Assembly (NCBI RefSeq): GCF_002285265.1 | Contig: NZ_NSJB01000002.1 | Location: forward strand, 1-64,000 | DNA: 64,000 nt | Direction of reading: 5' to 3' | Source: Vandammella animalimorsus | Lineage (GTDB): Bacteria > Pseudomonadota > Gammaproteobacteria > Burkholderiales > Burkholderiaceae_C | Part shown: one piece after another, positions 1 through 64,000 of the stretch | Layout: each line of letters opens with the position of its first letter | Position numbering within the stretch: the first letter of the stretch is position 1 | Position numbers and translations under genes: made by a program | The notes under the pieces: model-generated | Databases searched by the model: none | What the model was told of the DNA's origin: nothing | Seen by the model: the letters and a program-made list of their open reading frames with translations, nothing else

Positions 1-93
1 GAGCCAAAGTCAGGGTAAAGGTGGTGTTTGCGGGGCATCTGTGCCAAGGAAAAAAATGACTTGGCAGAAAGTGTGCCGCAGCTATCCAACAAA

Positions 94-125
94 AATGCCG
101 TTCACTGGGTTAAGTGAACGGCATT
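94..125 (-). terminator. Intrinsic terminator, minus-strand direction
   Basis: A perfect 13-bp stem (arms at 94-106 and 113-125) closes a 6-nt loop. Read on the minus strand the hairpin is followed by a short T run (complement of the A's at 91-95), so it would end transcripts coming from the toxin-antitoxin pair to the right. No gene is seen between 1 and 444. Confidence 0.6.
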
Positions 126-357
126 AGCCCTTCGGGGCGGTTTTTTTCTGGCGCTGGCTGGGTTGGTTGGGCGGGGCCCCGCCTGGGGCAGGCGTCAGCA
201 TGGCAGGGCGGGCGCTTTTATTTTGGAATGCAGTTGTTGCTCTTTCTACCCAGATTCTCCCAAGAGGGCAGAGGAGCCGGGGGGAGAAGAGATGCGCCCC
301 ACGCTGTCTTGCACCATGCCGCGCGCAAGCGTCCTGCCGGCGCACACCCTCGCCCCA

Positions 358-383
358 GCCCTCTCTCGCAAGCGGGAGAGGGC
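358..383. repeat. Short palindromic intergenic element
   Basis: A 12-bp stem with one G-T pair (arms 358-369 and 372-383) and a two-base loop, of the form GCCCTCTC...GAGAGGGC. Hairpins of this type are common dispersed intergenic elements in proteobacteria; here it lies downstream of the vapC stop. The rest of 126-444 holds no gene that I can support. Confidence 0.4.
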
Positions 384-444
384 GTACGTGCGCGAGGCGG
401 AGGGGGCGCGGGCGCTTGGGCAGGCTTTTGGGCAAGTTCTCGCG

Positions 445-849
445 CTATGCGCCTTTCACGCTGCACAGGCTGTACGCCACACCCGGGAACGCCCGCAGCA
501 CCTGCTTGTCCTGGGTCATCAGCGGGCAGCCCAAGGCCTGGGCCAGGGCGACGAATTCGCAGTCGTATGCCGTGCAGCCGCTTTGCTGTGCCAAGGCCAG
601 CACAGCGGCGGAATCCACGGCTTGCTCGCCCAGCGCCATCAGGGCCTGGGCTTCCTGCTGGATTTGGATCGCGTCGGCCAGGCTCAACTGCTGGCGGCGC
701 ACGTAGCTGCTCAAGATGTTGCGCAGCTCGCTGCGCCAAAGCGGTGGGGCGTGCCATTGGGGGTGCTGGCGCAGCAGGGCTTCGGCCTGCTGGCTGAATT
801 GGCCGGGCAGGTAGAGGTAGGCCAGCACGTTGCTGTCCACCACGATCAT
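445..849 (-). CDS. vapC: PIN-domain toxin (VapC/FitB-like ribonuclease)
   Basis: A 134-residue PIN-domain protein. The N terminus MIVVDSNVLAYLY carries the first catalytic Asp (Asp5). A conserved Glu lies in the WRSELRNILSSY segment, and a further acidic cluster follows in TAYDCEFVALAQALG. VapC-type toxins are Mg2+-dependent RNases that cut tRNA or rRNA when freed from their antitoxin. Its start codon overlaps the stop of the upstream antitoxin gene by 4 bp (ATGA), the usual arrangement for a co-translated toxin-antitoxin pair. The length is normal for the family and no frame damage is visible, so it is probably functional. A C-terminal fragment of a close relative lies at 55619-55714. Confidence 0.9.
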   Translation of the reverse strand: MIVVDSNVLAYLYLPGQFSQQAEALLRQHPQWHAPPLWRSELRNILSSYVRRQQLSLADAIQIQQEAQALMALGEQAVDSAAVLALAQQSGCTAYDCEFVALAQALGCPLMTQDKQVLRAFPGVAYSLCSVKGA

Positions 850-1091
850 GCGCGGCCTTCCTGGCGCAGAGCGGCAATGTCGTCGGCGGCGAAGTCCTGC
901 CCGGCCAGGCGCTGGCGCAAGGCGCGGGCGCGTTGCAGGCGCTCTTCGGCGCTGGCGCTGGCGGGCATGAGCACGGTTTGCAGGCAGACGACGGCCTCGT
1001 TGTTGAGGCTGCGGCGATGCGCCTGTGCTGCGGCCTTGAGGCGTTCGTAGATTTCGTCGGGGATGTTTTTCAGCGTCAAGGTGGCGGGCAT
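846..1091 (-). CDS. FitA-like ribbon-helix-helix antitoxin
   Basis: An 81-residue protein with an N-terminal ribbon-helix-helix motif (roughly residues 3-42, TLTLKNIPDEIYERLKAAA then a helix with RRSLNNEAV), as in FitA and related Arc/MetJ-type antitoxins. The C-terminal half is acidic and Ala/Leu rich and would wrap the PIN toxin. Antitoxins of this kind neutralise the partner RNase and repress their own promoter, which should lie in the 1092-1453 gap. The stop overlaps the toxin start, so production is coupled. The assignment rests on motif and operon position. Confidence 0.85.
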   Translation of the reverse strand: MPATLTLKNIPDEIYERLKAAAQAHRRSLNNEAVVCLQTVLMPASASAEERLQRARALRQRLAGQDFAADDIAALRQEGRA

Positions 1092-1453
1092 GGCGGTACT
1101 GGCGGGGGAGTCAATCTGGTTGCATTGTGGTTGCCCTTGCCATGATCGTCAAACTTTCGGGGCCAGCGCGGGGGCGCAAAGCCACGGATCAGGGAAACCA
1201 CGCCTTCACGCGCTGGATGCTCCCGTCCATCATGGCTGGGCTTGGCCGGGTTGGCGCGGCGCTGTTGGAGCGTTTGCGGGCAATGGCAGAGCGCGCCACT
1301 CGGTCAAGCGCGCGGTGCGTGAAGGGGGGCAGGGTCATTCCTACAATGCCCCTCTTCACGGCGAAATCGCCCGGGCGGGCTTGGTGCCCGGTGCCGCTGT
1401 GACAGCAGAAAAGAAATACAGACAGACCCCGAACCTTTTGAAAGGTCAACCCC
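1092..1453. other. Divergent intergenic region between toxin-antitoxin pair and fdnG
   Basis: This 362-bp region contains the divergent promoters of the antitoxin (minus) and fdnG (plus). A 9-bp inverted repeat (1203-1211 and 1317-1325) brackets about 105 bp and could be the edge of a small element. A sequence resembling a sigma-70 minus-10 box (TACAAT, 1342-1347) lies about 107 bp before fdnG, but no good minus-35 was found. A purine-rich ribosome-binding site (AAAGGT, 1441-1446) precedes fdnG. No gene is seen. Confidence 0.4.
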
Positions 1454-4400
1454 ATGATGAACGTCTCCAGGCGCCAGTTCATGCAAGTGACTGGCTCAAC
1501 CCTGGCAGGCTCCAGTCTGGCGCTGATGGGCTTTTCGCCCTCTGAAGCGCTGGCGGAGGTGCGCCAGTACAAGCTTGCGGCCGCGCAGGTCACGCGCCAG
1601 ACCTGTACCTATTGCTCGGTGGGCTGCGGCATTTTGATGTACTCGCTCAGCGATGGCGTGCGCAATGCCAAGCGCGCCGTGATCCACGTCGAGGGCGACC
1701 CCGATCACCCGGTCAACCGCGGCACGCTGTGCCCCAAGGGCGCGGGTTTGCTGGATTTCATCAACAGCCCCAACCGCCTGCTCAAGCCCCAGTACCGCGC
1801 CCCTGGCGCGAGCGAGTGGACGGATCTGTCCTGGGATGAGGCGATGGATCGCATCGCCCGCCTGATGAAAGACGACCGCGATGCCAACTTCGTCACGCAC
1901 ACGGATGATGGCAAGGTGGTCAACCGCTGGCTGACCACGGGCATGCTGGCCGCCTCGGCCTCCACCAGCGAAACGGGCTACATCACCCACAAGGTGATGC
2001 GCAATTTCGGCCTTCTTGCATTCGACAACCAGGCACGTGTCTGACACGGCCCGACGGTGGCAGGTCTTGCCCCGACGTTTGGCCGTGGCGCGATGACGAA
2101 CCATTGGGTCGACATCAAGAATGCGGATGTGATTTTGATCATGGGCGGCAATGCCGCCGAGGCCCACCCCTGCGGGTTCAAGTGGGTGACCGAAGCCAAG
2201 GAGCACAACGGCGCCTATTTCATGGTGGTCGATCCGCGCTTCAACCGCTCGGCATCGGTGGCCGATTACTACGCGCCAATCCGCTCGGGCACGGACATCA
2301 CCTTCCTGGGCGGGGTCATCAACTACCTGCTGAGCAACGACAAGATCCACAAGGAGTACGTGCACAACTACACGGACTTCAGCTTTGTCGTGCGCGATGA
2401 CTTCGAGTTCGTCGATGGCATCTACTCGGGCTACAACGAAGAGACGCGCACCTACGACAAAACCTCGTGGGATTACGAGCGCGGCGCCGATGGCTACGCC
2501 GTGGTGGATCCGACGCTGCAACACCCGCGCTGCGTCTATCAGCTTTTGAAGAAGCACTACAGCCGCTATACGCCGGAGATGGTCGAGCGCATCTGCGGCA
2601 CGCCCAGGGAGAAATTCCTGCACGTGGCCGAGAAGCTCGCCAGCACGGCGGTGCCGGGCCGCGCGGCCACCATCATGTACGCGCTGGGCTGGACGCAGCA
2701 CTCCATCGGCGCGCAGATGCTGCGCACCGGCGCGATGATGCAATTGCTGCTGGGCAACATCGGCGTGGCCGGCGGCGGCATGAATGCGCTGCGCGGGCAC
2801 TCCAACATCCAGGGCCTGACCGATCTGGGCCTGCTCTCGGCCAGCCTGCCGGGCTATCTGAGCCTGCCGCGCGAGCATGAGCAGGACTACGCCGGCTACA
2901 TCGCCGCGCGGGCGCACAAACCGCTGCGCCCCGGGCAGGTCAGCTACTGGCAGAACTATTCCAAGTTCCACGTCAGCCTGATGAAGGCCTGGTACGGCAA
3001 GAACGCCACGGCGGAGAACAACTGGGGCTACGACTACCTGCCCAAGCTGGACAAGGAGTACGACATGCTCCAGTACTTCCAGCTCATGAACGAGGGCAAG
3101 GTCAACGGCTATCTGGCGCAGGGCTTCAACCCGCTGGCGGCGCTGTCGGACAAGAACCGCGTGCGCAATGGCCTGTCCAAACTCAAGTTCTTGGTGGTCA
3201 TGGATCCGCTGGCCACGGACACCTCCGAGTTCTGGAAGAACCACGGCGAGTTCAACGACGTGGACGAAAAAGCCATCCAGACCGAGGTGTTCCGCCTGCC
3301 CACAACCTGCTTTGCCGAGGACGAGGGCGAGATCGTCAGCTCCAGCCGCGTGCTGCAATGGCACTGGAAGGCCGCCGAGCCGCCCGGCCAGGCGCGCACC
3401 GACATCCACATCATGTCGGAGCTGTTTTTGCGCATGCGCGAGCTGTACCGCAAGGAAGGCGGGGCCTACCCCGACCCGATCCTGCACCTGGACTGGCCCT
3501 ATGCCCAACAGCACGAGGCCACGGCGCAGGAGACGGCCATGGAACTCAATGGCCGCGCGCTGGTGGATCTGACCGACCCGAAAGACCCCGGCAAGGTGCT
3601 GCGCAAGGCAGGCCAGCAAATCTCCGGCTTTGGCGAGCTGCGCGACGACGGCAGCACCGCCTGCGGCTGCTGGATTTTTGCCGGCTCCTGGACGGAGGAG
3701 GGCAACATGATGGCCCGCCGCGACAACTCCGACCCCACCGGCATCGGCAACACGCTGAACTGGGCCTGGGCCTGGCCGGCCAACCGCCGCGTGCTCTACA
3801 ACCGCGCCTCCTGCGATCCGCAAGGCAGGCCATTCAACCCGCACCGCCAGCTCGTGCACTGGAATGGCAGGCGCTGGACGGGCGCGGACGTGCCGGACTT
3901 CGTTGCCACCTCCGCGCCCGAGGCGGGCGCTGGCCCCTTCATCATGAATGCCGAGGGCGTGGCGCGCTTCTTCTCGCGCAAGCTGCTCAACGAAGGCCCC
4001 TTCCCCGAGCATTACGAGCCGTTCGACACGCCGCTGGGCTACAACCCGCTGCACCCGAACAACCCCAAGGCCACCAGCTCGCCGGCGGCGCGGGTCTTCA
4101 CGCCCATCTGGGAAACCTTCGGCAAGCCCGAGGAATTCCCCCACGTGGGCACGACCTACCGCCTCACCGAGCACTTCCACTACTGGACGCGCCACACGGT
4201 TCTCAACTCCATCAGCCAGCCCGAGCAATTCGTGGAGATTGGCGAGGCGCTGGCCGCCTCCATCGGCGTCAAGGCCGGCGATCGCGTCCGGGTCAGCTCC
4301 AAGCGCGGCTACATCAAGGCCGTGGCGGTGGTGACCAAGCGCATCAAGGCCATGCAGATCGATGGCAAAACCATCCACCACGTGGGCATTCCCATCCACT

Positions 4401-4522
4401 GGGGCTTCAAGGGCGTGGCCAAGCCGGGCTTCATCGCCAATACCCTGACCCCCTTCGTCGGTGATGGCAACACCAACACCCCCGAGTTCAAGACCTTCCT
4501 GGTGAAGGTCGAGAAGATCTGA
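1454..4522 (+). CDS. fdnG: Formate dehydrogenase-N/O catalytic subunit, selenocysteine-containing
   Basis: Catalytic molybdopterin subunit of a periplasm-facing formate dehydrogenase, oxidising formate to CO2. The gene reads as one 1022-residue protein only if the TGA at 2042-2044 is decoded as selenocysteine (Sec197): the flanking residues [18 protein letters not shown] match the Sec site of E. coli FdnG/FdoG, and the frame is open on both sides. A Tat signal (SRRQFM, residues 5-10) ends near an ALA cleavage site. The 4Fe-4S ligands are Cys51, Cys54, Cys58 and Cys93, followed by the family motif LCPKGAG. Standard gene callers would split it at 2044. It is first in an fdnGHI operon, with 10 bp to fdnH, and all factors for Sec insertion are encoded within 18 kb. 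FdnG and FdoG cannot be separated from sequence alone. Confidence 0.97.
2042..2076 (+). promoter_or_regulatory. Bacterial SECIS element with Sec UGA codon
   Basis: The UGA codon is followed at the expected distance by a hairpin whose apical stem is GGCA/UGCC (2059-2062 with 2068-2071) and whose loop is GGUCU (2063-2067). The loop sequence and its offset (bases 22-26 counted from the U of UGA) are the same as in the E. coli fdhF SECIS as I recall it. SelB binds this loop to deliver Sec-tRNA. The element is inside the coding region, as is the rule in bacteria. Confidence 0.92.
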
Positions 4523-4532
4523 AGGAGTCCAC

Positions 4533-5516
4533 ATGGCATTGCAATCCCTGGACATCAAACAGCGCTCGGCCACCACCACGCCCTCGCCCCAGGTGCGCGA
4601 GCCGCGCTCGGGCGAAGTGGCCAAGCTCATCGACGTCTCCAAGTGCATTGGCTGCAAGGCTTGCCAAACCGCCTGCTCGGAATGGAACGACCTGCGCGAC
4701 GAGATCGGCCACAACCATGGCGTGTACGACAACCCCATGGACCTGACGGCCGACTCGTGGACGGTGATGCGTTTTACCGAGTACGAGAACGAGGCCTCTG
4801 GCAACCTGGAGTGGCTGATCCGCAAGGACGGCTGCATGCACTGCGAGGACCCCGGCTGCCTCAAGGCCTGCCCCTCGCCCGGAGCCATCGTGCAGTACAC
4901 CAACGGCATCGTGGACTTCCACGAGGAAAACTGCATCGGCTGCGGCTACTGCGTCACTGGCTGCCCCTTCAACGTGCCGCGCATCTCCAAGAAGGACAAC
5001 AAAGCCTACAAGTGCACCCTGTGCTCTGACCGCGTGGCCGTGGGCCGCGAGCCGGCCTGCGTCAAGACCTGCCCCACCGGCGCCATCATGTTCGGCACCA
5101 AAAAGGCCATGAAAGAGCAGGCCGAGCGCCGCATCGATGACCTGAAAAACCGCGGCTACGCCAACGCGGGCCTGTACGACCCGGCCGGCGTGGGCGGCAC
5201 CCACGTCATGTACGTGCTGCACCACGCCGACAAGCCCTCGCTGTACGCCGGCCTGCCCGATGCGCCGCAAATCAGCCCCGTGGTGCGCTTGTGGAAAGGC
5301 GTGACCAAGCCGCTGGCCCTGGCCGGCATTGCCCTGGCCGCGCTGGGCGGCTTCTTCCACTACACCCGCGTAGGCCCCAACAAGCCCACCGAGCAGGATG
5401 AGGAGGAGGCCGACGCCCAGGCCCTGGCGCGCCGCCAGGCCGCAGGCATCGCCACCGAGCACGCGCACAGTGAACAGCACGCACAAGCCCAGCTGGAGGA
5501 GGCCCGCCATGACTGA
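4533..5516 (+). CDS. fdnH: Formate dehydrogenase iron-sulfur (beta) subunit
   Basis: A 327-residue electron-transfer subunit passing electrons from the FdnG molybdenum/4Fe-4S site to the cytochrome b subunit. Four ferredoxin-type cysteine clusters are visible: [11 protein letters not shown] (about residues 36-46), [23 protein letters not shown], and the CTLCSD/CVKTC pair. One C-terminal transmembrane helix ([15 protein letters not shown], about 263-277) anchors it, followed by a charged Glu/Ala-rich tail longer than I would expect. The ribosome-binding site AAGGAG is 7 bp before the ATG. Its stop overlaps the start of fdnI by 8 bp. Confidence 0.96.
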
Positions 5517-6219
5517 ACACCATCGCCCCACGCCCATCGACTTCGCCGTGGACGCCGAGGGCCGCCCGGCCATCCAGCGCTACACCGCCAACGAGCGCAG
5601 CAACCACTGGCTCACCGCCATCAGCTTCGTGCTGCTGGCGCTCTCGGGCCTGGCGCTGTTTCACCCCTCCATGTTCTGGCTCACCAACCTGTTTGGCGGC
5701 GGCCCGTGGACGCGCATCCTCCACCCCTTCATCGGCGTGGTGATGTTCCTCTCGTTTACCGTGCTGGCGTTGCGCTTTTGGCATCACAACTTTCTGGACA
5801 AGAACGACATCCAGTGGCTCAAGCAGCCCGGCGACATGCTGGCCAACCAGGAGCACAAGCTGCCGCCCGTGGGCAAGTACAACGCTGGCCAAAAGATCCT
5901 GTTCTGGGTGCTGCTGGGCAGCATGCTGGGCCTGCTGCTCACAGGCATCGTCATGTGGCGCGCCTACTTCAGCCACCTGTTCGGCATCGACATCATTCGC
6001 GTCGCCTCGCTGCTGCACGCCTTCTTTGGCTTCGTGATGATCTTCTCCATCGTGTTCCACGTCTATGCGGCCTTCTGGGTCAAGGGCTCCATCAAGGCCA
6101 TGACGCGCGGCACCGTCAGCTACGCCTGGGCCAAGCGCAACCACCGCCTCTGGCACGACGAAATCGTCGCCCGCGAGCAGCGCCTGGCCGCCCAACGCCA
6201 GCAGCGCACCAGCAGTTGA
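5509..6219 (+). CDS. fdnI: Formate dehydrogenase cytochrome b556 (gamma) subunit
   Basis: A 236-residue integral membrane subunit that binds haem b and hands electrons to the quinone pool. Four hydrophobic helices are apparent, starting at [20 protein letters not shown], with membrane histidines consistent with haem ligation (NHW near residue 28, [18 protein letters not shown]). The start at 5509 is preferred over upstream in-frame codons because GGAGGA lies 10 bp before it and the protein then begins like other FdnI/FdoI proteins. It is the last structural gene of the operon; fdhE follows after a hairpin. Confidence 0.95.
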
Positions 6220-6226
6220 TGCACTA

Positions 6227-6261
6227 GGCCCCTTGGCAACGCACCGTTGCACTGAGGGGCC
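6227..6261 (+). other. Stem-loop between fdnI and fdhE
   Basis: Nested inverted repeats GGCCCCT/AGGGGCC (6227-6233 with 6255-6261) and GCAAC/GTTGC (6236-6240 with 6246-6250) can form a strong hairpin. No T run follows, so it is more likely an mRNA-stabilising or partial attenuating structure that lowers fdhE expression relative to fdnGHI than a true terminator. This role is inference. Confidence 0.45.
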
Positions 6262-6341
6262 ATCGCTTCACAGACGAACGCGCACACGCCGGGCTCGCCC
6301 GGCGTTTCATTTGCCACTTTGCGCCACCACCCCAACACGCC

Positions 6342-7304
6342 ATGCAACGCATTCTTCAACCCGGTGAAATCGAAGCCCTGGACCGCACGCGCATGCCCCA
6401 TGCGCGCCTGCCCCAGCCCGCCAGCCTGTTTCGCGAGCGCGCCGCCCGGCTGCTGCAACAGGCCGAGGGCAGCCCCATTGGCGATTACCTGCGCGTCATG
6501 GCGCGCATCGTGCAGGCCCAGGCCGAGCTGGCCGGCCACATTCAGACCGAGGCCTGGGCGCGCGAAGCCATCGCCCAGGCCCAAAGCCATGCCATGCCGC
6601 TGTGCAACCCGAGGGCCGAGCTGGACGCCGCATGGCACGGCGCGCTGGCGCAGCTGCTGGCGCGGCTGGCGCCCGAACAGGGCCTGCCCGCGCCCATGCA
6701 GCAGGCCCTGCACGCCCTGGGCCAGCACAAGCCCGAGGCGCTACAGGCCCTGGCCGCGCGCATCCTGGACGAGCGCATGCAGGCCGGCGACCTGCTGGCC
6801 GCGCCCATCGTCATGGCCGCGCTGCAGCTGCACTACGCCCACAAGGCCAGCCAGCTGCAGGAAAGCGACGTGCCCTACACCCAGCCCATGACCATCTGCC
6901 CCGTCTGCGGCTCCCAGCCCGTGGCCAGCGTGCTGCGCATCGGCGGCGCCGAAGGCGGCCTGCGCTTTCTGCACTGCAGCCTGTGCTGCACCGAATGGCA
7001 CATGGTGCGCGTCAAGTGCAGCCACTGCGAATCCACGGGCGGCATCCGCTACCAGGGCGTGGTCAGCCAGGATGAGCCCCATGGCGACACCGCCCAGGCC
7101 AGCCCCGACGTCAGCAAGGAAGTCGTGCTGGCCGAAACCTGCGACCACTGCCACAGCTACCGCAAGATCGTCAACCAGGAAAAAGACCCATACGCCGAGC
7201 CCATGGCCGACGACCTGGCCAGCATGAGGCTGGATTTGCTCATGGGCCAGACCGACTACGCCCGCGCCAGCGCCAACCCGCTGCTGGCGCTGGGGCCGCG
7301 GTAA
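6342..7304 (+). CDS. fdhE: Formate dehydrogenase accessory protein FdhE
   Basis: A 320-residue cytoplasmic maturation factor needed for activity of membrane formate dehydrogenases. The C-terminal half has the family's rubredoxin-like cysteine pairs: CPVCGSQP (about residue 186), CSLCCTEW, CSHCEST and CDHCHSY. These bind iron in E. coli FdhE. The N-terminal half is Ala/Gln-rich and helical. Its position directly after fdnI ties it to this enzyme. FdhD, the sulfurtransferase also required for these enzymes, is not in the window. Confidence 0.95.
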   Translation: MQRILQPGEIEALDRTRMPHARLPQPASLFRERAARLLQQAEGSPIGDYLRVMARIVQAQAELAGHIQTEAWAREAIAQAQSHAMPLCNPRAELDAAWHGALAQLLARLAPEQGLPAPMQQALHALGQHKPEALQALAARILDERMQAGDLLAAPIVMAALQLHYAHKASQLQESDVPYTQPMTICPVCGSQPVASVLRIGGAEGGLRFLHCSLCCTEWHMVRVKCSHCESTGGIRYQGVVSQDEPHGDTAQASPDVSKEVVLAETCDHCHSYRKIVNQEKDPYAEPMADDLASMRLDLLMGQTDYARASANPLLALGPR

Positions 7305-7367
7305 GAGCCTGTTCTGACGGGCCGGGCCGCCGCCGCTGGGCGCGGCGGCAGGCCAGGCTGCCCCACA

Positions 7368-7871
7368 TCACCACAGGTGGCGCATGGCCTGCTGCTCGTG
7401 GCGGATGCGCATGGCCAGGATGGCGAGGTACAGCGGCAGGCCCACCAGCATCACCGCCCAGGCATGGCACAGCAGGCCCACGCCAATCAGCTCGGGGATG
7501 ATGTTCAGAAAGTAATTGGGGTGGCGCACATGGCGAAACAGCCAGTTGCGATTCATCTTGTGCTGCGGGTGGATGTAGAGCTTGACCGTCCACACGCTGC
7601 CCAGCGCGTGGATCACATAAAACAGCATGGCCAGCGCAAACGCCAGCACGGCCGTGCCAATGGCCGAGACCGCATCGAACGCCGCGCCGCGCACGTAGGA
7701 CTCGGCCAGCGCCGCAAAGTAATAGACCACGTGCGCGGCCGACAGCAGCTTGGAATTGCGCTCCCCATACTGCCTGGCGCCTTCGGCGATCAGGCGTTTT
7801 TCGTTCTTGATGGAAATGGACAGCGACACCAGGCGAATGGCAAACACCAAGGCAAAAACAGCAGCAATCAT
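7368..7871 (-). CDS. Isoprenylcysteine carboxyl methyltransferase-like membrane protein
   Basis: A 167-residue integral membrane protein with about four hydrophobic helices and the motif FRHVRHPNYFLNIIPELIG, which resembles the SAM-binding RHPxY segment of the ICMT/PEMT-type methyltransferase family. Bacterial members are mostly uncharacterised, so the substrate is unknown. The start at 7871 was chosen because the upstream 35 residues of the open frame look like non-coding translation and the protein then begins with a membrane helix (MIAAVFALVFAIRL). It lies downstream of leuA on the same strand but beyond leuA's terminator, so it has its own promoter. Confidence 0.75.
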   Translation of the reverse strand: MIAAVFALVFAIRLVSLSISIKNEKRLIAEGARQYGERNSKLLSAAHVVYYFAALAESYVRGAAFDAVSAIGTAVLAFALAMLFYVIHALGSVWTVKLYIHPQHKMNRNWLFRHVRHPNYFLNIIPELIGVGLLCHAWAVMLVGLPLYLAILAMRIRHEQQAMRHLW

Positions 7872-7892
7872 CTTTCTTTCAATAACTAGGGG

Positions 7893-7933
7893 CCCAAAAA
7901 CAACAAAGCCCCGCGCAGCGATGCCACGCGGGG
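7893..7933 (-). terminator. leuA terminator
   Basis: On the minus strand a GC-rich hairpin (arms 7906-7913 and 7925-7933) is followed by a T-rich stretch (complement of 7893-7905). It lies just downstream of the leuA stop and upstream of the methyltransferase-like gene. Confidence 0.65.
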
Positions 7934-7972
7934 GCGCGATTGTGCCATGCCTGTGGCAATCGTAAAAAATCG

Positions 7973-9655
7973 TCAACTGCCGCGCGATACCGCATCTCCC
8001 ACGCTGCCCAGGCCGCCCCAGCGCGCCGCGGCGCTCAGCACCGCACGCACGGCGGCCGTGGCGGTGTTGGCATGCACGGCTGCGCCAAAGCGCGTGCCGG
8101 GCTGGCCGGGCCAGGCGGCCTCGATGACGGCCAGCGACTGGGCCTGGGCGCCGTGGCCCAGGCTTTTTTGCTCGAAGCTGTCGATGCGCAGCGGCAAGCC
8201 CAGCGCGGCCACGGCGGCCTCCACCGGGCCGCTGCCCACGCCGCGCCGGGTGTGCGGCTGCCCGTGCGCCCCTTGCAGGCGCAGCTCGATGCCTTGCTGG
8301 CCGCCCTCGGCGTCGAACAGGCGGTGGCCGAGGTAGCCGCCATCGGCATGCAGATAAGTGGCTTCAAACAATTGCCACAGTTGCGCGCTGGAGAGTTCGG
8401 TTTCGCTGGCGTCGGCCGCCTGCTGCACGATGGCGCTGAATTCCACCTGCATGCGCCGGGGCATGACCACGCCGTGATCGCGTTGCAGCAAAAAGGCGAT
8501 GCCGCCTTTGCCCGATTGGCTGTTGACGCGCACGATGCTGTCGTAGGTGCGGCCCAGGTCTTGCGGATCGATGGGCAGGTAGGGCACGCGCCAGGGCGCA
8601 TCGGGGCGCTGGGCGGCAAAGCCTTTGGCGATGGCGTCCTGGTGCGAGCCGGAAAAGGCGGTGAAGACCAGATCGCCCACGTAAGGGTGGCGCGGGTGAA
8701 TGGGCAAGGCCGTGCATTGTTCGGCCACGCGGGCCACGGCGGCGATGTCGGAAAAATCCAGCCCGGGGGCGATGCCCTGGGTGTAGAGGTTGAGCGCCAG
8801 CGTGACCAGATCAACGTTGCCGCTGCGCTCGCCATTGCCGAACAAACAGCCCTCCACGCGCTGCGCGCCCGCCAGCAAGGCCAGCTCCGCACAGGCCACG
8901 CCGGTGCCGCGGTCGTTGTGCGGGTGCACCGACAGCGTGATGTGCTCGCGCCGCTCCAGGCGGCGGTGCATCCATTCGATCTGATCGGCAAAGACGTTGG
9001 GCGTCGCCACCTCCACCGTGGTGGGCAGGTTGACGATCATGGGCCGCTGCGCCCCGGCATCCCAGGCGCGGATGGCGGCGTTGCACACGGCCAGGGAGAC
9101 GTCCAGCTCGGCCATGCAAAAAGTCTCGGGCGAGTATTGCAGCACCCATTGCGTGTGCGGCTGCTGCTCGGTCAGGCGGCGCAGCAAGGCGATGTGGCGC
9201 TCGACCAGCGCGATGATGTGCGGCACATCCATGCCGAACACGATTTCGCGCCACACCGGGGCGATGGCGTTGTACAGGTGCACGATGACGCGGCGCGCGC
9301 CCTGCACGCTGCGCACGGTCTGCTCGATCAAATCCTCGCGCAACTGGCACATCACCATGGGCGTGACGTCCTCGGGGATCAGGCCCTGCTCCACCAGATG
9401 GCGCACGATCTCGAAATCGGTTTGCGAGGCGGCGGGAAAGCCGATTTCAATCTCCTTGAAGCCAATGCGCACCAGCTCGTGAAACAGTTGCAGCTTGCGC
9501 TGGCGGTTCATCGGCTCGAACAGCGCCTGGTTGCCATCGCGCAAATCGGTGGACAGCCAGGCGGGGGCCTGCGTCAGCGTGCGCGAAGGCCATTGGCGCT
9601 CGGGCAAATCAATCGGGGCAAAAGCCGGGTATTTGGCGGCGGGGCAGGTCAGCAT
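7973..9655 (-). CDS. leuA: 2-isopropylmalate synthase
   Basis: Catalyses the first committed step of leucine synthesis, condensing acetyl-CoA with 2-oxoisovalerate. The protein has about 560 residues, the long LeuA type also found in actinobacteria, with the catalytic TIM barrel opening at APAWLSTDLRDGNQALFEP and the metal-binding HPHNDRGTG motif. A C-terminal LeuA regulatory domain follows, in which leucine would act as feedback inhibitor. The start at 9655 (MLTCPAAKYP) fits the family; ATG at 9661 is an alternative and the open frame extends to 9721. The gene is divergent from the AraC regulator at 9781. Confidence 0.93.
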   Translation of the reverse strand: MLTCPAAKYPAFAPIDLPERQWPSRTLTQAPAWLSTDLRDGNQALFEPMNRQRKLQLFHELVRIGFKEIEIGFPAASQTDFEIVRHLVEQGLIPEDVTPMVMCQLREDLIEQTVRSVQGARRVIVHLYNAIAPVWREIVFGMDVPHIIALVERHIALLRRLTEQQPHTQWVLQYSPETFCMAELDVSLAVCNAAIRAWDAGAQRPMIVNLPTTVEVATPNVFADQIEWMHRRLERREHITLSVHPHNDRGTGVACAELALLAGAQRVEGCLFGNGERSGNVDLVTLALNLYTQGIAPGLDFSDIAAVARVAEQCTALPIHPRHPYVGDLVFTAFSGSHQDAIAKGFAAQRPDAPWRVPYLPIDPQDLGRTYDSIVRVNSQSGKGGIAFLLQRDHGVVMPRRMQVEFSAIVQQAADASETELSSAQLWQLFEATYLHADGGYLGHRLFDAEGGQQGIELRLQGAHGQPHTRRGVGSGPVEAAVAALGLPLRIDSFEQKSLGHGAQAQSLAVIEAAWPGQPGTRFGAAVHANTATAAVRAVLSAAARWGGLGSVGDAVSRGS

Positions 9656-9780
9656 GGGCATGCGGCGTGCAGTGGTTTGTTCATCAAGAGCAGGCACTGT
9701 AGGCAGCGGCCGCCTGGCCATCTACAGAAAAACAGACAGATTCTTTTGCAAAATGGACATCCGTCTTGATCCATTGAGCC

Positions 9781-10620
9781 ATGGGATACACCGCCCCCAC
9801 CCCCGAGCGCGCCGCGCATGCGCTCGATCTGCACCTGCACGAGCACAGCCCGCTGCCCGCCACCTGCGTGGCCGTTCGCTACCCTGCCGGCCACAGCGTG
9901 CCCGAGCACCAGCATACCTGCGGGCATGTGCTGTATGCCGCTGAAGGCGTGCTGCGGGTGCAGACCCCCGCTGGCCACTGGCTGGTGCCGCCCACGGCCG
10001 CCGTCTGGCTGCGCCCGGGCGTGCCCCACCGCCTGCACACGCCCGTGGCCGTGCGCGCCTATGGCGTCTTCATTCACCCCGCGCATGGGCAAGCCATGCC
10101 CGCGCACGACGGCGTGCTGCACGCCTCGGCCCTGCTGCGCGAACTCATCGCCGCCCTGGCCCTGCTCGATCCAGCCCAGCCGCCCACGCCGCGCGCGCAG
10201 TTGCTGGGCCAATTGCTGGTGACCGAACTCAGCGCCAGGCCTGATGGCGACGCGGCTGCGCCCGGCCCGCCCTCTCATCGACCCTTTCACCTGCCCTGGC
10301 CCACCGATGCCAGGCTGGCGCGCGTCTGCGCGCAATTGCTGGCGCAGCCCGGCGACACCCGCGAGGCCGCTGCCTGGGCCGCGCAATCGGCCATGAGCGC
10401 CAAGACCTTCCAGCGGCGCTTTCTCCAGCACACCGGCCTGGGCTTTGGCCAATGGCGCCAGCAAATGCGCCTGCTGCACTCGCTGCCCCTGCTGCTGGGC
10501 GGCGCCCCCATCACCCAGGCCGCGCTGCAATCGGGCTATGGCAGCCCCAGCGCCTACACCGTGGCCTTCGGAAAACACTTTGGCTGCACGCCATCGGAGT
10601 TCATCGCTGGCAAACGGTGA
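9781..10620 (+). CDS. AraC-family transcriptional regulator with cupin sensor domain
   Basis: A 279-residue regulator. The N-terminal half is a cupin-like beta barrel (PAGHSVPEHQHTCGHVLYAAEGVLRV-type segment around residues 38-65, with the His residues typical of the fold). The C-terminal about 100 residues form the two helix-turn-helix AraC domain, with SAKTFQRRFLQHTGLGFGQW in HTH1 and the second-HTH signature GYGSPSAYTVAFGKHFGCTP. It is transcribed away from leuA with a 125-bp shared promoter region, but nothing shows that leuA is its target. The inducer is unknown. Confidence 0.88.
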   Translation: MGYTAPTPERAAHALDLHLHEHSPLPATCVAVRYPAGHSVPEHQHTCGHVLYAAEGVLRVQTPAGHWLVPPTAAVWLRPGVPHRLHTPVAVRAYGVFIHPAHGQAMPAHDGVLHASALLRELIAALALLDPAQPPTPRAQLLGQLLVTELSARPDGDAAAPGPPSHRPFHLPWPTDARLARVCAQLLAQPGDTREAAAWAAQSAMSAKTFQRRFLQHTGLGFGQWRQQMRLLHSLPLLLGGAPITQAALQSGYGSPSAYTVAFGKHFGCTPSEFIAGKR

Positions 10621-10869
10621 TGTACGCTGGGTTCAGGAGACGAAAGCCTTCACAAACAAAAGCCTTATGCCAGCCCCTTGACCGAGATGGCATGCAAGCC
10701 GTGAGCTGCGAACATGGCTGTTGCCACTTCGAGGACGATTCACGACGCAGAATGCCCAAATCCGCCGACACACACAACACTGTGGATTTGTGCAGACCTT
10801 CAAAGCGGCTGACACATCACTTCTCAACGCACAATCGCCACCTCATCGCCCATCAGCCCAAACTCTGCC

Positions 10870-12300
10870 ATGCCCGCCCACACCCCGCCCGAATTGCGCC
10901 TGCCCGCGCTGGACAAGCTGCTGGCCGCGCCGCCCATGCAGGCGCTGGTCGCCGCCTGGGGCACGGCCGCCTGCACCGAGGCGGCGCGCGCCTGTCTCGA
11001 TGCTTTGCGCCCGGCCATGCGCGCCGGGCAACTGGCCGCAGCGCAAATCACGCCCGACGCCCTGGCCGCGCAGGCCCGGCAGCATTTGCAGGCCCGTTTC
11101 GCGCCGCGCCTGCAGGCTGTTTTCAACCTCACGGGCACGGTGCTGCACACCAACCTGGGCCGCGCCCTGTTGCCCGATGAGGCCGTGCAGGCCGTGGTGC
11201 GCGCGCTGACCGCGCCGGCCAATCTGGAATACGACATCGCCAGCGGCGGCCGGGGCGACCGCGACGACTTGATCGCCCCGCTGCTGTGCGAGCTGACCGG
11301 GGCCGAGGCCGCCACCGTCGTCAACAACAACGCCGCCGCCGTGCTGCTGACGCTGCATGCGCTGGCCGCGCGCCGGGAGGTCATCGTCTCGCGCGGGGAG
11401 CTGGTGGAAATCGGCGGGGCCTTTCGCATCCCCGACATCATGTCCCGCGCGGGCGCGAAGCTGGTGGAGGTGGGCACCACCAACCGCACCCACGCGCACG
11501 ACTACGCCAACGCCATCGGCCCTCGCACCGCCTTGCTGATGAAAGTACACACCAGCAACTACGCCGTGCAGGGCTTTACCAAGGCTGTGGGCGAGGCCGA
11601 AGCCGCCGCCATCGCGCGCCAGCACGGCCTGCCCCTGGCCGTGGACCTGGGCAGCGGCACGCTGGCGGACATGGCGCAATGGGGCCTGCCGCCCGAGCCC
11701 ACGGTGCGCCAGACCATCGCCGCCGAGGCCGACGTCGTCACCTTCAGCGGCGACAAGCTGCTGGGCGGCCCGCAGGCCGGGCTGATCGTGGGCCGCAAGG
11801 ACTTGATCGCCAAGATCAAGAAAAACCCGCTCAAGCGCGCTCTGCGCGTGGGCAAGCTCACCCTGGCCGCGCTGGAGCCGGTGCTGCAGCTCTACCGCAT
11901 GCCCGACTTGCTGCCCCAGCGCCTGACCACGCTGCGCCTGCTCACCCGCAACCAGGCCGAAATCGCCCGCCAGGCCCAGGCGCTGCAACCGCTGCTGCAA
12001 GCCGCGCTGGGCGATGCCTGGGCCGTGCAGGCCGAGCCGGTGTTCAGCCAAATCGGCAGCGGCGCCCTGCCCGTGGACACCCTGCCCAGCTACGCCCTGG
12101 CCGTGCGCCCGGCCGCGAAAAAAGGCCGCGGTCGCCAGCTGCTGCGCCTGGAAGAAGCGCTGCGCCAACTGCCCCGCCCCGTCATCGGCCGCATCGCCCA
12201 GGATGCGCTGTGGCTGGACTTGCGGTGCCTCTGCGCGCAGGAGGAAGCCGCATTCACCGCCCAGCTCGCCGCATTGGCGCAGATACTTTCGGAAAAATAA
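10870..12300 (+). CDS. selA: L-seryl-tRNA(Sec) selenium transferase
   Basis: A pyridoxal-phosphate enzyme converting Ser-tRNA(Sec) to Sec-tRNA(Sec) using selenophosphate from SelD. The 476-residue length fits the bacterial decameric SelA. The N-terminal tRNA-binding region is followed by the conserved segments [32 protein letters not shown] and [11 protein letters not shown], and by the PLP lysine in [14 protein letters not shown] (Lys296, AAG at 11755). The 249-bp upstream gap after the AraC gene shows no other feature. selB, normally immediately downstream, is here separated by an unrelated minus-strand gene and a terminator. Confidence 0.97.
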
Positions 12301-12304
12301 ATCC

Positions 12305-12341
12305 CAAATGAAAAATGCCATTGACTGGCATTTTTCATTTG
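12305..12341. terminator. Bidirectional terminator between selA and a convergent gene
   Basis: A 16-bp perfect stem (12305-12320 with 12326-12341) around a 5-nt loop, with A/T-rich arms giving T runs on both strands. It ends selA on the plus strand and the convergent gene at 12388-13188 on the minus strand, so selA and selB cannot share this simple transcript without readthrough. Confidence 0.8.
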
Positions 12342-12387
12342 AGGCATTCCAAACAAAACGCACGCACTGCGCGGAAAAATCCAACCA

Positions 12388-13188
12388 TCAATGCAGGGCC
12401 AGACCGTTTTTGCCAATGGTCATTTTGTCCGGATCAATGCCCAGGCTTTTCAAATTGCTGCGCGCCTGGTTGGCAGCCGCTTGCAGCGCGACAGGGTCCT
12501 TGCCCGCTTCTTCCTGAATGACGATTTGCACCAGGGCAAGCCAGAGCAGGTTTTCGGCAAGGCGTTGCTTGTCGGCATCGCTCATGGCGAGCATGTCCTT
12601 ATCCTTGCTCATCACGGTTTCGAGCTGATTGACCAAATTGCCGGTTTCCACGCCCATGTCTTGCGCCTTGCGAATGGTGCCATAGTTGATGACCAGCCAG
12701 AACGCCATGGCCTGGGCGACGCTGTCTTTGCTGCCACCTTTTTTGCGCAGGGTTTCGCGGATGGTGGGGATGAAATTCCAGCTTTGCATGCGGCGGATTT
12801 TGGCTTCGGCTGCCGCATCCAGAGTGCCGGTTTTCTTGGCATGGTCCAGCAAGTTGGCAATGAAGGCTTCTTCGGTTTGCTGGCTGACACTTTGCGAATA
12901 TTGGTATTGATAGGCTTTCGGGTTTTTCTGGCCCTGCTCTTTGGCGCCCGATTTTTTGCTTCTTCTGCCAGAGCTGTTGCCGAAAACGCGGTTGTGATTG
13001 TCAAACGTGTTTTGCAGTTGCAAGCGGCTGTTGACATCGTAGGTGAGAAAGTCAGAGCTATAGCCACCCCAATCCGGGGTACTCCAATCGATATCGGCGC
13101 GGGCATTGTGCGCAAGGCAAAGGGCAAGCGCGCTGGCAGCAGCAAGAATGAAGGCCTTGCTGCGGCGGGCAAAAAAGATTGTGCTCAT
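12388..13188 (-). CDS. Exported protein of unknown function
   Basis: A 266-residue protein I do not recognise with confidence. It has a clear Sec signal peptide (MSTIFFARRSKAFILAAASA, cleavage near NARA-DI). The mature part begins with an aromatic segment (DWSTPDWGGYSSDF), then a basic Lys/Ser/Gln-rich stretch, then a helical domain with the conserved-looking patch NFIPTIRETLRKKGG and several Leu/Ala helices. No cysteines are seen in the mature protein. GC content is visibly lower than in selA and selB on either side, suggesting acquisition. Its minus-strand orientation between selA and selB indicates that it disrupted an ancestral selAB operon. Confidence 0.7.
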   Translation of the reverse strand: MSTIFFARRSKAFILAAASALALCLAHNARADIDWSTPDWGGYSSDFLTYDVNSRLQLQNTFDNHNRVFGNSSGRRSKKSGAKEQGQKNPKAYQYQYSQSVSQQTEEAFIANLLDHAKKTGTLDAAAEAKIRRMQSWNFIPTIRETLRKKGGSKDSVAQAMAFWLVINYGTIRKAQDMGVETGNLVNQLETVMSKDKDMLAMSDADKQRLAENLLWLALVQIVIQEEAGKDPVALQAAANQARSNLKSLGIDPDKMTIGKNGLALH

Positions 13189-13427
13189 GTTTCTCCTCTT
13201 TGGTGGTTGGACGAATCTGCGTCAATCGCGACAACGCAATGCAAAAAGCACGCATGGCAGATTGACAATTTGGCAAGAAAGCGGGCAGTGCAAAATACGC
13301 GCCATTGGTGATTGGCCTTGAAACGCCGGTTTTTTACCATGAGTCACGGCAACTGCCAAAACGAGCACCCCACTCCCGCGCAGGCATGCCGCCTGAGCAC
13401 CCACTCTTTCACATTCAGGCCCACACC

Positions 13428-15386
13428 ATGATCATCGGCACCGCAGGCCACATCGACCACGGCAAGACCGCGCTGGTGCGCGCCCTCACCGGCGTGGACA
13501 CCGACCGGCTGCCGGAGGAAAAAGCGCGCGGCATTTCCATCGAGCTGAGCTACGCCTACCTGCCCGTACCCGGCACGCAGCAGGTGCTGGGCTTCATCGA
13601 CGTGCCCGGGCATGAGAAATTCGTCCACACCATGGCCGCCGGGGCCGTGGGCATTGACCATGCGCTGCTGGTCATCGCCGCCGACGACGGCCCCATGCCG
13701 CAAACGCGCGAGCACCTGGCCATCCTCGAGCTGCTGGGCGTGCGCCAGGGCTGCGTGGCGCTGAACAAGGCCGATCGCGCCACGCCAGCGCGGCTAGCCG
13801 CCGTGCAGGCCGAGGTCGCCGCGCTGCTGCAGGGCACGCCGCTGGCGGGCGCGCCCGTATTTGCCACCAATGCGCTGGATGCGGCGGATGCCGGGCTGGC
13901 GGCGCTGCGCGCGCATTTGCTGGATGCCGCGCAGCGCTTCCCCGCCCGGCCCAGCCAGGGGCTGTTCCGCCTGGCGGTGGATCGCAGCTTCACCCTGCCG
14001 GGGCAGGGCACCATCGTCACCGGCACCGTGTTTGGCGGCAGCGTGCGCGTGGGCGATGTGCTGCGCCACAGCCCCAGCGGCCAGAGCGTGCGCGTGCGCA
14101 GCATCCACGCCCAGAACCAGCCGGCCCAGGCTGGGCACAGCGGCCAGCGCGTGGCCCTCAATCTGGCGGGCATTGAGCGCACGGCCATTGCCCGGGGCGA
14201 CTGGATGGCCGAGCCGCAAGCGCTGCAAGCCACGCGCCGGCTGGACGTGCAATTGCGCGTGCTGGCCAGCCAGCCCCAGCCCATCAACCCATCGGGCCAG
14301 ACTGAAGCCAGCGCCGCCAAGCCCATCGGCCCCTGGACCAGCGTGCACCTGCACTTGGGCACGGCCCATCGCACGGCCCACGTCGTGCCGCTGGAGGGCT
14401 CGCACATCGCCTGCGGCCAGCAGGCGCGCGCGCAGCTCGTGCTGGATGAGGAGGTCTTCGTCACCGCAGGCGATCGCTTCATCCTGCGCAATGCCCAGGC
14501 CAGCCAAACCATTGCGGGCGGCCAGGTGCTCGACCCCAACGCCCCCGAGCGCAAGCGCCGCAGCCCCGAGCGCATGGCCTATCTGGATGCCGTGCAGACC
14601 GCCATCGACACCGGCGACATCGCCCCCCTCATCGGGCAAGCTCCCTGGGGCATGGGCCGCGCACAACTGGCGCGCCTGCTGGGGCAACCCGCCCGCAGCC
14701 TGCCCGCGCCGCCGGGCTGCATCGCCCTGGGCGCGGATGAGGCCGAACAACTGCTGCTGGCCCCGCAGCACTGGGCCGCCCTGCAGGCCAAGGTGTGCGA
14801 GGCGCTGGCGCGCTTTCACGAGCGCACGCCCGACGAGCCGGGCGTGAACGCCGCCCGGCTGCGCCGCATGGCCCTGCCCAACCTGCCGCCTGCTGCGCTG
14901 CAAAGCCCGGATACGCTGTGGCGCGGCCTGCTCGCCGCTCTGCTGGAGCAAGGCCTGCTCGCGCAGACCGGCCCCTGGCTGCACCTGCCCAGCCACCGCG
15001 TGCAACTGAGCGCGCAGGAGGAGCAGCGCGCCGCCCAACTGCTGCCCGCCATCGCCGCCGGGCGTTTTGATCCGCCCTGGGTGCGCGATCTGGCCCAGGC
15101 CCACCAGCTGCCCGAGGAGGAAGTGCGCCAACTGCTGCGCAAGCTGGCGCGCCAGGGGCGGCTGCACCAGGTCGTCAAGGATTTGTTCTACAGCCCCGAA
15201 GCCATCGACGCCCTGCTGGCCATCGCCGCCGAACTGGCCCGCCAAAGCCCGCAGCAGGCCGTGCAGGCGCGCCACTTCCGCGACGCCACCGCCCTGGGCC
15301 GCAAGCGCGCCATCCAGGTGCTGGAATACTTCGACCGCAGCGGCCACACCCGCCGCATCCGCGATGCGCACGTGATGCGCACGTGA
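13428..15386 (+). CDS. selB: Selenocysteine-specific translation elongation factor SelB
   Basis: A GTPase that carries Sec-tRNA to UGA codons marked by a SECIS hairpin. The 652-residue protein has EF-Tu-like GTPase motifs at the N terminus: [11 protein letters not shown] (P-loop, residues 4-14), DVPGHEKF (G3) and NKAD (G4). Beta-barrel domains follow, then a C-terminal run of winged helices (last about 250 residues, ending [20 protein letters not shown]), the SECIS-binding part. ATG at 13428 ([14 protein letters not shown]) is the family-typical start; the open frame extends upstream to 13305. Just around the stop a GATGCGCACGT unit is repeated twice, a minor tandem repeat. Confidence 0.97.
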
Positions 15387-15517
15387 TGCGCTGATGCAGC
15401 ATCGCTCCATCAAAGGCACACCCAAAGGCACATATTGGGCTGCGCTGTGCGGCACTGAAGCCCGCAACAACCATCGGCCCGGTTTTCAGCCGTTGGCCGC
15501 GCCATAAAATTTGCCGC

Positions 15518-16567
15518 ATGCCAAACACCCCCGCAGCGCCCGTATCGCCTTTTCACACGTTTGCCCACTCCCTTCGCGCCCTGCTGCCCGGCCTGACCGT
15601 GGCCGTGGTGGTGGCGCTGGCCGCCACCTTCGTGGCCGAGCATTACGGCGGCCCCAAGTTTCTGTATGCGCTCTTGATTGGCATTTCGCTGCATTTCCTC
15701 TCCGAGCATGGCCGCTGCCAGGCGGGCATCGAGTTCGCGGCCAAGAAGCTGGTGCGCTTTGGCGTGGCGCTGCTGGGCGCGCGCATTGCCCTGGCCGACG
15801 TGAGCGCGCTGGGCGGCTGGGGCGTGGCGGCGCTGGCGGGCGCAGTGGTGCTGACCATTGGCTTTGGCCTGCTCATGGCGCGGCTGCTGGCGCAGCCTGC
15901 GGTGTTCGGCCTGATCTCCGGAGGGGCCACGGGCATTTGCGGCATTTCGGCGGCCATGGCCATCTCGGCCACGCTGCCGCAGACCGAGGACAACGAGCGC
16001 TATACGCTGATGACGGCCATTGGCGTGGCGGCGCTGTCCACCGTGGTGATGGTGCTGTACCCGCTGCTGGTGCAGTGGGCGGGCTGGCCGGTGCCGCTGG
16101 CGGGGCTGTTTCTGGGCGGCGCCATCCACGACGTGGCGCAGGTGGTGGGCGCGGGCAACATCGTCTCGCCCGAGGTGGCGCAGGCGGCCACGCTGGCCAA
16201 GATGATGCGCGTGGCCATGCTGGTGCCGGTGGTGCTGGCGCTGGCGCTGATCTTCCGCGATGAAGTGGCGGCCTTTGCACGCGCCGGGGGCAGGCAGGCC
16301 AGCCGCCCGCCGCTGCTGCCGCTGTTTTTGCTGGTGTTCGTGGCGCTGGTGGTGGTCAACAGCCTGGGCTGGATTGCCGCCCCCGTGCAGGCGGCGGCGG
16401 GCAGCGCCTCGCAATGGGCGCTGGTGATTTCGATTGCGGCGCTGGGGGTGAAGACCTCGTTCCAGAAAATCCTGGCGCTGGGCTGGCGGCCGGTGGCGCT
16501 GCTGGTGAGCGAGACGCTGTTCGTGGCGCTGTTCATGCTGGCAGTGGTGGCGCTGCTGGCGCGTTGA
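15518..16567 (+). CDS. YeiH/UPF0324-family membrane protein (putative sulfate exporter)
   Basis: A 349-residue polytopic membrane protein of the YeiH family with about 10 hydrophobic helices. Family hallmarks are GVALLGARIAL, the glycine-rich ISGGATGICGISAAMA and GGAIHDVAQVVGAG. Members are annotated as putative sulfate or thiosulfate exporters on limited evidence, so substrate and direction are uncertain. It starts 131 bp after selB; no terminator is seen between, so read-through is possible, but a functional link to selenium is only a thought prompted by the chemical similarity of sulfur and selenium oxyanions. Confidence 0.85.
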   Translation: MPNTPAAPVSPFHTFAHSLRALLPGLTVAVVVALAATFVAEHYGGPKFLYALLIGISLHFLSEHGRCQAGIEFAAKKLVRFGVALLGARIALADVSALGGWGVAALAGAVVLTIGFGLLMARLLAQPAVFGLISGGATGICGISAAMAISATLPQTEDNERYTLMTAIGVAALSTVVMVLYPLLVQWAGWPVPLAGLFLGGAIHDVAQVVGAGNIVSPEVAQAATLAKMMRVAMLVPVVLALALIFRDEVAAFARAGGRQASRPPLLPLFLLVFVALVVVNSLGWIAAPVQAAAGSASQWALVISIAALGVKTSFQKILALGWRPVALLVSETLFVALFMLAVVALLAR

Positions 16568-16817
16568 GGGCCGCTCCATACTCAGCCAGACATGTCGGAA
16601 GGCAACGGCCCCAAGCCACCGCGCTGGCGGCATGGCAAGGCCCTGAAAACGCCACAGACCGTCAACAATCCACACTCTTTCCTCTCCCGCAGACTTTGAG
16701 CCAGCTCCAAGAGGTGTTACGCTCGGCGCTGGAGCTTGTCATCAAGTTCTTCGTGAGCCTGCGGCCAGCGCCACAACACCCTTTAACAACAACTCCAAAC
16801 CCGTCTGAGAGAGAGCC

Positions 16818-18548
16818 ATGCCAACCAACCACTACCATCGTCCAGCCTACACGGTTCGCCTGTTGGCGACGCTGGGCGCCTTCTCCGGCCTGTGCGCCGG
16901 TACGGCTGCCTGGGCCATCACCCCTCCGGGCACGCCCCCCACTTTCTACTGCGATGCCAATCGCCCAGCCGATGCCGATACCGTAGAGGGCCAGTTCAAC
17001 ACCCGCACCGCCGACGGCAGCGCTGATGCAGCCGACCGAGGCAACCAGCCGCGCTGGGAATACGGTAGCCAAGTGGACGTAGGCACAGGCAGGGGCACCC
17101 CGCCCACGCCGGATGCGCTGCCCGACCAGACCTGGAAATTCTTTACCGGTCATGAGCTGGATCGCTACCTTACGCCAGGCACTCAAGCTCCGTACAACAC
17201 CTACCCTGGCATTGCCGTAGGCCATTACCCAGCCATTGGCACACCCCAGCTTGAGCAGTATAGTGTGCACTACTTTCGCTACCGCTTCAAGCTCGACGGC
17301 TCGGTAGACCCTGCCAGCTACGCCATCACCATCCCCGCAGGGGTGTTCGCGCCAGGGCAGCCTCATCTGCGCGTGGACGACTACATTCAAGGCGTTTACG
17401 TCAACGGCGCCAAGGTGGCTGTTGCACCGACGCTGCCTCAAGTCCTGGGCGGGGCCGCTATGCCCAACCAATGGAAGGCTGGGGAGAATGAGTTGGTGCT
17501 GGCCATCCAGAACACCAGCGTTGGCGGCGCCGTATGGCTGAGCCTGCAAAAAGTGGAGCAATCCGCCTGTAATGTTCTGCCGCCCGATACCACGCTGAGC
17601 CAGCCAGCAGACGTGACGAGCGACGAGCTGCCGACCTTCAGCGGCTCAACCAGCAACGCTCCAGCTGGCGCAACCGTGACCGTGGTCATCAAGCGCGCCG
17701 ATGGCTCCACCGCCGCCACATTGACCACCACCACCGATGCCAGCGGCAATTACACCGTGGCCGCCACGGACAAACTGCCCGCTGGCACTTACACCATCGA
17801 GGCCAATGTCGATGGTGATACCACGCCAGCCAACCAGACGCTGACCGTGACTGCGGCCCCTGTAGCGCCCGCCCCCGACACCACGCTGAACCCACCAGCG
17901 AACGTGACAGCCGACGAGCTGCCGACCTTCAGCGGCACGACCAGCAATGCAGCTGCCGGCACAACCGTAACCGTGGTCATCAAGCGCCCTGACGGCACCA
18001 CCGCCGCCACGCTGACCACCACCACCGATGCCAGCGGCAATTACACCGTGGCAGCCACGGACAAACTGCCCGCTGGCACTTACACCATCGAGGCCAATGT
18101 CGATGGTGATACCACGCCGGCCAACCAGACGCTGACTGTGACTGCGGCCCCTGTAGCGCCCGCACCCGACACCACACTGCCACCCCCGGCTGCCGTGTCG
18201 CCTGATGAGCTGCCCACCTTCAGCGGCTCGACCAGCAACGCTCCAACTGGCGCAACCGTGACCGTGGTCATCAAGCGCCCTGACGGCACCATCGTCGAGA
18301 CACTGACCACCACCACCGATGGCAGCGGCAATTACACCGTCACCGCCACCAACAAGCTGCCCGCTGGCACTTACACCATCGAGGCCAGCGTCGCTGGCGA
18401 CACCACACCGGCTACGGCTTCGCTCGTGGTGCGTTCTGCACCGCAGATCAACGGCGCCGTGCCCGTGCCCACCCTGGGGCATGGAGCGCTGGGATTGCTC
18501 AGCCTGCTGTTGATGGGCGTGGCTGCTTGGCGTCGCAAGCGCTTCTGA
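16818..18548 (+). CDS. IPTL-CTERM surface protein with three Ig-like repeats
   Basis: A 576-residue exported protein. A Sec signal peptide (about residues 1-33, ending AAWA) is followed by an N-terminal domain (about 34-250) with a galactose-binding-like look (VNGAKVAV, NQWKAGENELVLAIQN), then three about 97-residue Ig-like repeats, each beginning PDTTL and containing DELPTFSG and GNYTV. The C terminus VPTLGHGALGLLSLLLMG followed by WRRKRF is an IPTL-CTERM sorting signal: a short motif, a membrane helix and a basic tail, which in other bacteria is processed by an exosortase-type enzyme. No exosortase gene is in the window. Role is probably adhesion or envelope structure. The gene body is plus-strand with a 250-bp upstream region of unknown content. 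Confidence 0.82.
   Translation: MPTNHYHRPAYTVRLLATLGAFSGLCAGTAAWAITPPGTPPTFYCDANRPADADTVEGQFNTRTADGSADAADRGNQPRWEYGSQVDVGTGRGTPPTPDALPDQTWKFFTGHELDRYLTPGTQAPYNTYPGIAVGHYPAIGTPQLEQYSVHYFRYRFKLDGSVDPASYAITIPAGVFAPGQPHLRVDDYIQGVYVNGAKVAVAPTLPQVLGGAAMPNQWKAGENELVLAIQNTSVGGAVWLSLQKVEQSACNVLPPDTTLSQPADVTSDELPTFSGSTSNAPAGATVTVVIKRADGSTAATLTTTTDASGNYTVAATDKLPAGTYTIEANVDGDTTPANQTLTVTAAPVAPAPDTTLNPPANVTADELPTFSGTTSNAAAGTTVTVVIKRPDGTTAATLTTTTDASGNYTVAATDKLPAGTYTIEANVDGDTTPANQTLTVTAAPVAPAPDTTLPPPAAVSPDELPTFSGSTSNAPTGATVTVVIKRPDGTIVETLTTTTDGSGNYTVTATNKLPAGTYTIEASVAGDTTPATASLVVRSAPQINGAVPVPTLGHGALGLLSLLLMGVAAWRRKRF
17583..18438 (+). repeat. Tandem 291-bp repeats inside the IPTL-CTERM gene
   Basis: Three in-frame copies start at 17583, 17874 and 18165 with an exact 291-bp (97-codon) period; the third is slightly shortened at its end. 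Copies 1 and 2 are nearly identical in DNA over long stretches, which implies recent duplication or gene conversion and predicts variable copy number between strains. Confidence 0.9.
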
Positions 18549-18612
18549 GCGAGCGCGCCCCATGGGTTCAGGGCCTGGCGCATGCAGCTGGGCCTTGGAG
18601 CTGTGTATTTCC

Positions 18613-18640
18613 GGCCTGCAGGCTTTGCAACCTGCAGGCC
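18613..18640. other. Perfect 10-bp hairpin just upstream of tRNA-Sec
   Basis: GGCCTGCAGG (18613-18622) and its exact complement CCTGCAGGCC (18631-18640) flank an 8-nt loop, ending 9 bp before the mature 5' end of selC. No T run follows, so it is not a canonical terminator. It could be a processing signal in the selC precursor or a weak end signal for the upstream gene. Confidence 0.5.
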
Positions 18641-18649
18641 GTATGTTCT

Positions 18650-18745
18650 GGAAGGCATACGCACCCGGTGGTGCGCCCGGGCTTCAAACCCGGTAGGGGG
18701 TGTCAGACGCTCCCTGGTAGGTTCGACTCCTGCTGCTTTCCGCCA
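18650..18745 (+). tRNA. selC: tRNA-Sec (anticodon UCA)
   Basis: A 96-nt tRNA with the special features of bacterial tRNA-Sec. It has an 8-bp acceptor stem (18650-18657 with 18734-18741, one G-U), a long variable arm, the anticodon stem-loop CCGGG-CTTCAAA-CCCGG with anticodon UCA, and the T arm containing GGTTCGACTCC. The encoded 3' GCCA (discriminator G plus CCA) ends at 18745. It reads UGA and is the substrate for SelA and SelB. It lies about 110 bp before selD and 13 kb from fdnG. Confidence 0.97.
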
Positions 18746-18854
18746 CCCATGCGCACTGTGCCGCTGCCGCGCTGGGGCATGGCCCGTGCCTTGTTGGCCG
18801 GGCTGTTTTTTTGCCTGCGCGGCGCCAATAGTGCGCTTTTGAACCGTCTCTGCC

Positions 18855-19934
18855 ATGAATTCATCTGCTTCATCCCCCACCACGCCGCCGCGGCTGACCT
18901 CGCTCTCGCACGGCGGGGGCTGCGGTTGCAAGATCGCCCCGGGCGTGCTCAGCGACTTGCTGGCGCGCAGCCGCCTGCCGCTGCCGCAGCAGTTCCCGCA
19001 GTTGCTGGTGGGCACCGAGACGGCCGACGATGCCGCGGTCTATCAGATCAACGAGCGCCAGGCCATCGTCGCCACGACGGATTTCTTCATGCCCATCGTC
19101 GATGACCCCTACGACTTCGGCCGTATCGCGGCCACGAATGCGCTGTCGGACATCTACGCCATGGGCGCCACGCCGCTGTTTGCGCTGGCCATCGTCGGCA
19201 TGCCCATCCATGTGCTGCCGCACGAGACCATCGCTCGCATCCTCGAAGGCGGCGAAGCCGTGTGCCGCGATGCCGGCATTGCGCTGGCCGGCGGCCATTC
19301 GATCGACTCGGTCGAGCCCATCTACGGGCTGGTGGGCATTGGCATCGTCGATCCGGCCCAGCTCAAGCGCAATGCCAGCGCACAGGCCGGCGATGTGCTG
19401 ATTCTGGGCAAGCCGCTGGGGGTGGGCGTGCTCTCGGCGGCGCTGAAGAAGGGCCAGCTCGATGAACAAGGCTATGCCCGGATGCTGCACAGCACCACGC
19501 AGCTCAACCGCCCCGGCACGGCGCTGGCGGCGCTGCCGGGCGTGCACGCCATGACGGACGTGACGGGCTTTGGCCTGCTGGGCCATGCGCTGGAGCTGGC
19601 GCGCGGCGCGGGCCTGCAGGCCCAGCTGCAATGCGCGCAGCTGCCGCTGCTGCCGGGCGTGCGCGAGCTGGCGGCGCAGGGCATCGTCACCGGCGCCTCG
19701 GCGCGCAACTGGCAGTCCTACGGCGACAAGGTGCAATTGCCCGCGGGCTGTGACGAGGCCACGCGCGCGCTGCTGACCGACCCGCAGACCTCGGGCGGCC
19801 TGCTGGTGGCCTGCGCGCCCGAGGCCGCTGACCAAGTGCTGCGCCTGTTCACCCAGGCCGGCTTTGCCCAGGCCAGCGTCATTGGCCGCATGGCCGCGCT
19901 GCCGCCCGGGCAGGCGCCAGTGTGCGTGCAATGA
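18855..19934 (+). CDS. selD: Selenide, water dikinase (selenophosphate synthase)
   Basis: Makes selenophosphate from selenide and ATP, the selenium donor for SelA and for tRNA 2-selenouridine. The 359-residue protein has the glycine-rich catalytic loop HGGGCGCK near the N terminus; by alignment with E. coli SelD, Cys23 corresponds to the catalytic Cys17 and Lys26 to Lys20. Some organisms use Sec at this position but here it is TGC (Cys). ATP/metal motifs ETADDAAVYQ and TTDFFMPIVDDPYDFG follow. The ribosome-binding site is weak. The following PEBP gene starts 52 bp after the stop behind a GAGGAG site. Confidence 0.97.
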   Translation: MNSSASSPTTPPRLTSLSHGGGCGCKIAPGVLSDLLARSRLPLPQQFPQLLVGTETADDAAVYQINERQAIVATTDFFMPIVDDPYDFGRIAATNALSDIYAMGATPLFALAIVGMPIHVLPHETIARILEGGEAVCRDAGIALAGGHSIDSVEPIYGLVGIGIVDPAQLKRNASAQAGDVLILGKPLGVGVLSAALKKGQLDEQGYARMLHSTTQLNRPGTALAALPGVHAMTDVTGFGLLGHALELARGAGLQAQLQCAQLPLLPGVRELAAQGIVTGASARNWQSYGDKVQLPAGCDEATRALLTDPQTSGGLLVACAPEAADQVLRLFTQAGFAQASVIGRMAALPPGQAPVCVQ

Positions 19935-19986
19935 AGCGGCCCCTACAATCGACCGCTGCCATTGACGACACAGAGGAGGAATCTGC

Positions 19987-20622
19987 ATGAAGCTCATCAG
20001 CCACAGCTTTCAGGATGGCCAGGCCATCCCCGGCGAATTTGCCTTCGGCGTGCCCGACGCCAGCGCCCACGTGGCCTTGTCGGCCAACCGCAATCCGCAC
20101 CTGGCCTGGAGTGAGGCGCCGGCGGGCACGCAGTCCTTCGTGCTGATCTGCCACGACCCGGACGTGCCCAGCCGTGGCGACGACGTGAACCAGGAAGGCC
20201 GCACCGTGCCGGCCGATCTGCCACGTGTGGATTTCTTTCACTGGCTGCTGCTGGACATCCCCGCCACAACCGGGGAAATCGCCGCCGGCGCGCAGTCAAA
20301 CGGGGTCACGCCACGCGGCAAGAGCGGCCCCGAGGCGCCGGGCGGCATGCGCCACGGCATCAACGACTACACCGGCTGGTTTGCCGGCGACGCGCAGATG
20401 CAGGGCGATTACTACGGCTACGACGGCCCCTGCCCGCCGTGGAACGATGCGCTGCGGCACCGCTACGTTTTCACCATTTACGCGCTGGCGCAGCCGCAAC
20501 TGCAGGTCGATGGCCCGCTGACGGGCGCCAATGTGCGCGCCGCACTGCAGCGCGCACAGGTGCTGGGCCAAGCCAACATCACGGGGCTGTACACGCTCAA
20601 CCCTGCGGTCTCGCTGGCTTGA
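19987..20622 (+). CDS. YbhB/YbcL-type PEBP (Raf-kinase-inhibitor-like) protein
   Basis: A 211-residue protein of the phosphatidylethanolamine-binding-protein family, recognised by ANRNPHLAWSEAPAGTQSFVLICHDPD and the anion-pocket segment VDFFHWLLLDIP, plus GGMRHGINDYTGWF and YYGYDGPCPPWNDALRHRYVFTIYAL. No signal peptide, so cytoplasmic. Bacterial members have no settled function. A strong GAGGAG ribosome-binding site precedes the ATG. It may be co-transcribed with selD; a strong terminator follows. Confidence 0.9.
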   Translation: MKLISHSFQDGQAIPGEFAFGVPDASAHVALSANRNPHLAWSEAPAGTQSFVLICHDPDVPSRGDDVNQEGRTVPADLPRVDFFHWLLLDIPATTGEIAAGAQSNGVTPRGKSGPEAPGGMRHGINDYTGWFAGDAQMQGDYYGYDGPCPPWNDALRHRYVFTIYALAQPQLQVDGPLTGANVRAALQRAQVLGQANITGLYTLNPAVSLA

Positions 20623-20654
20623 GCGCCCATTGCCAGAACATCTGGCTGAACCAC

Positions 20655-20696
20655 AAAAAACCGCGCCGATCGCATGCACGATCGGCGCGGTTTTTG
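20655..20696. terminator. Bidirectional intrinsic terminator
   Basis: An 11-12-bp GC-rich stem of the form CCGCGCCGATCG around CATGCA (about 20661-20690), with A's on the left and T's on the right. It serves the PEBP gene on the plus strand and metQ on the minus strand, which converge here. Confidence 0.9.
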
Positions 20697-20746
20697 TTTG
20701 CATTGGGCGCAGGCGCTCAAAACCTGCTCGCGATCACAGCGCTGGT

Positions 20747-21541
20747 TCAGAACGCCGGCACGATGGCGCCCTTGTACTTGGTGTTGATGAATTCGCGCAC
20801 TTGCTCGGTGCGCAGCGCATCAGTGAGTTTTTGCAGCGCGGCATCGTCTGCGCGGTCGGCGTGGGTGACGACGATGTTCACGTAGGGCGAGTCCGCGCCT
20901 TCAATGAGCAGCGCATCCTTGGCCGGCACCAGCTTGGCCTCCAGCGCGTAGTTGGTGTTGATCAGCGCCAGGTCCACGTCGTCCAGCGCGCGCGGCAGGA
21001 TGGCCGCCTCCAGCTCGCGGAACTGCAGCTTCTTGGGGTTTTCGGCAATGTCGGCCACCGTCGAGGTGATGTTGGCGCTGTCCTTGAGCTTGATCACGCC
21101 GTGCTTGTCCAGCAGCAGCAGCGCACGGCCGGAGTTGGTCGGGTCATTGGGGATGGCGACGATGGCGCCTTCCTTGAGCTCGCCAATGGCCTTGATCTTC
21201 TTCGAGTAGGCGCCAAAGGGCTCGATGTGGATGCCGCCCTTGGGCAGTTGCACCAGCTGGGTCTTGCGGTCCTTGTTGAAGCTCTCCAGGTAGGGCAGGT
21301 GCTGGAAGAAGTTGGCGTCCAGCTGCTTTTCCTGCGTGGCCGTGTTGGGCAGCACGTAGTCGGTGAACTCCTTGACCTCCAGCTCGATGCCCTGCTCCTT
21401 CAGCTTGGGCGCGACGAAGTTCAGCAGCTCGGCATGGGGTACGGGCGTGGCGCCCACCACCAGCTTGGTCTGGGCCTGGGCATGCACGGCCGCAAAGGAC
21501 AGGGCCGCAGCGGCCACCAGGGGAAGCAGTTTTTTCATCAT
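20747..21541 (-). CDS. metQ: MetQ/NlpA-family substrate-binding protein (methionine-type ABC transporter)
   Basis: A periplasmic binding protein of about 264 residues, similar to D/L-methionine receptors: TKLVVGATPVPHAELLNFVAPKLKEQ at the mature N terminus and NPKKLQFRELEAAILPRALDDVDLALINTNYA in the second lobe. It has a signal peptide (MMKKLLPLVAAAALSFAAVHA) cleaved near AQA-QT without a lipobox cysteine, unlike the lipoprotein MetQ of E. coli. ATG 21541 or 21538 both fit the AAGGAA site. No metN or metI is adjacent, so it is an orphan receptor here. The 250-bp upstream region contains GAATATTC and imperfect ATATG-type repeats of unknown meaning. Confidence 0.88.
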   Translation of the reverse strand: MMKKLLPLVAAAALSFAAVHAQAQTKLVVGATPVPHAELLNFVAPKLKEQGIELEVKEFTDYVLPNTATQEKQLDANFFQHLPYLESFNKDRKTQLVQLPKGGIHIEPFGAYSKKIKAIGELKEGAIVAIPNDPTNSGRALLLLDKHGVIKLKDSANITSTVADIAENPKKLQFRELEAAILPRALDDVDLALINTNYALEAKLVPAKDALLIEGADSPYVNIVVTHADRADDAALQKLTDALRTEQVREFINTKYKGAIVPAF

Positions 21542-21791
21542 GACGATTCCTTGCAAAACGGTTCTTGGGAAAGAGATGAGATGGAGATGAGGTGAGGTGC
21601 GCCCGACCAGCCATGCCAGCGCCGACGCAAGTGGCTTGAATGCCTGAGGGCCTGCCGGGGTTGACCTGCCTGGCGAGCGCCAAGGCCGCGAACAGCGCAG
21701 ATTCTAGAAGCGCGCGCGCAGCACCCTTACGAATATTCTTTTCTTTGGATATGCCTGCCAGCCATATGGCCAGATGGCGATATGACCAAGT

Positions 21792-23015
21792 TCAGAGCCC
21801 GCCTTGGCGCAGCCAACCAAGCAATGCGGCGGGCACGGCCCATTGCCCGGCCAGGATGTGCGCCACCGGCACCCAATGCCATGGGGCGGGCGCATCGGCC
21901 TGCTCCGTGCTGCCGGGAAGCGACGGCAGCGCATTACCTGCGCCGGGCAATTGCAGCACGGCCGGGCGCAGCGTCAAATCGCGGTGCGTGAGCACGTGGC
22001 GAAATTGCCCCTGCCATTGCAGCGCCAGCCCGGCCCAGCCGCAATCGGCCTGAAAGCGCTCCAGCTGCGCCGGCTCCTCAAAGCTGGGAAAGCAGTACAG
22101 CTGCGCCCAGATGCCGCCAGAGGCGCCGCGCGCCGGACGTTTTTGCAGCAGCACGCGGCCCTGTGCATCGCGCACCACCAGCCACAGCCAGGTCAGTGCG
22201 CGGCGCTGCAGCTTGCGGGTCTTGACAGGGTAATGCAGCACGCGCTGCTGCAGGCGCGCGCGGCAGTCGGCCGCCAGCGGGCAGGCGTCGCAATCGGGCT
22301 TGCGCGGGGTGCAAACCATGGCGCCCAAATCCATCAGGCCCTGGGTGTAGGCGGGCATGGCGCGCTGCAGGTCTTGCCGGGGCAGCAATTGATGCGCCTG
22401 CTGCCACAGGCTGCGCACGGCCGCCGTGCTGGCCAGGTCGCCATCGAAGGCCAGCCAGCGCGCCATGACGCGCTGCACGTTGGCATCGAGGATGGATTGG
22501 CGCGCGCCAAAGCAAAAGGCGGCGATGGCATGGGCCGTGGAGCGGCCAATGCCCGGCAGGCTGGCCAGTTGCTGCGGATCGCGCGGAAACTGCCCGCCCC
22601 ATTGCGCCACGACCTGCTGCGCGGCGCGGTGCAGGTTGCGCGCGCGGCTGTAATAGCCCAGACCGCTCCAGAGTTGCAGCACCTGGTCTTCGCTGGCCTG
22701 GGCCAGTTGCTGCACGTTGGGCAAGGTCTGCACGAAGCGCGGGTAGTAGCGCAGCACGGTTTGCACCTGGGTTTGCTGCAGCATGATTTCCGAGAGCCAG
22801 ACGCGGTAAGGATCGCGCGTGCCCTGCCAGGGCAGGCCGTGGCGGCCGGCGCGCCGCTGCCAGGCAATCAGGCGCTCGCTGAAGGGGGCCAGGGCTGGGG
22901 TTGGGCTTGCAGGGGATGCCTGCGCCTGCTGGGCTGCGGCTGCCAGCTCAGCGGGCTTGATCGCGGCCAGCTCTGTGGCGGCCAATTCAGCCGCCGCCAA
23001 TTCTGGAGCGGCCAT
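21792..23015 (-). CDS. mutY: A/G-specific adenine DNA glycosylase
   Basis: Removes adenine mispaired with 8-oxoguanine. The 407-residue protein has the catalytic Glu in LSEIMLQQTQVQTV, the helix-hairpin-helix SLPGIGRSTAHAIAAF, the catalytic Asp in ILDANVQRVMAR, and the 4Fe-4S cluster cysteines in the C-X6-C-X2-C-X5-C pattern (CTPRKPDCDACPLAADC). A C-terminal NUDIX-like domain that recognises 8-oxoG follows. The first about 45 residues are an unusual Ala/Glu/Leu low-complexity extension. ATG at 23015 overlaps the stop of the dynamin gene (TGATG), so the two are translationally coupled. Confidence 0.95.
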   Translation of the reverse strand: MAAPELAAAELAATELAAIKPAELAAAAQQAQASPASPTPALAPFSERLIAWQRRAGRHGLPWQGTRDPYRVWLSEIMLQQTQVQTVLRYYPRFVQTLPNVQQLAQASEDQVLQLWSGLGYYSRARNLHRAAQQVVAQWGGQFPRDPQQLASLPGIGRSTAHAIAAFCFGARQSILDANVQRVMARWLAFDGDLASTAAVRSLWQQAHQLLPRQDLQRAMPAYTQGLMDLGAMVCTPRKPDCDACPLAADCRARLQQRVLHYPVKTRKLQRRALTWLWLVVRDAQGRVLLQKRPARGASGGIWAQLYCFPSFEEPAQLERFQADCGWAGLALQWQGQFRHVLTHRDLTLRPAVLQLPGAGNALPSLPGSTEQADAPAPWHWVPVAHILAGQWAVPAALLGWLRQGGL

Positions 23016-25000
23016 CAGGCGCTGGCCGCAGCCGTGGCGCTGCTGCCCAGATCCATGCTGCGGGTGATGGAGTGCAGCGACAGCTCCAGCCGCTCGGCGC
23101 GGTCGTGCAGCTGCAGGGCAATCTCCTTGAGGTTGGCCGTGTCGTCCTGCAGCTCCTGCAGGCGCTCGGTCAGATCCAGGTCGGCCTGCTCGATGCGCTC
23201 GGCCGTTTCGCTGCGGTTGATGAAGCTGTGGCGCCGCTCCTTGAGCTGCACGTCCAACTGCGCCGTGGAGGCCTTGTTCCACAGCTCCAGCTCGTTGGAG
23301 GCAGCCTCGAACACCGAGCGCAGCCGCATCGAGATGGCCGAGACCAGTCGCTCGCTGAACTCGGTCGAGGAGAGCTTGAGCACGTTGGTGATCGAGAAGT
23401 GGTGCTTGTTGCCCTCGGCGATCTTTTCCAGATCCAAGGCGAACTGGCGCAGGTCCACCTCCTCGGGCGGCTGCAGCGCAAAGCCAAATTCGGTGTTCAG
23501 GCTGTTGTAGGAATCGACCAGCACGCGCTGCATCTGGTTGGCGATTTCCTGGCTGCTCTCGAGCACCTCGCGCAGGTTGGAGAAAGTCTCCATGAAGCGC
23601 TTTTGAAAGCCCAGCGTCAGCATCTTGCCCTGCAGCTCGCCAGAGAGCGCATTGAGCTCGCTCTTGATGGTCTTGGCGCTGAGCTGGTTGAAGGCCTGAT
23701 TGAGCAGCTTGTTCTGCGCCGCGCGCAGGCCCAGGATCTTGTTGACGCTGCTGTCGAACTCCTTGCGCTCGCGCGCAATGCGCATGCGGATGCTGCGCCG
23801 CGCGCTGCTGTTCTTGCCCTGCAGGCTGGTGAGCTCCTGGATTTGCTCGGTCAGGTCGCGCAGGCGCACGTGCAGCAGCTGGCGCGCCTCGGCGCGGATG
23901 TCGGTCAGGCCGCGCATCAGCGCGCGGTTGAGAATCAGATGGCGCTGGCCCAGCAGGGTATCGACCAGCACCCATTCCAGGCGCCGGATGGCGCTGTCGC
24001 GCAGCAGCTTTTCGTCCTTGTTGATCTTGGCCACCAGGGCCTTTTGCGCCGAGACGGCCAGCACGTGGCTGGTGGGCACGCCCAGCGTTTCGGCCACGCT
24101 TTGGCGCTGGCGCTTGATTTGCTCTTCCTGCTCTTGCTTGCTGGTGAGCTCATCCCACAGCACGTCGATCTTGTTGAGCACCACCAGGCGCAGCCCGACC
24201 GAATCCACGTGGCGCGCCAGGTGCTCCTGCCAGATCTGGCGGTCCGAGCGCGTCACGCCGGTTTCCGCGCCCAGGATGAAGAGCACGGCCTGGGCCTGCG
24301 GCAGCAGGCTGACGGTCAGCTCGGGCTCGGCGCCGATGGCGTTCAGGCCCGGCGTGTCCAGAATCACCATGCCCTTTTTCAGCAGCGGGTGGGGGAAGTT
24401 GATCAGCGCGTGACGCCACTTGGGCACCTCAAGAATGCCCGAGGCGTTGACCGGTGGGTTGTCGTCCTCGTTTTCGTCGGACCAGAAGCCCAGGCGGCGC
24501 GCCTCCTCCTGATCAACCTGGGTGGTCTGCGTGACTTGCTCCAGCGCCTGCGCCACGCTGTCGCCCGAGTGCGGATCGAAGGGCACGTTCAGCCACGACG
24601 AGGGCTTGAGCTTCCAGTCCGCCAGGCTGGCGCTGAGCTTGCGCGTCTCGATGGGCAGCAGGCGCACGCCCGGCGGGTGGGCGTCGTCCCAGGTCAGCTC
24701 GGTGGGGCACATGGTGGTGCGCCCGGCGCTGGCGGGCATGATGCGCCGCCCGTAGCTGGAGAAGAACAGCGCGTTGATCATCTCCGACTTGCCGCGCGAG
24801 TACTCGGCCACGAAGGCCACCGTGATCTTGTCGTTGGCCGCCTGCGCCTGCAGCCGCGCCAGGCGCTCCATGGTGGCGTTGTTGCGCAGCCCCTTGCTCT
24901 CCAGCCAGTCCGAGAATTCCTGCAGCTCGCTGGAGAACTCGGCGCGCCATTGGCCGTACTGATCGAATCGCTGGTTGAAAGTCTGGCTGTCGACGCTCAC
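23015..25000 (-). CDS. Dynamin-family large GTPase
   Basis: A 661-residue bacterial dynamin-like protein. GTPase motifs: P-loop EYSRGKSEMIN (about residues 66-76), switch/G2 SAGRTTMCPTELTWD, G3 ILDTPGLNAIG and G4 VVLNKIDVLWDEL. The rest is long helical stalk with coiled-coil character (LRDLTEQIQELTSLQGKNSSARR and a C-terminal heptad-rich tail). Bacterial dynamins remodel or protect membranes, and some take part in phage defence. No transmembrane paddle is obvious. The GTG start at 25000 follows an AAAAGAG site; the frame is open upstream to 25102 but that part does not look coding. It overlaps mutY by one base. Confidence 0.88.
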   Translation of the reverse strand: MSVDSQTFNQRFDQYGQWRAEFSSELQEFSDWLESKGLRNNATMERLARLQAQAANDKITVAFVAEYSRGKSEMINALFFSSYGRRIMPASAGRTTMCPTELTWDDAHPPGVRLLPIETRKLSASLADWKLKPSSWLNVPFDPHSGDSVAQALEQVTQTTQVDQEEARRLGFWSDENEDDNPPVNASGILEVPKWRHALINFPHPLLKKGMVILDTPGLNAIGAEPELTVSLLPQAQAVLFILGAETGVTRSDRQIWQEHLARHVDSVGLRLVVLNKIDVLWDELTSKQEQEEQIKRQRQSVAETLGVPTSHVLAVSAQKALVAKINKDEKLLRDSAIRRLEWVLVDTLLGQRHLILNRALMRGLTDIRAEARQLLHVRLRDLTEQIQELTSLQGKNSSARRSIRMRIARERKEFDSSVNKILGLRAAQNKLLNQAFNQLSAKTIKSELNALSGELQGKMLTLGFQKRFMETFSNLREVLESSQEIANQMQRVLVDSYNSLNTEFGFALQPPEEVDLRQFALDLEKIAEGNKHHFSITNVLKLSSTEFSERLVSAISMRLRSVFEAASNELELWNKASTAQLDVQLKERRHSFINRSETAERIEQADLDLTERLQELQDDTANLKEIALQLHDRAERLELSLHSITRSMDLGSSATAAASA

Positions 25001-25233
25001 GGTGTGCTCTTTTTGTATGGAATGAATCAGGAGAAGGTCTGCAAAGCCCCAGCCCAGTGGGCCAAGCAAAGGCAAGGGCCATGCGACCGTGCGCCAGGGC
25101 ACATGACCGCATCATGGCCGCAGCATCGAAAACGCCCGGCATTGTCGCACTCATCGCCGCCTGGGCAAACCGGCTAGCCGCGCCATTGCGGCTGGCCGGC
25201 CGGGGCGCGCCGCTTCAGAGCCTGTTCACAATC

Positions 25234-26325
25234 TCAGCGCTCTTGCTGGCGGCGGTAGGCATTGGGGGAAACCCCCAGCCAGCGCGTGAAGGCGCGGGTA
25301 AAGCTCTTGGCGTTGTCAAAGCCCACCAGCGCCGCCACTTTCTTGATCGGATAGTCGGTGCGCGCCAGCAGCTGCATGGCGCGCTCGCGGCGCACCTCAT
25401 CCTTGATGGCCTGCAGGCTGGTGCCGTCGTCCTGCAAAAAGCGGTGCAGGCTGCGCACCGAAACATGCAATTGGCGTGCCAGACTCTGGGCGGTGTGGGC
25501 GCTGCCCTCGGCATGGCTGAGCAGCTGGCGCACGCGCTGCTGCACCAGCCGGTCGCGCCGGTAGGGCTTGACCACCACCAGCAGCGCGCGCTGCAGCATC
25601 TGGTTGAGCGCGGCCTCGCCACGGCGCAGCGGCATGTCCAGGTAGCTGGCGTCAAAGCCAATGCTGGCGCAGGCCGCGCCATAGCCAATCGGCCCGGGGA
25701 ACATGCGCGCCAGCTCGGCGGCATAGGCCGGCGCGGCAAAGGGCAGTTGCACGCCCGTCAGGGGGATTTGCGAATCGAGCAGCCAGCAGGAAAAGCCGTG
25801 GATATTGCGCAGCAGCGTCAGCAGGCCCAGGCGGCGCTGCGGCAGCGGCGCCTGCAGCAGCTCGTGCACGGAGATCGTCGCCTGCTTGCGCTGCACCTCC
25901 AGCTGCAGCTGCACGTCGCGCGTCAGCAGGCCATGGTGGCGGCACCAGCGCAGCAGCGCCACGCGCAGGTTCGGCGCGGAGATCGAGGCCCGCGCCAGCA
26001 GGCCATAGCTGCCCCAGCGCAGCGGCTGCGACAGCCAGCCCAGCGCCTCGTCGTCGAGCTCGCGCATGGCGTAGCTCGACAGGCGCTCCATCTGCAAGGC
26101 GGTGATGCAGCCACCGGGATCGCGCAACTCCGATGGCGTGATTTGTGCATGCTCCAGCGCCGCCTGCGGATCCTTGCCGTAGCGCCCGTAGGCCTGCAGG
26201 ATCACCAGCACAAAATCCAGGGGCGTGGCCTTGGCGGGCTGCTGTATTGGGGTTTTCCTGGATGGGCCAGGCGTCATGGGCGCGGCGGCAGCGGCCATGG
26301 CTGGTGCAGTGGCAGGCTTTTTCAT
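25234..26325 (-). CDS. AraC-family regulator with arabinose-binding-like sensor domain
   Basis: A 363-residue regulator of the subfamily with an N-terminal helical sensor domain of about 200 residues ([20 protein letters not shown] to [23 protein letters not shown]) and a C-terminal AraC DNA-binding domain ([46 protein letters not shown]). It is divergent from the acyl-CoA synthetase at 26528. Relatives next to fatty-acid or branched-chain acid genes regulate them, so it is a candidate regulator of the leucine/isovalerate genes here. The start at 26325 ([10 protein letters not shown]) avoids an upstream stretch lying in the repeat region. Confidence 0.87.
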
Positions 26326-26430
26326 CGGCAGGCGCAGGTTCTCGGAACTGGGCGCATTCTGGCACTTTTTGTGCCCCAATCCAAACGCCCGGCCAGCCCC
26401 TGCCACAGTAAGATGCCGCGCGCGCCCCAT

Positions 26431-26470
26431 GGGCCAGCAAGGGCCAGCAAGGGCCAGCAAGGGCCAGCAA
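26431..26470. repeat. Four perfect 10-bp direct repeats in a divergent promoter region
   Basis: GGGCCAGCAA occurs four times in a row (26431, 26441, 26451, 26461), followed by degenerate copies up to about 26491. One unit is close to one helical turn. It lies 58-97 bp before the acyl-CoA synthetase ATG and about 105 bp upstream of the AraC gene start, a position where it could act as a regulator-binding array or change promoter spacing by slippage. Confidence 0.9.
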
Positions 26471-26527
26471 GGGGCCGACAAGTGGCCAGCAAAGCCCAGG
26501 CCCCATCACGACAAGAGGAGACACACC

Positions 26528-28231
26528 ATGGACAGTTACGCCCAAGGCAGCACCGCCACTGCCCTGATCGAGCAAACGATTGGCGATTTCTTCGACGCCA
26601 TGGCGCAGCGCCACCCCGAGCGCGATGCGCTGGTCAGCCGCCACCAGGGCCTGCGCTACACCTACCGCGAGCTGCAGGCCAAGGTCAACCAGTTCGCCAG
26701 CGCCCTGCTGGGGCTGGGCCTGCAGCCGGGTGATCGCATCGGCATTTGGTCGCACAACAATGTGGAATGGGTGCTGATGCAACTGGCCACGGCCAAGGTG
26801 GGCCTGGTGCTGGTCAACATCAACCCGGCCTATCGCACGGCCGAGGCCGAATACGCGCTCAACAAGGTCGGCTGCAAGGCCCTGGTGGCCATGCCCAGCT
26901 TCAAGACCAGCGATTACCTGGGCATGCTGCGCGAGCTGGCGCCCGAGCTGGCGCAGTTGCCGCCAGGCCAGACAGGCCAGTTGGCCGCGCGCCGCCTGCC
27001 GTTTCTGCGCCATGTGTTCTGGATCGACGTGCCCGGCCAGGGCCAGGAGCAGCCGGGCATGCAGCGCTTTTCCGAGCTGCTGGCCACGGGCGATGCCAAT
27101 GACCCGCAGGTTGCGCAGGTGCAGGCCGGCCTGAAGAACACCGACCCGATCAACATCCAGTTCACCAGCGGCACCACGGGCTTCCCCAAAGGGGCCACGC
27201 TGACGCACCGCAACATCCTCAACAACGGCTTTTTCATTGGCGAGTGCATGAAGCTCACGCCCGAAGACCGGCTGTGCATCCCCGTGCCGCTGTACCACTG
27301 CTTTGGCATGGTGCTGGGCAATCTGGCCTGCATCACGCACGGCAGCGCCATCGTCTATCCCAACGACGGCTTTGACGCCCTGACGGTGCTGGAGACCGTG
27401 CAGGCCGAAAAATGCACCGGCCTGCATGGCGTGCCCACCATGTTCATCGCCGAGCTGGACCACCCGCGCTTTGCCGAGTTCGACCTCTCCAGCCTGCGCA
27501 CCGGCATCATGGCCGGCACGGCCTGCCCGATCGAAGTCATGCGCCGCGTGGTCGATCAAATGCACCTGTCGGAAATCACCATCGCCTACGGCATGACGGA
27601 AACCAGCCCGGTGAGCTGCCAGAGCGACACGGCCACGCCGCTGGAGCGCCGCGTGACCACCGTCGGCCAGGTGCAGCCGCACCTGGAGATCAAGATCGTC
27701 GATCCCGACACTGGCGAGACCGTGCCGCGCGGCCAGTCGGGCGAGTTCTGCACGCGCGGCTACTCCGTGATGCACGGCTACTGGGGCGATGAGGAAAAGA
27801 CCCGCGAAGCCATCGACGCCGAGGGCTGGATGCACACGGGCGATTTGGCCACCATGGATGAGCAGGGCTACGTCAACATCGTCGGCCGCATCAAGGACAT
27901 GGTGATCCGCGGCGGCGAGAACATCTACCCGCGCGAGATCGAGGAATTCCTCTACCGCCACCCCAAGGTGCAGGACGTGCAGGTCGTGGGCGTGCCCGAC
28001 GAAAAATACGGCGAGGAGCTCTGCGCCTGGATCATCGCCAAGCCCGGCGCACTGGTGACGGAGGACGACATCCGCGAATTCTGCAAGGGCCAGATTGCGC
28101 ACTACAAGGTGCCGCGCTACATCCGCTTCGTCGATGTCTTCCCGATGACGGTGACGGGCAAGATCCAGAAATTCGCCATCCGCGACGAGATGAAGAAACT
28201 GCTGGGCCTGAGCGAAGCCAAGACCGCCTGA
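26528..28231 (+). CDS. AMP-binding acyl-CoA synthetase
   Basis: A 567-residue member of the ANL superfamily that activates a carboxylic acid to its CoA thioester via an acyl-adenylate. The P-loop-like motif is [18 protein letters not shown]; also visible are [10 protein letters not shown], the hinge [16 protein letters not shown] and the catalytic lysine in VTGKIQKF. Length and motifs fit fatty-acyl-CoA synthases. With liuB just downstream, a short branched acid such as isovalerate is a reasonable substrate, but this is context only. ATG 26528 follows an AGAGGAG site; the upstream open frame to 26225 is not coding. Confidence 0.92.
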
Positions 28232-28307
28232 AAACCCCGTTCAAAGCGCCCTGCGCAACACCCCAAACACCAGGCCCCGGCAAGGGGCCAGCACACAAGA
28301 ACCCCCT

Positions 28308-29930
28308 ATGGCCATCCTCACTTCCAAGATCAATCCCCGCTCCGCCGACTTCCAAGCCAGCGCCGATGCCATGCGCGCCCTGGTGGACGATTTGAACCAG
28401 CAGTTCGAGCGCATCGAACAAGGCGGCGGCCAGGCTGCGCGCGACAAGCACCAATCGCGCGGCAAGCTGCTGCCGCGCGACCGCGTGCAGGCCCTGCTCG
28501 ACCCCGGCTCGCCCTTCCTCGAAGTGGCGCCGCTGGCCGCACTGAACATGTATAAGGACAAAGACGGCAAGGACGCCGCGCCCTGCGCCGGCGTGATCTG
28601 CGGCATCGGCCGCATCAACGGCGTGGAGTGCATGGTGGTGTGCAACGACGCCACCGTCAAAGGCGGCACCTACTACCCCATGACGGTGAAAAAACACCTG
28701 CGCGCGCAGGAAATCGCCATGCAAAACCGCCTGCCCTGCGTGTATTTGGTGGATTCGGGCGGCGCGAACCTGCCCAACCAGGACGACGTCTTCCCCGACC
28801 GCGACCACTTCGGCCGCATCTTCTACAACCAAGCCAACATGAGCGCCCAGGGCATCGCGCAGATCGCCGTCGTCATGGGCAGTTGCACGGCAGGCGGGGC
28901 CTACGTGCCCGCCATGAGCGATGAAACCATCATCGTCAAAAACCAGGGCACCATCTTCCTGGGTGGCCCGCCGCTGGTCAAAGCCGCCACGGGCGAAGTC
29001 GTCAGCGCCGAGGACTTAGGGGGAGGCGACGTGCACACGCGCCTCTCGGGCGTGGCCGACTACCTGGCGCAAAACGACATGCACGCCCTGGCCCTGGCGC
29101 GCGAAAAGGTCAAGAACCTGCAATGGAGCAAGGCCCCCTGCCCGGCCGACGCCCAGCCCAAGGCCCCGCGCTTTGCCGCCGAGGAGCTCTACGGCATCAT
29201 CCCCACCGACACGCGCAAGCCCTTTGACGTGCGCGAGATCATCGCCCGCATCGTGGACGACAGCGAGCTGGACGAATTCAAGGCCCGCTTTGGCACCACG
29301 CTGGTCTGCGGCTTTGCCCGCATCGAGGGCATGATGGTGGGCATCATCGCCAACAACGGCATCCTGTTTTCCGAATCCGCGCAAAAAGGCGCGCACTTCA
29401 TCGAGCTGTGCTGTCAGCGCAAGATCCCGCTGGTGTTTTTGCAGAACATCACCGGCTTCATGGTCGGGCGCAAGTACGAAAACGAAGGCATTGCCCGCCA
29501 CGGCGCCAAGATGGTCACGGCCGTGGCCACGGCCAACGTGCCCAAGTTCACCATCATCATTGGCGGCAGCTTCGGCGCGGGCAACTACGGCATGTGCGGC
29601 CGCGCCTACTCGCCGCGCTTCCTGTGGATGTGGCCCAACGCCCGCATCAGCGTCATGGGCGGCGAGCAGGCCGCCAGCGTGCTGGCCACCGTCAAGCGCG
29701 ATGGCATCGAGGCCAAAGGCGGCCAGTGGAGCGCCGAGGAAGAAGAAGCCTTCAAGGCGCCCATCCGCCAACAGTACGAGGAGCAAGGCCACCCCTACTA
29801 CGCCAGCGCCCGCCTGTGGGATGACGGCGTGATCGACCCCATCGACACCCGCCGCGTGCTGGCTTTGGGGCTGTCGGCGGCGCGCAATGCGCCGGTGGAA
29901 GACGTGAAGTTTGGCGTGTTCCGCATGTAA
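28308..29930 (+). CDS. liuB: Methylcrotonoyl-CoA carboxylase, carboxyltransferase (beta) subunit
   Basis: Transfers CO2 from carboxybiotin to 3-methylcrotonyl-CoA in leucine breakdown. The 540-residue protein is a full carboxyltransferase with N and C lobes: [42 protein letters not shown] is the MCC-type signature region, then [22 protein letters not shown], and in the C lobe [15 protein letters not shown] and the oxyanion-type [19 protein letters not shown]. Such features distinguish MCC from propionyl-CoA carboxylase. Partner subunit is LiuD at 36098. The two are 6 kb apart here instead of being in the usual compact cluster. Confidence 0.95.
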
Positions 29931-29990
29931 GAGCCTGTCTTGCCCACTCGCGCCCATCTCGTGAACAGCTTCCAAACGGCAACTACCAGA

Positions 29991-30040
29991 AATTACCCGT
30001 TTAAAGTAAATTACCATTCATAGGTAATCTAAGGTAATTG
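29991..30040 (+). promoter_or_regulatory. GGTAAT/ATTACC repeat array before the ATPase gene
   Basis: Within about 50 bp there are two ATTACC copies (about 29992 and 30011) and two GGTAAT copies (about 30024 and 30034), forming overlapping inverted repeats in an AT-rich patch that ends about 10 bp before the ATPase start. The pattern looks like operator sites for a dimeric regulator. The GC content is far below the neighbourhood. Positions are accurate to a base or two. Confidence 0.6.
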
Positions 30041-30049
30041 GTATCTTTC

Positions 30050-31228
30050 ATGCTATTTCCCCGCTCTGACTACGCCAAGGCGCTGGCCGATCAGCTGCTC
30101 AGCCCCTCGGGGCTGCACACCGGCGTGCGCTCGGGTGTGTTTCTGTCCAACATCCGGCGCGTTGGCAAAAGCACCTTCTTGCGCAACGAGTTGGTGCCAG
30201 AGCTGCGCCAGCGCGGCGCCATCGTCATCTATGTGGATTTGTGGGCCGACGTGAACCGCGCGCCCCTTGATTTGGTGCTGGAAGCCGTGCGCAAAGAGCT
30301 GCGCGCGCTGCAAACGCCTGGGGCAGACATGCTCAAGCGCCTCAAAGGCATGGGGCTGGGCGCAGCGGGCCTGTCTTTGAGCTTTCAACTCGACACGCTG
30401 GGCCGCCAAGGCGGCGCCACCCTGGCGCAGGCCATGCGCGAGCTGGTGCATCAGGCCCGGGCCGACGTGGTGCTGATCGTGGACGAAGTGCAGCAGGCCG
30501 CAGGCGCGGCGGGCAATGCCTTGATGGCCGCCCTCAAGGCCGCGCGCGATGAAGTCAATGGCGACCCCCAGGCGCCTGGCCACTTCCTGTTCGTCGGCAC
30601 CGGCTCGCACCGCTCGCTGATGAACGACATGGCCACCAAGCCCTCACACCCGTTCAAGGGCGCGGTGACCGCAACCTTCGAGCCGCTGCCGCAAGCCTAC
30701 GTGCAGTGGAAGCTCAACCAGCTGGCCGCCGATGGCGTGCGCCTGCCCTCGCCCGAGGCCGCCTGGCGCGGCTTTCAGACCCTGGGCCACCGCCCGGAAG
30801 AGCTCGAGCGTGCGCTGGGCCAATTCCAGGCCGCGCCACAAGGCAGCGACGCCGAGTTCGACCTCATCTGCGCCACCCTGGCCTCGACCGCAGCCGACAT
30901 CGAATTTGCACGCGCCGGCGAAATTGGCGGCGAGCTGGGCGAGCTGGTATTCACCCGCATCGCCGACGGCCCGGAAGACGGCACGCGCGAGCTCTACGGC
31001 CAGGCCGCACTGGCCGACTACGCCGCTGCCCTGGGCATGGCCGTGGAAGTCAAGCAGGTACAAAACGCAGTGGATGCCTTGGTGGCCGCCAACCTGATTG
31101 CCCGCATCGGCCATGGCCGCTTCATCATCTCCGACCCCTACGTGCGCAGCATCTGGCGCCAGCGAAATGCCCTCACGCAGGCGCTGCGGGCGGGCCAGCC
31201 CATGCCCGTGCAAAGGGGCGGGCTGTGA
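30050..31228 (+). CDS. P-loop ATPase of the archaeal-type/AAA family
   Basis: A 392-residue protein. A Walker A motif sits in LSNIRRVGKSTFLRNELVP (about residues 32-50), where the first glycine of a standard P-loop is replaced by Asn/Ile; the RRVGKS core is typical of the archaeal ATPase (STAND-like) group. Walker B is VVLIVDEVQQ (about 143-152), and a sensor-1-like segment follows (GHFLFVGTGSHRS). The C-terminal about 100 residues resemble a winged helix (VQNAVDALVAANLIARIGHGRFIISDP), suggesting DNA binding. Function unknown; relatives travel with mobile or defence genes. It sits between liuB and a VapBC pair behind an AT-rich repeat-bearing promoter, suggesting insertion into the leucine cluster. 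Confidence 0.75.
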   Translation: MLFPRSDYAKALADQLLSPSGLHTGVRSGVFLSNIRRVGKSTFLRNELVPELRQRGAIVIYVDLWADVNRAPLDLVLEAVRKELRALQTPGADMLKRLKGMGLGAAGLSLSFQLDTLGRQGGATLAQAMRELVHQARADVVLIVDEVQQAAGAAGNALMAALKAARDEVNGDPQAPGHFLFVGTGSHRSLMNDMATKPSHPFKGAVTATFEPLPQAYVQWKLNQLAADGVRLPSPEAAWRGFQTLGHRPEELERALGQFQAAPQGSDAEFDLICATLASTAADIEFARAGEIGGELGELVFTRIADGPEDGTRELYGQAALADYAAALGMAVEVKQVQNAVDALVAANLIARIGHGRFIISDPYVRSIWRQRNALTQALRAGQPMPVQRGGL

Positions 31229-31354
31229 GGGCGAGCCACGTGCTGACCCCCTGGCGCGTCGGCTGCGCTGCGCTCGATGGCGCTGGGTGCAGTGGCTTGG
31301 CAAGTTTCGTCTGCGAAGTCAGAATGTGTATCTATTTCAATTTTTCTACACATC

Positions 31355-31621
31355 ATGCGCACCAATATCGACATTGACGACAAGGTGATGGCTGCGGCCA
31401 TGAAGGGGGGCCAGTTCAAGACCAAGCGCGAGGCCGTGGAAGCCGGCCTGCGCCTGATCGCCCAACGCAACCACGCGCGCGAGGTGCTCAAGTGGCGCGG
31501 CAAGCTGCATTGGGACGACCAGCCCGACCCCGCCGCTGCCGCGACGCCACAAGCGCCCCAAGTGGCCGAGACCAAGGCCCGCTACCCGGCCAAGGCCGCC
31601 CGCAGCCATGCTCGTCGTTGA
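31355..31621 (+). CDS. vapB: VapB-type antitoxin
   Basis: An 88-residue antitoxin beginning MRTNIDIDDKVMAAAMKGG, with the family-typical segment TKREAVEAGLRLIAQRNHAREVLKWRGKLHWDD (ribbon-helix-helix dimer plus toxin-binding helix). The C-terminal about 35 residues form a Pro/Ala-rich tail longer than usual. The open frame extends upstream to 31277 but ATG 31355 gives the family N terminus, just after an AT-rich promoter-like stretch (31321-31350). It overlaps vapC by 14 bp. Confidence 0.9.
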   Translation: MRTNIDIDDKVMAAAMKGGQFKTKREAVEAGLRLIAQRNHAREVLKWRGKLHWDDQPDPAAAATPQAPQVAETKARYPAKAARSHARR

Positions 31622-32009
31622 CAGCAGCGTGTGGATCGACTTTTTCCGCGATGCGCCCGCGCCCGCAGTGGATGTGCTGGCGCAGTGCATGGAAAAAAGC
31701 GACATCGAAATCATCGTGCCCGACCTGGTGCTGTACGAAGTGCTGCGCGGCTTTCGCCACGAGCGCGACTACCGCAGCGCCCGCCGCCTGCTGGAAGGCT
31801 TCACGGTCGAAGCGGCCTTCAGCCCCGGCCTGGCCCGCCAGGCCGCCGAGCACTACCGCGCCATGGTGGCGCAGGGCTTCACGCTGCGCAGCCCCATTGA
31901 CGTGATGATTGGCGCCTTCTGCATCGAGCGCGACTACCTGCTGCTGCACAACGACCGCGACTTCGAGGTCATGCACCACCTGCGCGGCCTGCGCGTGTGG
32001 CTGCACTGA
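31608..32009 (+). CDS. vapC: VapC-type PIN-domain toxin
   Basis: A 133-residue PIN RNase. Catalytic acids are visible in MLVVDSSVWIDFFRD (Asp5), PDLVLYEVLRGF (Glu), SPIDVMIGAFC and HNDRDFEVM. It is paired with the overlapping VapB. Size and motifs are intact. The pair follows the ATPase gene and precedes the OsmC gene, inside the leucine-degradation region. Confidence 0.93.
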   Translation: MLVVDSSVWIDFFRDAPAPAVDVLAQCMEKSDIEIIVPDLVLYEVLRGFRHERDYRSARRLLEGFTVEAAFSPGLARQAAEHYRAMVAQGFTLRSPIDVMIGAFCIERDYLLLHNDRDFEVMHHLRGLRVWLH

Positions 32010-32133
32010 CGATGCGCTGAAAGCCCCCGCCATGTCTGCCTGCATCCGCCTCTTCACCCCCAGCGCTCACGCAACTGGGCCAATCCAGCCCATCGCTGGA
32101 TCTGGCACCCAAGCTGCAACAGGAAAGCCAAGC

Positions 32134-32640
32134 ATGAGCACCTACACCGCCACCGTCACCTGGCAACTTGGCCCACAGGAAGACTTTGAAGACTTTGCTA
32201 AAGGCCGCTACAGCCGCCGCCACCTCTGGCGCTTTGACGGCGGGCAGCCGGTGGCCGCCTCGTCCTCGCCGCACATCGTGCCCCTGCCCTGGTCGGACGC
32301 GCAGGCCGTGGACCCGGAAGAGGCCTTCGTTGCCTCGCTCGCCTCCTGCCACATGCTGTGGTTTCTCTCCATCGCCGCGCGCCAGGGCTTTGCCGTGCAG
32401 CGCTATGAAGACCGCGCCAGCGGCGTGATGGAGAAAAACGCCCAGGGCAAGCTCTGGGTGAGCGTCGTCACCCTGGCGCCCGCCGTGCGCTTCGCGGGCC
32501 GCCAGCCCAGCCGCGAGGAACTGCTGGCCCTGCACCACGCGGCCCATGAAGAATGCTTCATCGCCCAGTCGGTGAAAACCGAGGTGCGCTGCCAGCCCGT
32601 CTGGCCTTTGCCGGAAGGCGACGCGCCCCAGCCCGACTGA
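32134..32640 (+). CDS. OsmC-family peroxide-reducing protein
   Basis: A 168-residue OsmC/Ohr-fold protein. The two conserved cysteines are in ASLASCHMLWFLSIAARQGF (about Cys76) and AHEECFIAQSVKTEV (about Cys141), placed as in thiol-dependent peroxidases that reduce organic hydroperoxides. ATG at 32134 is chosen because it yields the standard short N terminus (MSTYTATVTWQ) after an AGGAAAG site. It is 28 bp upstream of the enoyl-CoA hydratase and probably co-transcribed with it. Confidence 0.88.
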   Translation: MSTYTATVTWQLGPQEDFEDFAKGRYSRRHLWRFDGGQPVAASSSPHIVPLPWSDAQAVDPEEAFVASLASCHMLWFLSIAARQGFAVQRYEDRASGVMEKNAQGKLWVSVVTLAPAVRFAGRQPSREELLALHHAAHEECFIAQSVKTEVRCQPVWPLPEGDAPQPD

Positions 32641-32668
32641 TTTACCCCCCCTTTTTTCGCCACCCTCC

Positions 32669-33463
32669 ATGACCCAAGCCATCCACATCGCCACCACCGG
32701 CCACGTTGCCACCGTCACCCTCTCGCGCCCGGACGTGCGCAACGCCTTCAATGACGAGGTGATTGCCCAGCTCACCCAGGCCTTCACGCAATTGGGCGCA
32801 GCGCCCGAGGTGCGCGCCATCGTGCTGGCCGCCGAAGGCAAGGCCTTTTGCGCTGGGGCCGATTTGAACTGGATGCGTCGCATGGCCGATTACACGCGCC
32901 AGGAGAATCTGGCCGACGCAGGCAAGCTGGCCGAGATGCTGCGCGTGATCTACACCTGCCCCAAGCCGACGATTGCCCGCGTGCAGGGCGACGTGTACGC
33001 CGGCGGCATGGGCCTGGTGGCCGCCTGCGACATGGCCGTGGCCGTGCAGGCCGCAGGCTTTTGCCTCTCCGAAGTCAAGCTGGGCCTGATCCCGGCCACC
33101 ATCAGCCCCTACGTCATCCGCGCCATGGGGCCGCGCGCCTCGCACCGCTACTTCCTCACCGCCGAACGCTTCAGCGCGCAAGAGGCGCTGCGCTGCGGCT
33201 TCGTGCACGAAGTCGTGCCCGACGAAGCCGCGCTGGATGCCAAGCTGGCCGAGTTGCTGGGCGCGCTCACCAGCGCCAGCCCCAATGCCGTCAAGGAATG
33301 CAAGCAGCTGCTGCATGAGGTGGCCGAGCGCGACATCGACGCCGCACTGATCGCGCAGACCGTGCAAGGCATTGCCGACATCCGCGCCAGTGACGAGGGC
33401 AAGGAGGGCGTGCAGTCCTTCCTGCAAAAGCGCAAGCCGGCGTGGCTGCGGGCTCAGGCATGA
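32669..33463 (+). CDS. liuC: Enoyl-CoA hydratase/isomerase, probable methylglutaconyl-CoA hydratase
   Basis: A 264-residue crotonase-fold enzyme. The oxyanion-hole segments are AEGKAFCAGADLNWMRRMADYT and VQGDVYAGGMGLVAACDMAVA, then LSEVKLGLIPATISPYVIRAMG, with the Glu used for hydration. The ADLNWM segment followed by the YAGGMGL region is usual for LiuC-type hydratases, which convert 3-methylglutaconyl-CoA to HMG-CoA. Placement between liuB and liuD supports this. The last step enzyme (HMG-CoA lyase, LiuE) is not in the window. Confidence 0.88.
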   Translation: MTQAIHIATTGHVATVTLSRPDVRNAFNDEVIAQLTQAFTQLGAAPEVRAIVLAAEGKAFCAGADLNWMRRMADYTRQENLADAGKLAEMLRVIYTCPKPTIARVQGDVYAGGMGLVAACDMAVAVQAAGFCLSEVKLGLIPATISPYVIRAMGPRASHRYFLTAERFSAQEALRCGFVHEVVPDEAALDAKLAELLGALTSASPNAVKECKQLLHEVAERDIDAALIAQTVQGIADIRASDEGKEGVQSFLQKRKPAWLRAQA

Positions 33464-33464
33464 A

Positions 33465-33485
33465 AAACGGCCTGGCCGGCCGTTT
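33465..33485. terminator. Terminator between liuC and a convergent lipoprotein gene
   Basis: AAACGGCC and GGCCGTTT (33465-33472 and 33478-33485) flank a 5-nt loop. A T run follows on the minus strand (complement of 33463-33467) and a weaker one on the plus strand, so it can stop both converging transcripts. Confidence 0.7.
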
Positions 33486-33517
33486 CTGTTCAGGGTTTGT
33501 TTTTGAGGTGTTTCATG

Positions 33518-33856
33518 TCAGCGGCGCACCACTTTGAAACTGCTCACGCGATCGCTTGCGTCATAAGTGATGACGTATTCCTCCGGGTCGATGCCCATGG
33601 GCGCCACGCCCAGGAAATAGCGGTCACTGTCCCGGGTTTTCAGATCCGGCTCTCCTAACAGTTCGTGAACCTGCGCCCGTGCCATTCCTCTGCGCAAATG
33701 ATGCTTTTCCAGCGCCTCAATCTGCCCCGCACGCGGGTTGTCGGCACTTTGCGAGCCCTTTTGCGCGCGCCACAAGGCGGCATCAAAAGATGAAGACATA
33801 TGACATCCCGTTAAAGAAAAAGTCCAAACCAACAGACTGAAGAAAAATATTCTCAT
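33518..33856 (-). CDS. Small lipoprotein with a BamE/OmlA-like fold segment
   Basis: A 112-residue protein with a lipoprotein signal (MRIFFFSLLVWTFSLTGC, lipobox LTGC, lipidated Cys18). The mature part contains HHLRRGMARAQVHELLGEPD, which resembles the helix-turn segment of SmpA/OmlA/BamE and related domains, followed by a beta-rich end (EYVITYDASDRVSSFKVVRR). Function unknown. Base composition is lower in GC than its neighbours. It begins an AT-rich block inserted between liuC and the DUF4126 gene. Confidence 0.75.
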   Translation of the reverse strand: MRIFFFSLLVWTFSLTGCHMSSSFDAALWRAQKGSQSADNPRAGQIEALEKHHLRRGMARAQVHELLGEPDLKTRDSDRYFLGVAPMGIDPEEYVITYDASDRVSSFKVVRR

Positions 33857-33996
33857 GGTGATCTCGTTATCATTTGTGCATCACTATCAACATAACATTA
33901 TTCAATAACGCCTATGATCTGGATACACATCACCCTTTGGAAGCGGCTTACCCCCGCCATCCTGTGGGTCATTGGCCTTGCCGGTTTGACCAATGA

Positions 33997-34608
33997 CTAC
34001 TTCATTGCTCCAAGCAAGTTCGCTTTTTTGTCTATCACAACCATCTCGCCATTCTTTACCGCATCCTGAACCAGATCTGCCAACTCCTGTGGACTCGCAT
34101 TCGGATTTTCCATGGGAATGCGGCGCCCCACTTCATTGTTGTACAAGTCCATGGCTTCCGCATCTGACGTATCGGCTAACCCCTCATGCGCCGTAGCAAA
34201 CTGCTTTGCAAACTCAATTCCGAATTCACGGGTCATCAGGGCATTCCAGTATGCATGACGAAACGCGTCTCCATGCCCATCGGTCTGGGTAGCGCGGGGA
34301 TATCGATTATTGGCCTGCGCCAGAGCATCGTCTCGAATACTTTTGAACTCATACAACCCCACTAGACCGCGAGAAAATTGTAGTTTGTCGAGCAAAGCCC
34401 CCTCGGTTTTACTGAGGACTTGAGATGGTCCAAAGGGCACCTAGTTTGGTGAACATGTAACCATTTCATCCTGTTGAACCTGGTAATTCTGCAGCACGTC
34501 ATCAAGAGAAGGTCGAGATTTTGCGAAAGAATTTTTATCTGCAGGATAAAAATCAGCGGTTTTGGCAGTTACAAAAGAACTACCCAATGAGCCAAGAGAT
34601 GCAACCAT
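33997..34608 (-). pseudogene. DUF6973-type protein gene interrupted by an in-frame TAG
   Basis: Two open segments lie in the same frame, separated only by a TAG codon (34443-34441 on the minus strand). The first encodes 55 residues starting at ATG 34608 behind a good GGAGAG site; the second about 147 residues. The second contains HGDAFRHAYWNALMTREFG and AHEGLADTSDAEAMDLYNN, which fit the DUF6973 domain often found at the C-terminal ends of secreted or polymorphic-toxin-related proteins. It may be a recent nonsense mutant, or the downstream part may be translated from the GTG at 34440. GC content is clearly lower than in flanking genes. I call it a probable pseudogene, with readthrough as an alternative. 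Confidence 0.6.
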
Positions 34609-34688
34609 TTTTACTCTCCAATCTAAAAGTCTGGTGAAGGGCAATTTTCATATAATTTGATAAAGATTCTGGTTGAAAAAAGAAAAAT

Positions 34689-34780
34689 GCGCGTTTTTTG
34701 TGTCTGTCCAGTATTCGGTCTTGACCCTCTTTTGCTGTGTTCCATTCAACTTCATGGCCCAAAAAACCCAAAAAACGCGC
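34689..34780. repeat. 12-bp inverted repeat pair in an AT-rich intergenic region
   Basis: GCGCGTTTTTTG (34689-34700) is exactly complementary to CAAAAAACGCGC (34769-34780), with a 68-bp spacer. It lies in the 34609-34900 gap between the DUF6973 gene and the DUF4126 gene. It could be a long-stem transcript structure or the remains of a small mobile element. No gene is visible in this gap. Confidence 0.55.
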
Positions 34781-34900
34781 ACGCATGCATGTCGCCGCCG
34801 CACTTTTTTGCGTTGCGGCCAGGTTCGCGGGCTTGTGAATAAAATGGCCCGCCAGCGCTTATCCGGCAAGCAGCAAACACTGTAAATCAAGTCGCAACAT

Positions 34901-35647
34901 ATGCAGGAAAGTCCCTTTGCCGCCCGCTTCGTGCAATGGTTGCACGAGATGGGCATACACATCGGCCCGGACGCCGCGCGCGCCGTGGGGCAGGCCGTGG
35001 ACCAGGGCGCGCAGGCGGCGGGCACCGCCATGCAACAACTGGACATGCCGGGCCTGCTGGCGCTGGCCGCCGCGCTGGGCTGGGCCAGCGGCTTTCGGCT
35101 GTATGCCGTCACTTTTCTGGTCGGCGGCATGGGCGCGGCGGGCTGGCTGGCGCTGCCGCCGGGGCTGGCCGTGCTGGCGCATCCGCTGGTGCTGGCCGTC
35201 AGCGGCTTCATGCTGCTGGTGGAATTTTTTGCGGACAAGGTGCCCTGGCTGGACAGCGCGTGGGATGGCCTCAACGCCTTCGTCCGCGTGCCTGCCGGCG
35301 CGCTGCTGGCCGCCGGTGTTTTCGGGGCAGACAGCGCCGTGATGGGCGTGGCCGCGGGGCTGCTGGGCGGCTCGCTGGCGGCCGCCTCGTTCGCCGCCAA
35401 GGCCACGGCGCGCGCGGCCATCAACACCAGCCCGGAGCCGTTTTCCAACTGGCTGGCCTCGCTGTTCGAGGACGGCCTGGTCATCGCCGTGGTCTGGCTG
35501 GCCACGCAATACCCGCTGGCCTTTGGCATCGCGCTGGCGGTGATGGTGCTGCTGGCCATTGCGCTGATCGCGCTGCTGTTCAAATTTTTCAAGGCGGTGT
35601 TGCGCCGCCTGCGCCGCCAGCCGCAAGAGGCGCCGGCAGCGCCTTGA
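34901..35647 (+). CDS. DUF4126-family membrane protein
   Basis: A 248-residue integral membrane protein with about 5-6 hydrophobic helices (from MPGLLALAAALGWASGFRLY on), and the family features SGFRLYAVTFLVGG, FFADKVPWLDSAWD and a C-terminal basic tail (FKFFKAVLRRLRRQ). DUF4126 proteins have no established function. In this cluster it lies directly before the leader-ORF array and liuD, so it may be read through into them; 42 bp separate its stop from the first leader ORF. Confidence 0.82.
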   Translation: MQESPFAARFVQWLHEMGIHIGPDAARAVGQAVDQGAQAAGTAMQQLDMPGLLALAAALGWASGFRLYAVTFLVGGMGAAGWLALPPGLAVLAHPLVLAVSGFMLLVEFFADKVPWLDSAWDGLNAFVRVPAGALLAAGVFGADSAVMGVAAGLLGGSLAAASFAAKATARAAINTSPEPFSNWLASLFEDGLVIAVVWLATQYPLAFGIALAVMVLLAIALIALLFKFFKAVLRRLRRQPQEAPAAP

Positions 35648-35689
35648 CACCCCCGGTTTTCCCCATTCAGACATTTGAGGAGACACACC

Positions 35690-35806
35690 ATGTTCACCAA
35701 GATCCTGATCGCCAACCGCGGAGAAAGCCAGCCCTTGGGGCAGGCTTCAACAAGACGCCTGGCACGCGCAGCGTGCGCAGGCGATTTCGTCCAACGTGCT
35801 GTTTGA
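35690..35806 (+). CDS. Leader ORF copy 1 (38 codons) upstream of liuD
   Basis: A 38-residue ORF with an upstream TGAGGAG site. Residues 1-12 (MFTKILIANRGE) are nearly those of LiuD, then the sequence diverges to SQPLGQASTRRLARAACAG and ends DFVQRAV. A stop codon is followed after 19 bp by the next copy's ATG. The codon region 35756-35783 can form a hairpin (CGCCTGGCACGC pairs with GCGTGC and CAGGCG around GCA). It is not known to be translated. Compared with copy 2 there are 8 base changes, 5 of them synonymous. Confidence 0.55.
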   Translation: MFTKILIANRGESQPLGQASTRRLARAACAGDFVQRAV

Positions 35807-35825
35807 ACAACGAGGAGAGCCCACC

Positions 35826-35942
35826 ATGTTCAGCAAAATCCTGATCGCCAACCGCGGCGAAAGCCAGCCCCTGGGGCAGGCTTCAACAAAACGCCTGGCG
35901 CGCGCAGCGTGCGCAGGCGATTTCGCCCAACGCGCTGTTTGA
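35826..35942 (+). CDS. Leader ORF copy 2 (38 codons) upstream of liuD
   Basis: Same layout as copy 1: GAGGAGAGCCCACC then ATG, residues MFSKILIANRGE shared with LiuD, and the tail SQPLGQASTKRLARAACAG plus DFAQRAV. Compared with copy 3 there are 5 coding changes, of which 4 are synonymous, plus one in the spacer. No insertions or deletions have broken the frame. The ATG lies 136 bp after that of copy 1, so each copy is in a different frame of the array. Confidence 0.55.
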   Translation: MFSKILIANRGESQPLGQASTKRLARAACAGDFAQRAV

Positions 35943-35961
35943 ACAACGAGGAGAGCCCACC

Positions 35962-36078
35962 ATGTTCAGCAAAATCCTGATCGCCAATCGTGGCGAAAGC
36001 CAGTCCCTGGGGCAGGCTTCAACAAAACGCCTGGCACGCGCAGCGTGCGCAGGCGATTTCGCCCAACGCGCCGTTTGA
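35962..36078 (+). CDS. Leader ORF copy 3 (38 codons) upstream of liuD
   Basis: Third copy, ending 19 bp before the liuD ATG. Residues 1-12 are identical to LiuD; the tail differs from copy 2 only by Pro15 to Ser. Because its stop lies close to the liuD ribosome-binding site, translation of this ORF could affect liuD initiation by reinitiation or by opening structure. Confidence 0.55.
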   Translation: MFSKILIANRGESQSLGQASTKRLARAACAGDFAQRAV

Positions 36079-36097
36079 ACAACAAGGAGAGCCCACC

Positions 36098-38137
<2,040 letters not shown>

Positions 38138-38162
38138 GCGCGCCTACCCAAGCCCCAGCACC

Positions 38163-39380
38163 ATGACCCTGACACGCCGCCGCTGGTTGATCGCCCTGCT
38201 CCTGCTGGGCCTGTGCGCCGCCGCGCTCTGGTGGTGGGTGCGCGTGCCCGCATTCGATGCCGTGCAGGTGCGCCAAGGGCCGCTGCGGCAGACTGTGGTG
38301 GCCACCGGGCGTGTGGACAGCGCCGCGCGCCTGGCCGTTGGCAGCCAGGCCATTGGCACGGTTGCGCAGGTGCTGGTGCGCGAAGGCCAGCAGGTGGCCG
38401 CGGGCGAGTTGCTGCTGCGGCTGCGCGCGCACGAGGCCGATGCCCAGGTGCACAAGGCCCAGGCCGAGCTGGCCCAGGCCCAGCTGCAACTGCGCAATCT
38501 GCAGCTGGTCGATGCTCCGGTCAGCGCCCAGGCGCTGCAGCAGGCCCAGGCTGCGCTGCAGCTGGCGCGGCGCGAGCATGCGCGCACCCAGGCCCTGGTG
38601 GCGCAGGGCTTTCTGGCCCAGGCCCACCTGGATGCGGCCGGCAACGCGCTGGCCGCAGCGCAGGCGCAGCTGCGCAGCGCCCAGGCCCAGCACGCGGCGC
38701 GGCAGGCCGGGGGCACGCAGCAGGCGCTGGCCCAGGCGCGGCTGCAGCAGGCCCAGGCGCAGCTGCTACAGGCGCAGGCGCAGCGCCAGTGGCTGGACAT
38801 CCGCGCGCCCGCAGACGCCTTGGTGCTGACGCGCCAGGTCGAGCCCGGCGACGTGGTGCAGGCCGGGCGCACGCTGCTGGAGCTGGCGCAGACGGGCCAG
38901 ACCCGCATCGAGGCCAATGTCGATGAGAAAAACCTCGCCCTGCTGCAGCCAGGCATGGCCGCGCAGGCTGTGGCCGATGCCTATCCGGGCCAGGGCTTTG
39001 CCGCCGAGCTGCAGCACATTGCGCCGGGCATTGATGCGCAGCGCGGCACGGTCGGCCTGCGGCTGCACGTGCCGCAGCCGCCGCCCTTTCTGCGCCCGGA
39101 CATGAGCGTTTCGGTCGAGCTGCTGGCCAGGCAGCGGCCCGACGCGCTGATCCTGCCGGCCGATGCCGTGCAGCACAGCGGCCAGGCGCACTGGGTCTGG
39201 CGCCTGCAGCAAGGCCGGGCCCAGCGCACGCCGGTGACGCTGGGCATCCAGGGCATCGGCCAGGTCGAGGTCAGCGCTGGCCTGCAGGCCGGCGATTGGG
39301 TGCTCTACCCCAGCGCGGCGCTGCGCCAAGGCCAGCGCGCCGCCGCGCGCGATCTGCCTGGCGAGCGCGCCACGCCATGA
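38163..39380 (+). CDS. HlyD/MacA-like periplasmic adaptor subunit
   Basis: A 405-residue membrane-fusion protein: N-terminal signal anchor (WLIALLLLGLCAAALWWWVR), a lipoyl/barrel-sandwich segment (VATGRVDSAARLAVGSQAIG), a long Gln/Ala-rich alpha hairpin (about residues 85-200) and a beta-barrel region (DVVQAGRTLLELAQTGQTRIEANVDEKNL). It would link an inner-membrane pump to the outer membrane. It starts 25 bp after liuD and its stop overlaps the permease start (ATGA), forming an operon with the two following genes. The substrate is unknown, and a TolC partner is not in the window. Confidence 0.88.
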   Translation: MTLTRRRWLIALLLLGLCAAALWWWVRVPAFDAVQVRQGPLRQTVVATGRVDSAARLAVGSQAIGTVAQVLVREGQQVAAGELLLRLRAHEADAQVHKAQAELAQAQLQLRNLQLVDAPVSAQALQQAQAALQLARREHARTQALVAQGFLAQAHLDAAGNALAAAQAQLRSAQAQHAARQAGGTQQALAQARLQQAQAQLLQAQAQRQWLDIRAPADALVLTRQVEPGDVVQAGRTLLELAQTGQTRIEANVDEKNLALLQPGMAAQAVADAYPGQGFAAELQHIAPGIDAQRGTVGLRLHVPQPPPFLRPDMSVSVELLARQRPDALILPADAVQHSGQAHWVWRLQQGRAQRTPVTLGIQGIGQVEVSAGLQAGDWVLYPSAALRQGQRAAARDLPGERATP

Positions 39381-40627
39381 GCCGATCACCCGCCGCCGCC
39401 ACGCCGCCGCAGTGGCCCTACCGCCAGCGCCTGCCCTTCGTCTGGATGGTGGCGCTGCGCTTTCTGCGCGAGGGGCGCGTGCAGACCGCGCTGGTGCTGG
39501 CGGGCATCACCATCGGCGTGGCGGTGGTCGTGTTCCTGGCCGAGCTGATCGGCGAGCTGCAGCGCAGCACCGTCGCGCGCGTGCTGGGCAACCAGGCGCA
39601 CATCGTCATGCGCCCGCTGGAGGAGCGCAACGTGCGCGCCAGCGCGGGCGACGCCGCGGCCATCATCGAGCCGCGCCCGCAGCGCCTGCGCGCCATCGAC
39701 CAGTGGCAGTCCATGCTGGCGCTGGCCGAGCAGATGCAGGGCGTGCGCGCAGTCTCGGCGCTGGTCAGCGGCCCGGCCTTTGCCGTGCGCGGTCGCGCCA
39801 GCAAATCAGTGGCCGTGCTGGGCATGCAGCCCCAGCGTTATCTGAACATCGTCAAGATGCACGAGTTCATGGTGCAGGGCCGCTTCGCGCTCAGCGGCAA
39901 CCAGACCATCATCGGCACCGATCTGGCCCAGGATCTGGGCGCCAGCGTGGGCGACAGGATTTTTCTGCGCACGGCCGAAGGCCGCAGCGAAACCCTGCAA
40001 ATCGTCGGCCTGTTCGACATCGGAGCGCGCGATTTGAACCGCCGCTGGGTGTTCACCACCATGACGCTGGCGCAGAACCTGCTGGATCTGGCCGGCGGCG
40101 CCTCCACCATTGAGATCGCCGTGCACGAGCTGTTTGCCGCCAAGCACATCGCCCAGCGGCTGGCCGCGCGCAGCGGCCTGCAGGCCGAGAGCTGGATGGA
40201 CACCAACGCCCAGCTGCTCAAGGCGCTGCGCAGCCAGGCGGCCTCCAACCGCGTCATCAGCAGCTTCACGGTGCTGGTCGTGGCGCTGGGCATTGCCAGC
40301 GTGCTGGTGGTCTCGGCCGTGCAAAAGCAAAAGGAGATCGGCATCCTGCGCGCCATGGGCGCGGCGCAGCGGCAAATCCAGGCCATCTTTTTGCTGCAAG
40401 GCGGCCTGCTGGGGCTGGCCGGCTCGGCCCTGGGCCTGCTGCTGGCGCTGGCGCTGCTGCTGGGCCTGGGGCGCCTGGCGCCCGAGAGCATTTTTGCCGA
40501 CGTGCGCCTGGGCCTGCCCACGGTGGCCGCCACCGTGGCCGGGGCCGTGCTGATCGGGCTGGCCGGCGCCTGGTGGCCGGCGCGGCGCGCCAGCCGCCTG
40601 GAGCCGGTGCAGGCCATCAAAACCTGA
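39377..40627 (+). CDS. ABC transporter permease, MacB/FtsX family
   Basis: A 416-residue permease with the first transmembrane helix near residue 35 (TALVLAGITIGVAVVVFLAEL), a large periplasmic domain (about 60-270), and three C-terminal helices in the FtsX domain (VISSFTVLVVALGIASVLVVSAVQ, then EIGILRAMGAAQRQIQ, LLGLAGSALGLLLALALLLG and a final helix before WWPARRASRLEPVQAIKT). The start overlaps the adaptor stop. Works with the ATPase at 40669. Confidence 0.9.
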   Translation: MSRSPAAATPPQWPYRQRLPFVWMVALRFLREGRVQTALVLAGITIGVAVVVFLAELIGELQRSTVARVLGNQAHIVMRPLEERNVRASAGDAAAIIEPRPQRLRAIDQWQSMLALAEQMQGVRAVSALVSGPAFAVRGRASKSVAVLGMQPQRYLNIVKMHEFMVQGRFALSGNQTIIGTDLAQDLGASVGDRIFLRTAEGRSETLQIVGLFDIGARDLNRRWVFTTMTLAQNLLDLAGGASTIEIAVHELFAAKHIAQRLAARSGLQAESWMDTNAQLLKALRSQAASNRVISSFTVLVVALGIASVLVVSAVQKQKEIGILRAMGAAQRQIQAIFLLQGGLLGLAGSALGLLLALALLLGLGRLAPESIFADVRLGLPTVAATVAGAVLIGLAGAWWPARRASRLEPVQAIKT

Positions 40628-40668
40628 GCCGCCACCGCGCCGCACCGACTTGCCGACTGCCAACTGCC

Positions 40669-41421
<753 letters not shown>

Positions 41422-41560
41422 CCAGGGACAGCGCAAAATCCACTCGAAACGCACATGCACGCACGCCCACTGTGCGCGTGTGCGCGTGTGCGCAACCCGC
41501 CCGGCGCACCTGCTGCCGCGCGGTATCTTTGACGCCTTTGAAAACAACGGAAATCGAACC

Positions 41561-42232
41561 ATGGACTTTCATCTCTGGCTGGCCTACTTTGCCGCTACCT
41601 GGCTGATCGCGCTGTCGCCCGGCTCGGGCGCGGTGCTGTCCATGAGCCACGGGCTGGCCTATGGCGTGCGCCAAGCCTCGGCCACCATCTGGGGCTTGCA
41701 GATTGGGCTGGCCTTCATCTTGCTGGTGGCCGGGGTGGGCGTGGGCGCGGTGTTGCTGGCCTCTGGCACGGCATTCTGGGTGGTGAAGGTGGCCGGTGCG
41801 CTCTACCTATGCTGGCTGGGCCTCAAGCAATGGCGCGCGCCAGCGCACGTGGGCAGCCCGCTGGACGCCGCAGGCACGGCGGGCGCCGCACATGCGCCGC
41901 ACCTGCCCGCGCATCCGTCCGTACGCCAGCGCCTGCTGACCGGCGCGCTGACCAACGCCACCAACCCCAAAGGCATCGTTTTCATGGTGGCCGTACTGCC
42001 GCAGTTCATCGACCCCCAGCGCCCGCTGGTGCTGCAACTGCTGATCCTGCTGATCACCACGCTGGCGGTGGACGTGGTGGTGATGCACGGCTATGCGTTC
42101 CTGGCCTCGCGCCTGCGCGCGCTGCTGCGCACGCCGCATGCACGGCGCGTGCAAAACCGCGTCTTCGGCGGCGTGCTCATGGCCATGGGCGCCAGCTTGC
42201 TGGCCGTGGGGCGCACGGCCCAGGCGGCCTGA
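41561..42232 (+). CDS. LysE/RhtB-family amino acid exporter
   Basis: A 223-residue transporter with about six hydrophobic helices. The N terminus [22 protein letters not shown] carries the family's SPGP-like motif, here [24 protein letters not shown] is the second conserved region. Family members export basic or neutral amino acids, homoserine or its lactones; the specificity cannot be read from sequence. A 67-residue Pro/Ala/His-rich loop around 115-140 is longer than usual. The start at 41561 gives the typical N terminus. Confidence 0.88.
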
Positions 42233-42313
42233 GCCAAGCAAAGCGCCGCCAGCGCCATGGGAATGGCCGGGCACTGGCGCGCTGGCCAGTCTGGCCCGGC
42301 TGGGCAGGCCCGT

Positions 42314-43207
42314 TCACTCGAAGCGCACGCGCACCGGCTGGGCGCCGGCCAAGCCCTCGTAGCGCAGCTCGGCGCTCTGCCCGGCCGCAGGCGGCAGCAG
42401 CGGCGAGAACGAGCCGACGCTGAGCACATCGCCCTGCTTGAGCTCAATGCCCTCTGCGCCCAGGGCCTGCACCAGCCAGAGCACGGCATTGAGCGGGTGC
42501 TCCAGCACATCGCTGCCCTTGCCTCGCCCGAGCTCTTTGCCCTGCGCATCGCTGAGGGTGACTTCCATGTCCCTGAGCTGTTGCAGCAGCGCGGTGCGGC
42601 CGGCCTCGTCCTGCGGCACGGCCAGCGGCTGGCCGGCCACGCCCAGGCGGGCGCCGACGTTGATGGCGCTCACGCCCGCGCCGTTGAGCTTGGGCGGGGC
42701 CTGCACCAGCAGGTCGGGCAGCTCCATGAAGGGGATGATCTGATCCATGGCCGCCAGCGCCTGCTCAGGCGTGCGCGCCTGCTTGAGCGCCGCCGGGTCG
42801 GCCACGCGCAGCAGTAGGTCGGCCTCGAACAGCGGCCGGGCGCCAAAGCGGGCCGGCACGGCCGCGCCATTGGGCAGCAGCATGCCTTCGTAGAGCTTGC
42901 CCCACACGGGCTGATCGGTGTTGAAGCGCTTTTGCACCGCCGGGTTGGTCAGTCCTGCCTTGTAGCCCACGACCTTGCCCAGCCGCTGCGCCAGCGCGGC
43001 ATTGAACTTGGCGCGCGTACAGGCGCCATCGGCCGCGCTCAGATCGCCCGGCGGGTTGTCCACCGGGGTTTTTTCCAGATAGCCCGTCACCCAGGCCTGG
43101 ATCTGCGCATCGTCCAGGCACTGCGCCTGTGCGCTGCCCACCGCCCCCAGCGCGGCTGCGGCCAGCCAGGCGGCGGCCGCGCGCCGCATCGTCGTCGTGT
43201 GCTTCAT
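42314..43207 (-). CDS. Exported MhpD/FAA-hydrolase-fold hydratase-like protein
   Basis: A 297-residue protein similar to 2-keto-4-pentenoate hydratases (VVGYKAGLTNPAVQKRF; LFEADLLLRV; FMELPDLL; GRGKGSDVLEHPLNAVLWLV), but with a clear Sec signal peptide (RRAAAAWLAAAALGAVGSAQA, cleaved near AQA-QC). Normal members are cytoplasmic, metal-dependent enzymes of aromatic-ring degradation. Here the metal-binding Glu residues appear partly kept (FEADL), so activity is possible. A periplasmic location is unexpected and the substrate is unknown. Confidence 0.75.
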   Translation of the reverse strand: MKHTTTMRRAAAAWLAAAALGAVGSAQAQCLDDAQIQAWVTGYLEKTPVDNPPGDLSAADGACTRAKFNAALAQRLGKVVGYKAGLTNPAVQKRFNTDQPVWGKLYEGMLLPNGAAVPARFGARPLFEADLLLRVADPAALKQARTPEQALAAMDQIIPFMELPDLLVQAPPKLNGAGVSAINVGARLGVAGQPLAVPQDEAGRTALLQQLRDMEVTLSDAQGKELGRGKGSDVLEHPLNAVLWLVQALGAEGIELKQGDVLSVGSFSPLLPPAAGQSAELRYEGLAGAQPVRVRFE

Positions 43208-43270
43208 GGTGTCTCCTGTTGAGTCAAAGCGGCAAATTCTGCCGCCCGCCGCCAGCGGCCCGCAAGCCGG

Positions 43271-44050
43271 TCAAACCCCGAAGCCATCGTCGGCGGCAAT
43301 GACGGCGCCGTTGACGAAATGGCTGGCGCCGCTGGCCAGCAGCACGATCAGCCCGTCCAGATCCTCGGGCTGGCCAACCTTTTTGCGCGGCAGCATCTGG
43401 ATGAGCTTCTTGCCCGCCTCGGTCTGGAAGTGCGTGCGGTTGATCTCGGTCTCGATATAGCCCGGGCACAGCGCGTTGACGTTGATGCCAAAGCGGCCCC
43501 ACTCCAGCGCCATGGCCCGGGTCATCTGCACCACGCCGGCCTTGCTGACGGCGTAGATGCCGATCATGGGCAGCACGCGCAGGCCGGCCATCGAGGCCAC
43601 GTTGATGATGCGCGCGCCCTGCAGCGTGCCGCCGCCGGCCTGGGCGCGGGCGATCATCTGCCGCGCCACGCCCTGGGCGACGAAGAAGGCGCCCTTGAGG
43701 TTGGTGTCCAGCACGAAGTCCCAGTCCTGCGGCGTGACGTCCTGCAGCTTTTGCGTGGTGCTCACGCCCGAGTTGTTGACCAGGATGTCGATCGGCCCGG
43801 CCTGGGCCTGGGCATCGGCCAGCGCCGCCTCGATGCTGGCCGGATCGGTCACGTCCATGGCCGTGATGAAGGCGCGCCCGCCGGCCTGCGTGATGCGCTC
43901 TTGCACCGCCTGCAGCGCGTCGCGGCGGCGGCTGGCCAGCACGACGGTGGCGCCGGCGGCGGCCAGCGTCTGCGCAAAACGGCTGCCCAGCCCGCTGGAC
44001 GCGCCCGTCACCAGGGCCACGCGGCCGGCCAAATCGATGGTGTATGCCAT
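43271..44050 (-). CDS. Short-chain dehydrogenase/reductase
   Basis: A 259-residue Rossmann-fold oxidoreductase: cofactor motif TGASSGLGSRFA (about residues 15-26), NNSG (about 93-96), catalytic Ser in INVASMAGLR and the YxxxK pair in YAVSKAG, then CPGYIETEIN. Substrate unknown. ATG at 44050 has a GGAGAA site 4 bp upstream; an ATG four codons earlier is possible. It lies 63 bp upstream, on the same strand, of the exported hydratase gene. Confidence 0.88.
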   Translation of the reverse strand: MAYTIDLAGRVALVTGASSGLGSRFAQTLAAAGATVVLASRRRDALQAVQERITQAGGRAFITAMDVTDPASIEAALADAQAQAGPIDILVNNSGVSTTQKLQDVTPQDWDFVLDTNLKGAFFVAQGVARQMIARAQAGGGTLQGARIINVASMAGLRVLPMIGIYAVSKAGVVQMTRAMALEWGRFGINVNALCPGYIETEINRTHFQTEAGKKLIQMLPRKKVGQPEDLDGLIVLLASGASHFVNGAVIAADDGFGV

Positions 44051-44224
44051 GTCGTTCTCCATGTGCCGCTGCCAGGGCCGGCACGCCCTGGCAGCACTGA
44101 GGTTGCTTGTATCATTGGCACCCGAACTGTGCCGCCCGCCGCCGGTCTCTGCACCCTGGCGGCGGTTGCGCATTGTCGGCGTCTGCCTGCCCCGATGTGC
44201 GTCACCAGCCGGACATGGTTCTCA

Positions 44225-44351
44225 GAACCTGTGCGCAATCTGCGCGCGAGTGGGCACGAGGCGGTTTGGGATGGGATGCAAAGCGTCAAACGGCGCAGAC
44301 CGCCCCAATCCGCCCCCTCTTGCCTGCCGGGCCGAGAGTGCGCACAGGTTC
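44225..44351. repeat. MITE-like element with 13-bp terminal inverted repeats
   Basis: GAACCTGTGCGCA (44225-44237) and TGCGCACAGGTTC (44339-44351) are perfect complements bracketing 101 bp, in the gap before the ETF-QO gene. Related ends (AGCCTGTTC or AGCCTGTC followed by CACTCGCGC-like sequence) occur at about 7305, 25216 and 29932, which suggests a dispersed family with degenerate members. Confidence 0.6.
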
Positions 44352-44405
44352 CGCATACGCCCCCACAAGTCCGGCGCAGCCGGCCCGCCCCCACAGGAAT
44401 CGAGC

Positions 44406-46097
44406 ATGACCAACGAAGAAATCCTTGCCCAGTACGGCCCACGCGAATCGATGGAATACGACGTGGTGATCGTCGGCGGCGGGCCCGCCGGCCTGGCCAC
44501 CGCGATCCGCCTCAAACAACTGGCGGCAGCCAAGGAGCAGGAGCTCAACGTCGTGGTGCTGGAGAAAGGCTCCGAGCCCGGCGCGCACATTCTCTCCGGC
44601 GCCGTGATGGACCCGATCGCGCTGAGCGAGCTGATCCCCGACTGGAAGGAAAAAGGCGCGCCGCTGAACCAGCCCGTCAGCGCCGACGAGGTGCTGCTGC
44701 TGAGCGAGACCGGCGCCACCAAGACCCCGGCCGCGCTGGTGCCGAACAACTTCCACAACGAAGGCAACTACGTCATCAGCCTGGGCAATGTGGTGCGCTG
44801 GCTGGCCCAGCAGGCCGAGGCCCTGGGCGTGGAGATCTTCCCCGGCTTTGCCGCCACCGAGGTGCTCTACGACGAGAATGGCGCCGTCAAGGGCATTGCC
44901 ACGGGCAACATGGGCATCGGCAAGGATGGCCAGCCTACCGGCGAATTCCAGCTGGGCATGGAGCTGCACGCCAAGTACACCGTGTTTGCCGAAGGCGCGC
45001 GCGGCCAGCTCGGCCGCCAGCTGCTGGCGCGCTTTAACCTGCAGGAAGGCAAGGCGCCGCAGAGCTTTGGCATCGGCATCAAGGAGCTGTGGGAAATCCC
45101 CGCCGAGAAAGCCCAACCCGGCCTGGTGGTGCACACCGCCGGCTGGCCGATGGACAAGGACACCTTCGGCGGCGGCTTTCTCTACCACATGGAGGGCAAC
45201 AAGGTCACGCTGGGCTTTGTCGTCGGGCTGGACTACAAAAACCCCTGGCTGAGCCCGTTCGAGGAAATGCAGCGCTGGAAAAAGCACCCGGCCATCCTCA
45301 AGCACATCGAGGGCGGCAAGCGCCTGGGCTATGGCGCGCGCGCCATCAACAACGGCGGCATCCCCAGCCTGCCCAAGACCATCTTCCCCGGCGGCGCACT
45401 GGTGGGCTGCAACGCCGGCTACCTCAACGCCAGCCGCATCAAGGGCAGCCACGCAGCCATCAAGAGCGGCATGCTGGTGGCCGATGCGCTGTTCGAGGCC
45501 ATTGCCGCCGGCCGCCAGCGCGATGAGCTCAGCGCCTACCCCGAGGCATTCGAGAAAAGCTGGCTGTACCAGGAGCTCAAGGCCGCCAGCAACTTCAAGC
45601 CCTGGTTCAAGAAGGGCCGCACCATCGGCATGCTGATGGCCGGGGTGGAGCACTGGCTGCTGCCCAAGCTGGGCGTGAAGGTGCCGCCCTGGACGCTGAA
45701 GAACCCCGCGCCCGACCACAGCTTCCTCAAGCCGGCGGCCGAGTGCGCCAAGATCGACTACCCCAAGCCCGATGGCACGATCACGTTCGATCGCCTCTCC
45801 AGCGTGTTCATCAGCAACACCAACCACGGCGAGGACCAGCCCGCGCACCTGACGCTGAAGAACCCGAACGTGCCCATCGAGGTCAACCTGCGCAAGTTCG
45901 GCGGCCCCGAATCGCGCTACTGCCCCGCCGGCGTGTACGAGTTCGTGGACGACGCCGCCAGCGAGGACGGCAAGCGCCTGCAGATCAACGCGCAGAACTG
46001 CGTGCACTGCAAGACCTGCGACATCAAGGACCCGACGCAAAACATCGTCTGGGTGGCCCCGGAAGGCGGCGGCGGGCCCAACTACTCGGACATGTGA
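44406..46097 (+). CDS. Electron transfer flavoprotein-ubiquinone oxidoreductase
   Basis: A 563-residue membrane-associated flavo-iron-sulfur enzyme passing electrons from ETF (reduced by acyl-CoA dehydrogenases, including those of leucine breakdown) to ubiquinone. FAD-binding VVIVGGGPAGLATAIRL is near the N terminus, GYLNASRIKGSHAAIKSGML in the middle, and the 4Fe-4S cluster cysteines are at the C terminus (YCPAGVYEF, NCVHCKTCDIKDPTQNI). Length fits the family. ATG 44406 follows the MITE-like element, so the native promoter may have been altered. A terminator follows. Confidence 0.95.
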   Translation: MTNEEILAQYGPRESMEYDVVIVGGGPAGLATAIRLKQLAAAKEQELNVVVLEKGSEPGAHILSGAVMDPIALSELIPDWKEKGAPLNQPVSADEVLLLSETGATKTPAALVPNNFHNEGNYVISLGNVVRWLAQQAEALGVEIFPGFAATEVLYDENGAVKGIATGNMGIGKDGQPTGEFQLGMELHAKYTVFAEGARGQLGRQLLARFNLQEGKAPQSFGIGIKELWEIPAEKAQPGLVVHTAGWPMDKDTFGGGFLYHMEGNKVTLGFVVGLDYKNPWLSPFEEMQRWKKHPAILKHIEGGKRLGYGARAINNGGIPSLPKTIFPGGALVGCNAGYLNASRIKGSHAAIKSGMLVADALFEAIAAGRQRDELSAYPEAFEKSWLYQELKAASNFKPWFKKGRTIGMLMAGVEHWLLPKLGVKVPPWTLKNPAPDHSFLKPAAECAKIDYPKPDGTITFDRLSSVFISNTNHGEDQPAHLTLKNPNVPIEVNLRKFGGPESRYCPAGVYEFVDDAASEDGKRLQINAQNCVHCKTCDIKDPTQNIVWVAPEGGGGPNYSDM

Positions 46098-46121
46098 GCG
46101 CCCTGCGCGCAAGCAGCCTGC

Positions 46122-46145
46122 AGCCCGGCCCGCGCCGGGCTTTTT
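46122..46145 (+). terminator. Intrinsic terminator of the ETF-QO gene
   Basis: AGCCCGGC (46122-46129) pairs with GCCGGGCT (46134-46141) and is followed by TTTT. It lies 25 bp after the ETF-QO stop. Confidence 0.85.
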
Positions 46146-46290
46146 GCTGGCTGCGCTACCATGCGGGCCGAGCGCCTTGCCTGCACCAGGCAACCGCAGC
46201 AGGCAGCCGCATCAGGCAGCCGCGCCGGCCGCCTGACACCGCCATGCAAGGCGCCATCCACATCAAACACACGTAGGGAGTCCAACCGCC

Positions 46291-46806
46291 ATGTTCGTCA
46301 CACGCCGACCCACACGCCTTCTCTCTGCCGGCCTGCTCGCCAGCGCCGCGGCCCTGGCCGCGCTGGCCGCCCCCGGCAGCGCCGCAGCGCAGCAGACCTA
46401 CAAATGCAAGGGGCCGGGCGGCAAGACCATCTACCAGCAAACCCCTTGCGCCGGCGCCACCTCCGGCGGGCACCTGATCGACGATGTCACGCGCCAGCGC
46501 CAGATCAACCGCCAGCAGCGCAAGGACGATGTCGCCCAGGAGCGCGTCGATCGCCTGCAGCTGCAGCGCGCCGAACTCGACAAGCTGCGCCCGCCGGCGG
46601 CCAGCGCCGCTGCCAACGGCAGCAGCGCCGCAGCGGCCACAACCAGCAGCGCCACAACCAGCAACGCCACGGCCGGCAGCACGGCGGCAGGCAGCACGGC
46701 GACCACGAGCGCCGCTGGCAGCACTGCCGCGGCCACTGCAAACAGCAGTGGCCGCAGCGCCACACCCCCGGTCGCCCCCCAGACCGCCCCCGCTGCCCAG
46801 CAATGA
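46291..46806 (+). CDS. Exported DUF4124-domain protein with Ala/Ser/Thr-rich tail
   Basis: A 171-residue protein with a signal peptide (cleavage near SAAA-QQT). The DUF4124 motif is QQTYKCKGPGGKTIYQQTPC, followed by a charged helix (RQRQINRQQRKDDVAQERVDR) and then about 75 residues of Ala/Ser/Thr low complexity. DUF4124 proteins are periplasmic with no fixed role. The tail's repeat-rich DNA may vary in length. A GGGAG ribosome-binding site precedes the ATG. Confidence 0.82.
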   Translation: MFVTRRPTRLLSAGLLASAAALAALAAPGSAAAQQTYKCKGPGGKTIYQQTPCAGATSGGHLIDDVTRQRQINRQQRKDDVAQERVDRLQLQRAELDKLRPPAASAAANGSSAAAATTSSATTSNATAGSTAAGSTATTSAAGSTAAATANSSGRSATPPVAPQTAPAAQQ

Positions 46807-46821
46807 TGGCTGGCTGGCAAC

Positions 46822-46839
46822 GCCGCCAGGGCGGCTTTT
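46822..46839 (+). terminator. Short terminator after the DUF4124 gene
   Basis: GCCGCC pairs with GGCGGC (46822-46827 and 46830-46835) with a TTTT run after it. The loop is tight, so it is probably weak. Confidence 0.55.
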
Positions 46840-46901
46840 GCCTGCACGCGCCCTGGCAATCAGCGCCTGTTCAAAGGCTTTTTTGATCTCTTGAATGCAA
46901 A

Positions 46902-47555
46902 TCAGCGGCCCGCGCTGTAGCGGGCCAGCAATTGCTCGGCGTTGTGCTTGCGCTGGGCATTGAGCGCCTGCACGTGGGGGCGCTGCGCCATGCGCGCCAG
47001 ATAGTCCTGCGCCTGCAGCTCGGCCAGCGCGTCCTGGCCGTAGATGGCGCGCGTGGCGCTGCTGATGAGCGGCAGGTGCACGATGGCGGCGCAATCGGCC
47101 CAGCTCAGCGCATCGCCGACCAGGAACGGGCGGGAAAAATCGGCCAGCTGCGCAAAGGCCGGCACGTTTTTCTTCAGCAGGCGCGCCGCCGTTTGCTGCA
47201 CTTCGTCGCTGACGCGGCCGCCAAACAGCGCCTGCGGGTACAGGGTGCGCGCCACCAGCTCCAGGTGCAGCTCCATGTGGCGCACCAGCTCACGCACCTT
47301 GGCCGCCGCATACGCATCGGCCGGCAGCAGCGCCGGCTGCGGGTGGATGGCCTCGATGTATTCCAGCATCGGCACGGATTCGCTCACCGCCCCCTGGGGC
47401 GTGAGCAGGTAGGGCACCTTGCCCAGCGGGCTGGCGCTGCGGTCCACGTCCTCCAGCCAGACCAGCCGCTCCTCGAAGGGCACGGCCTTCTCCAGCAGGG
47501 CCAGCTTGACCAGGTTGTAGTAGTTGCTGGCGGCAAAGCCACAAAGGGTGAGCAT
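46902..47555 (-). CDS. Glutathione S-transferase family protein
   Basis: A 217-residue cytosolic GST: thioredoxin-like N-terminal domain (MLTLCGFAASNYYNLVKLALLE, then PLGKVPYL with the cis-proline and SESVPMLEYIE that binds the gamma-glutamyl group) and an all-helical C-terminal domain (FLVGDALSWADCAAIVHLPLI). A catalytic Ser/Tyr in ASNYYN is likely. Substrate unknown. A GGAGAA-type site precedes the ATG. Confidence 0.9.
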   Translation of the reverse strand: MLTLCGFAASNYYNLVKLALLEKAVPFEERLVWLEDVDRSASPLGKVPYLLTPQGAVSESVPMLEYIEAIHPQPALLPADAYAAAKVRELVRHMELHLELVARTLYPQALFGGRVSDEVQQTAARLLKKNVPAFAQLADFSRPFLVGDALSWADCAAIVHLPLISSATRAIYGQDALAELQAQDYLARMAQRPHVQALNAQRKHNAEQLLARYSAGR

Positions 47556-47636
47556 GTCGTTCTCCTGTTGCTGTGATTGAGTGGGGTTGGGCCCTGGGCG
47601 CGGCGTGCCGGCCCAGGCGGATGCAGGGGCCGCGCG

Positions 47637-48494
47637 CTACATGCGCCAGGCGCGCCACAGCAGCAGTGGCACGTCGCCGCGGCCGATGGTGGGGCGGTGG
47701 TAGTAATTGGCATAGCCGCCGGCTTCGATCTTTTCCAGAATGCGCAGGCCGCCCTGCACCATGGCGCGCAGCTCCCAGCCCGAGCGCCCGCTCAGGCGCT
47801 GCACCAGCGGCAGCCCTTGCTGCATGCACTCGCGCGCCCATTGCACCAGCGAGGCCATCAAGTCGGCCAGGGGCTGTGGCGGCTGCGGCTGCTGGCAGGC
47901 CTGCTTTTGCATGGGGCGCGAGACGCCGTAGGCGCTGGCATCGCGCTCGGGCACGTACCAGCGCCCGCGCTCGATGTCGCGGCCCAGGTCCTGCCAGAAG
48001 TTGATCAGCTGCAAGGCCGTGCAAATGGCATCGCTTTGCTGCTGGGCCGCAGCGCTGTCCACCCCGTACAGGCGCAGCAGCAGGCGGCCGATGGGGTTGG
48101 CCGAGCGCGCGCAGTAATCCAGCAGCTCGGCGCGGTCGGCGTAGCCCTGGCCCGTGGCGGTTTTCTTCACATCCTGCTCGAAGGCATCGAGCAGGGCATC
48201 GAAAGGCGCCAGGGGCAGATCGAACTGCGTGCGGGCGTGTTGCACGGCAGCGAAGATGGGCTGCCAATGCGGCGGCGGCACGATCTCGCCATGCAGGCAC
48301 AGCCGGTATTCGCGCAGCAGCTGCAGGCGCTCGGCCATGGGCAACTGCCCCTCATCGGCCAGGTCGTCGGCCGTGCGCGCGTAGTGGTAGATGGCCGCCA
48401 CCGGCGCGCGCAAATGGGCCGGGCACAGCCAGCTGGCCACCGGGAAGTTCTCATAGTGCCCCACGGGCTGAAAGGCAATGGGTTGTCGCTCCAT
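47637..48494 (-). CDS. hpnC: Squalene/phytoene-synthase-family protein HpnC
   Basis: A 285-residue prenyl synthase-fold protein with the two Asp-rich motifs YARTADDLADE (about residues 39-49) and NFWQDLGRDIERGRWYVP. HpnC acts with HpnD and HpnE to make squalene for hopanoids from two farnesyl diphosphates. N-terminal PVGHYENFPVASWLCPAHLR is the HpnC type. HpnD and HpnE are not in the window, although the short gap to the GST gene suggests they are elsewhere. Start is ATG 48494. Confidence 0.88.
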   Translation of the reverse strand: MERQPIAFQPVGHYENFPVASWLCPAHLRAPVAAIYHYARTADDLADEGQLPMAERLQLLREYRLCLHGEIVPPPHWQPIFAAVQHARTQFDLPLAPFDALLDAFEQDVKKTATGQGYADRAELLDYCARSANPIGRLLLRLYGVDSAAAQQQSDAICTALQLINFWQDLGRDIERGRWYVPERDASAYGVSRPMQKQACQQPQPPQPLADLMASLVQWARECMQQGLPLVQRLSGRSGWELRAMVQGGLRILEKIEAGGYANYYHRPTIGRGDVPLLLWRAWRM

Positions 48495-48604
48495 AGCGCC
48501 GTATTATTCGCCAGCCAAGCCATGGCCTGCGGCAATGCGCAAGACAGCCCGCCACCCATCGCCAGATCCCTTTTCTCCTGGGCCCGGCGGCCACAATCAA
48601 ATTG

Positions 48605-48623
48605 AATACGAATAATTCTTATA
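48605..48623. promoter_or_regulatory. Putative Fur box before the DUF3649-PepSY-DUF3325 operon
   Basis: AATACGAATAATTCTTATA matches the proteobacterial Fur-box form AATGAGAATAATTCTCATT at 15 of 19 positions by my alignment. It lies 50 bp before the DUF3649 ATG, between divergent genes. Iron repression of the operon is expected. Confidence 0.6.
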
Positions 48624-48672
48624 TGATTGCGCGCTTTGTTTTTCAGCCTTCGTTCGCGGCCCATTGCGCCCC

Positions 48673-49023
48673 ATGCCTCAGCCCAGCCCACTCACCCCCG
48701 CCGCCGCCCGCCCTGCCCCAGGCGGTGCGCCACGCCGCTACCGCCTGGCCGTGCTGTCGCGCACGGTGGCGGCCGTGGGCCTGGGCTATGCCTTGTCGGC
48801 CTGCGCCGCCTCGCTCCTGGCGCTGCTGCTGCACTGGGCCGGCATGCCCCGGGTCGATGCCGTGCTGCTCTCGAACATGCTGGCTTTCGTGCTGTATGCC
48901 ACGGCCCTGCTGTGGTCGTTCGCCTGCGCCAGCGCCTGGCGCACCTGGTGCGGGCTGGGCGCGCCGGCGCTGGCATCGGCACTGGCGCTGTGGGCCGTGC
49001 AAGGCCTGCGCGGCGGCGCATGA
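48673..49023 (+). CDS. DUF3649 iron-uptake membrane protein
   Basis: A 116-residue membrane protein with three hydrophobic helices (AAVGLGYALSACAASLLALLL; VLLSNMLAFVLYATALLW; a last helix before a short tail). DUF3649 proteins are small companions of PepSY-type membrane proteins in iron/siderophore loci of proteobacteria. ATG 48673 is preferred over an upstream ATT. Its stop overlaps the ATG of the PepSY gene (ATGA). Fur-box-regulated by position. Confidence 0.8.
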   Translation: MPQPSPLTPAAARPAPGGAPRRYRLAVLSRTVAAVGLGYALSACAASLLALLLHWAGMPRVDAVLLSNMLAFVLYATALLWSFACASAWRTWCGLGAPALASALALWAVQGLRGGA

Positions 49024-50777
49024 GGGCCGACGGCAAGCCCGAGGGGCTGCGCCAGGCCATGGCCTGGCTGCACACCTGGAGCGGCCTGCTGCTGGGCTGG
49101 CTGCTGTTTGCCATCTTCTTCACCGGCACGCTGAGCTATCTGCGCAGCGAGATCGACGATTGGATGCGCCCCGAGCTGCACCGCTCCTCGCCCGCCACGC
49201 CCGCCGCGCAGGTGGCCGGGCAGGCCTTGCAGACCCTGGCGCAGCTGGCGCCCCAGGCCAGCAGCTGGAGCATTGCGCTGCCCGGCGCGCGGCAGACGGC
49301 CGTGACCATCCAGTGGCGCGATGCCGCGTCTGGCCCTGGCCAGGGCCGCGCCGGGCTGCACACGCGCCAGCTCGATGCGGCCAGCGGCGCGCCCATCACG
49401 GCGCGCCAGACGCGCGGCGGCAATTTCCTCTACCGCTTCCATTTCGAGCTCTACGGCCTGCCGCGCAGCTGGGCGCGCTGGCCGGCGGGCATTGCTGCCA
49501 TGGCCATGCTCGTGGCCATCGTCAGCGGCGTCATCACGCACAAGAAGATCTTCAGTGATTTCTTCACCTTCCGGCCCGGCAAGGGCCAGCGCTCCTGGCT
49601 GGATGCGCACAATGCCACAGCCGTGCTGGCCCTGCCCTTTCACTTCATGATCGCCTTGAGCGGGCTGCTGTTGCTGATGAACCTGCTCATGCCCTGGCCG
49701 CAGCAAGCCGTCTACCAGGGCGACAGCCGCGCCTACTTCGCCGACCTGATCGGCACAGCCGCAGCCCGCGGCCCAGGGCGCGGCATGGGCGGTGCGGGCA
49801 GCGCCAGCAGCGACACAGCCAACGCAGCAGCAGAGCCGCAGCAGGCCGCCGCTGCGCACGCAGCGGCGCTGCCCGCCATGCTGGCGCAGGCGCAGGCGCA
49901 ATGGCCGGTGCACGGCGTGGGGCGCATCACCATCAGCGCGCCGCGCTCGGCCGATGCCGTGGTGGAGCTGCGCGAAGGCGGCGGCCAGCACCTGAGCGAT
50001 CAGGGCAGCGCGCGGGTGCTGCGCTTCAGCGCCGCCAGCGGCGCGGCGCTGCAAAGCCCGCCGGCGGCTGCGCCCAGCTGGGTGCGCGCCAGCTACAACA
50101 TCCTCGTCGCGCCCCACATGGGCCGCTTTGCCGAGCCGGCCGTGCGCTGGCTGCTGCTGCTGTCGGGGCTGATGGGCTGCTTCATGATCGGCAGCGGCCT
50201 GGTGCTGTGGGTGGTCAAGCGACTGCCGCAGCGCGCCAAGCTGGGCCGCACGCCATGGGGGCATCGGCTGGTCGAGGCTCTCAACGTCGGCGCCATCGCC
50301 GGCCTGCTGCTGGCCACGGCCAGCTACTGGTGGCTCAACCGCCTGCTGCCTGCGCACTGGGCCGATCGCGCGCTGTGGGAAATCCGCGGCTTTCTGCTGG
50401 TCTGGCTGCTGTGCGCACTGCACGCGGGGCTGCGCCAGCACCGCCGCGCCTGGCTGGAGCAAATGGCCGCCGCCACCGTGCTGCTGGGCCTGTTGCCCGT
50501 GCTCAACGCCCTGAGCGGCGGCGCGGCGCTGTGGAGCGCCTGGGCCAGCGGGCAGTGGGGCCTGGTCGGCTTCGAAGTCTTCGCTCTGCTGCTGGCCGGC
50601 TGCTGCGGCAGCATCTGGTTCTGGCTGGGCCGCCGCCAGGCGAGCGCCAAACAGCCGGCCCGGCACAAGAAGCCAGACGCCGGCGCGGCGCGGGCTGTGG
50701 CCGGATCTGGCGGAACTGTCGGAACTGGAGGCCCTGCCGCCGAGCCGGCCCTGGCGCTGCAGGAGCCCGCGCCATGA
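49020..50777 (+). CDS. PepSY-associated transmembrane protein (iron-regulated, probable ferric reductase-like)
   Basis: A 585-residue inner-membrane protein with four or more hydrophobic helices: AWLHTWSGLLLGWLLFAIFF, then IAAMAMLVAIVSGVITHKKI, LALPFHFMIALSGLLLLMNLL and a group before the C terminus. Conserved His residues (LHTW, THKK, PFHF, APHM) could bind haem. Members often lie near TonB receptors and help release iron from siderophores, but the function is not settled. A large periplasmic loop (about 235-360) is Ala/Gly-rich. It overlaps both neighbouring genes by 4 bp. Confidence 0.85.
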   Translation: MRADGKPEGLRQAMAWLHTWSGLLLGWLLFAIFFTGTLSYLRSEIDDWMRPELHRSSPATPAAQVAGQALQTLAQLAPQASSWSIALPGARQTAVTIQWRDAASGPGQGRAGLHTRQLDAASGAPITARQTRGGNFLYRFHFELYGLPRSWARWPAGIAAMAMLVAIVSGVITHKKIFSDFFTFRPGKGQRSWLDAHNATAVLALPFHFMIALSGLLLLMNLLMPWPQQAVYQGDSRAYFADLIGTAAARGPGRGMGGAGSASSDTANAAAEPQQAAAAHAAALPAMLAQAQAQWPVHGVGRITISAPRSADAVVELREGGGQHLSDQGSARVLRFSAASGAALQSPPAAAPSWVRASYNILVAPHMGRFAEPAVRWLLLLSGLMGCFMIGSGLVLWVVKRLPQRAKLGRTPWGHRLVEALNVGAIAGLLLATASYWWLNRLLPAHWADRALWEIRGFLLVWLLCALHAGLRQHRRAWLEQMAAATVLLGLLPVLNALSGGAALWSAWASGQWGLVGFEVFALLLAGCCGSIWFWLGRRQASAKQPARHKKPDAGAARAVAGSGGTVGTGGPAAEPALALQEPAP

Positions 50778-51121
50778 GCCTGTGGCATACGCTGCTGCTA
50801 GCGCTGGCGCTGGCCTTCAGCGGCTTGGCGCTGCTGGCCGCGACCATGGAGCGCCACCGGGCCGACTTCGCCCCCCTGCCCGCCCAGCCCCCGTGGCAGG
50901 CCGCGCTGCGCTGCGCCGGCTGCGGCCTGCTGGCCCTGGCGCTGGGCGCGGCCCTGCAGCGCTGGCCACCGGCGCTGGCCGTGCTGGCCTGGCTGCAACT
51001 GCTGAGCCTGGCCGCGCTGGCCCTGGGCCTGTTGCTGTGCTACCGGCCCCGGCGCGCCAGGCAAGGGCTTGCTGGCGGCCTGGCCGCATGCGGCGCACTG
51101 GGGCTGCTGCAGCTCTTTTGA
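50774..51121 (+). CDS. DUF3325 membrane protein
   Basis: A 115-residue protein with three predicted hydrophobic helices (LLLALALAFSGLALLAATME; AALRCAGCGLLALALGAALQ; AVLAWLQLLSLAALALGLLL). It is the third member of the iron-uptake triad and overlaps the PepSY stop by 4 bp. Function unknown. After it, 51122-51363 contains no recognised gene. Confidence 0.82.
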   Translation: MSLWHTLLLALALAFSGLALLAATMERHRADFAPLPAQPPWQAALRCAGCGLLALALGAALQRWPPALAVLAWLQLLSLAALALGLLLCYRPRRARQGLAGGLAACGALGLLQLF

Positions 51122-51363
51122 GCAACAGGGGTTGTTGAGATTGGGTTTGCGAAGCGGTTTTTCGAGGCCACAGCCGCAGCTGCAAGGCCAAAAATGCGCG
51201 CAAGGCCTGGACGGCTTGCAAGCATTCTCAACGCAGCTGCTACGGCAGTTTTGACCGAAAACACCGCCGCAATGCTCCATCTCAACGGCCCCGAAATGAC
51301 CCCGAAATGGCTCCGAGCGTGGCTGCCCTCTAAATCCTCCGCTGCGTGCAAACCCTTTGTGGC

Positions 51364-52998
51364 TCAGCGCGCCTTGCCGCCGGCGGGCTGCACCGTCGTC
51401 CATTGCGGCATGGGCACGTCGTTGGCGCGGTAGATGGTCTGCACGTTCTTGCGCATGGCCCAGGGGCGGATCTGGTGGTGCAGCGGCAGGTAGTAGTACT
51501 CGTCCTTGACGATTTGCAGCGCCTGGTTCAGTTGCGCATCGCGCTTGGCCTCATCGGTTTCCGTGCGCGCTGCGGCGATCACCGCATCGAGCTTGGCGTC
51601 CGACAGGCGGCCCATGTTGAAGTTGCCGGCGCTGCCGCCCTCGCGCGTGTGCGCCAGCGAGTCCAGCGTGTACAGCGCATCGAAGGTGGCCACGCCCCAG
51701 CCGTACAGATAGACGCTGGCATCGTGGCTGGCGACTTTCTTCGAGTAGGTGGCCATGGGCATGGTGCGCAGCTGCGTCTTGATGCCGATGCGCGCCCACA
51801 TGGCGGTGACGGCCTGGCAGATGGCCTCGTCATTGATGTAGCGGTCGTTGGGGCAGTCCAGCTCCAGCGAGAAGCCCTCGGGGTAGCCCGCCTCGGCCAG
51901 CAGCTTGCGCGCGGCCTGCGGGTCGTAGGCGCTGGCGCGCTGCTCCAGCTGCTGCGACCAGCCGTGCACCATGGGCGCCACCATGGCCCCGGTGGGCACG
52001 GACAGGCCGCGCATGATGCGCTTGTGGATGGCATCGATGTCGATGGCCTGGTAGAGCGCCTGGCGCACGCGCCGATCCTTGAGCGGGTTGCGGTCCTTGA
52101 CACTGCCGTAGAGCAGCTCATCGCGATGCAAATCCAGGCCGAAGAAAATCGTGCGGTACTCGGCCCCCTCCAGGATGCGGATGTCGGCATTGGCCGCCAG
52201 GCGCTGCAAGTCCTGCGGCGGCGGGTCGTTGATGAAGTCCACCTGATTGCTCAGCAGCGCGGCCGTGCGCGTGGCCGCCGAGGCAATGGGCGTGAACACC
52301 ACTTCAGTCACATTGCCCTCGGGCCGGTCCCACCACTGCTCGTTGCGCGTCAGGCGCGTGCGCGTATCGGGCTGCCAGCTCTGCAGCACGAACGGCCCGG
52401 TGCCGTTGGCGTGGCGCGCGGCGTGGTTTTCCTTCTTGGCGGCAAAGTCCTGCGAGAGCACCGAGTTGTGCTCCTCCGCCCAGGCCTTGTTCATGATGCG
52501 CGCGCCGATCAGCTCGCGCAGCAGCAAGGGGCTGGGGCCCTTGAGATCGAGCTGCACCGTCATGCCGTCGATCTTCTCGACCTTAGCGATGCTGCGCACG
52601 TAGGCGCCCATGTTCGAGGGCGGCGTCATTGCGCGCTGCAGCGAGAACACCACGTCGTCGGCCGTCAGCGGCGCGCCATTGTGAAAGCGCACCCCTTCGC
52701 GCAGTTTGAACTGCACCTGCGTGGGGCTGAGAAACGTCCAGCTGCTGGCCAGCGCCGGCTCGATGCGGAACTCCTTGTCATAGCGCGTCAAACCCTCATA
52801 CACCAGCTGCACGAAGGTGTTGGTCATCAGGTGGTTCTGTGCGTGGGGGTCAAAGGTCAGAATGTCATTGGCCGCCGCCCAGCGCAAAGTCTCGGCCTGC
52901 GCCGCGCCGGCAGCGCCACAGGCCAGCGCCAGGCCCAGGGCCGCAGCGCCCAGCGGTGTTTTCCAAGGCATGGCCAGGGGCCGGGGGGATTGGTTCAT
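51364..52998 (-). CDS. Peptide-type ABC transporter substrate-binding protein
   Basis: A 544-residue periplasmic binding protein of the SBP_bac_5 (DppA/OppA) family with signal peptide (AALGLALACGAAGAAQA). Family features include VYEGLTRYDKEF, LREGVRFHNGAPLTADDVVFSLQR, GTGPFVLQSW and PLKDRRVRQALYQAIDIDAI. Substrate may be peptide, opine or nickel-type ligands. No permease or ATPase genes are adjacent. The gap up to the macrodomain gene (52999-53279) is 281 bp with no recognised gene. Confidence 0.9.
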   Translation of the reverse strand: MNQSPRPLAMPWKTPLGAAALGLALACGAAGAAQAETLRWAAANDILTFDPHAQNHLMTNTFVQLVYEGLTRYDKEFRIEPALASSWTFLSPTQVQFKLREGVRFHNGAPLTADDVVFSLQRAMTPPSNMGAYVRSIAKVEKIDGMTVQLDLKGPSPLLLRELIGARIMNKAWAEEHNSVLSQDFAAKKENHAARHANGTGPFVLQSWQPDTRTRLTRNEQWWDRPEGNVTEVVFTPIASAATRTAALLSNQVDFINDPPPQDLQRLAANADIRILEGAEYRTIFFGLDLHRDELLYGSVKDRNPLKDRRVRQALYQAIDIDAIHKRIMRGLSVPTGAMVAPMVHGWSQQLEQRASAYDPQAARKLLAEAGYPEGFSLELDCPNDRYINDEAICQAVTAMWARIGIKTQLRTMPMATYSKKVASHDASVYLYGWGVATFDALYTLDSLAHTREGGSAGNFNMGRLSDAKLDAVIAAARTETDEAKRDAQLNQALQIVKDEYYYLPLHHQIRPWAMRKNVQTIYRANDVPMPQWTTVQPAGGKAR

Positions 52999-53279
52999 GG
53001 TCTCGTCCTTTCACGGTGTTCCGGGCGCGGCGCGCACAGGCCGCGCCACGCATGGCGGCGCATTGTCGCACTGGCGCCCAGAGCCTGCTGCGCACGGCGC
53101 CAGGCCAGGCCAAGACAGCCCAGTAAAACACCCAACAACCCCCGTGGCCGCGCCGGGGCGCTGCTATATTCGGACGCGGTCGGACAAGCCCGCTTTGCAC
53201 GCATCTCAAGCGCTGGATTTCAACCGCTTGGGCCGCGCGCGGGCCACCCTGCGAGATCCGCAACAACGCAACAAGGAGA

Positions 53280-53789
53280 ATGCAATTGATCAAGGAAGTC
53301 ACTGGCGACATTTTGCTGAGCAAGGCCGAACTGCTGGCCCATGGCATCTCGGCGCAAGACCCGTTCGACAGCGGCCTGGCACTGGCGCTGCGTGAGCGCT
53401 GGCCCTCGCTGGTCAAGGACTACCGCCACCACACCCACTCGCACGCCATCGAGGCCGGCCAGATCTGGCCCTGGGTGGGCGTGCAGGAAGAAGGCGGCGT
53501 GCGCCGCATCGTCAACCTGGTGACGCAAAACACCATGGGCCAGGGCCCCAGCGCCAAGCCCGGCAAGGCCACGGTCGAGAACGTGCGCCACGCACTGCAG
53601 AACCTGGCCAAGTACGTCAAGCAGGAAAACATCCGCAGCCTGGCCCTGCCGCGCCTGGCCACCGGCGTGGGCGGCCTGGAGTGGGAAGACGTCAAGCCGC
53701 TGGTGCAGCAGTACCTGGGCGAGCTGGACATCCCGGTCGTGGTCTATACCACCTACCACAAGGGCGAGCAGGCCGACGAAGGTCTGTGA
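53280..53789 (+). CDS. Stand-alone macrodomain protein, TARG1/DarG-like
   Basis: A 169-residue macrodomain. It begins KEVTGDILLSKAELLAHGIS and continues FDSGLALALRERWPSLVKDYR, then VENVRHALQNLAKYVKQ and LPRLATGVGGLEWEDVKPLV. These blocks line up with human TARG1 and bacterial DarG better than with YmdB-type macrodomains. Such proteins remove ADP-ribose from proteins or DNA. By hand alignment the TARG1 catalytic Asp (in GLDRLQW) is Gly here, while a Lys in SAKPGKATVENV may correspond to its catalytic Lys. No DarT-like transferase is nearby. An AAGGAGA site precedes ATG 53280. Confidence 0.8.
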   Translation: MQLIKEVTGDILLSKAELLAHGISAQDPFDSGLALALRERWPSLVKDYRHHTHSHAIEAGQIWPWVGVQEEGGVRRIVNLVTQNTMGQGPSAKPGKATVENVRHALQNLAKYVKQENIRSLALPRLATGVGGLEWEDVKPLVQQYLGELDIPVVVYTTYHKGEQADEGL

Positions 53790-53834
53790 GCATCTGCCCG
53801 GGCCATGCAACCTGGCCCGGGCGCTGCAAAGAAC

Positions 53835-53867
53835 AAAACGCCACCGCTGCAGCGGTGGCGTTTTTTT
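53835..53867. terminator. Bidirectional terminator between macrodomain gene and fghA
   Basis: AAAACGCCACCGCT pairs with AGCGGTGGCGTTTT around a GC loop (53835-53864), with a 7-T run on the plus strand and T's on the minus strand, serving the two convergent genes. Confidence 0.92.
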
Positions 53868-53938
53868 GCGCCTGCGCGCCAGCGCCAGGCAAGGCGCGAT
53901 GCGCAGCGCCAAGCCAGTGAACGCGGGCTTTGAGGGAC

Positions 53939-54778
53939 TCAGGCCGCCTTCAGCGCCTTGGCGTGGTGCGCGAAGTGATCGCCGATGAAGCTGGCGATGA
54001 AGTAATAGCTGTGGTCGTAGCCCGGCTGCATGCGCAGCGTCAGCGGGTGGCCCGCTTGCGCGCAGGCTGCCTGCAACAGCTCGGGCCGCAGTTGCCCGGC
54101 CAGAAACTCGTCGGCATCGCCCTGATCGACCAGCAGCGGCAGGCGCTCTTGCAACGCCGTGCCCACCAGCGCCACCGCATCGTGCTGCCGCCATGCGGCC
54201 TCATCATCGCCCAGATAGGCGCGCAAGGCCTTCTGCCCCCAGGGCACCTGGCTGGGCGCAACGATGGGGCTGAAGGCGCTCACGCTCTGGTAGCGGCCCG
54301 GATGGCGCAGCGCCAGCGTCAGCGCGCCATGCCCGCCCATGCTGTGGCCGCTGATGGCGCGCGCGCCGCTGGCCGGAAAATGCTGCTCGATCAGCGCGGG
54401 CAGCTCCTGCACCACATAGTCTTCCATGCGGAAATGCGCCGCCCAGGGCGCTTGCGTGGCGTTGACGTAAAAGCCCGCGCCCTGGCCCAGGTCGTAGCCC
54501 TCATCATTGGCCACCCCTTCGCCACGCGGCGAGGTATCGGGCGCCACCACGATCAGCCCATGCTGCGCCGCCCACTGCTGCGCCCCGGCCTTGGTGATGA
54601 AGTTCTGCTCCGTGCAGGTCAGGCCCGAGAGCCAGTACAGCACCGGGCACTTCTGCCCCGCCAGCGCCTGGGGCGGCACGTAGATGCCGAACTTCATCGG
54701 CGTGCCAGTGCTGGTGGCGTCGTGTTGCCAGACCTCCTGGCGGCCGCCAAAGCTGGCGTGGTGTTCGGTGCGTTGCAT
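53939..54778 (-). CDS. fghA: S-formylglutathione hydrolase
   Basis: Hydrolyses S-formylglutathione to formate and glutathione, the second step of glutathione-dependent formaldehyde oxidation. The 279-residue alpha/beta hydrolase has PVLYWLSGLTCTEQNFITKAG, the nucleophile elbow GHSMGGHGAL, the acid in LLVDQGDADEFL and catalytic His in PGYDHSYYFIA. ATG 54778 has GGAGGAAAAAACC upstream. It is separated from frmA by vapBC and a desulfurase-like gene, on the same strand; the formate it makes can feed FdnGHI. Confidence 0.95.
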   Translation of the reverse strand: MQRTEHHASFGGRQEVWQHDATSTGTPMKFGIYVPPQALAGQKCPVLYWLSGLTCTEQNFITKAGAQQWAAQHGLIVVAPDTSPRGEGVANDEGYDLGQGAGFYVNATQAPWAAHFRMEDYVVQELPALIEQHFPASGARAISGHSMGGHGALTLALRHPGRYQSVSAFSPIVAPSQVPWGQKALRAYLGDDEAAWRQHDAVALVGTALQERLPLLVDQGDADEFLAGQLRPELLQAACAQAGHPLTLRMQPGYDHSYYFIASFIGDHFAHHAKALKAA

Positions 54779-54796
54779 GGTTTTTTCCTCCAATGC

Positions 54797-55201
54797 TCAA
54801 ACGGCCGCCAAGCGCAAAGGCACGTGCTTTGCGGCATATGAAAAATCGCGGTCCGTGGTCAATAGCAGCAGATCATGTTCGATGCACAGTTGCGCCAGCA
54901 GGGCATCGATCGTGCCCAGTTGCACGCCCGCCCTGCGGCAGGTGTTGCGCAACTGCGCGGCGGCGACATGGGTTTCGACAGAAGGCACAAGCAGGCGCAG
55001 CGCCTGAAATCGCTCGATGATTTGGGCTTGGTCTTTCGCCCCCGAGAAACCCTGCAAAAGCTCCTGCAAAATGATGGCGGCCATGCAAATGGTTTCTCCG
55101 CCGGTCAGCGCTTTTCTCAGGAAATCGACTTCGGGAGCAGCCACCTCTTGATTGCGGCGCAAGGCCAGAGACCAGACACTTGTGTCAACCAGCAGATTCA
55201 T
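54797..55201 (-). CDS. vapC: VapC-type PIN-domain toxin
   Basis: A 134-residue PIN RNase: MNLLVDTSVWSLALRRN (Asp6), ICMAAIILQELLQGF (Glu), GTIDALLAQLCIEHDLLLLTTDRDF (Asp cluster). Start overlaps the antitoxin stop by 4 bp (ATGA). Motifs are intact. It lies 18 bp before fghA on the same strand, so the toxin-antitoxin operon may read into fghA. Confidence 0.93.
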   Translation of the reverse strand: MNLLVDTSVWSLALRRNQEVAAPEVDFLRKALTGGETICMAAIILQELLQGFSGAKDQAQIIERFQALRLLVPSVETHVAAAQLRNTCRRAGVQLGTIDALLAQLCIEHDLLLLTTDRDFSYAAKHVPLRLAAV

Positions 55202-55404
55202 TTTTCATGCCGGCTTCGCTCTGCCTTGTAGCTGTAACCGTCGTCCCATTGCAGCTGGCCGAAAAGCTCGGTGATTTTCTGTTGCTCCCTGCGGGCAATG
55301 AACTCCTTCAGCGCAAGCGTCACCGCCGCCTTCTTCGTGGTTTCGCCACTGAGCAAAAGCGCACGCTCAATCAGGGATGGGTCAAGAGCCAGATTGGTCG
55401 CCAT
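55198..55404 (-). CDS. vapB: VapB-type antitoxin
   Basis: A 68-residue protein, MATNLALDPSLIERALLLSG then ETTKKAAVTLALKEFIARRE and ELFGQLQWDDGYSYKAERSR, matching VapB antitoxins (ribbon-helix-helix plus the WDDGY toxin-binding region). A GGAGG site precedes; ATG 55404 is chosen because the ATG at 55407 is only one base from it. The gene was not obvious as a separate ORF because its open frame runs on upstream. Confidence 0.9.
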   Translation of the reverse strand: MATNLALDPSLIERALLLSGETTKKAAVTLALKEFIARREQQKITELFGQLQWDDGYSYKAERSRHEK

Positions 55405-55618
55405 CATGCCTCCACACATCGTTCTGCACACTGGCAGGTAGGTTTGCAAATTCGCCGGCTGGGTTGAGGATCGCTGCCCAGCGCTTCGCAATGAATGTGC
55501 TGCGCCAGCCCACCCTGCAAGCAACGGCGACGAAGCACCTTCCATGGGCAAAGTCGCATGAATGGTAAGCCATTCAAGGCAAGCATGGCGGGGCCGGTTT
55601 GACGACCACGGCACGAGA

Positions 55619-55714
55619 AGCAAATTCGTCGCGCTGGCCCAGGCGCTGGGCTGCCCGCAGCTCACCCAGCGCAGGCAGGCACTGCGGGCGTTTTTGCATA
55701 CGGCGCGCGTGGCG
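55619..55714 (+). pseudogene. C-terminal fragment of a vapC toxin gene
   Basis: In the 55405-55714 gap, plus-strand translation gives SKFVALAQALGCPQLTQRRQ and LRAFLHTARVAL, closely matching the C-terminal end of the VapC at 445-849 (CEFVALAQALGCPLMTQDKQ, VLRAFPGV). No start codon or upstream PIN half is present, so it is the remnant of a lost toxin gene, running into the 3' end of the desulfurase-like gene. The rest of the gap shows only a small palindrome (GAATGG/CCATTC near 55559). Confidence 0.7.
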
Positions 55715-56995
55715 CTACGCCCCATGCTCTGCCAGCCATTCGTCCAGCAGCGCAAAGAAGCGCTCGATTTCCGCATGGCTGGTGTAGTGCAGGCAGCCGA
55801 TGCGCAGCAGGCCGGTGTCTGCAATCCCCAGATGGCGCAGGATGTCCAGCGCGTAGAAGTTGCCACTGCCCACGGCCACGTTGCGCTGGCCGAACCATTG
55901 GCTGATGGCGTAGGGGTCGCAGATGACGCCGCTGCCATCGACGATGTTGAAGGCAAAGGTCGGGCTGCGCCCATGCGCGCTGTCGTGGCCGTACAGGCGC
56001 ACGCCGGGGCGCTGGCGCAGCCCCTGCAGCACGGCTCGGCTGATGCCCAGCTCGTACTCGTGCACGCGCGCATAGCTGGCCTGAAGGCGCGCGCGGCGCG
56101 CGGCGGCGCTGCCGCCCGCCGCTGGCCCTGGCTGCTCCAGGGCTGCCAGCTGCGCCCAGTAATCGATCATGGCGATGAAGCCGGCCTGCGCCTCGAACGA
56201 TTGCGTGCCCTGCTCCCAGCGGCCGGGCACGGCCTCGGCGGCGGGTTCGACCTTGTACGGGCGCAGGCTTTGCAGGTGCTCGCGCTTGCCATAGCACATG
56301 CCCAGGTGCGGGCCGCCGAGCTTGTAGGCCGAGGCGAAGAGGAAATCGCAATCGAGCGCACGCACATCGACCAGTTGGTGCACCGCGCCATGCACGGCAT
56401 CGATGCTCACCCAGGCGCCCACCTGGCGCGCAGCCCGCACCAGCGTGGCCGCATCGGCAAAGCTGCCTGTGACGTTGGAGGCCAGCGCAAAGGCCAGCAG
56501 CCGCGTCCTGCCATCGACCAGGCCCGGCAGCGCGGCATAGTCCAGATCGCTGCCATCGGCGTTGAGCGGCACGAAGCGCACGGCCACGCCCTGCTCCTGG
56601 GCGGCGCGCTGCCATGACGAGACGTGGGAGAAATGGTCCATGCGGCTGAGCACGATGTTGTCGCCCGCCTGCCAGGTGCGCGCCACGGCGCGGCTGAGGT
56701 TGAACATCAGGCTGGTGGAGTTCAGGCCGAAGAACACCTCATCGGCCGCGCAGCCCAGCCAATCGGCCGCGGCGGCGCGGGCATCGCCCACCAGGGTGCT
56801 GGTGCGCAGGCCGGCATCGGCATAGCCGCCGAAATTGCTGTTGTAGCGCCCCAGGTAGCCCACCATGACGTCGAGCACCGCCTGCGGCACCTGGCTGCCG
56901 CCCGGGCCATCCAGAAACAGCGGCAACTGGCCGCCCGCATCGGCATGGTGCAGCGCCGGGAAATGGCTGCGGATGGTGTCGATGGGGTAAGTCAT
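55715..56995 (-). CDS. Cysteine desulfurase-like class V aminotransferase
   Basis: A 426-residue PLP enzyme, type cysteine desulfurase-like (TIGR01976-like). FPALHHADAGGQLPLFLDGPGGSQVP is the N-terminal part, then GLNSTSLMFNLSRAVARTW, SIDAVHGAVHQLVDVRALD (PLP aspartate and following His) and SAYKLGGPHLGMCYGK with the PLP-binding Lys. Substrate is not known; members have been called desulfurases without proof. The start at 56995 has GGAG upstream. It sits 260 bp after the methyltransferase-like gene of the formaldehyde operon; the intervening 56996-57255 holds AT-rich DNA without a recognised gene. Confidence 0.86.
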   Translation of the reverse strand: MTYPIDTIRSHFPALHHADAGGQLPLFLDGPGGSQVPQAVLDVMVGYLGRYNSNFGGYADAGLRTSTLVGDARAAAADWLGCAADEVFFGLNSTSLMFNLSRAVARTWQAGDNIVLSRMDHFSHVSSWQRAAQEQGVAVRFVPLNADGSDLDYAALPGLVDGRTRLLAFALASNVTGSFADAATLVRAARQVGAWVSIDAVHGAVHQLVDVRALDCDFLFASAYKLGGPHLGMCYGKREHLQSLRPYKVEPAAEAVPGRWEQGTQSFEAQAGFIAMIDYWAQLAALEQPGPAAGGSAAARRARLQASYARVHEYELGISRAVLQGLRQRPGVRLYGHDSAHGRSPTFAFNIVDGSGVICDPYAISQWFGQRNVAVGSGNFYALDILRHLGIADTGLLRIGCLHYTSHAEIERFFALLDEWLAEHGA

Positions 56996-57255
56996 GGGCA
57001 ACTCCGTGGTTCAAATAGGGCAATCTCAAGGGATGTGATGTACACACTTTTCGGGCTGATGCGTGCAACGCCAATCCTTCTTGGGCTTTAGTAGCGATTT
57101 TTTGCCCAAGCAGCGGTCTGTCACTAAATGCTTTCTATTTTTCTTCGAACCAGCAACGAATAAAACATGTGACACCCCCCACTCAAAAAGAAATGGAACT
57201 GACATTTTCAATCCGTTCATCCCCAAAGCGATTTCCACTGAGGCGCAAAGCGGAT

Positions 57256-57725
57256 TCAACACCAGCGCCGCACCCGTTCCAGGTAATCGGCATACGGCTG
57301 GCCGAACTTGTGCAGCAGGATGCGCTCTTCGGGCTGGATCTGAAGGCGCTGCAGGCAGGCGATGAACAGCGGCACGGCCAGCAGGGCCAGCGGGTGCGCC
57401 AGCCACAGCGCCCAGCCGATCAGGCACAGCGCCATGCCCAGGTACATCGGGTTGCGACTGTGGGCGAAAACGCCGGTGGTGACAATGCGCGCCGCGGCCT
57501 GCGGCTGCAGCGGGTTGACGGTGGTGCGATGGCGGCGAAAGGCCAGCACGCCCAGTGCCGCCACCGACAGGCCGGCGGCCATCGACAGCCCGGCCAGCCA
57601 GGCTTTCATCGGTAGCGGCCAGGCCCATTGCGGCAGCGCCGCCGCCATGCCGTACATGGCCGCCGCAAACAGCCCGGCCAGCAGCGGCGGCGGGATTTTC
57701 AGCTCCAGCGCGCGCATGGCCCGCA

Positions 57726-57726
<1 letters not shown>
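57256..57726 (-). CDS. Isoprenylcysteine carboxyl methyltransferase-like membrane protein
   Basis: A 156-residue membrane protein with about four hydrophobic helices. The C-terminal half has the ICMT/PEMT SAM-binding pattern: TTGVFAHSRNPMYLGMALCLIG and RLQIQPEERILLHKFGQPYADYLERVRRW. The start (ATG 57726) overlaps the frmA stop as TGATG, so translation is coupled to frmA. A role in formaldehyde metabolism is not known for this family, but it is tightly tied to frmA here. A paralogue lies at 7368-7871 beside the formate dehydrogenase genes. Confidence 0.82.
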
Positions 57727-59199
<1,473 letters not shown>

Positions 59200-59249
59200 G
59201 GCTTGGCGGCTTGCAAATGGCGCGTGGCCCAGCACCGGGCGCAGGCCAC

Positions 59250-59266
59250 ATACTGCGGGGCAGTAT
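59250..59266 (-). promoter_or_regulatory. FrmR-type operator
   Basis: ATACTGCGGGGCAGTAT is an inverted repeat (ATACTG/CAGTAT) around a GC tract, the known architecture of RcnR/FrmR-family operators. It lies 51 bp upstream of the frmR ATG. It is the only such palindrome seen in the gap 59200-59629. Confidence 0.75.
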
Positions 59267-59370
59267 AGCGAATGGCCTGCAAAAAGCCATGCGCAATGGC
59301 TACCCGTGCAGGCAGGATAGAGCGGTTTCGATTCTGATGAAGACATTTCCTGCAAGCGCCGCTGGTTCTC

Positions 59371-59488
59371 GTCACACCCGCGAAGGCGGGTGTCCAGCCG
59401 CGACGCGCACAGGGATGGCGCTGCCGTGGGCCAATCCCCCCTCTCATGCACAGGGGGGCGCTGGATGCCCGCCTTCGCGGGCATGACC
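59371..59488. repeat. Dispersed inverted-repeat element (CCCGCGAAGGCGGG type)
   Basis: The left arm CGTCACACCCGCGAAGGCGG (from 59371) and a right arm near 59461-59488 (CTGGATGCCCGCCTTCGCGG) are imperfect complements with about 60 bp between. This arm sequence is the familiar proteobacterial intergenic repeat. Together with the operator and the TonB-gene terminator it fills the 430-bp gap 59200-59629; no gene is present. Confidence 0.75.
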
Positions 59489-59576
59489 AGAGCGACTTGC
59501 GAGATGGCGATGCCAGTCAGCGACCAGGTCTTGGATTTGTCAACGTTCGAGCAGAACACGCTCTGGCGCAGGCAGA

Positions 59577-59606
59577 AAAAAACCCAACCGCAAGCGGTTG
59601 GGTTTT
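59577..59606 (-). terminator. Terminator of the TonB receptor gene
   Basis: AACCCAACCGC pairs with GCGGTTGGGTT around AA (59580-59604), with a 7-T run on the minus strand after it. It lies 24 bp downstream of the receptor stop and shields the frmR promoter region. Confidence 0.92.
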
Positions 59607-59629
59607 CAAAAGGTGGTTGAAGGCTGGCC

Positions 59630-61909
59630 TCAGAAGCTCGCCACCACCGACAGGCTGAACTTGCGGCCTGGCTGGCTGTAGGCGTCGATGGTCGGCAGAT
59701 CGGCTGTCAGGCCGCGCACATCGCTCCAGCGCCAGTACTTGCGGTCCGTCAGGTTGTGCACCGCCGCGTTCAGGCGCACGTCGCCACGGGCATGGCGCAG
59801 CAGGCGCCATTGGCCGCTGAGGTCGAACGTGGTCGCCGCAGCCGGCAGGAAGGGGGCTGTGGGCGCGGCGCGCGGGTCGCTGGCGCGCGCCACGTCGCCG
59901 GCCTTCTTGGCCCAGCGGTGCGTCATGTCCAGGCGCACCATCCAGGCTGGCTGGGCATAGCGCACGCCCAGGTTCAGGCGTGCGGGCTGCACGCTGTCGA
60001 TGGGCTGGTTGCCCTCCTTGTTGCGGCCACGGGCCATGCCGAAGGCCGCCGGGAAGGACAGCTCGCCGCCGGCTACCTGCGGCAGGCGGTATTCGCCGGC
60101 CAACTCGAAGCCGCTGATGCTGGCGCGGCCGGTGTTGATGGCCTGGAACACCAGCGGATCGCCGGGGCGGCCCGTGCCGGCCACGCGCTGGTTGTCAAGG
60201 ATGAAGTCGCGGTAGCGACCGTGGAAGGCCGCGGCCTCCAAGCGCCAGCGCTCGCCCTGGCCCTTGACGCCCAGCTCCAGGTGCTGGGCCTTCTCGGGCT
60301 TCAGATTGGGGTTGGGCACGGTCATGTAATGGCCGATGGGGTTTTCAAAGAAGCGGTTGAGCTGATCGGCCCCCGGCGTGCGAAAGCCCGTGGCCCACTG
60401 GCCGTAGAGCGTCCAGTCCGGCGTCACGTCCAGCGTGGCCCCCAGACGCGGCGACAGGGCCGAGCCGCTGCGGTTGGCTGCCACGCCGGCGAAGCCCTTG
60501 GCGCTGGCGGCGATGCGGTAGCGGTCCCAGCGCAGGCCGGGGATCAGGCTCCAGCCGTTGCCGATGATCTCATCCTGTACGTACAGGCCGATGGCGGTCT
60601 CGGTCGTGTCCGGGAAGCGTTTGAGCGGGAAGGTCTCGCCCGCTGGCGGCGTCATGCCGGTCTGCAGGTTGTCGGCCTCGGTGCGCGCGCCATCCAGGCC
60701 ATAGGCCAGCTTGTGCGCCAGAGCGCCGGTGCGCAGCAGCTTCTCGGCCTGCACGCTGGCCTGCAACAGGTTCTCATGGTCCAGCGTGTCGCGCACCTGG
60801 GCGGGCTGGCGTTCGCGCGTGTTCTCGAAATGCTCCAGCGAGCGCAGGCGTTGATAGGCCAGCGAGGTGCGCAGCGAATCGGCCACCGGGCTGTCCAGCT
60901 CGAACTGGCCCTGCCAGCTCAGGCGGCGGCGCTGGTTGTCGGTCTTGCCCGAGGCGGTCAGCGTGGTCACGCCGCGCGAGACGGAGCCGTATTGCGACAG
61001 CAGCTGCAAATCGTCGCGCTTGCTGACGTACTCGGCCGAGAAGGTGTGGCGCTGCGCCGCATTGGGCTGCCAGACCAGCTTGCCCAGCAGCGCCGCATCG
61101 CGCGTGTCCTCCGGGTTGGGCTTGGTGCGCAGCGCGCTGGCGCTGTCGTTGCTGCCACGGTTGTCCAGCGCATGGCCCTTGAGCGCGCTGCCCGAGAGCA
61201 GCCATTGCACACTCTCGCTGGCCTGGCCCGCCACCGTGGCGCTGGCGCGCACGGCGCGGCTGTCGCCCTCATAGCCCAGGCCGGCCTGGCCGCCCAGGCG
61301 CTTGCCACCCTCCAGGTAGCTGGCCGGGCTGCGGGTGAAGAACTGCACCACGCCGCCGATGCCGTCCGAGCCGTACAGCGCCGAGGACGGGCCCTTGATG
61401 ATCTCCACACGCTCGACCAGGCCGAAGTCCACGTTGTCGCGGCTGGACGCGCCAAAGCTGTAGCCGCGCGGCATGCGCACGCCGTCCACCAGCATCAGCA
61501 CGCGGTTGCCTTCCAGGCCGCGGATGTTGAAGCCGGCATTGCCGCTGCGCCCGTCGCGGCTGTTGATGGTCATGCGGTTGGAGCGCCGCTCCACCGTCAC
61601 ACCGGGCACGGTCTCGGCCAGCTCGCGGATATCGCCCAGCTGGCGCTCTTGCAGCGCCTGCTCCTCAACCACCTGGGCGCTGGCGGGCACTTCGCGCAGC
61701 GTGCGCTCGCTGCGCGTGCCGGTCACGACGACGGCGGGCAGTTCCTTGTCGTGCGCCTGTTGTTTTTCCTGCAGGGGTGCAGCGGCCGTTTGCGCCAGTG
61801 CGCCGCCGCCGAGCAGGCAGCATGCAGCGGCCAGGGCCAGCGGCGTGCAGCGCATGGCCCATGGGCCAAGGCCTTTGTGAGCTTGGTGTGGGGTCATTGG
61901 TGAATCCAT
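59630..61909 (-). CDS. TonB-dependent haem/haemoglobin-type outer-membrane receptor
   Basis: A 759-residue receptor. Signal peptide about residues 1-40 (cleavage near GALA-QT), TonB-box-like ELPAVVVTGTRSER, plug domain (VPGVTVERRSNRMTINSRDG, NIRGLEGNRVLMLVDGVR, GLVERVEIIKGPSSALYGSDGIGG), then a 22-strand beta barrel ending SLSVVASF with C-terminal Phe. The plug signature fits the haem/haemoglobin/transferrin receptor group, but the ligand is not proven. Start 61909 (M1) or 61897 (M5) both possible. A Fur-like box lies 12 bp upstream. Confidence 0.9.
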   Translation of the reverse strand: MDSPMTPHQAHKGLGPWAMRCTPLALAAACCLLGGGALAQTAAAPLQEKQQAHDKELPAVVVTGTRSERTLREVPASAQVVEEQALQERQLGDIRELAETVPGVTVERRSNRMTINSRDGRSGNAGFNIRGLEGNRVLMLVDGVRMPRGYSFGASSRDNVDFGLVERVEIIKGPSSALYGSDGIGGVVQFFTRSPASYLEGGKRLGGQAGLGYEGDSRAVRASATVAGQASESVQWLLSGSALKGHALDNRGSNDSASALRTKPNPEDTRDAALLGKLVWQPNAAQRHTFSAEYVSKRDDLQLLSQYGSVSRGVTTLTASGKTDNQRRRLSWQGQFELDSPVADSLRTSLAYQRLRSLEHFENTRERQPAQVRDTLDHENLLQASVQAEKLLRTGALAHKLAYGLDGARTEADNLQTGMTPPAGETFPLKRFPDTTETAIGLYVQDEIIGNGWSLIPGLRWDRYRIAASAKGFAGVAANRSGSALSPRLGATLDVTPDWTLYGQWATGFRTPGADQLNRFFENPIGHYMTVPNPNLKPEKAQHLELGVKGQGERWRLEAAAFHGRYRDFILDNQRVAGTGRPGDPLVFQAINTGRASISGFELAGEYRLPQVAGGELSFPAAFGMARGRNKEGNQPIDSVQPARLNLGVRYAQPAWMVRLDMTHRWAKKAGDVARASDPRAAPTAPFLPAAATTFDLSGQWRLLRHARGDVRLNAAVHNLTDRKYWRWSDVRGLTADLPTIDAYSQPGRKFSLSVVASF

Positions 61910-61920
61910 TTAAAAAGAAT

Positions 61921-61939
61921 GATGAAAATCGTTCCTATT
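61921..61939 (-). promoter_or_regulatory. Putative Fur box before the TonB receptor
   Basis: GATGAAAATCGTTCCTATT (plus-strand reading) matches the AATGAGAATAATTCTCATT form at 13 of 19 positions, at the receptor's promoter. Supports iron-regulated haem uptake; weaker than the box at 48605. Confidence 0.5.
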
Positions 61940-62059
61940 CTATTTTTCTGTGTTACCAATGGTCAATGAATTGCATCCTGCGCAGCAGATGGCTGTGGCT
62001 GGAATGCTGACATTTGTTGCAAATTTGCCATAGCAGCGGCTCCAGCACCGCACATAAAA

Positions 62060-62088
62060 AACCCCGCAGAGTTTGCCCCTGCGGGGTT
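62060..62088 (-). terminator. Terminator downstream of ridA
   Basis: AACCCCGCAG pairs with CTGCGGGGTT (62060-62069 and 62079-62088), followed on the minus strand by a T run. It ends the minus-strand liv-thioesterase-ridA unit. The rest of 61940-62247 has no recognised gene. Confidence 0.88.
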
Positions 62089-62247
62089 GAGACTTGCCGC
62101 TTGCCTGTGGCTGCAGCGCAGCAAGGGGCGGCAGGCCCAGTCATGCCGCATCCTGCGCGGCAGACAAGGCGGAGTCGCCAAGGGCTGCAAGCGGCGCCGA
62201 AGCCTTCGGCGCTGTGCCGCAGGCACAGCGCGGCGGCACGCCAGCGC

Positions 62248-62640
62248 TCAATCGGGCAGCACGGCGGTGACTTCGATTTCCACCTTGGCGCGGTCTTCCA
62301 CCAGATCGGCCACCTGCACGGCCGTCATGGCGATGTTGAAGTTGCCGATCAACTCGCGGTAGGCCCGGCCGATTTCGGGGTAGGCGGCAACGTATTCCTT
62401 CTTGTCCTTGACGTACCAGGTCATGCGCACGATGTGCTGCGGGCCGGCGCCGGCCTCGGCCAGCACGTCCACGACGTTTTGCAGCGCCTGGCGCACCTGG
62501 CCGGCCAGATCGTCGGTGTGGAAGACGCCTTGGCCGTCCCAGCCGATCATGCCGGCAACGTAGATTTGCGTGCCGCGCACGGCCACGCCGTTGGCATAGC
62601 CTTTGGGGCGGGGCCAGCCTTGGGGGAGCAGGACTTGCAT
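62248..62640 (-). CDS. RidA-family protein (YjgF/YER057c/UK114)
   Basis: A 130-residue RidA-superfamily protein: GVAVRGTQIYVAGMIGWDG, AGQVRQALQNVVDVLAEAGA, VRMTWYVKDKKEYVAAY, then MTAVQVADLVEDRAKVEIEVTAVL. RidA proteins deaminate reactive enamine/imine intermediates; the active-site Arg of RidA (R105 in the archetype) is not obvious here, so it could be one of the Rid subfamilies without that activity. GGAAATCCCC site before ATG 62640. Confidence 0.88.
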   Translation of the reverse strand: MQVLLPQGWPRPKGYANGVAVRGTQIYVAGMIGWDGQGVFHTDDLAGQVRQALQNVVDVLAEAGAGPQHIVRMTWYVKDKKEYVAAYPEIGRAYRELIGNFNIAMTAVQVADLVEDRAKVEIEVTAVLPD

Positions 62641-62658
62641 GGGGATTTCCTTTGTTTG

Positions 62659-63189
62659 TCAAGAAAGTTCAGGGCGCGCGACGCTGGCGGCCGCGCCAGC
62701 GGCTGGCGCTGGCTGCATGGGCGCTGGCGGCAGCGCTTGCAACGCGGCGCGCACGTCTTCGGGGATGGCGATGGCCTGGTGCGTATCCAGGTTGGTAAAG
62801 ACCAGCACCTTGCGCGCCTGCACGCGCAACTGCGCGCCGGCGCGGCATTGCATGTGCAGGGTCAGGGATTTGCCGCCTGCGCGCTCAACCCACAGGCCAA
62901 GCTGCACGTCATCGCCCATGCGGCTGATGGCGCGGAAGTCGCACTCCAGCCGCGCGATGGGCAGGCCGATGCGGCGCGGCCCCAGCATGTGCGCGTAGCC
63001 AATGCCCAGGCCGTGGTCGAACCAGTCTTCCACCAATTGATTGAACAGCACCAGGTACTGCGGGAAGAAGACGATGCCAGCGGGGTCGCAGTGCGAGAAG
63101 CGGATGCGCAGCGGGCGCTCGAAGTGCATGGGCCGGGGCGCGTGCGCGGCGGCGGCGGTGGCGGCGGAAGTTGTGGGCGGCGTGGGCAT
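62659..63189 (-). CDS. Acyl-CoA thioesterase, 4-hydroxybenzoyl-CoA thioesterase type
   Basis: A 176-residue hotdog-fold thioesterase. RFSHCDPAGIVFFPQYLVLFNQLVEDWF carries the catalytic Asp of the 4HBT family, and IGLPIARLECDFRAISRMGDDV follows. A Pro/Ala tail ends the protein. Substrate unknown. The start ATG 63189 is internal to a longer open frame that is mostly a shadow of livF. It lies 14 bp downstream of livF and is probably co-transcribed. Confidence 0.86.
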   Translation of the reverse strand: MPTPPTTSAATAAAAHAPRPMHFERPLRIRFSHCDPAGIVFFPQYLVLFNQLVEDWFDHGLGIGYAHMLGPRRIGLPIARLECDFRAISRMGDDVQLGLWVERAGGKSLTLHMQCRAGAQLRVQARKVLVFTNLDTHQAIAIPEDVRAALQALPPAPMQPAPAAGAAASVARPELS

Positions 63190-63203
63190 GGCGGCGCTCC
63201 TGG

Positions 63204-63914
63204 TCAAACGCCGATGTAGCGCTGCCACAGCGCAGGCTCTTGCGCCAGTTGCGCCGAGCTGCCCTGCCAGACGGGCTGGCCGCGCTCGATGATGGTGTGG
63301 CTGTCGGCCAGCTCGATCAGGCGCTGCACGTATTTGTCGATCACCAAGATGGTCTGGCCCTGCGCGCGCAGCGCGGCCAGGCATTGCCAGATTTCCTCGC
63401 GGATCAGGGGCGCCAGGCCCTCGGTGGCCTCGTCCAGGATCAGCAAATGGGGGTTGGTCATCAGCGCGCGGCCAATGGCCAGCATTTGCTGCTCGCCGCC
63501 CGAGAGCTGGTTGCCCATGTTGTGCTGGCGCTCTTGCAGACGCGGGAACAGGTGGTAGACGCGCTCGAGCGTCCAGGGCTGCGCGCTTTGGCAGCGGTTG
63601 GCGGCAAAGGCTTGCAGGTTTTCGCGCACGCTGAGGTTGGGGAAGATTTGCCGCCCTTCGGGCACCACGGCCAGGCCCATGCGGGCGATGCGCTCGGGCG
63701 GCAGGCGCTCGATGCGCTCGCCGCGAAAGCGGATGCTGCCGCCAAAGGCGCGCGTCAGGCCCAGGATGGTGCGCACGGTGGTGGTCTTGCCCATGCCGTT
63801 GCGCCCCAGCAGCGTGGCCACGGTGTGTGGGGCAATGGCGCAGTGCATGCCAAACAGCACCTGGCTTTGGCCGTAGCCGGCTTGCACGTCTTGCAGTTCC
63901 AACAGGGCGCTCAT
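63204..63914 (-). CDS. livF: Branched-chain amino acid ABC transporter ATP-binding protein LivF
   Basis: A 236-residue ATPase: Walker A LLGRNGMGKTTTVR (about residues 36-49), Q-loop GRQIFPNLSVRENL, signature QLSGGEQQMLAIGRAL and Walker B LLILDEATEGLAP (Leu-family LivF feature). The later segment reads ILVIDKYVQRLIELADSHTI, where the usual switch-His position is Tyr/Lys. It overlaps the livG stop by 4 bp, so a liv operon extends right beyond the window. It uptakes leucine-type amino acids or related amides/urea. Confidence 0.93.
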   Translation of the reverse strand: MSALLELQDVQAGYGQSQVLFGMHCAIAPHTVATLLGRNGMGKTTTVRTILGLTRAFGGSIRFRGERIERLPPERIARMGLAVVPEGRQIFPNLSVRENLQAFAANRCQSAQPWTLERVYHLFPRLQERQHNMGNQLSGGEQQMLAIGRALMTNPHLLILDEATEGLAPLIREEIWQCLAALRAQGQTILVIDKYVQRLIELADSHTIIERGQPVWQGSSAQLAQEPALWQRYIGV

Positions 63915-64000
63915 GCGGTGCTCTCCATCGGGGCGGCGTTGGGGTGGGCGAGCGCATCCAGCTCATCGCCCAGATAGGCGCGTTGCACCTCGGGGTGGCA
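63911..64000 (-). CDS. livG: LivG C-terminal fragment, cut by the window edge
   Basis: The last 29 codons of an ABC ATPase gene, reading HPEVQRAYLGDELDALAHPN and ending MESTA. HPEVQRAYLG is the typical LivG C-terminal motif. The stop TGA overlaps the livF start (ATGA). The rest lies beyond 64000. Confidence 0.9.
   Translation of the reverse strand, partial: CHPEVQRAYLGDELDALAHPNAAPMESTA

Follow-up and report, generated by a model that had tools for sequence, protein, structure and literature searches.

The liuD-type acyl-CoA carboxylase gene of Vandammella animalimorsus is preceded by three tandem leader open reading frames (ORFs), each of which opens by copying the start of that gene, and the tail of the last leader is the exact reverse complement of codons inside liuD. 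Units of the same design were found before biotin-carboxylase genes in other species, and tail and gene were found to have changed together. We propose that the unit is a cis-acting translational gate before a biotin-carboxylase gene, tripled at this locus, and give this reading a probability of roughly 0.6. Throughout, the window refers to the whole 64,000-nucleotide stretch of DNA that was analysed (contig NZ_NSJB01000002.1, positions 1 to 64,000).

The leader array upstream of liuD

Four ATG codons were located at 35690, 35826, 35962 and 36098, the last being that of liuD, at a spacing of exactly 136 bp. The initial annotation had described this spacing, together with three 38-codon leader ORFs and a gap of 19 nt from each leader stop to the next ATG, and was correct on all three points. 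Tandem Repeats Finder reported a period of 136, 3.4 copies, 94% matches and 0% indels. The features of the array were as follows.

35690..35806, + strand: leader ORF 1, 38 codons, MFTKILIANRGESQPLGQASTRRLARAACAGDFVQRAV followed by the stop
35826..35942, + strand: leader ORF 2, 38 codons, MFSKILIANRGESQPLGQASTKRLARAACAGDFAQRAV followed by the stop
35962..36078, + strand: leader ORF 3, 38 codons, adjoining liuD on its upstream side
35725..35747 (copy 1), 35861-35883 (copy 2) and 35997-36019 (copy 3), + strand: hairpin P1, from folding and family covariation
35757..35782 (copy 1), 35893-35918 (copy 2) and 36029-36054 (copy 3), + strand: hairpin P2, from folding and family covariation
35725..35798, + strand: match of structure model R1 to copy 1, 26.4 bits, E=0.0028
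35863..35927, + strand: match of R1 to copy 2, 32.1 bits, E=8e-5
35999..36063, + strand: match of R1 to copy 3, 34.1 bits, E=2.5e-5
36049..36064, + strand: copy-3 tail, GCAGGCGATTTCGCCC, exactly reverse-complementary to liuD 36127-36142
36084..36089, + strand: Shine-Dalgarno-like AAGGAG of liuD, identified by sequence and placed by the fold in a loop closed by the tail/liuD helix
36098..38137, + strand: alpha subunit of an acyl-CoA carboxylase of the liuD type, 679 aa, with biotin carboxylase and biotin-carrier domains
36127..36142, + strand: liuD segment complementary to the tail, codons 10 to 15, R-G-E-I-A-C

No indels were present among the three leaders, as had been noted before. In place of the 13 coding differences reported earlier, about nine of them said to be synonymous, 12 variable coding sites were counted, of which seven are third positions; the pairwise synonymous/nonsynonymous differences were 5/3, 7/4 and 4/1. 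A copy-1 hairpin that had been placed at 35756-35783 was recovered at 35757-35782. Folding of the array gave a structure far more stable than those of shuffled sequences (z = -5.4), and the predicted fold includes a perfect helix between the tail of copy 3 (36049-36064) and liuD 36127-36142. The tails of copies 1 and 2 are each followed by another leader copy, and their pairing with it is limited to about 7 bp. Unlike those of most family members, the window leaders stop 19 nt before the ATG, without overlap. The complementarity of the tail to liuD codons 10-15 and the recurrence of the unit elsewhere both lay beyond the view of the initial annotation.

Other repeats and ORFs were observed in the window. 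A 291-bp tandem repeat at 17583-18406 (2.8 copies, 87% alike) has a length that fits the in-frame repeats of a large protein, and a 10-bp repeat, GGGCCAGCAA, is present in six copies at 26431-26499. The 133-aa ORF at 31608-32009, which starts MLVVDSSVWIDFFRD, is one that we take to resemble a PIN-domain (VapC-type) toxin.

Distribution and anatomy of the leader family

When the genome itself was searched with the array, a related unit was found on a different contig, immediately upstream of a further biotin-carboxylase gene; here the leader, MFKKIPIANCGEIAVSPNCQVRAAQAGDFAASVSVIS and a stop, is followed by the gene start MFKKILIANRGEIACRV. A strict pattern, consisting of two such starts 87-147 bp apart, was matched in 16 of the 401 genomes of the family that were scanned and in 10 of 141 genera. 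With a broader pattern, applied to 84,980 genomes, at least 120 stretches matched and at least 80 loci were present among the matches listed, nearly all from beta-proteobacteria by title and two from gamma-proteobacteria; the genera listed include Acidovorax, Variovorax, Polaromonas, Azoarcus, Thauera, Azonexus, Methylophilus, Thiobacillus, Chromobacterium and Vogesella. The initial annotation had presented the array as a triplication of the liuD start. The array is real, but a duplication private to liuD was ruled out by the leaders found in the same genome, in the family and in the wider scans.

The leader design precedes accC, pccA, liuD and other biotin-carboxylase genes. The downstream products were AccC (about 449 aa, with GEIAL) and acyl-CoA carboxylase alpha subunits of 660-690 aa (with GEIAC), together with a few other biotin carboxylases, one of them a 1089-aa protein. 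Model R1 is a covariance model built from the middle of the leader alone, with the start and the gene excluded. Across 300 genomes of the order, all 21 of its strong matches lay directly upstream of biotin-carboxylase-type genes. Behind the weak R1 matches (E about 0.002-0.01, about 25 bits) no biotin-carboxylase start was seen, L281 being a possible exception, and these matches were taken as chance. The proportion of genomes with R1 matches in two families (24/61 and 16/61) indicated that presence is patchy. No match was obtained among 370 genomes of the wider class, at a threshold that also missed the window's own genome, and this result does not count as a true negative.

A dispersed repeat was considered and rejected: in 14 genomes, every significant match of the middle whose context was read lay at the start of a biotin-carboxylase gene, and most matches with E above about 0.003 covered short pieces of hairpin. 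The initial annotation had regarded a common dispersed repeat with no conserved frame as evidence against its own reading; strong matches of the middle were instead found solely at biotin-carboxylase starts. Many copies in unrelated genomic contexts, as expected of REP/MITE elements, were not found in the genome searches.

From the model searches, 45 loci were resolved, 43 of them with a clear start mimic and 39 with an overlapping stop. Among the low-scored loci of this set, L261 also has a mimic, with a shifted start, and L303 (G725:C16) is a decayed leader whose head is broken and in which the hairpins and the overlap of HV and stop remain. Outside the set of 45, L321 and L322 precede biotin-carboxylase genes whose start is shifted or is GTG, L296 also precedes such a gene, and the L288 locus runs past the end of its contig. 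L320 (G753:C20, near 38496) is an orphan leader, MFSKILIANRGDQPRSDEVKSMGV...SYV and a stop, without a recognisable biotin-carboxylase gene behind it, and is possibly a remnant.

The family unit has four parts, namely a start-mimic ORF, three small hairpins, an antisense tail and, in most cases, a stop that overlaps the gene start. The leader peptide follows the pattern MFxKILIANRG[DE], about 30 further residues and a terminal HV; the stop is supplied in most leaders by the gene's own start (CATGTTTAA or CATGTTTGA). It lies at gene position +8 or +11 in 124 of 162 unique leaders, and 132 of the 162 have a spacing of 1 mod 3. In one genus, codon 2 is TTC in relatives without a leader and TTT, which makes the overlapping stop, in the leader-bearing genes read. 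The middle folds into hairpins P1, P1b and P2, which are common to several orders and in which 99 cells were changed on both sides, compared to 33 ± 5 in shuffles, with a covariation score of 0.402 compared to 0.179. The earlier suggestion of a translation-tuning leader with reinitiation fits this anatomy; the stop/start overlap and the frame are conserved over dozens of species. At L142 (a Variovorax MAG) and L127 (Polaromonas sp. P2-4), a leader with a spacing of 117 is in frame with the gene, which predicts an N-terminal fusion; the broken frame at L127 may be a sequencing error.

Pairing of the leader tail with the gene and the proposed gate

In most leaders, the middle ends in a stretch of 14-20 nt that is reverse-complementary to the gene codons for N-R-G-E-I-A-C. 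Across 34 diverse leaders, in counts that treat related sequences separately and so do not represent independent events, 93.5% of the cells of the tail/gene helix were paired and 58 cells were changed on both sides, compared to 18 ± 3 after shuffling; these changes recur over many genera. The covariation score of this helix was 0.331, compared to 0.146 ± 0.012 in shuffles and at most 0.067 for slid partners. The wobble pairs in the same leaders were A-U 18, G-C 10, U-A 2 and C-G 1 at Gly11; G-C 25, C-G 7 and A-U 1 at Arg10; and G-C 27, U-A 4 and A-U 1 at Ile13.

The wobble test, in which the register was fixed blind to the wobble bases and for which 103 leaders qualified, gave 385 matches of 412 between the tails and their own genes; the mean for permuted genes was 245 and the maximum 265. 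Pairing of the tail chiefly with the leader's own head was ruled out by this test. Where the leader copy and the gene differ, the tail matched the gene 73 times, the leader three times and neither five times. In these counts, too, related sequences are treated separately and the events are not independent. Since the tail sided with the gene by 73 to 3, the gene is the partner being followed. In ensemble folding, at least eight tail/gene base pairs were expected in 88% of the 162 leaders (median 18), and the gene's ribosome-binding site was enclosed in the predicted structure by covariation as well as by folding. As judged from these sequence comparisons, the tail/gene pairing was shown to be maintained across species. 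The decoy ribosome-binding sites offered in the initial annotation overlook this main feature, the pairing of the tail with the gene's own codons.

The proposed gate would operate as follows. The tail of the leader RNA would pair with codons 10-15 of the gene, in the helix supported by covariation, and would thereby put the gene's Shine-Dalgarno sequence and AUG in a closed loop, at which free ribosomes would start poorly. The leader ORF would initiate from its copy of the gene's own start region, and the ribosome that reads it would melt the hairpins and the tail/gene helix. That ribosome would terminate on or just before the gene's AUG, in line with the observed geometry and frame, and could restart there. 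Output of the gene would in this way be tied to leader translation, probably lowered and tuned by it, and more tandem copies in series would be expected to lower it further. A plausible purpose would be to set the amount of biotin carboxylase against partner subunits encoded nearby.

Alternative explanations and comparison with known systems

The most serious alternative, which we nevertheless consider rather unlikely, is a palindromic DNA element, selfish or carried along as a passenger, which would spread from one paralogous biotin-carboxylase start to another by ectopic recombination via the shared 36-46 bp head, its frame being kept only through removal of insertions that block an important gene. 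The history of gain and loss provides the case for such an element, beginning with patchy presence and tandem copies. No leader was found before the liuD copies read in same-genus relatives; the triple array of the window would therefore be a recent gain, at species level on the evidence of these copies. Different paralogues are occupied in sister species: liuD and pccA (G000), pccA (G009) and a third paralogue (G005). Alleles with and without the unit differ by 121 bp in a further genus, and a direct repeat of about 45 bp at filled sites covers the ribosome-binding site, ATG and head. Both subclades of the gene tree contain leader-bearing species, and the empty species are nested within one of the two, suggesting that an ancestral leader was lost. 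There seem to be exact losses, as a passenger would allow, and because of these and the patchy presence the leader is considered dispensable. The leader head and the head of its own gene also evolve in concert (3.7 nt differences; expected 6.4, minimum 6.0), which suggests that the heads recombine.

A passenger, however, has no reason to track the later synonymous changes of its host gene, as the tail does. The strong matches included no copy outside biotin-carboxylase starts, no transposase-like gene was seen at the loci read, and a clade of related species has retained the unit although it could readily be deleted. Close direct repeats should delete easily, and their retention with pairing and frame, as read from the sequences, argues for a benefit.

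Two observations were made at L223 (G005:C63:34100-35350), from a species of the same genus. At least two tandem leaders precede the third paralogue (MITKVLIANRGEIAVR), and the C terminus of the upstream gene, GDLVLPLAKS, resembles the leader tail GDLAPPPAKS and is perhaps the remnant of an older unit.

It is improbable that the inverted tail is a neutral by-product, made and corrected by replication template switching at the quasi-palindrome coding N-R-G-E-I-A and having no function. In its favour, the stretch of coding sequence concerned, GGCGAAATCGCC, is an imperfect palindrome in its own right, compensatory changes could be imitated by templated correction, and template switching can also keep the match of inverted repeats at the DNA level. 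This process leaves unexplained why the frame and the stop overlap are conserved, why a middle with three covarying hairpins is shared across orders, and why the tail matches the gene and not the similar leader head.

A function of the 38-42 residue leader peptides in their own right, such as mimicking the biotin-carboxylase N terminus as a decoy, is very improbable: although the frame is conserved and in most leaders the head peptide equals the first 11 residues of the gene product (30 of the 45 for which no head was required), some of these leaders show drift of the head residues (AKRGD, TARRGD, ANRSD, AHCGE) and the tail pN/pS of 0.90 in the true frame was no better than the 0.60 and 0.97 of the false frames. 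The same values left the set of small peptides envisaged in the initial annotation unsupported, and no conserved leader peptide or stall motif, as in a stalling-peptide attenuator, was evident. The conserved features appear to be the frame, the stop position and the RNA pairing, and not the peptide.

The structured leader stands before central metabolic genes, those of fatty-acid, propionate and leucine metabolism, in many beta-proteobacteria. It ties the synonymous codon choice of the gene to an upstream RNA element, so that coding and regulatory constraint can be told apart by experiment, and it provides a natural system in which a possible effect of tandem copy number on expression can be tested. 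More tentatively, the leaders could form a new gene-specific class in which a start mimic and the antisense of the first codons make up a translational gate, head recombination adds or removes units, copy number steps expression of a biotin-dependent carboxylase up or down and the device passes between paralogues.

No Rfam gathering threshold was reached by the array in the window or by the leaders at six representative loci. Glycine riboswitch aptamers lie at L165:5736-5827 and L113:4338-4420, about 3.5 kb from accC leaders, and their proximity is probably coincidence. In the open literature searched, neither start mimicry nor an antisense to the gene's first codons was found described, and the leader family is apparently undescribed. 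The earlier statement that there is no described counterpart held in the libraries searched, apart from one unexplained table line of a frame-transition survey. This line, the GeneTack cluster 'Biotin carboxylase' (697472870; PMC3711429 Table 2), gives 128 genes in 44 genera with 75% stop/start co-location, labelled translational coupling. The cluster possibly glimpses the same leader/gene overlap; unlike the present description, that main-text line carries no leader, hairpins, mimicry or antisense tail.

REP/MITE palindromic repeats are likewise short, hairpin-rich, patchy and sometimes tandem. In contrast, the leader is not dispersed, being confined to the start of one gene family, and it has an ORF and a gene-specific antisense tail.

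Short leader ORFs are known from translational attenuators of the ermC/cat type. A regulatory uORF has been described for topAI (PMC12121999). In such systems, a short leader ORF is combined with alternative RNA pairings around the downstream ribosome-binding site, as here. In the present leaders, no stall motif or inducing drug was recognised, sequestration involves the coding sequence of the gene itself, and the leader begins with a mimic of the gene start.

Termination-reinitiation coupling at overlapping ATGA/TGATG gene pairs has been reviewed (PMC12548453) and surveyed (PMC6728339). In these systems, as in the present family, the upstream stop overlaps or abuts the downstream start, and the first ribosome is presumed to open mRNA structure. 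The upstream ORF differs from those so described in being a short copy of the gene's start, without sign of a separate protein function, and in containing the antisense of downstream codons. The leader would work like a translationally coupled leader or attenuator, with the addition of start mimicry and an antisense tail.
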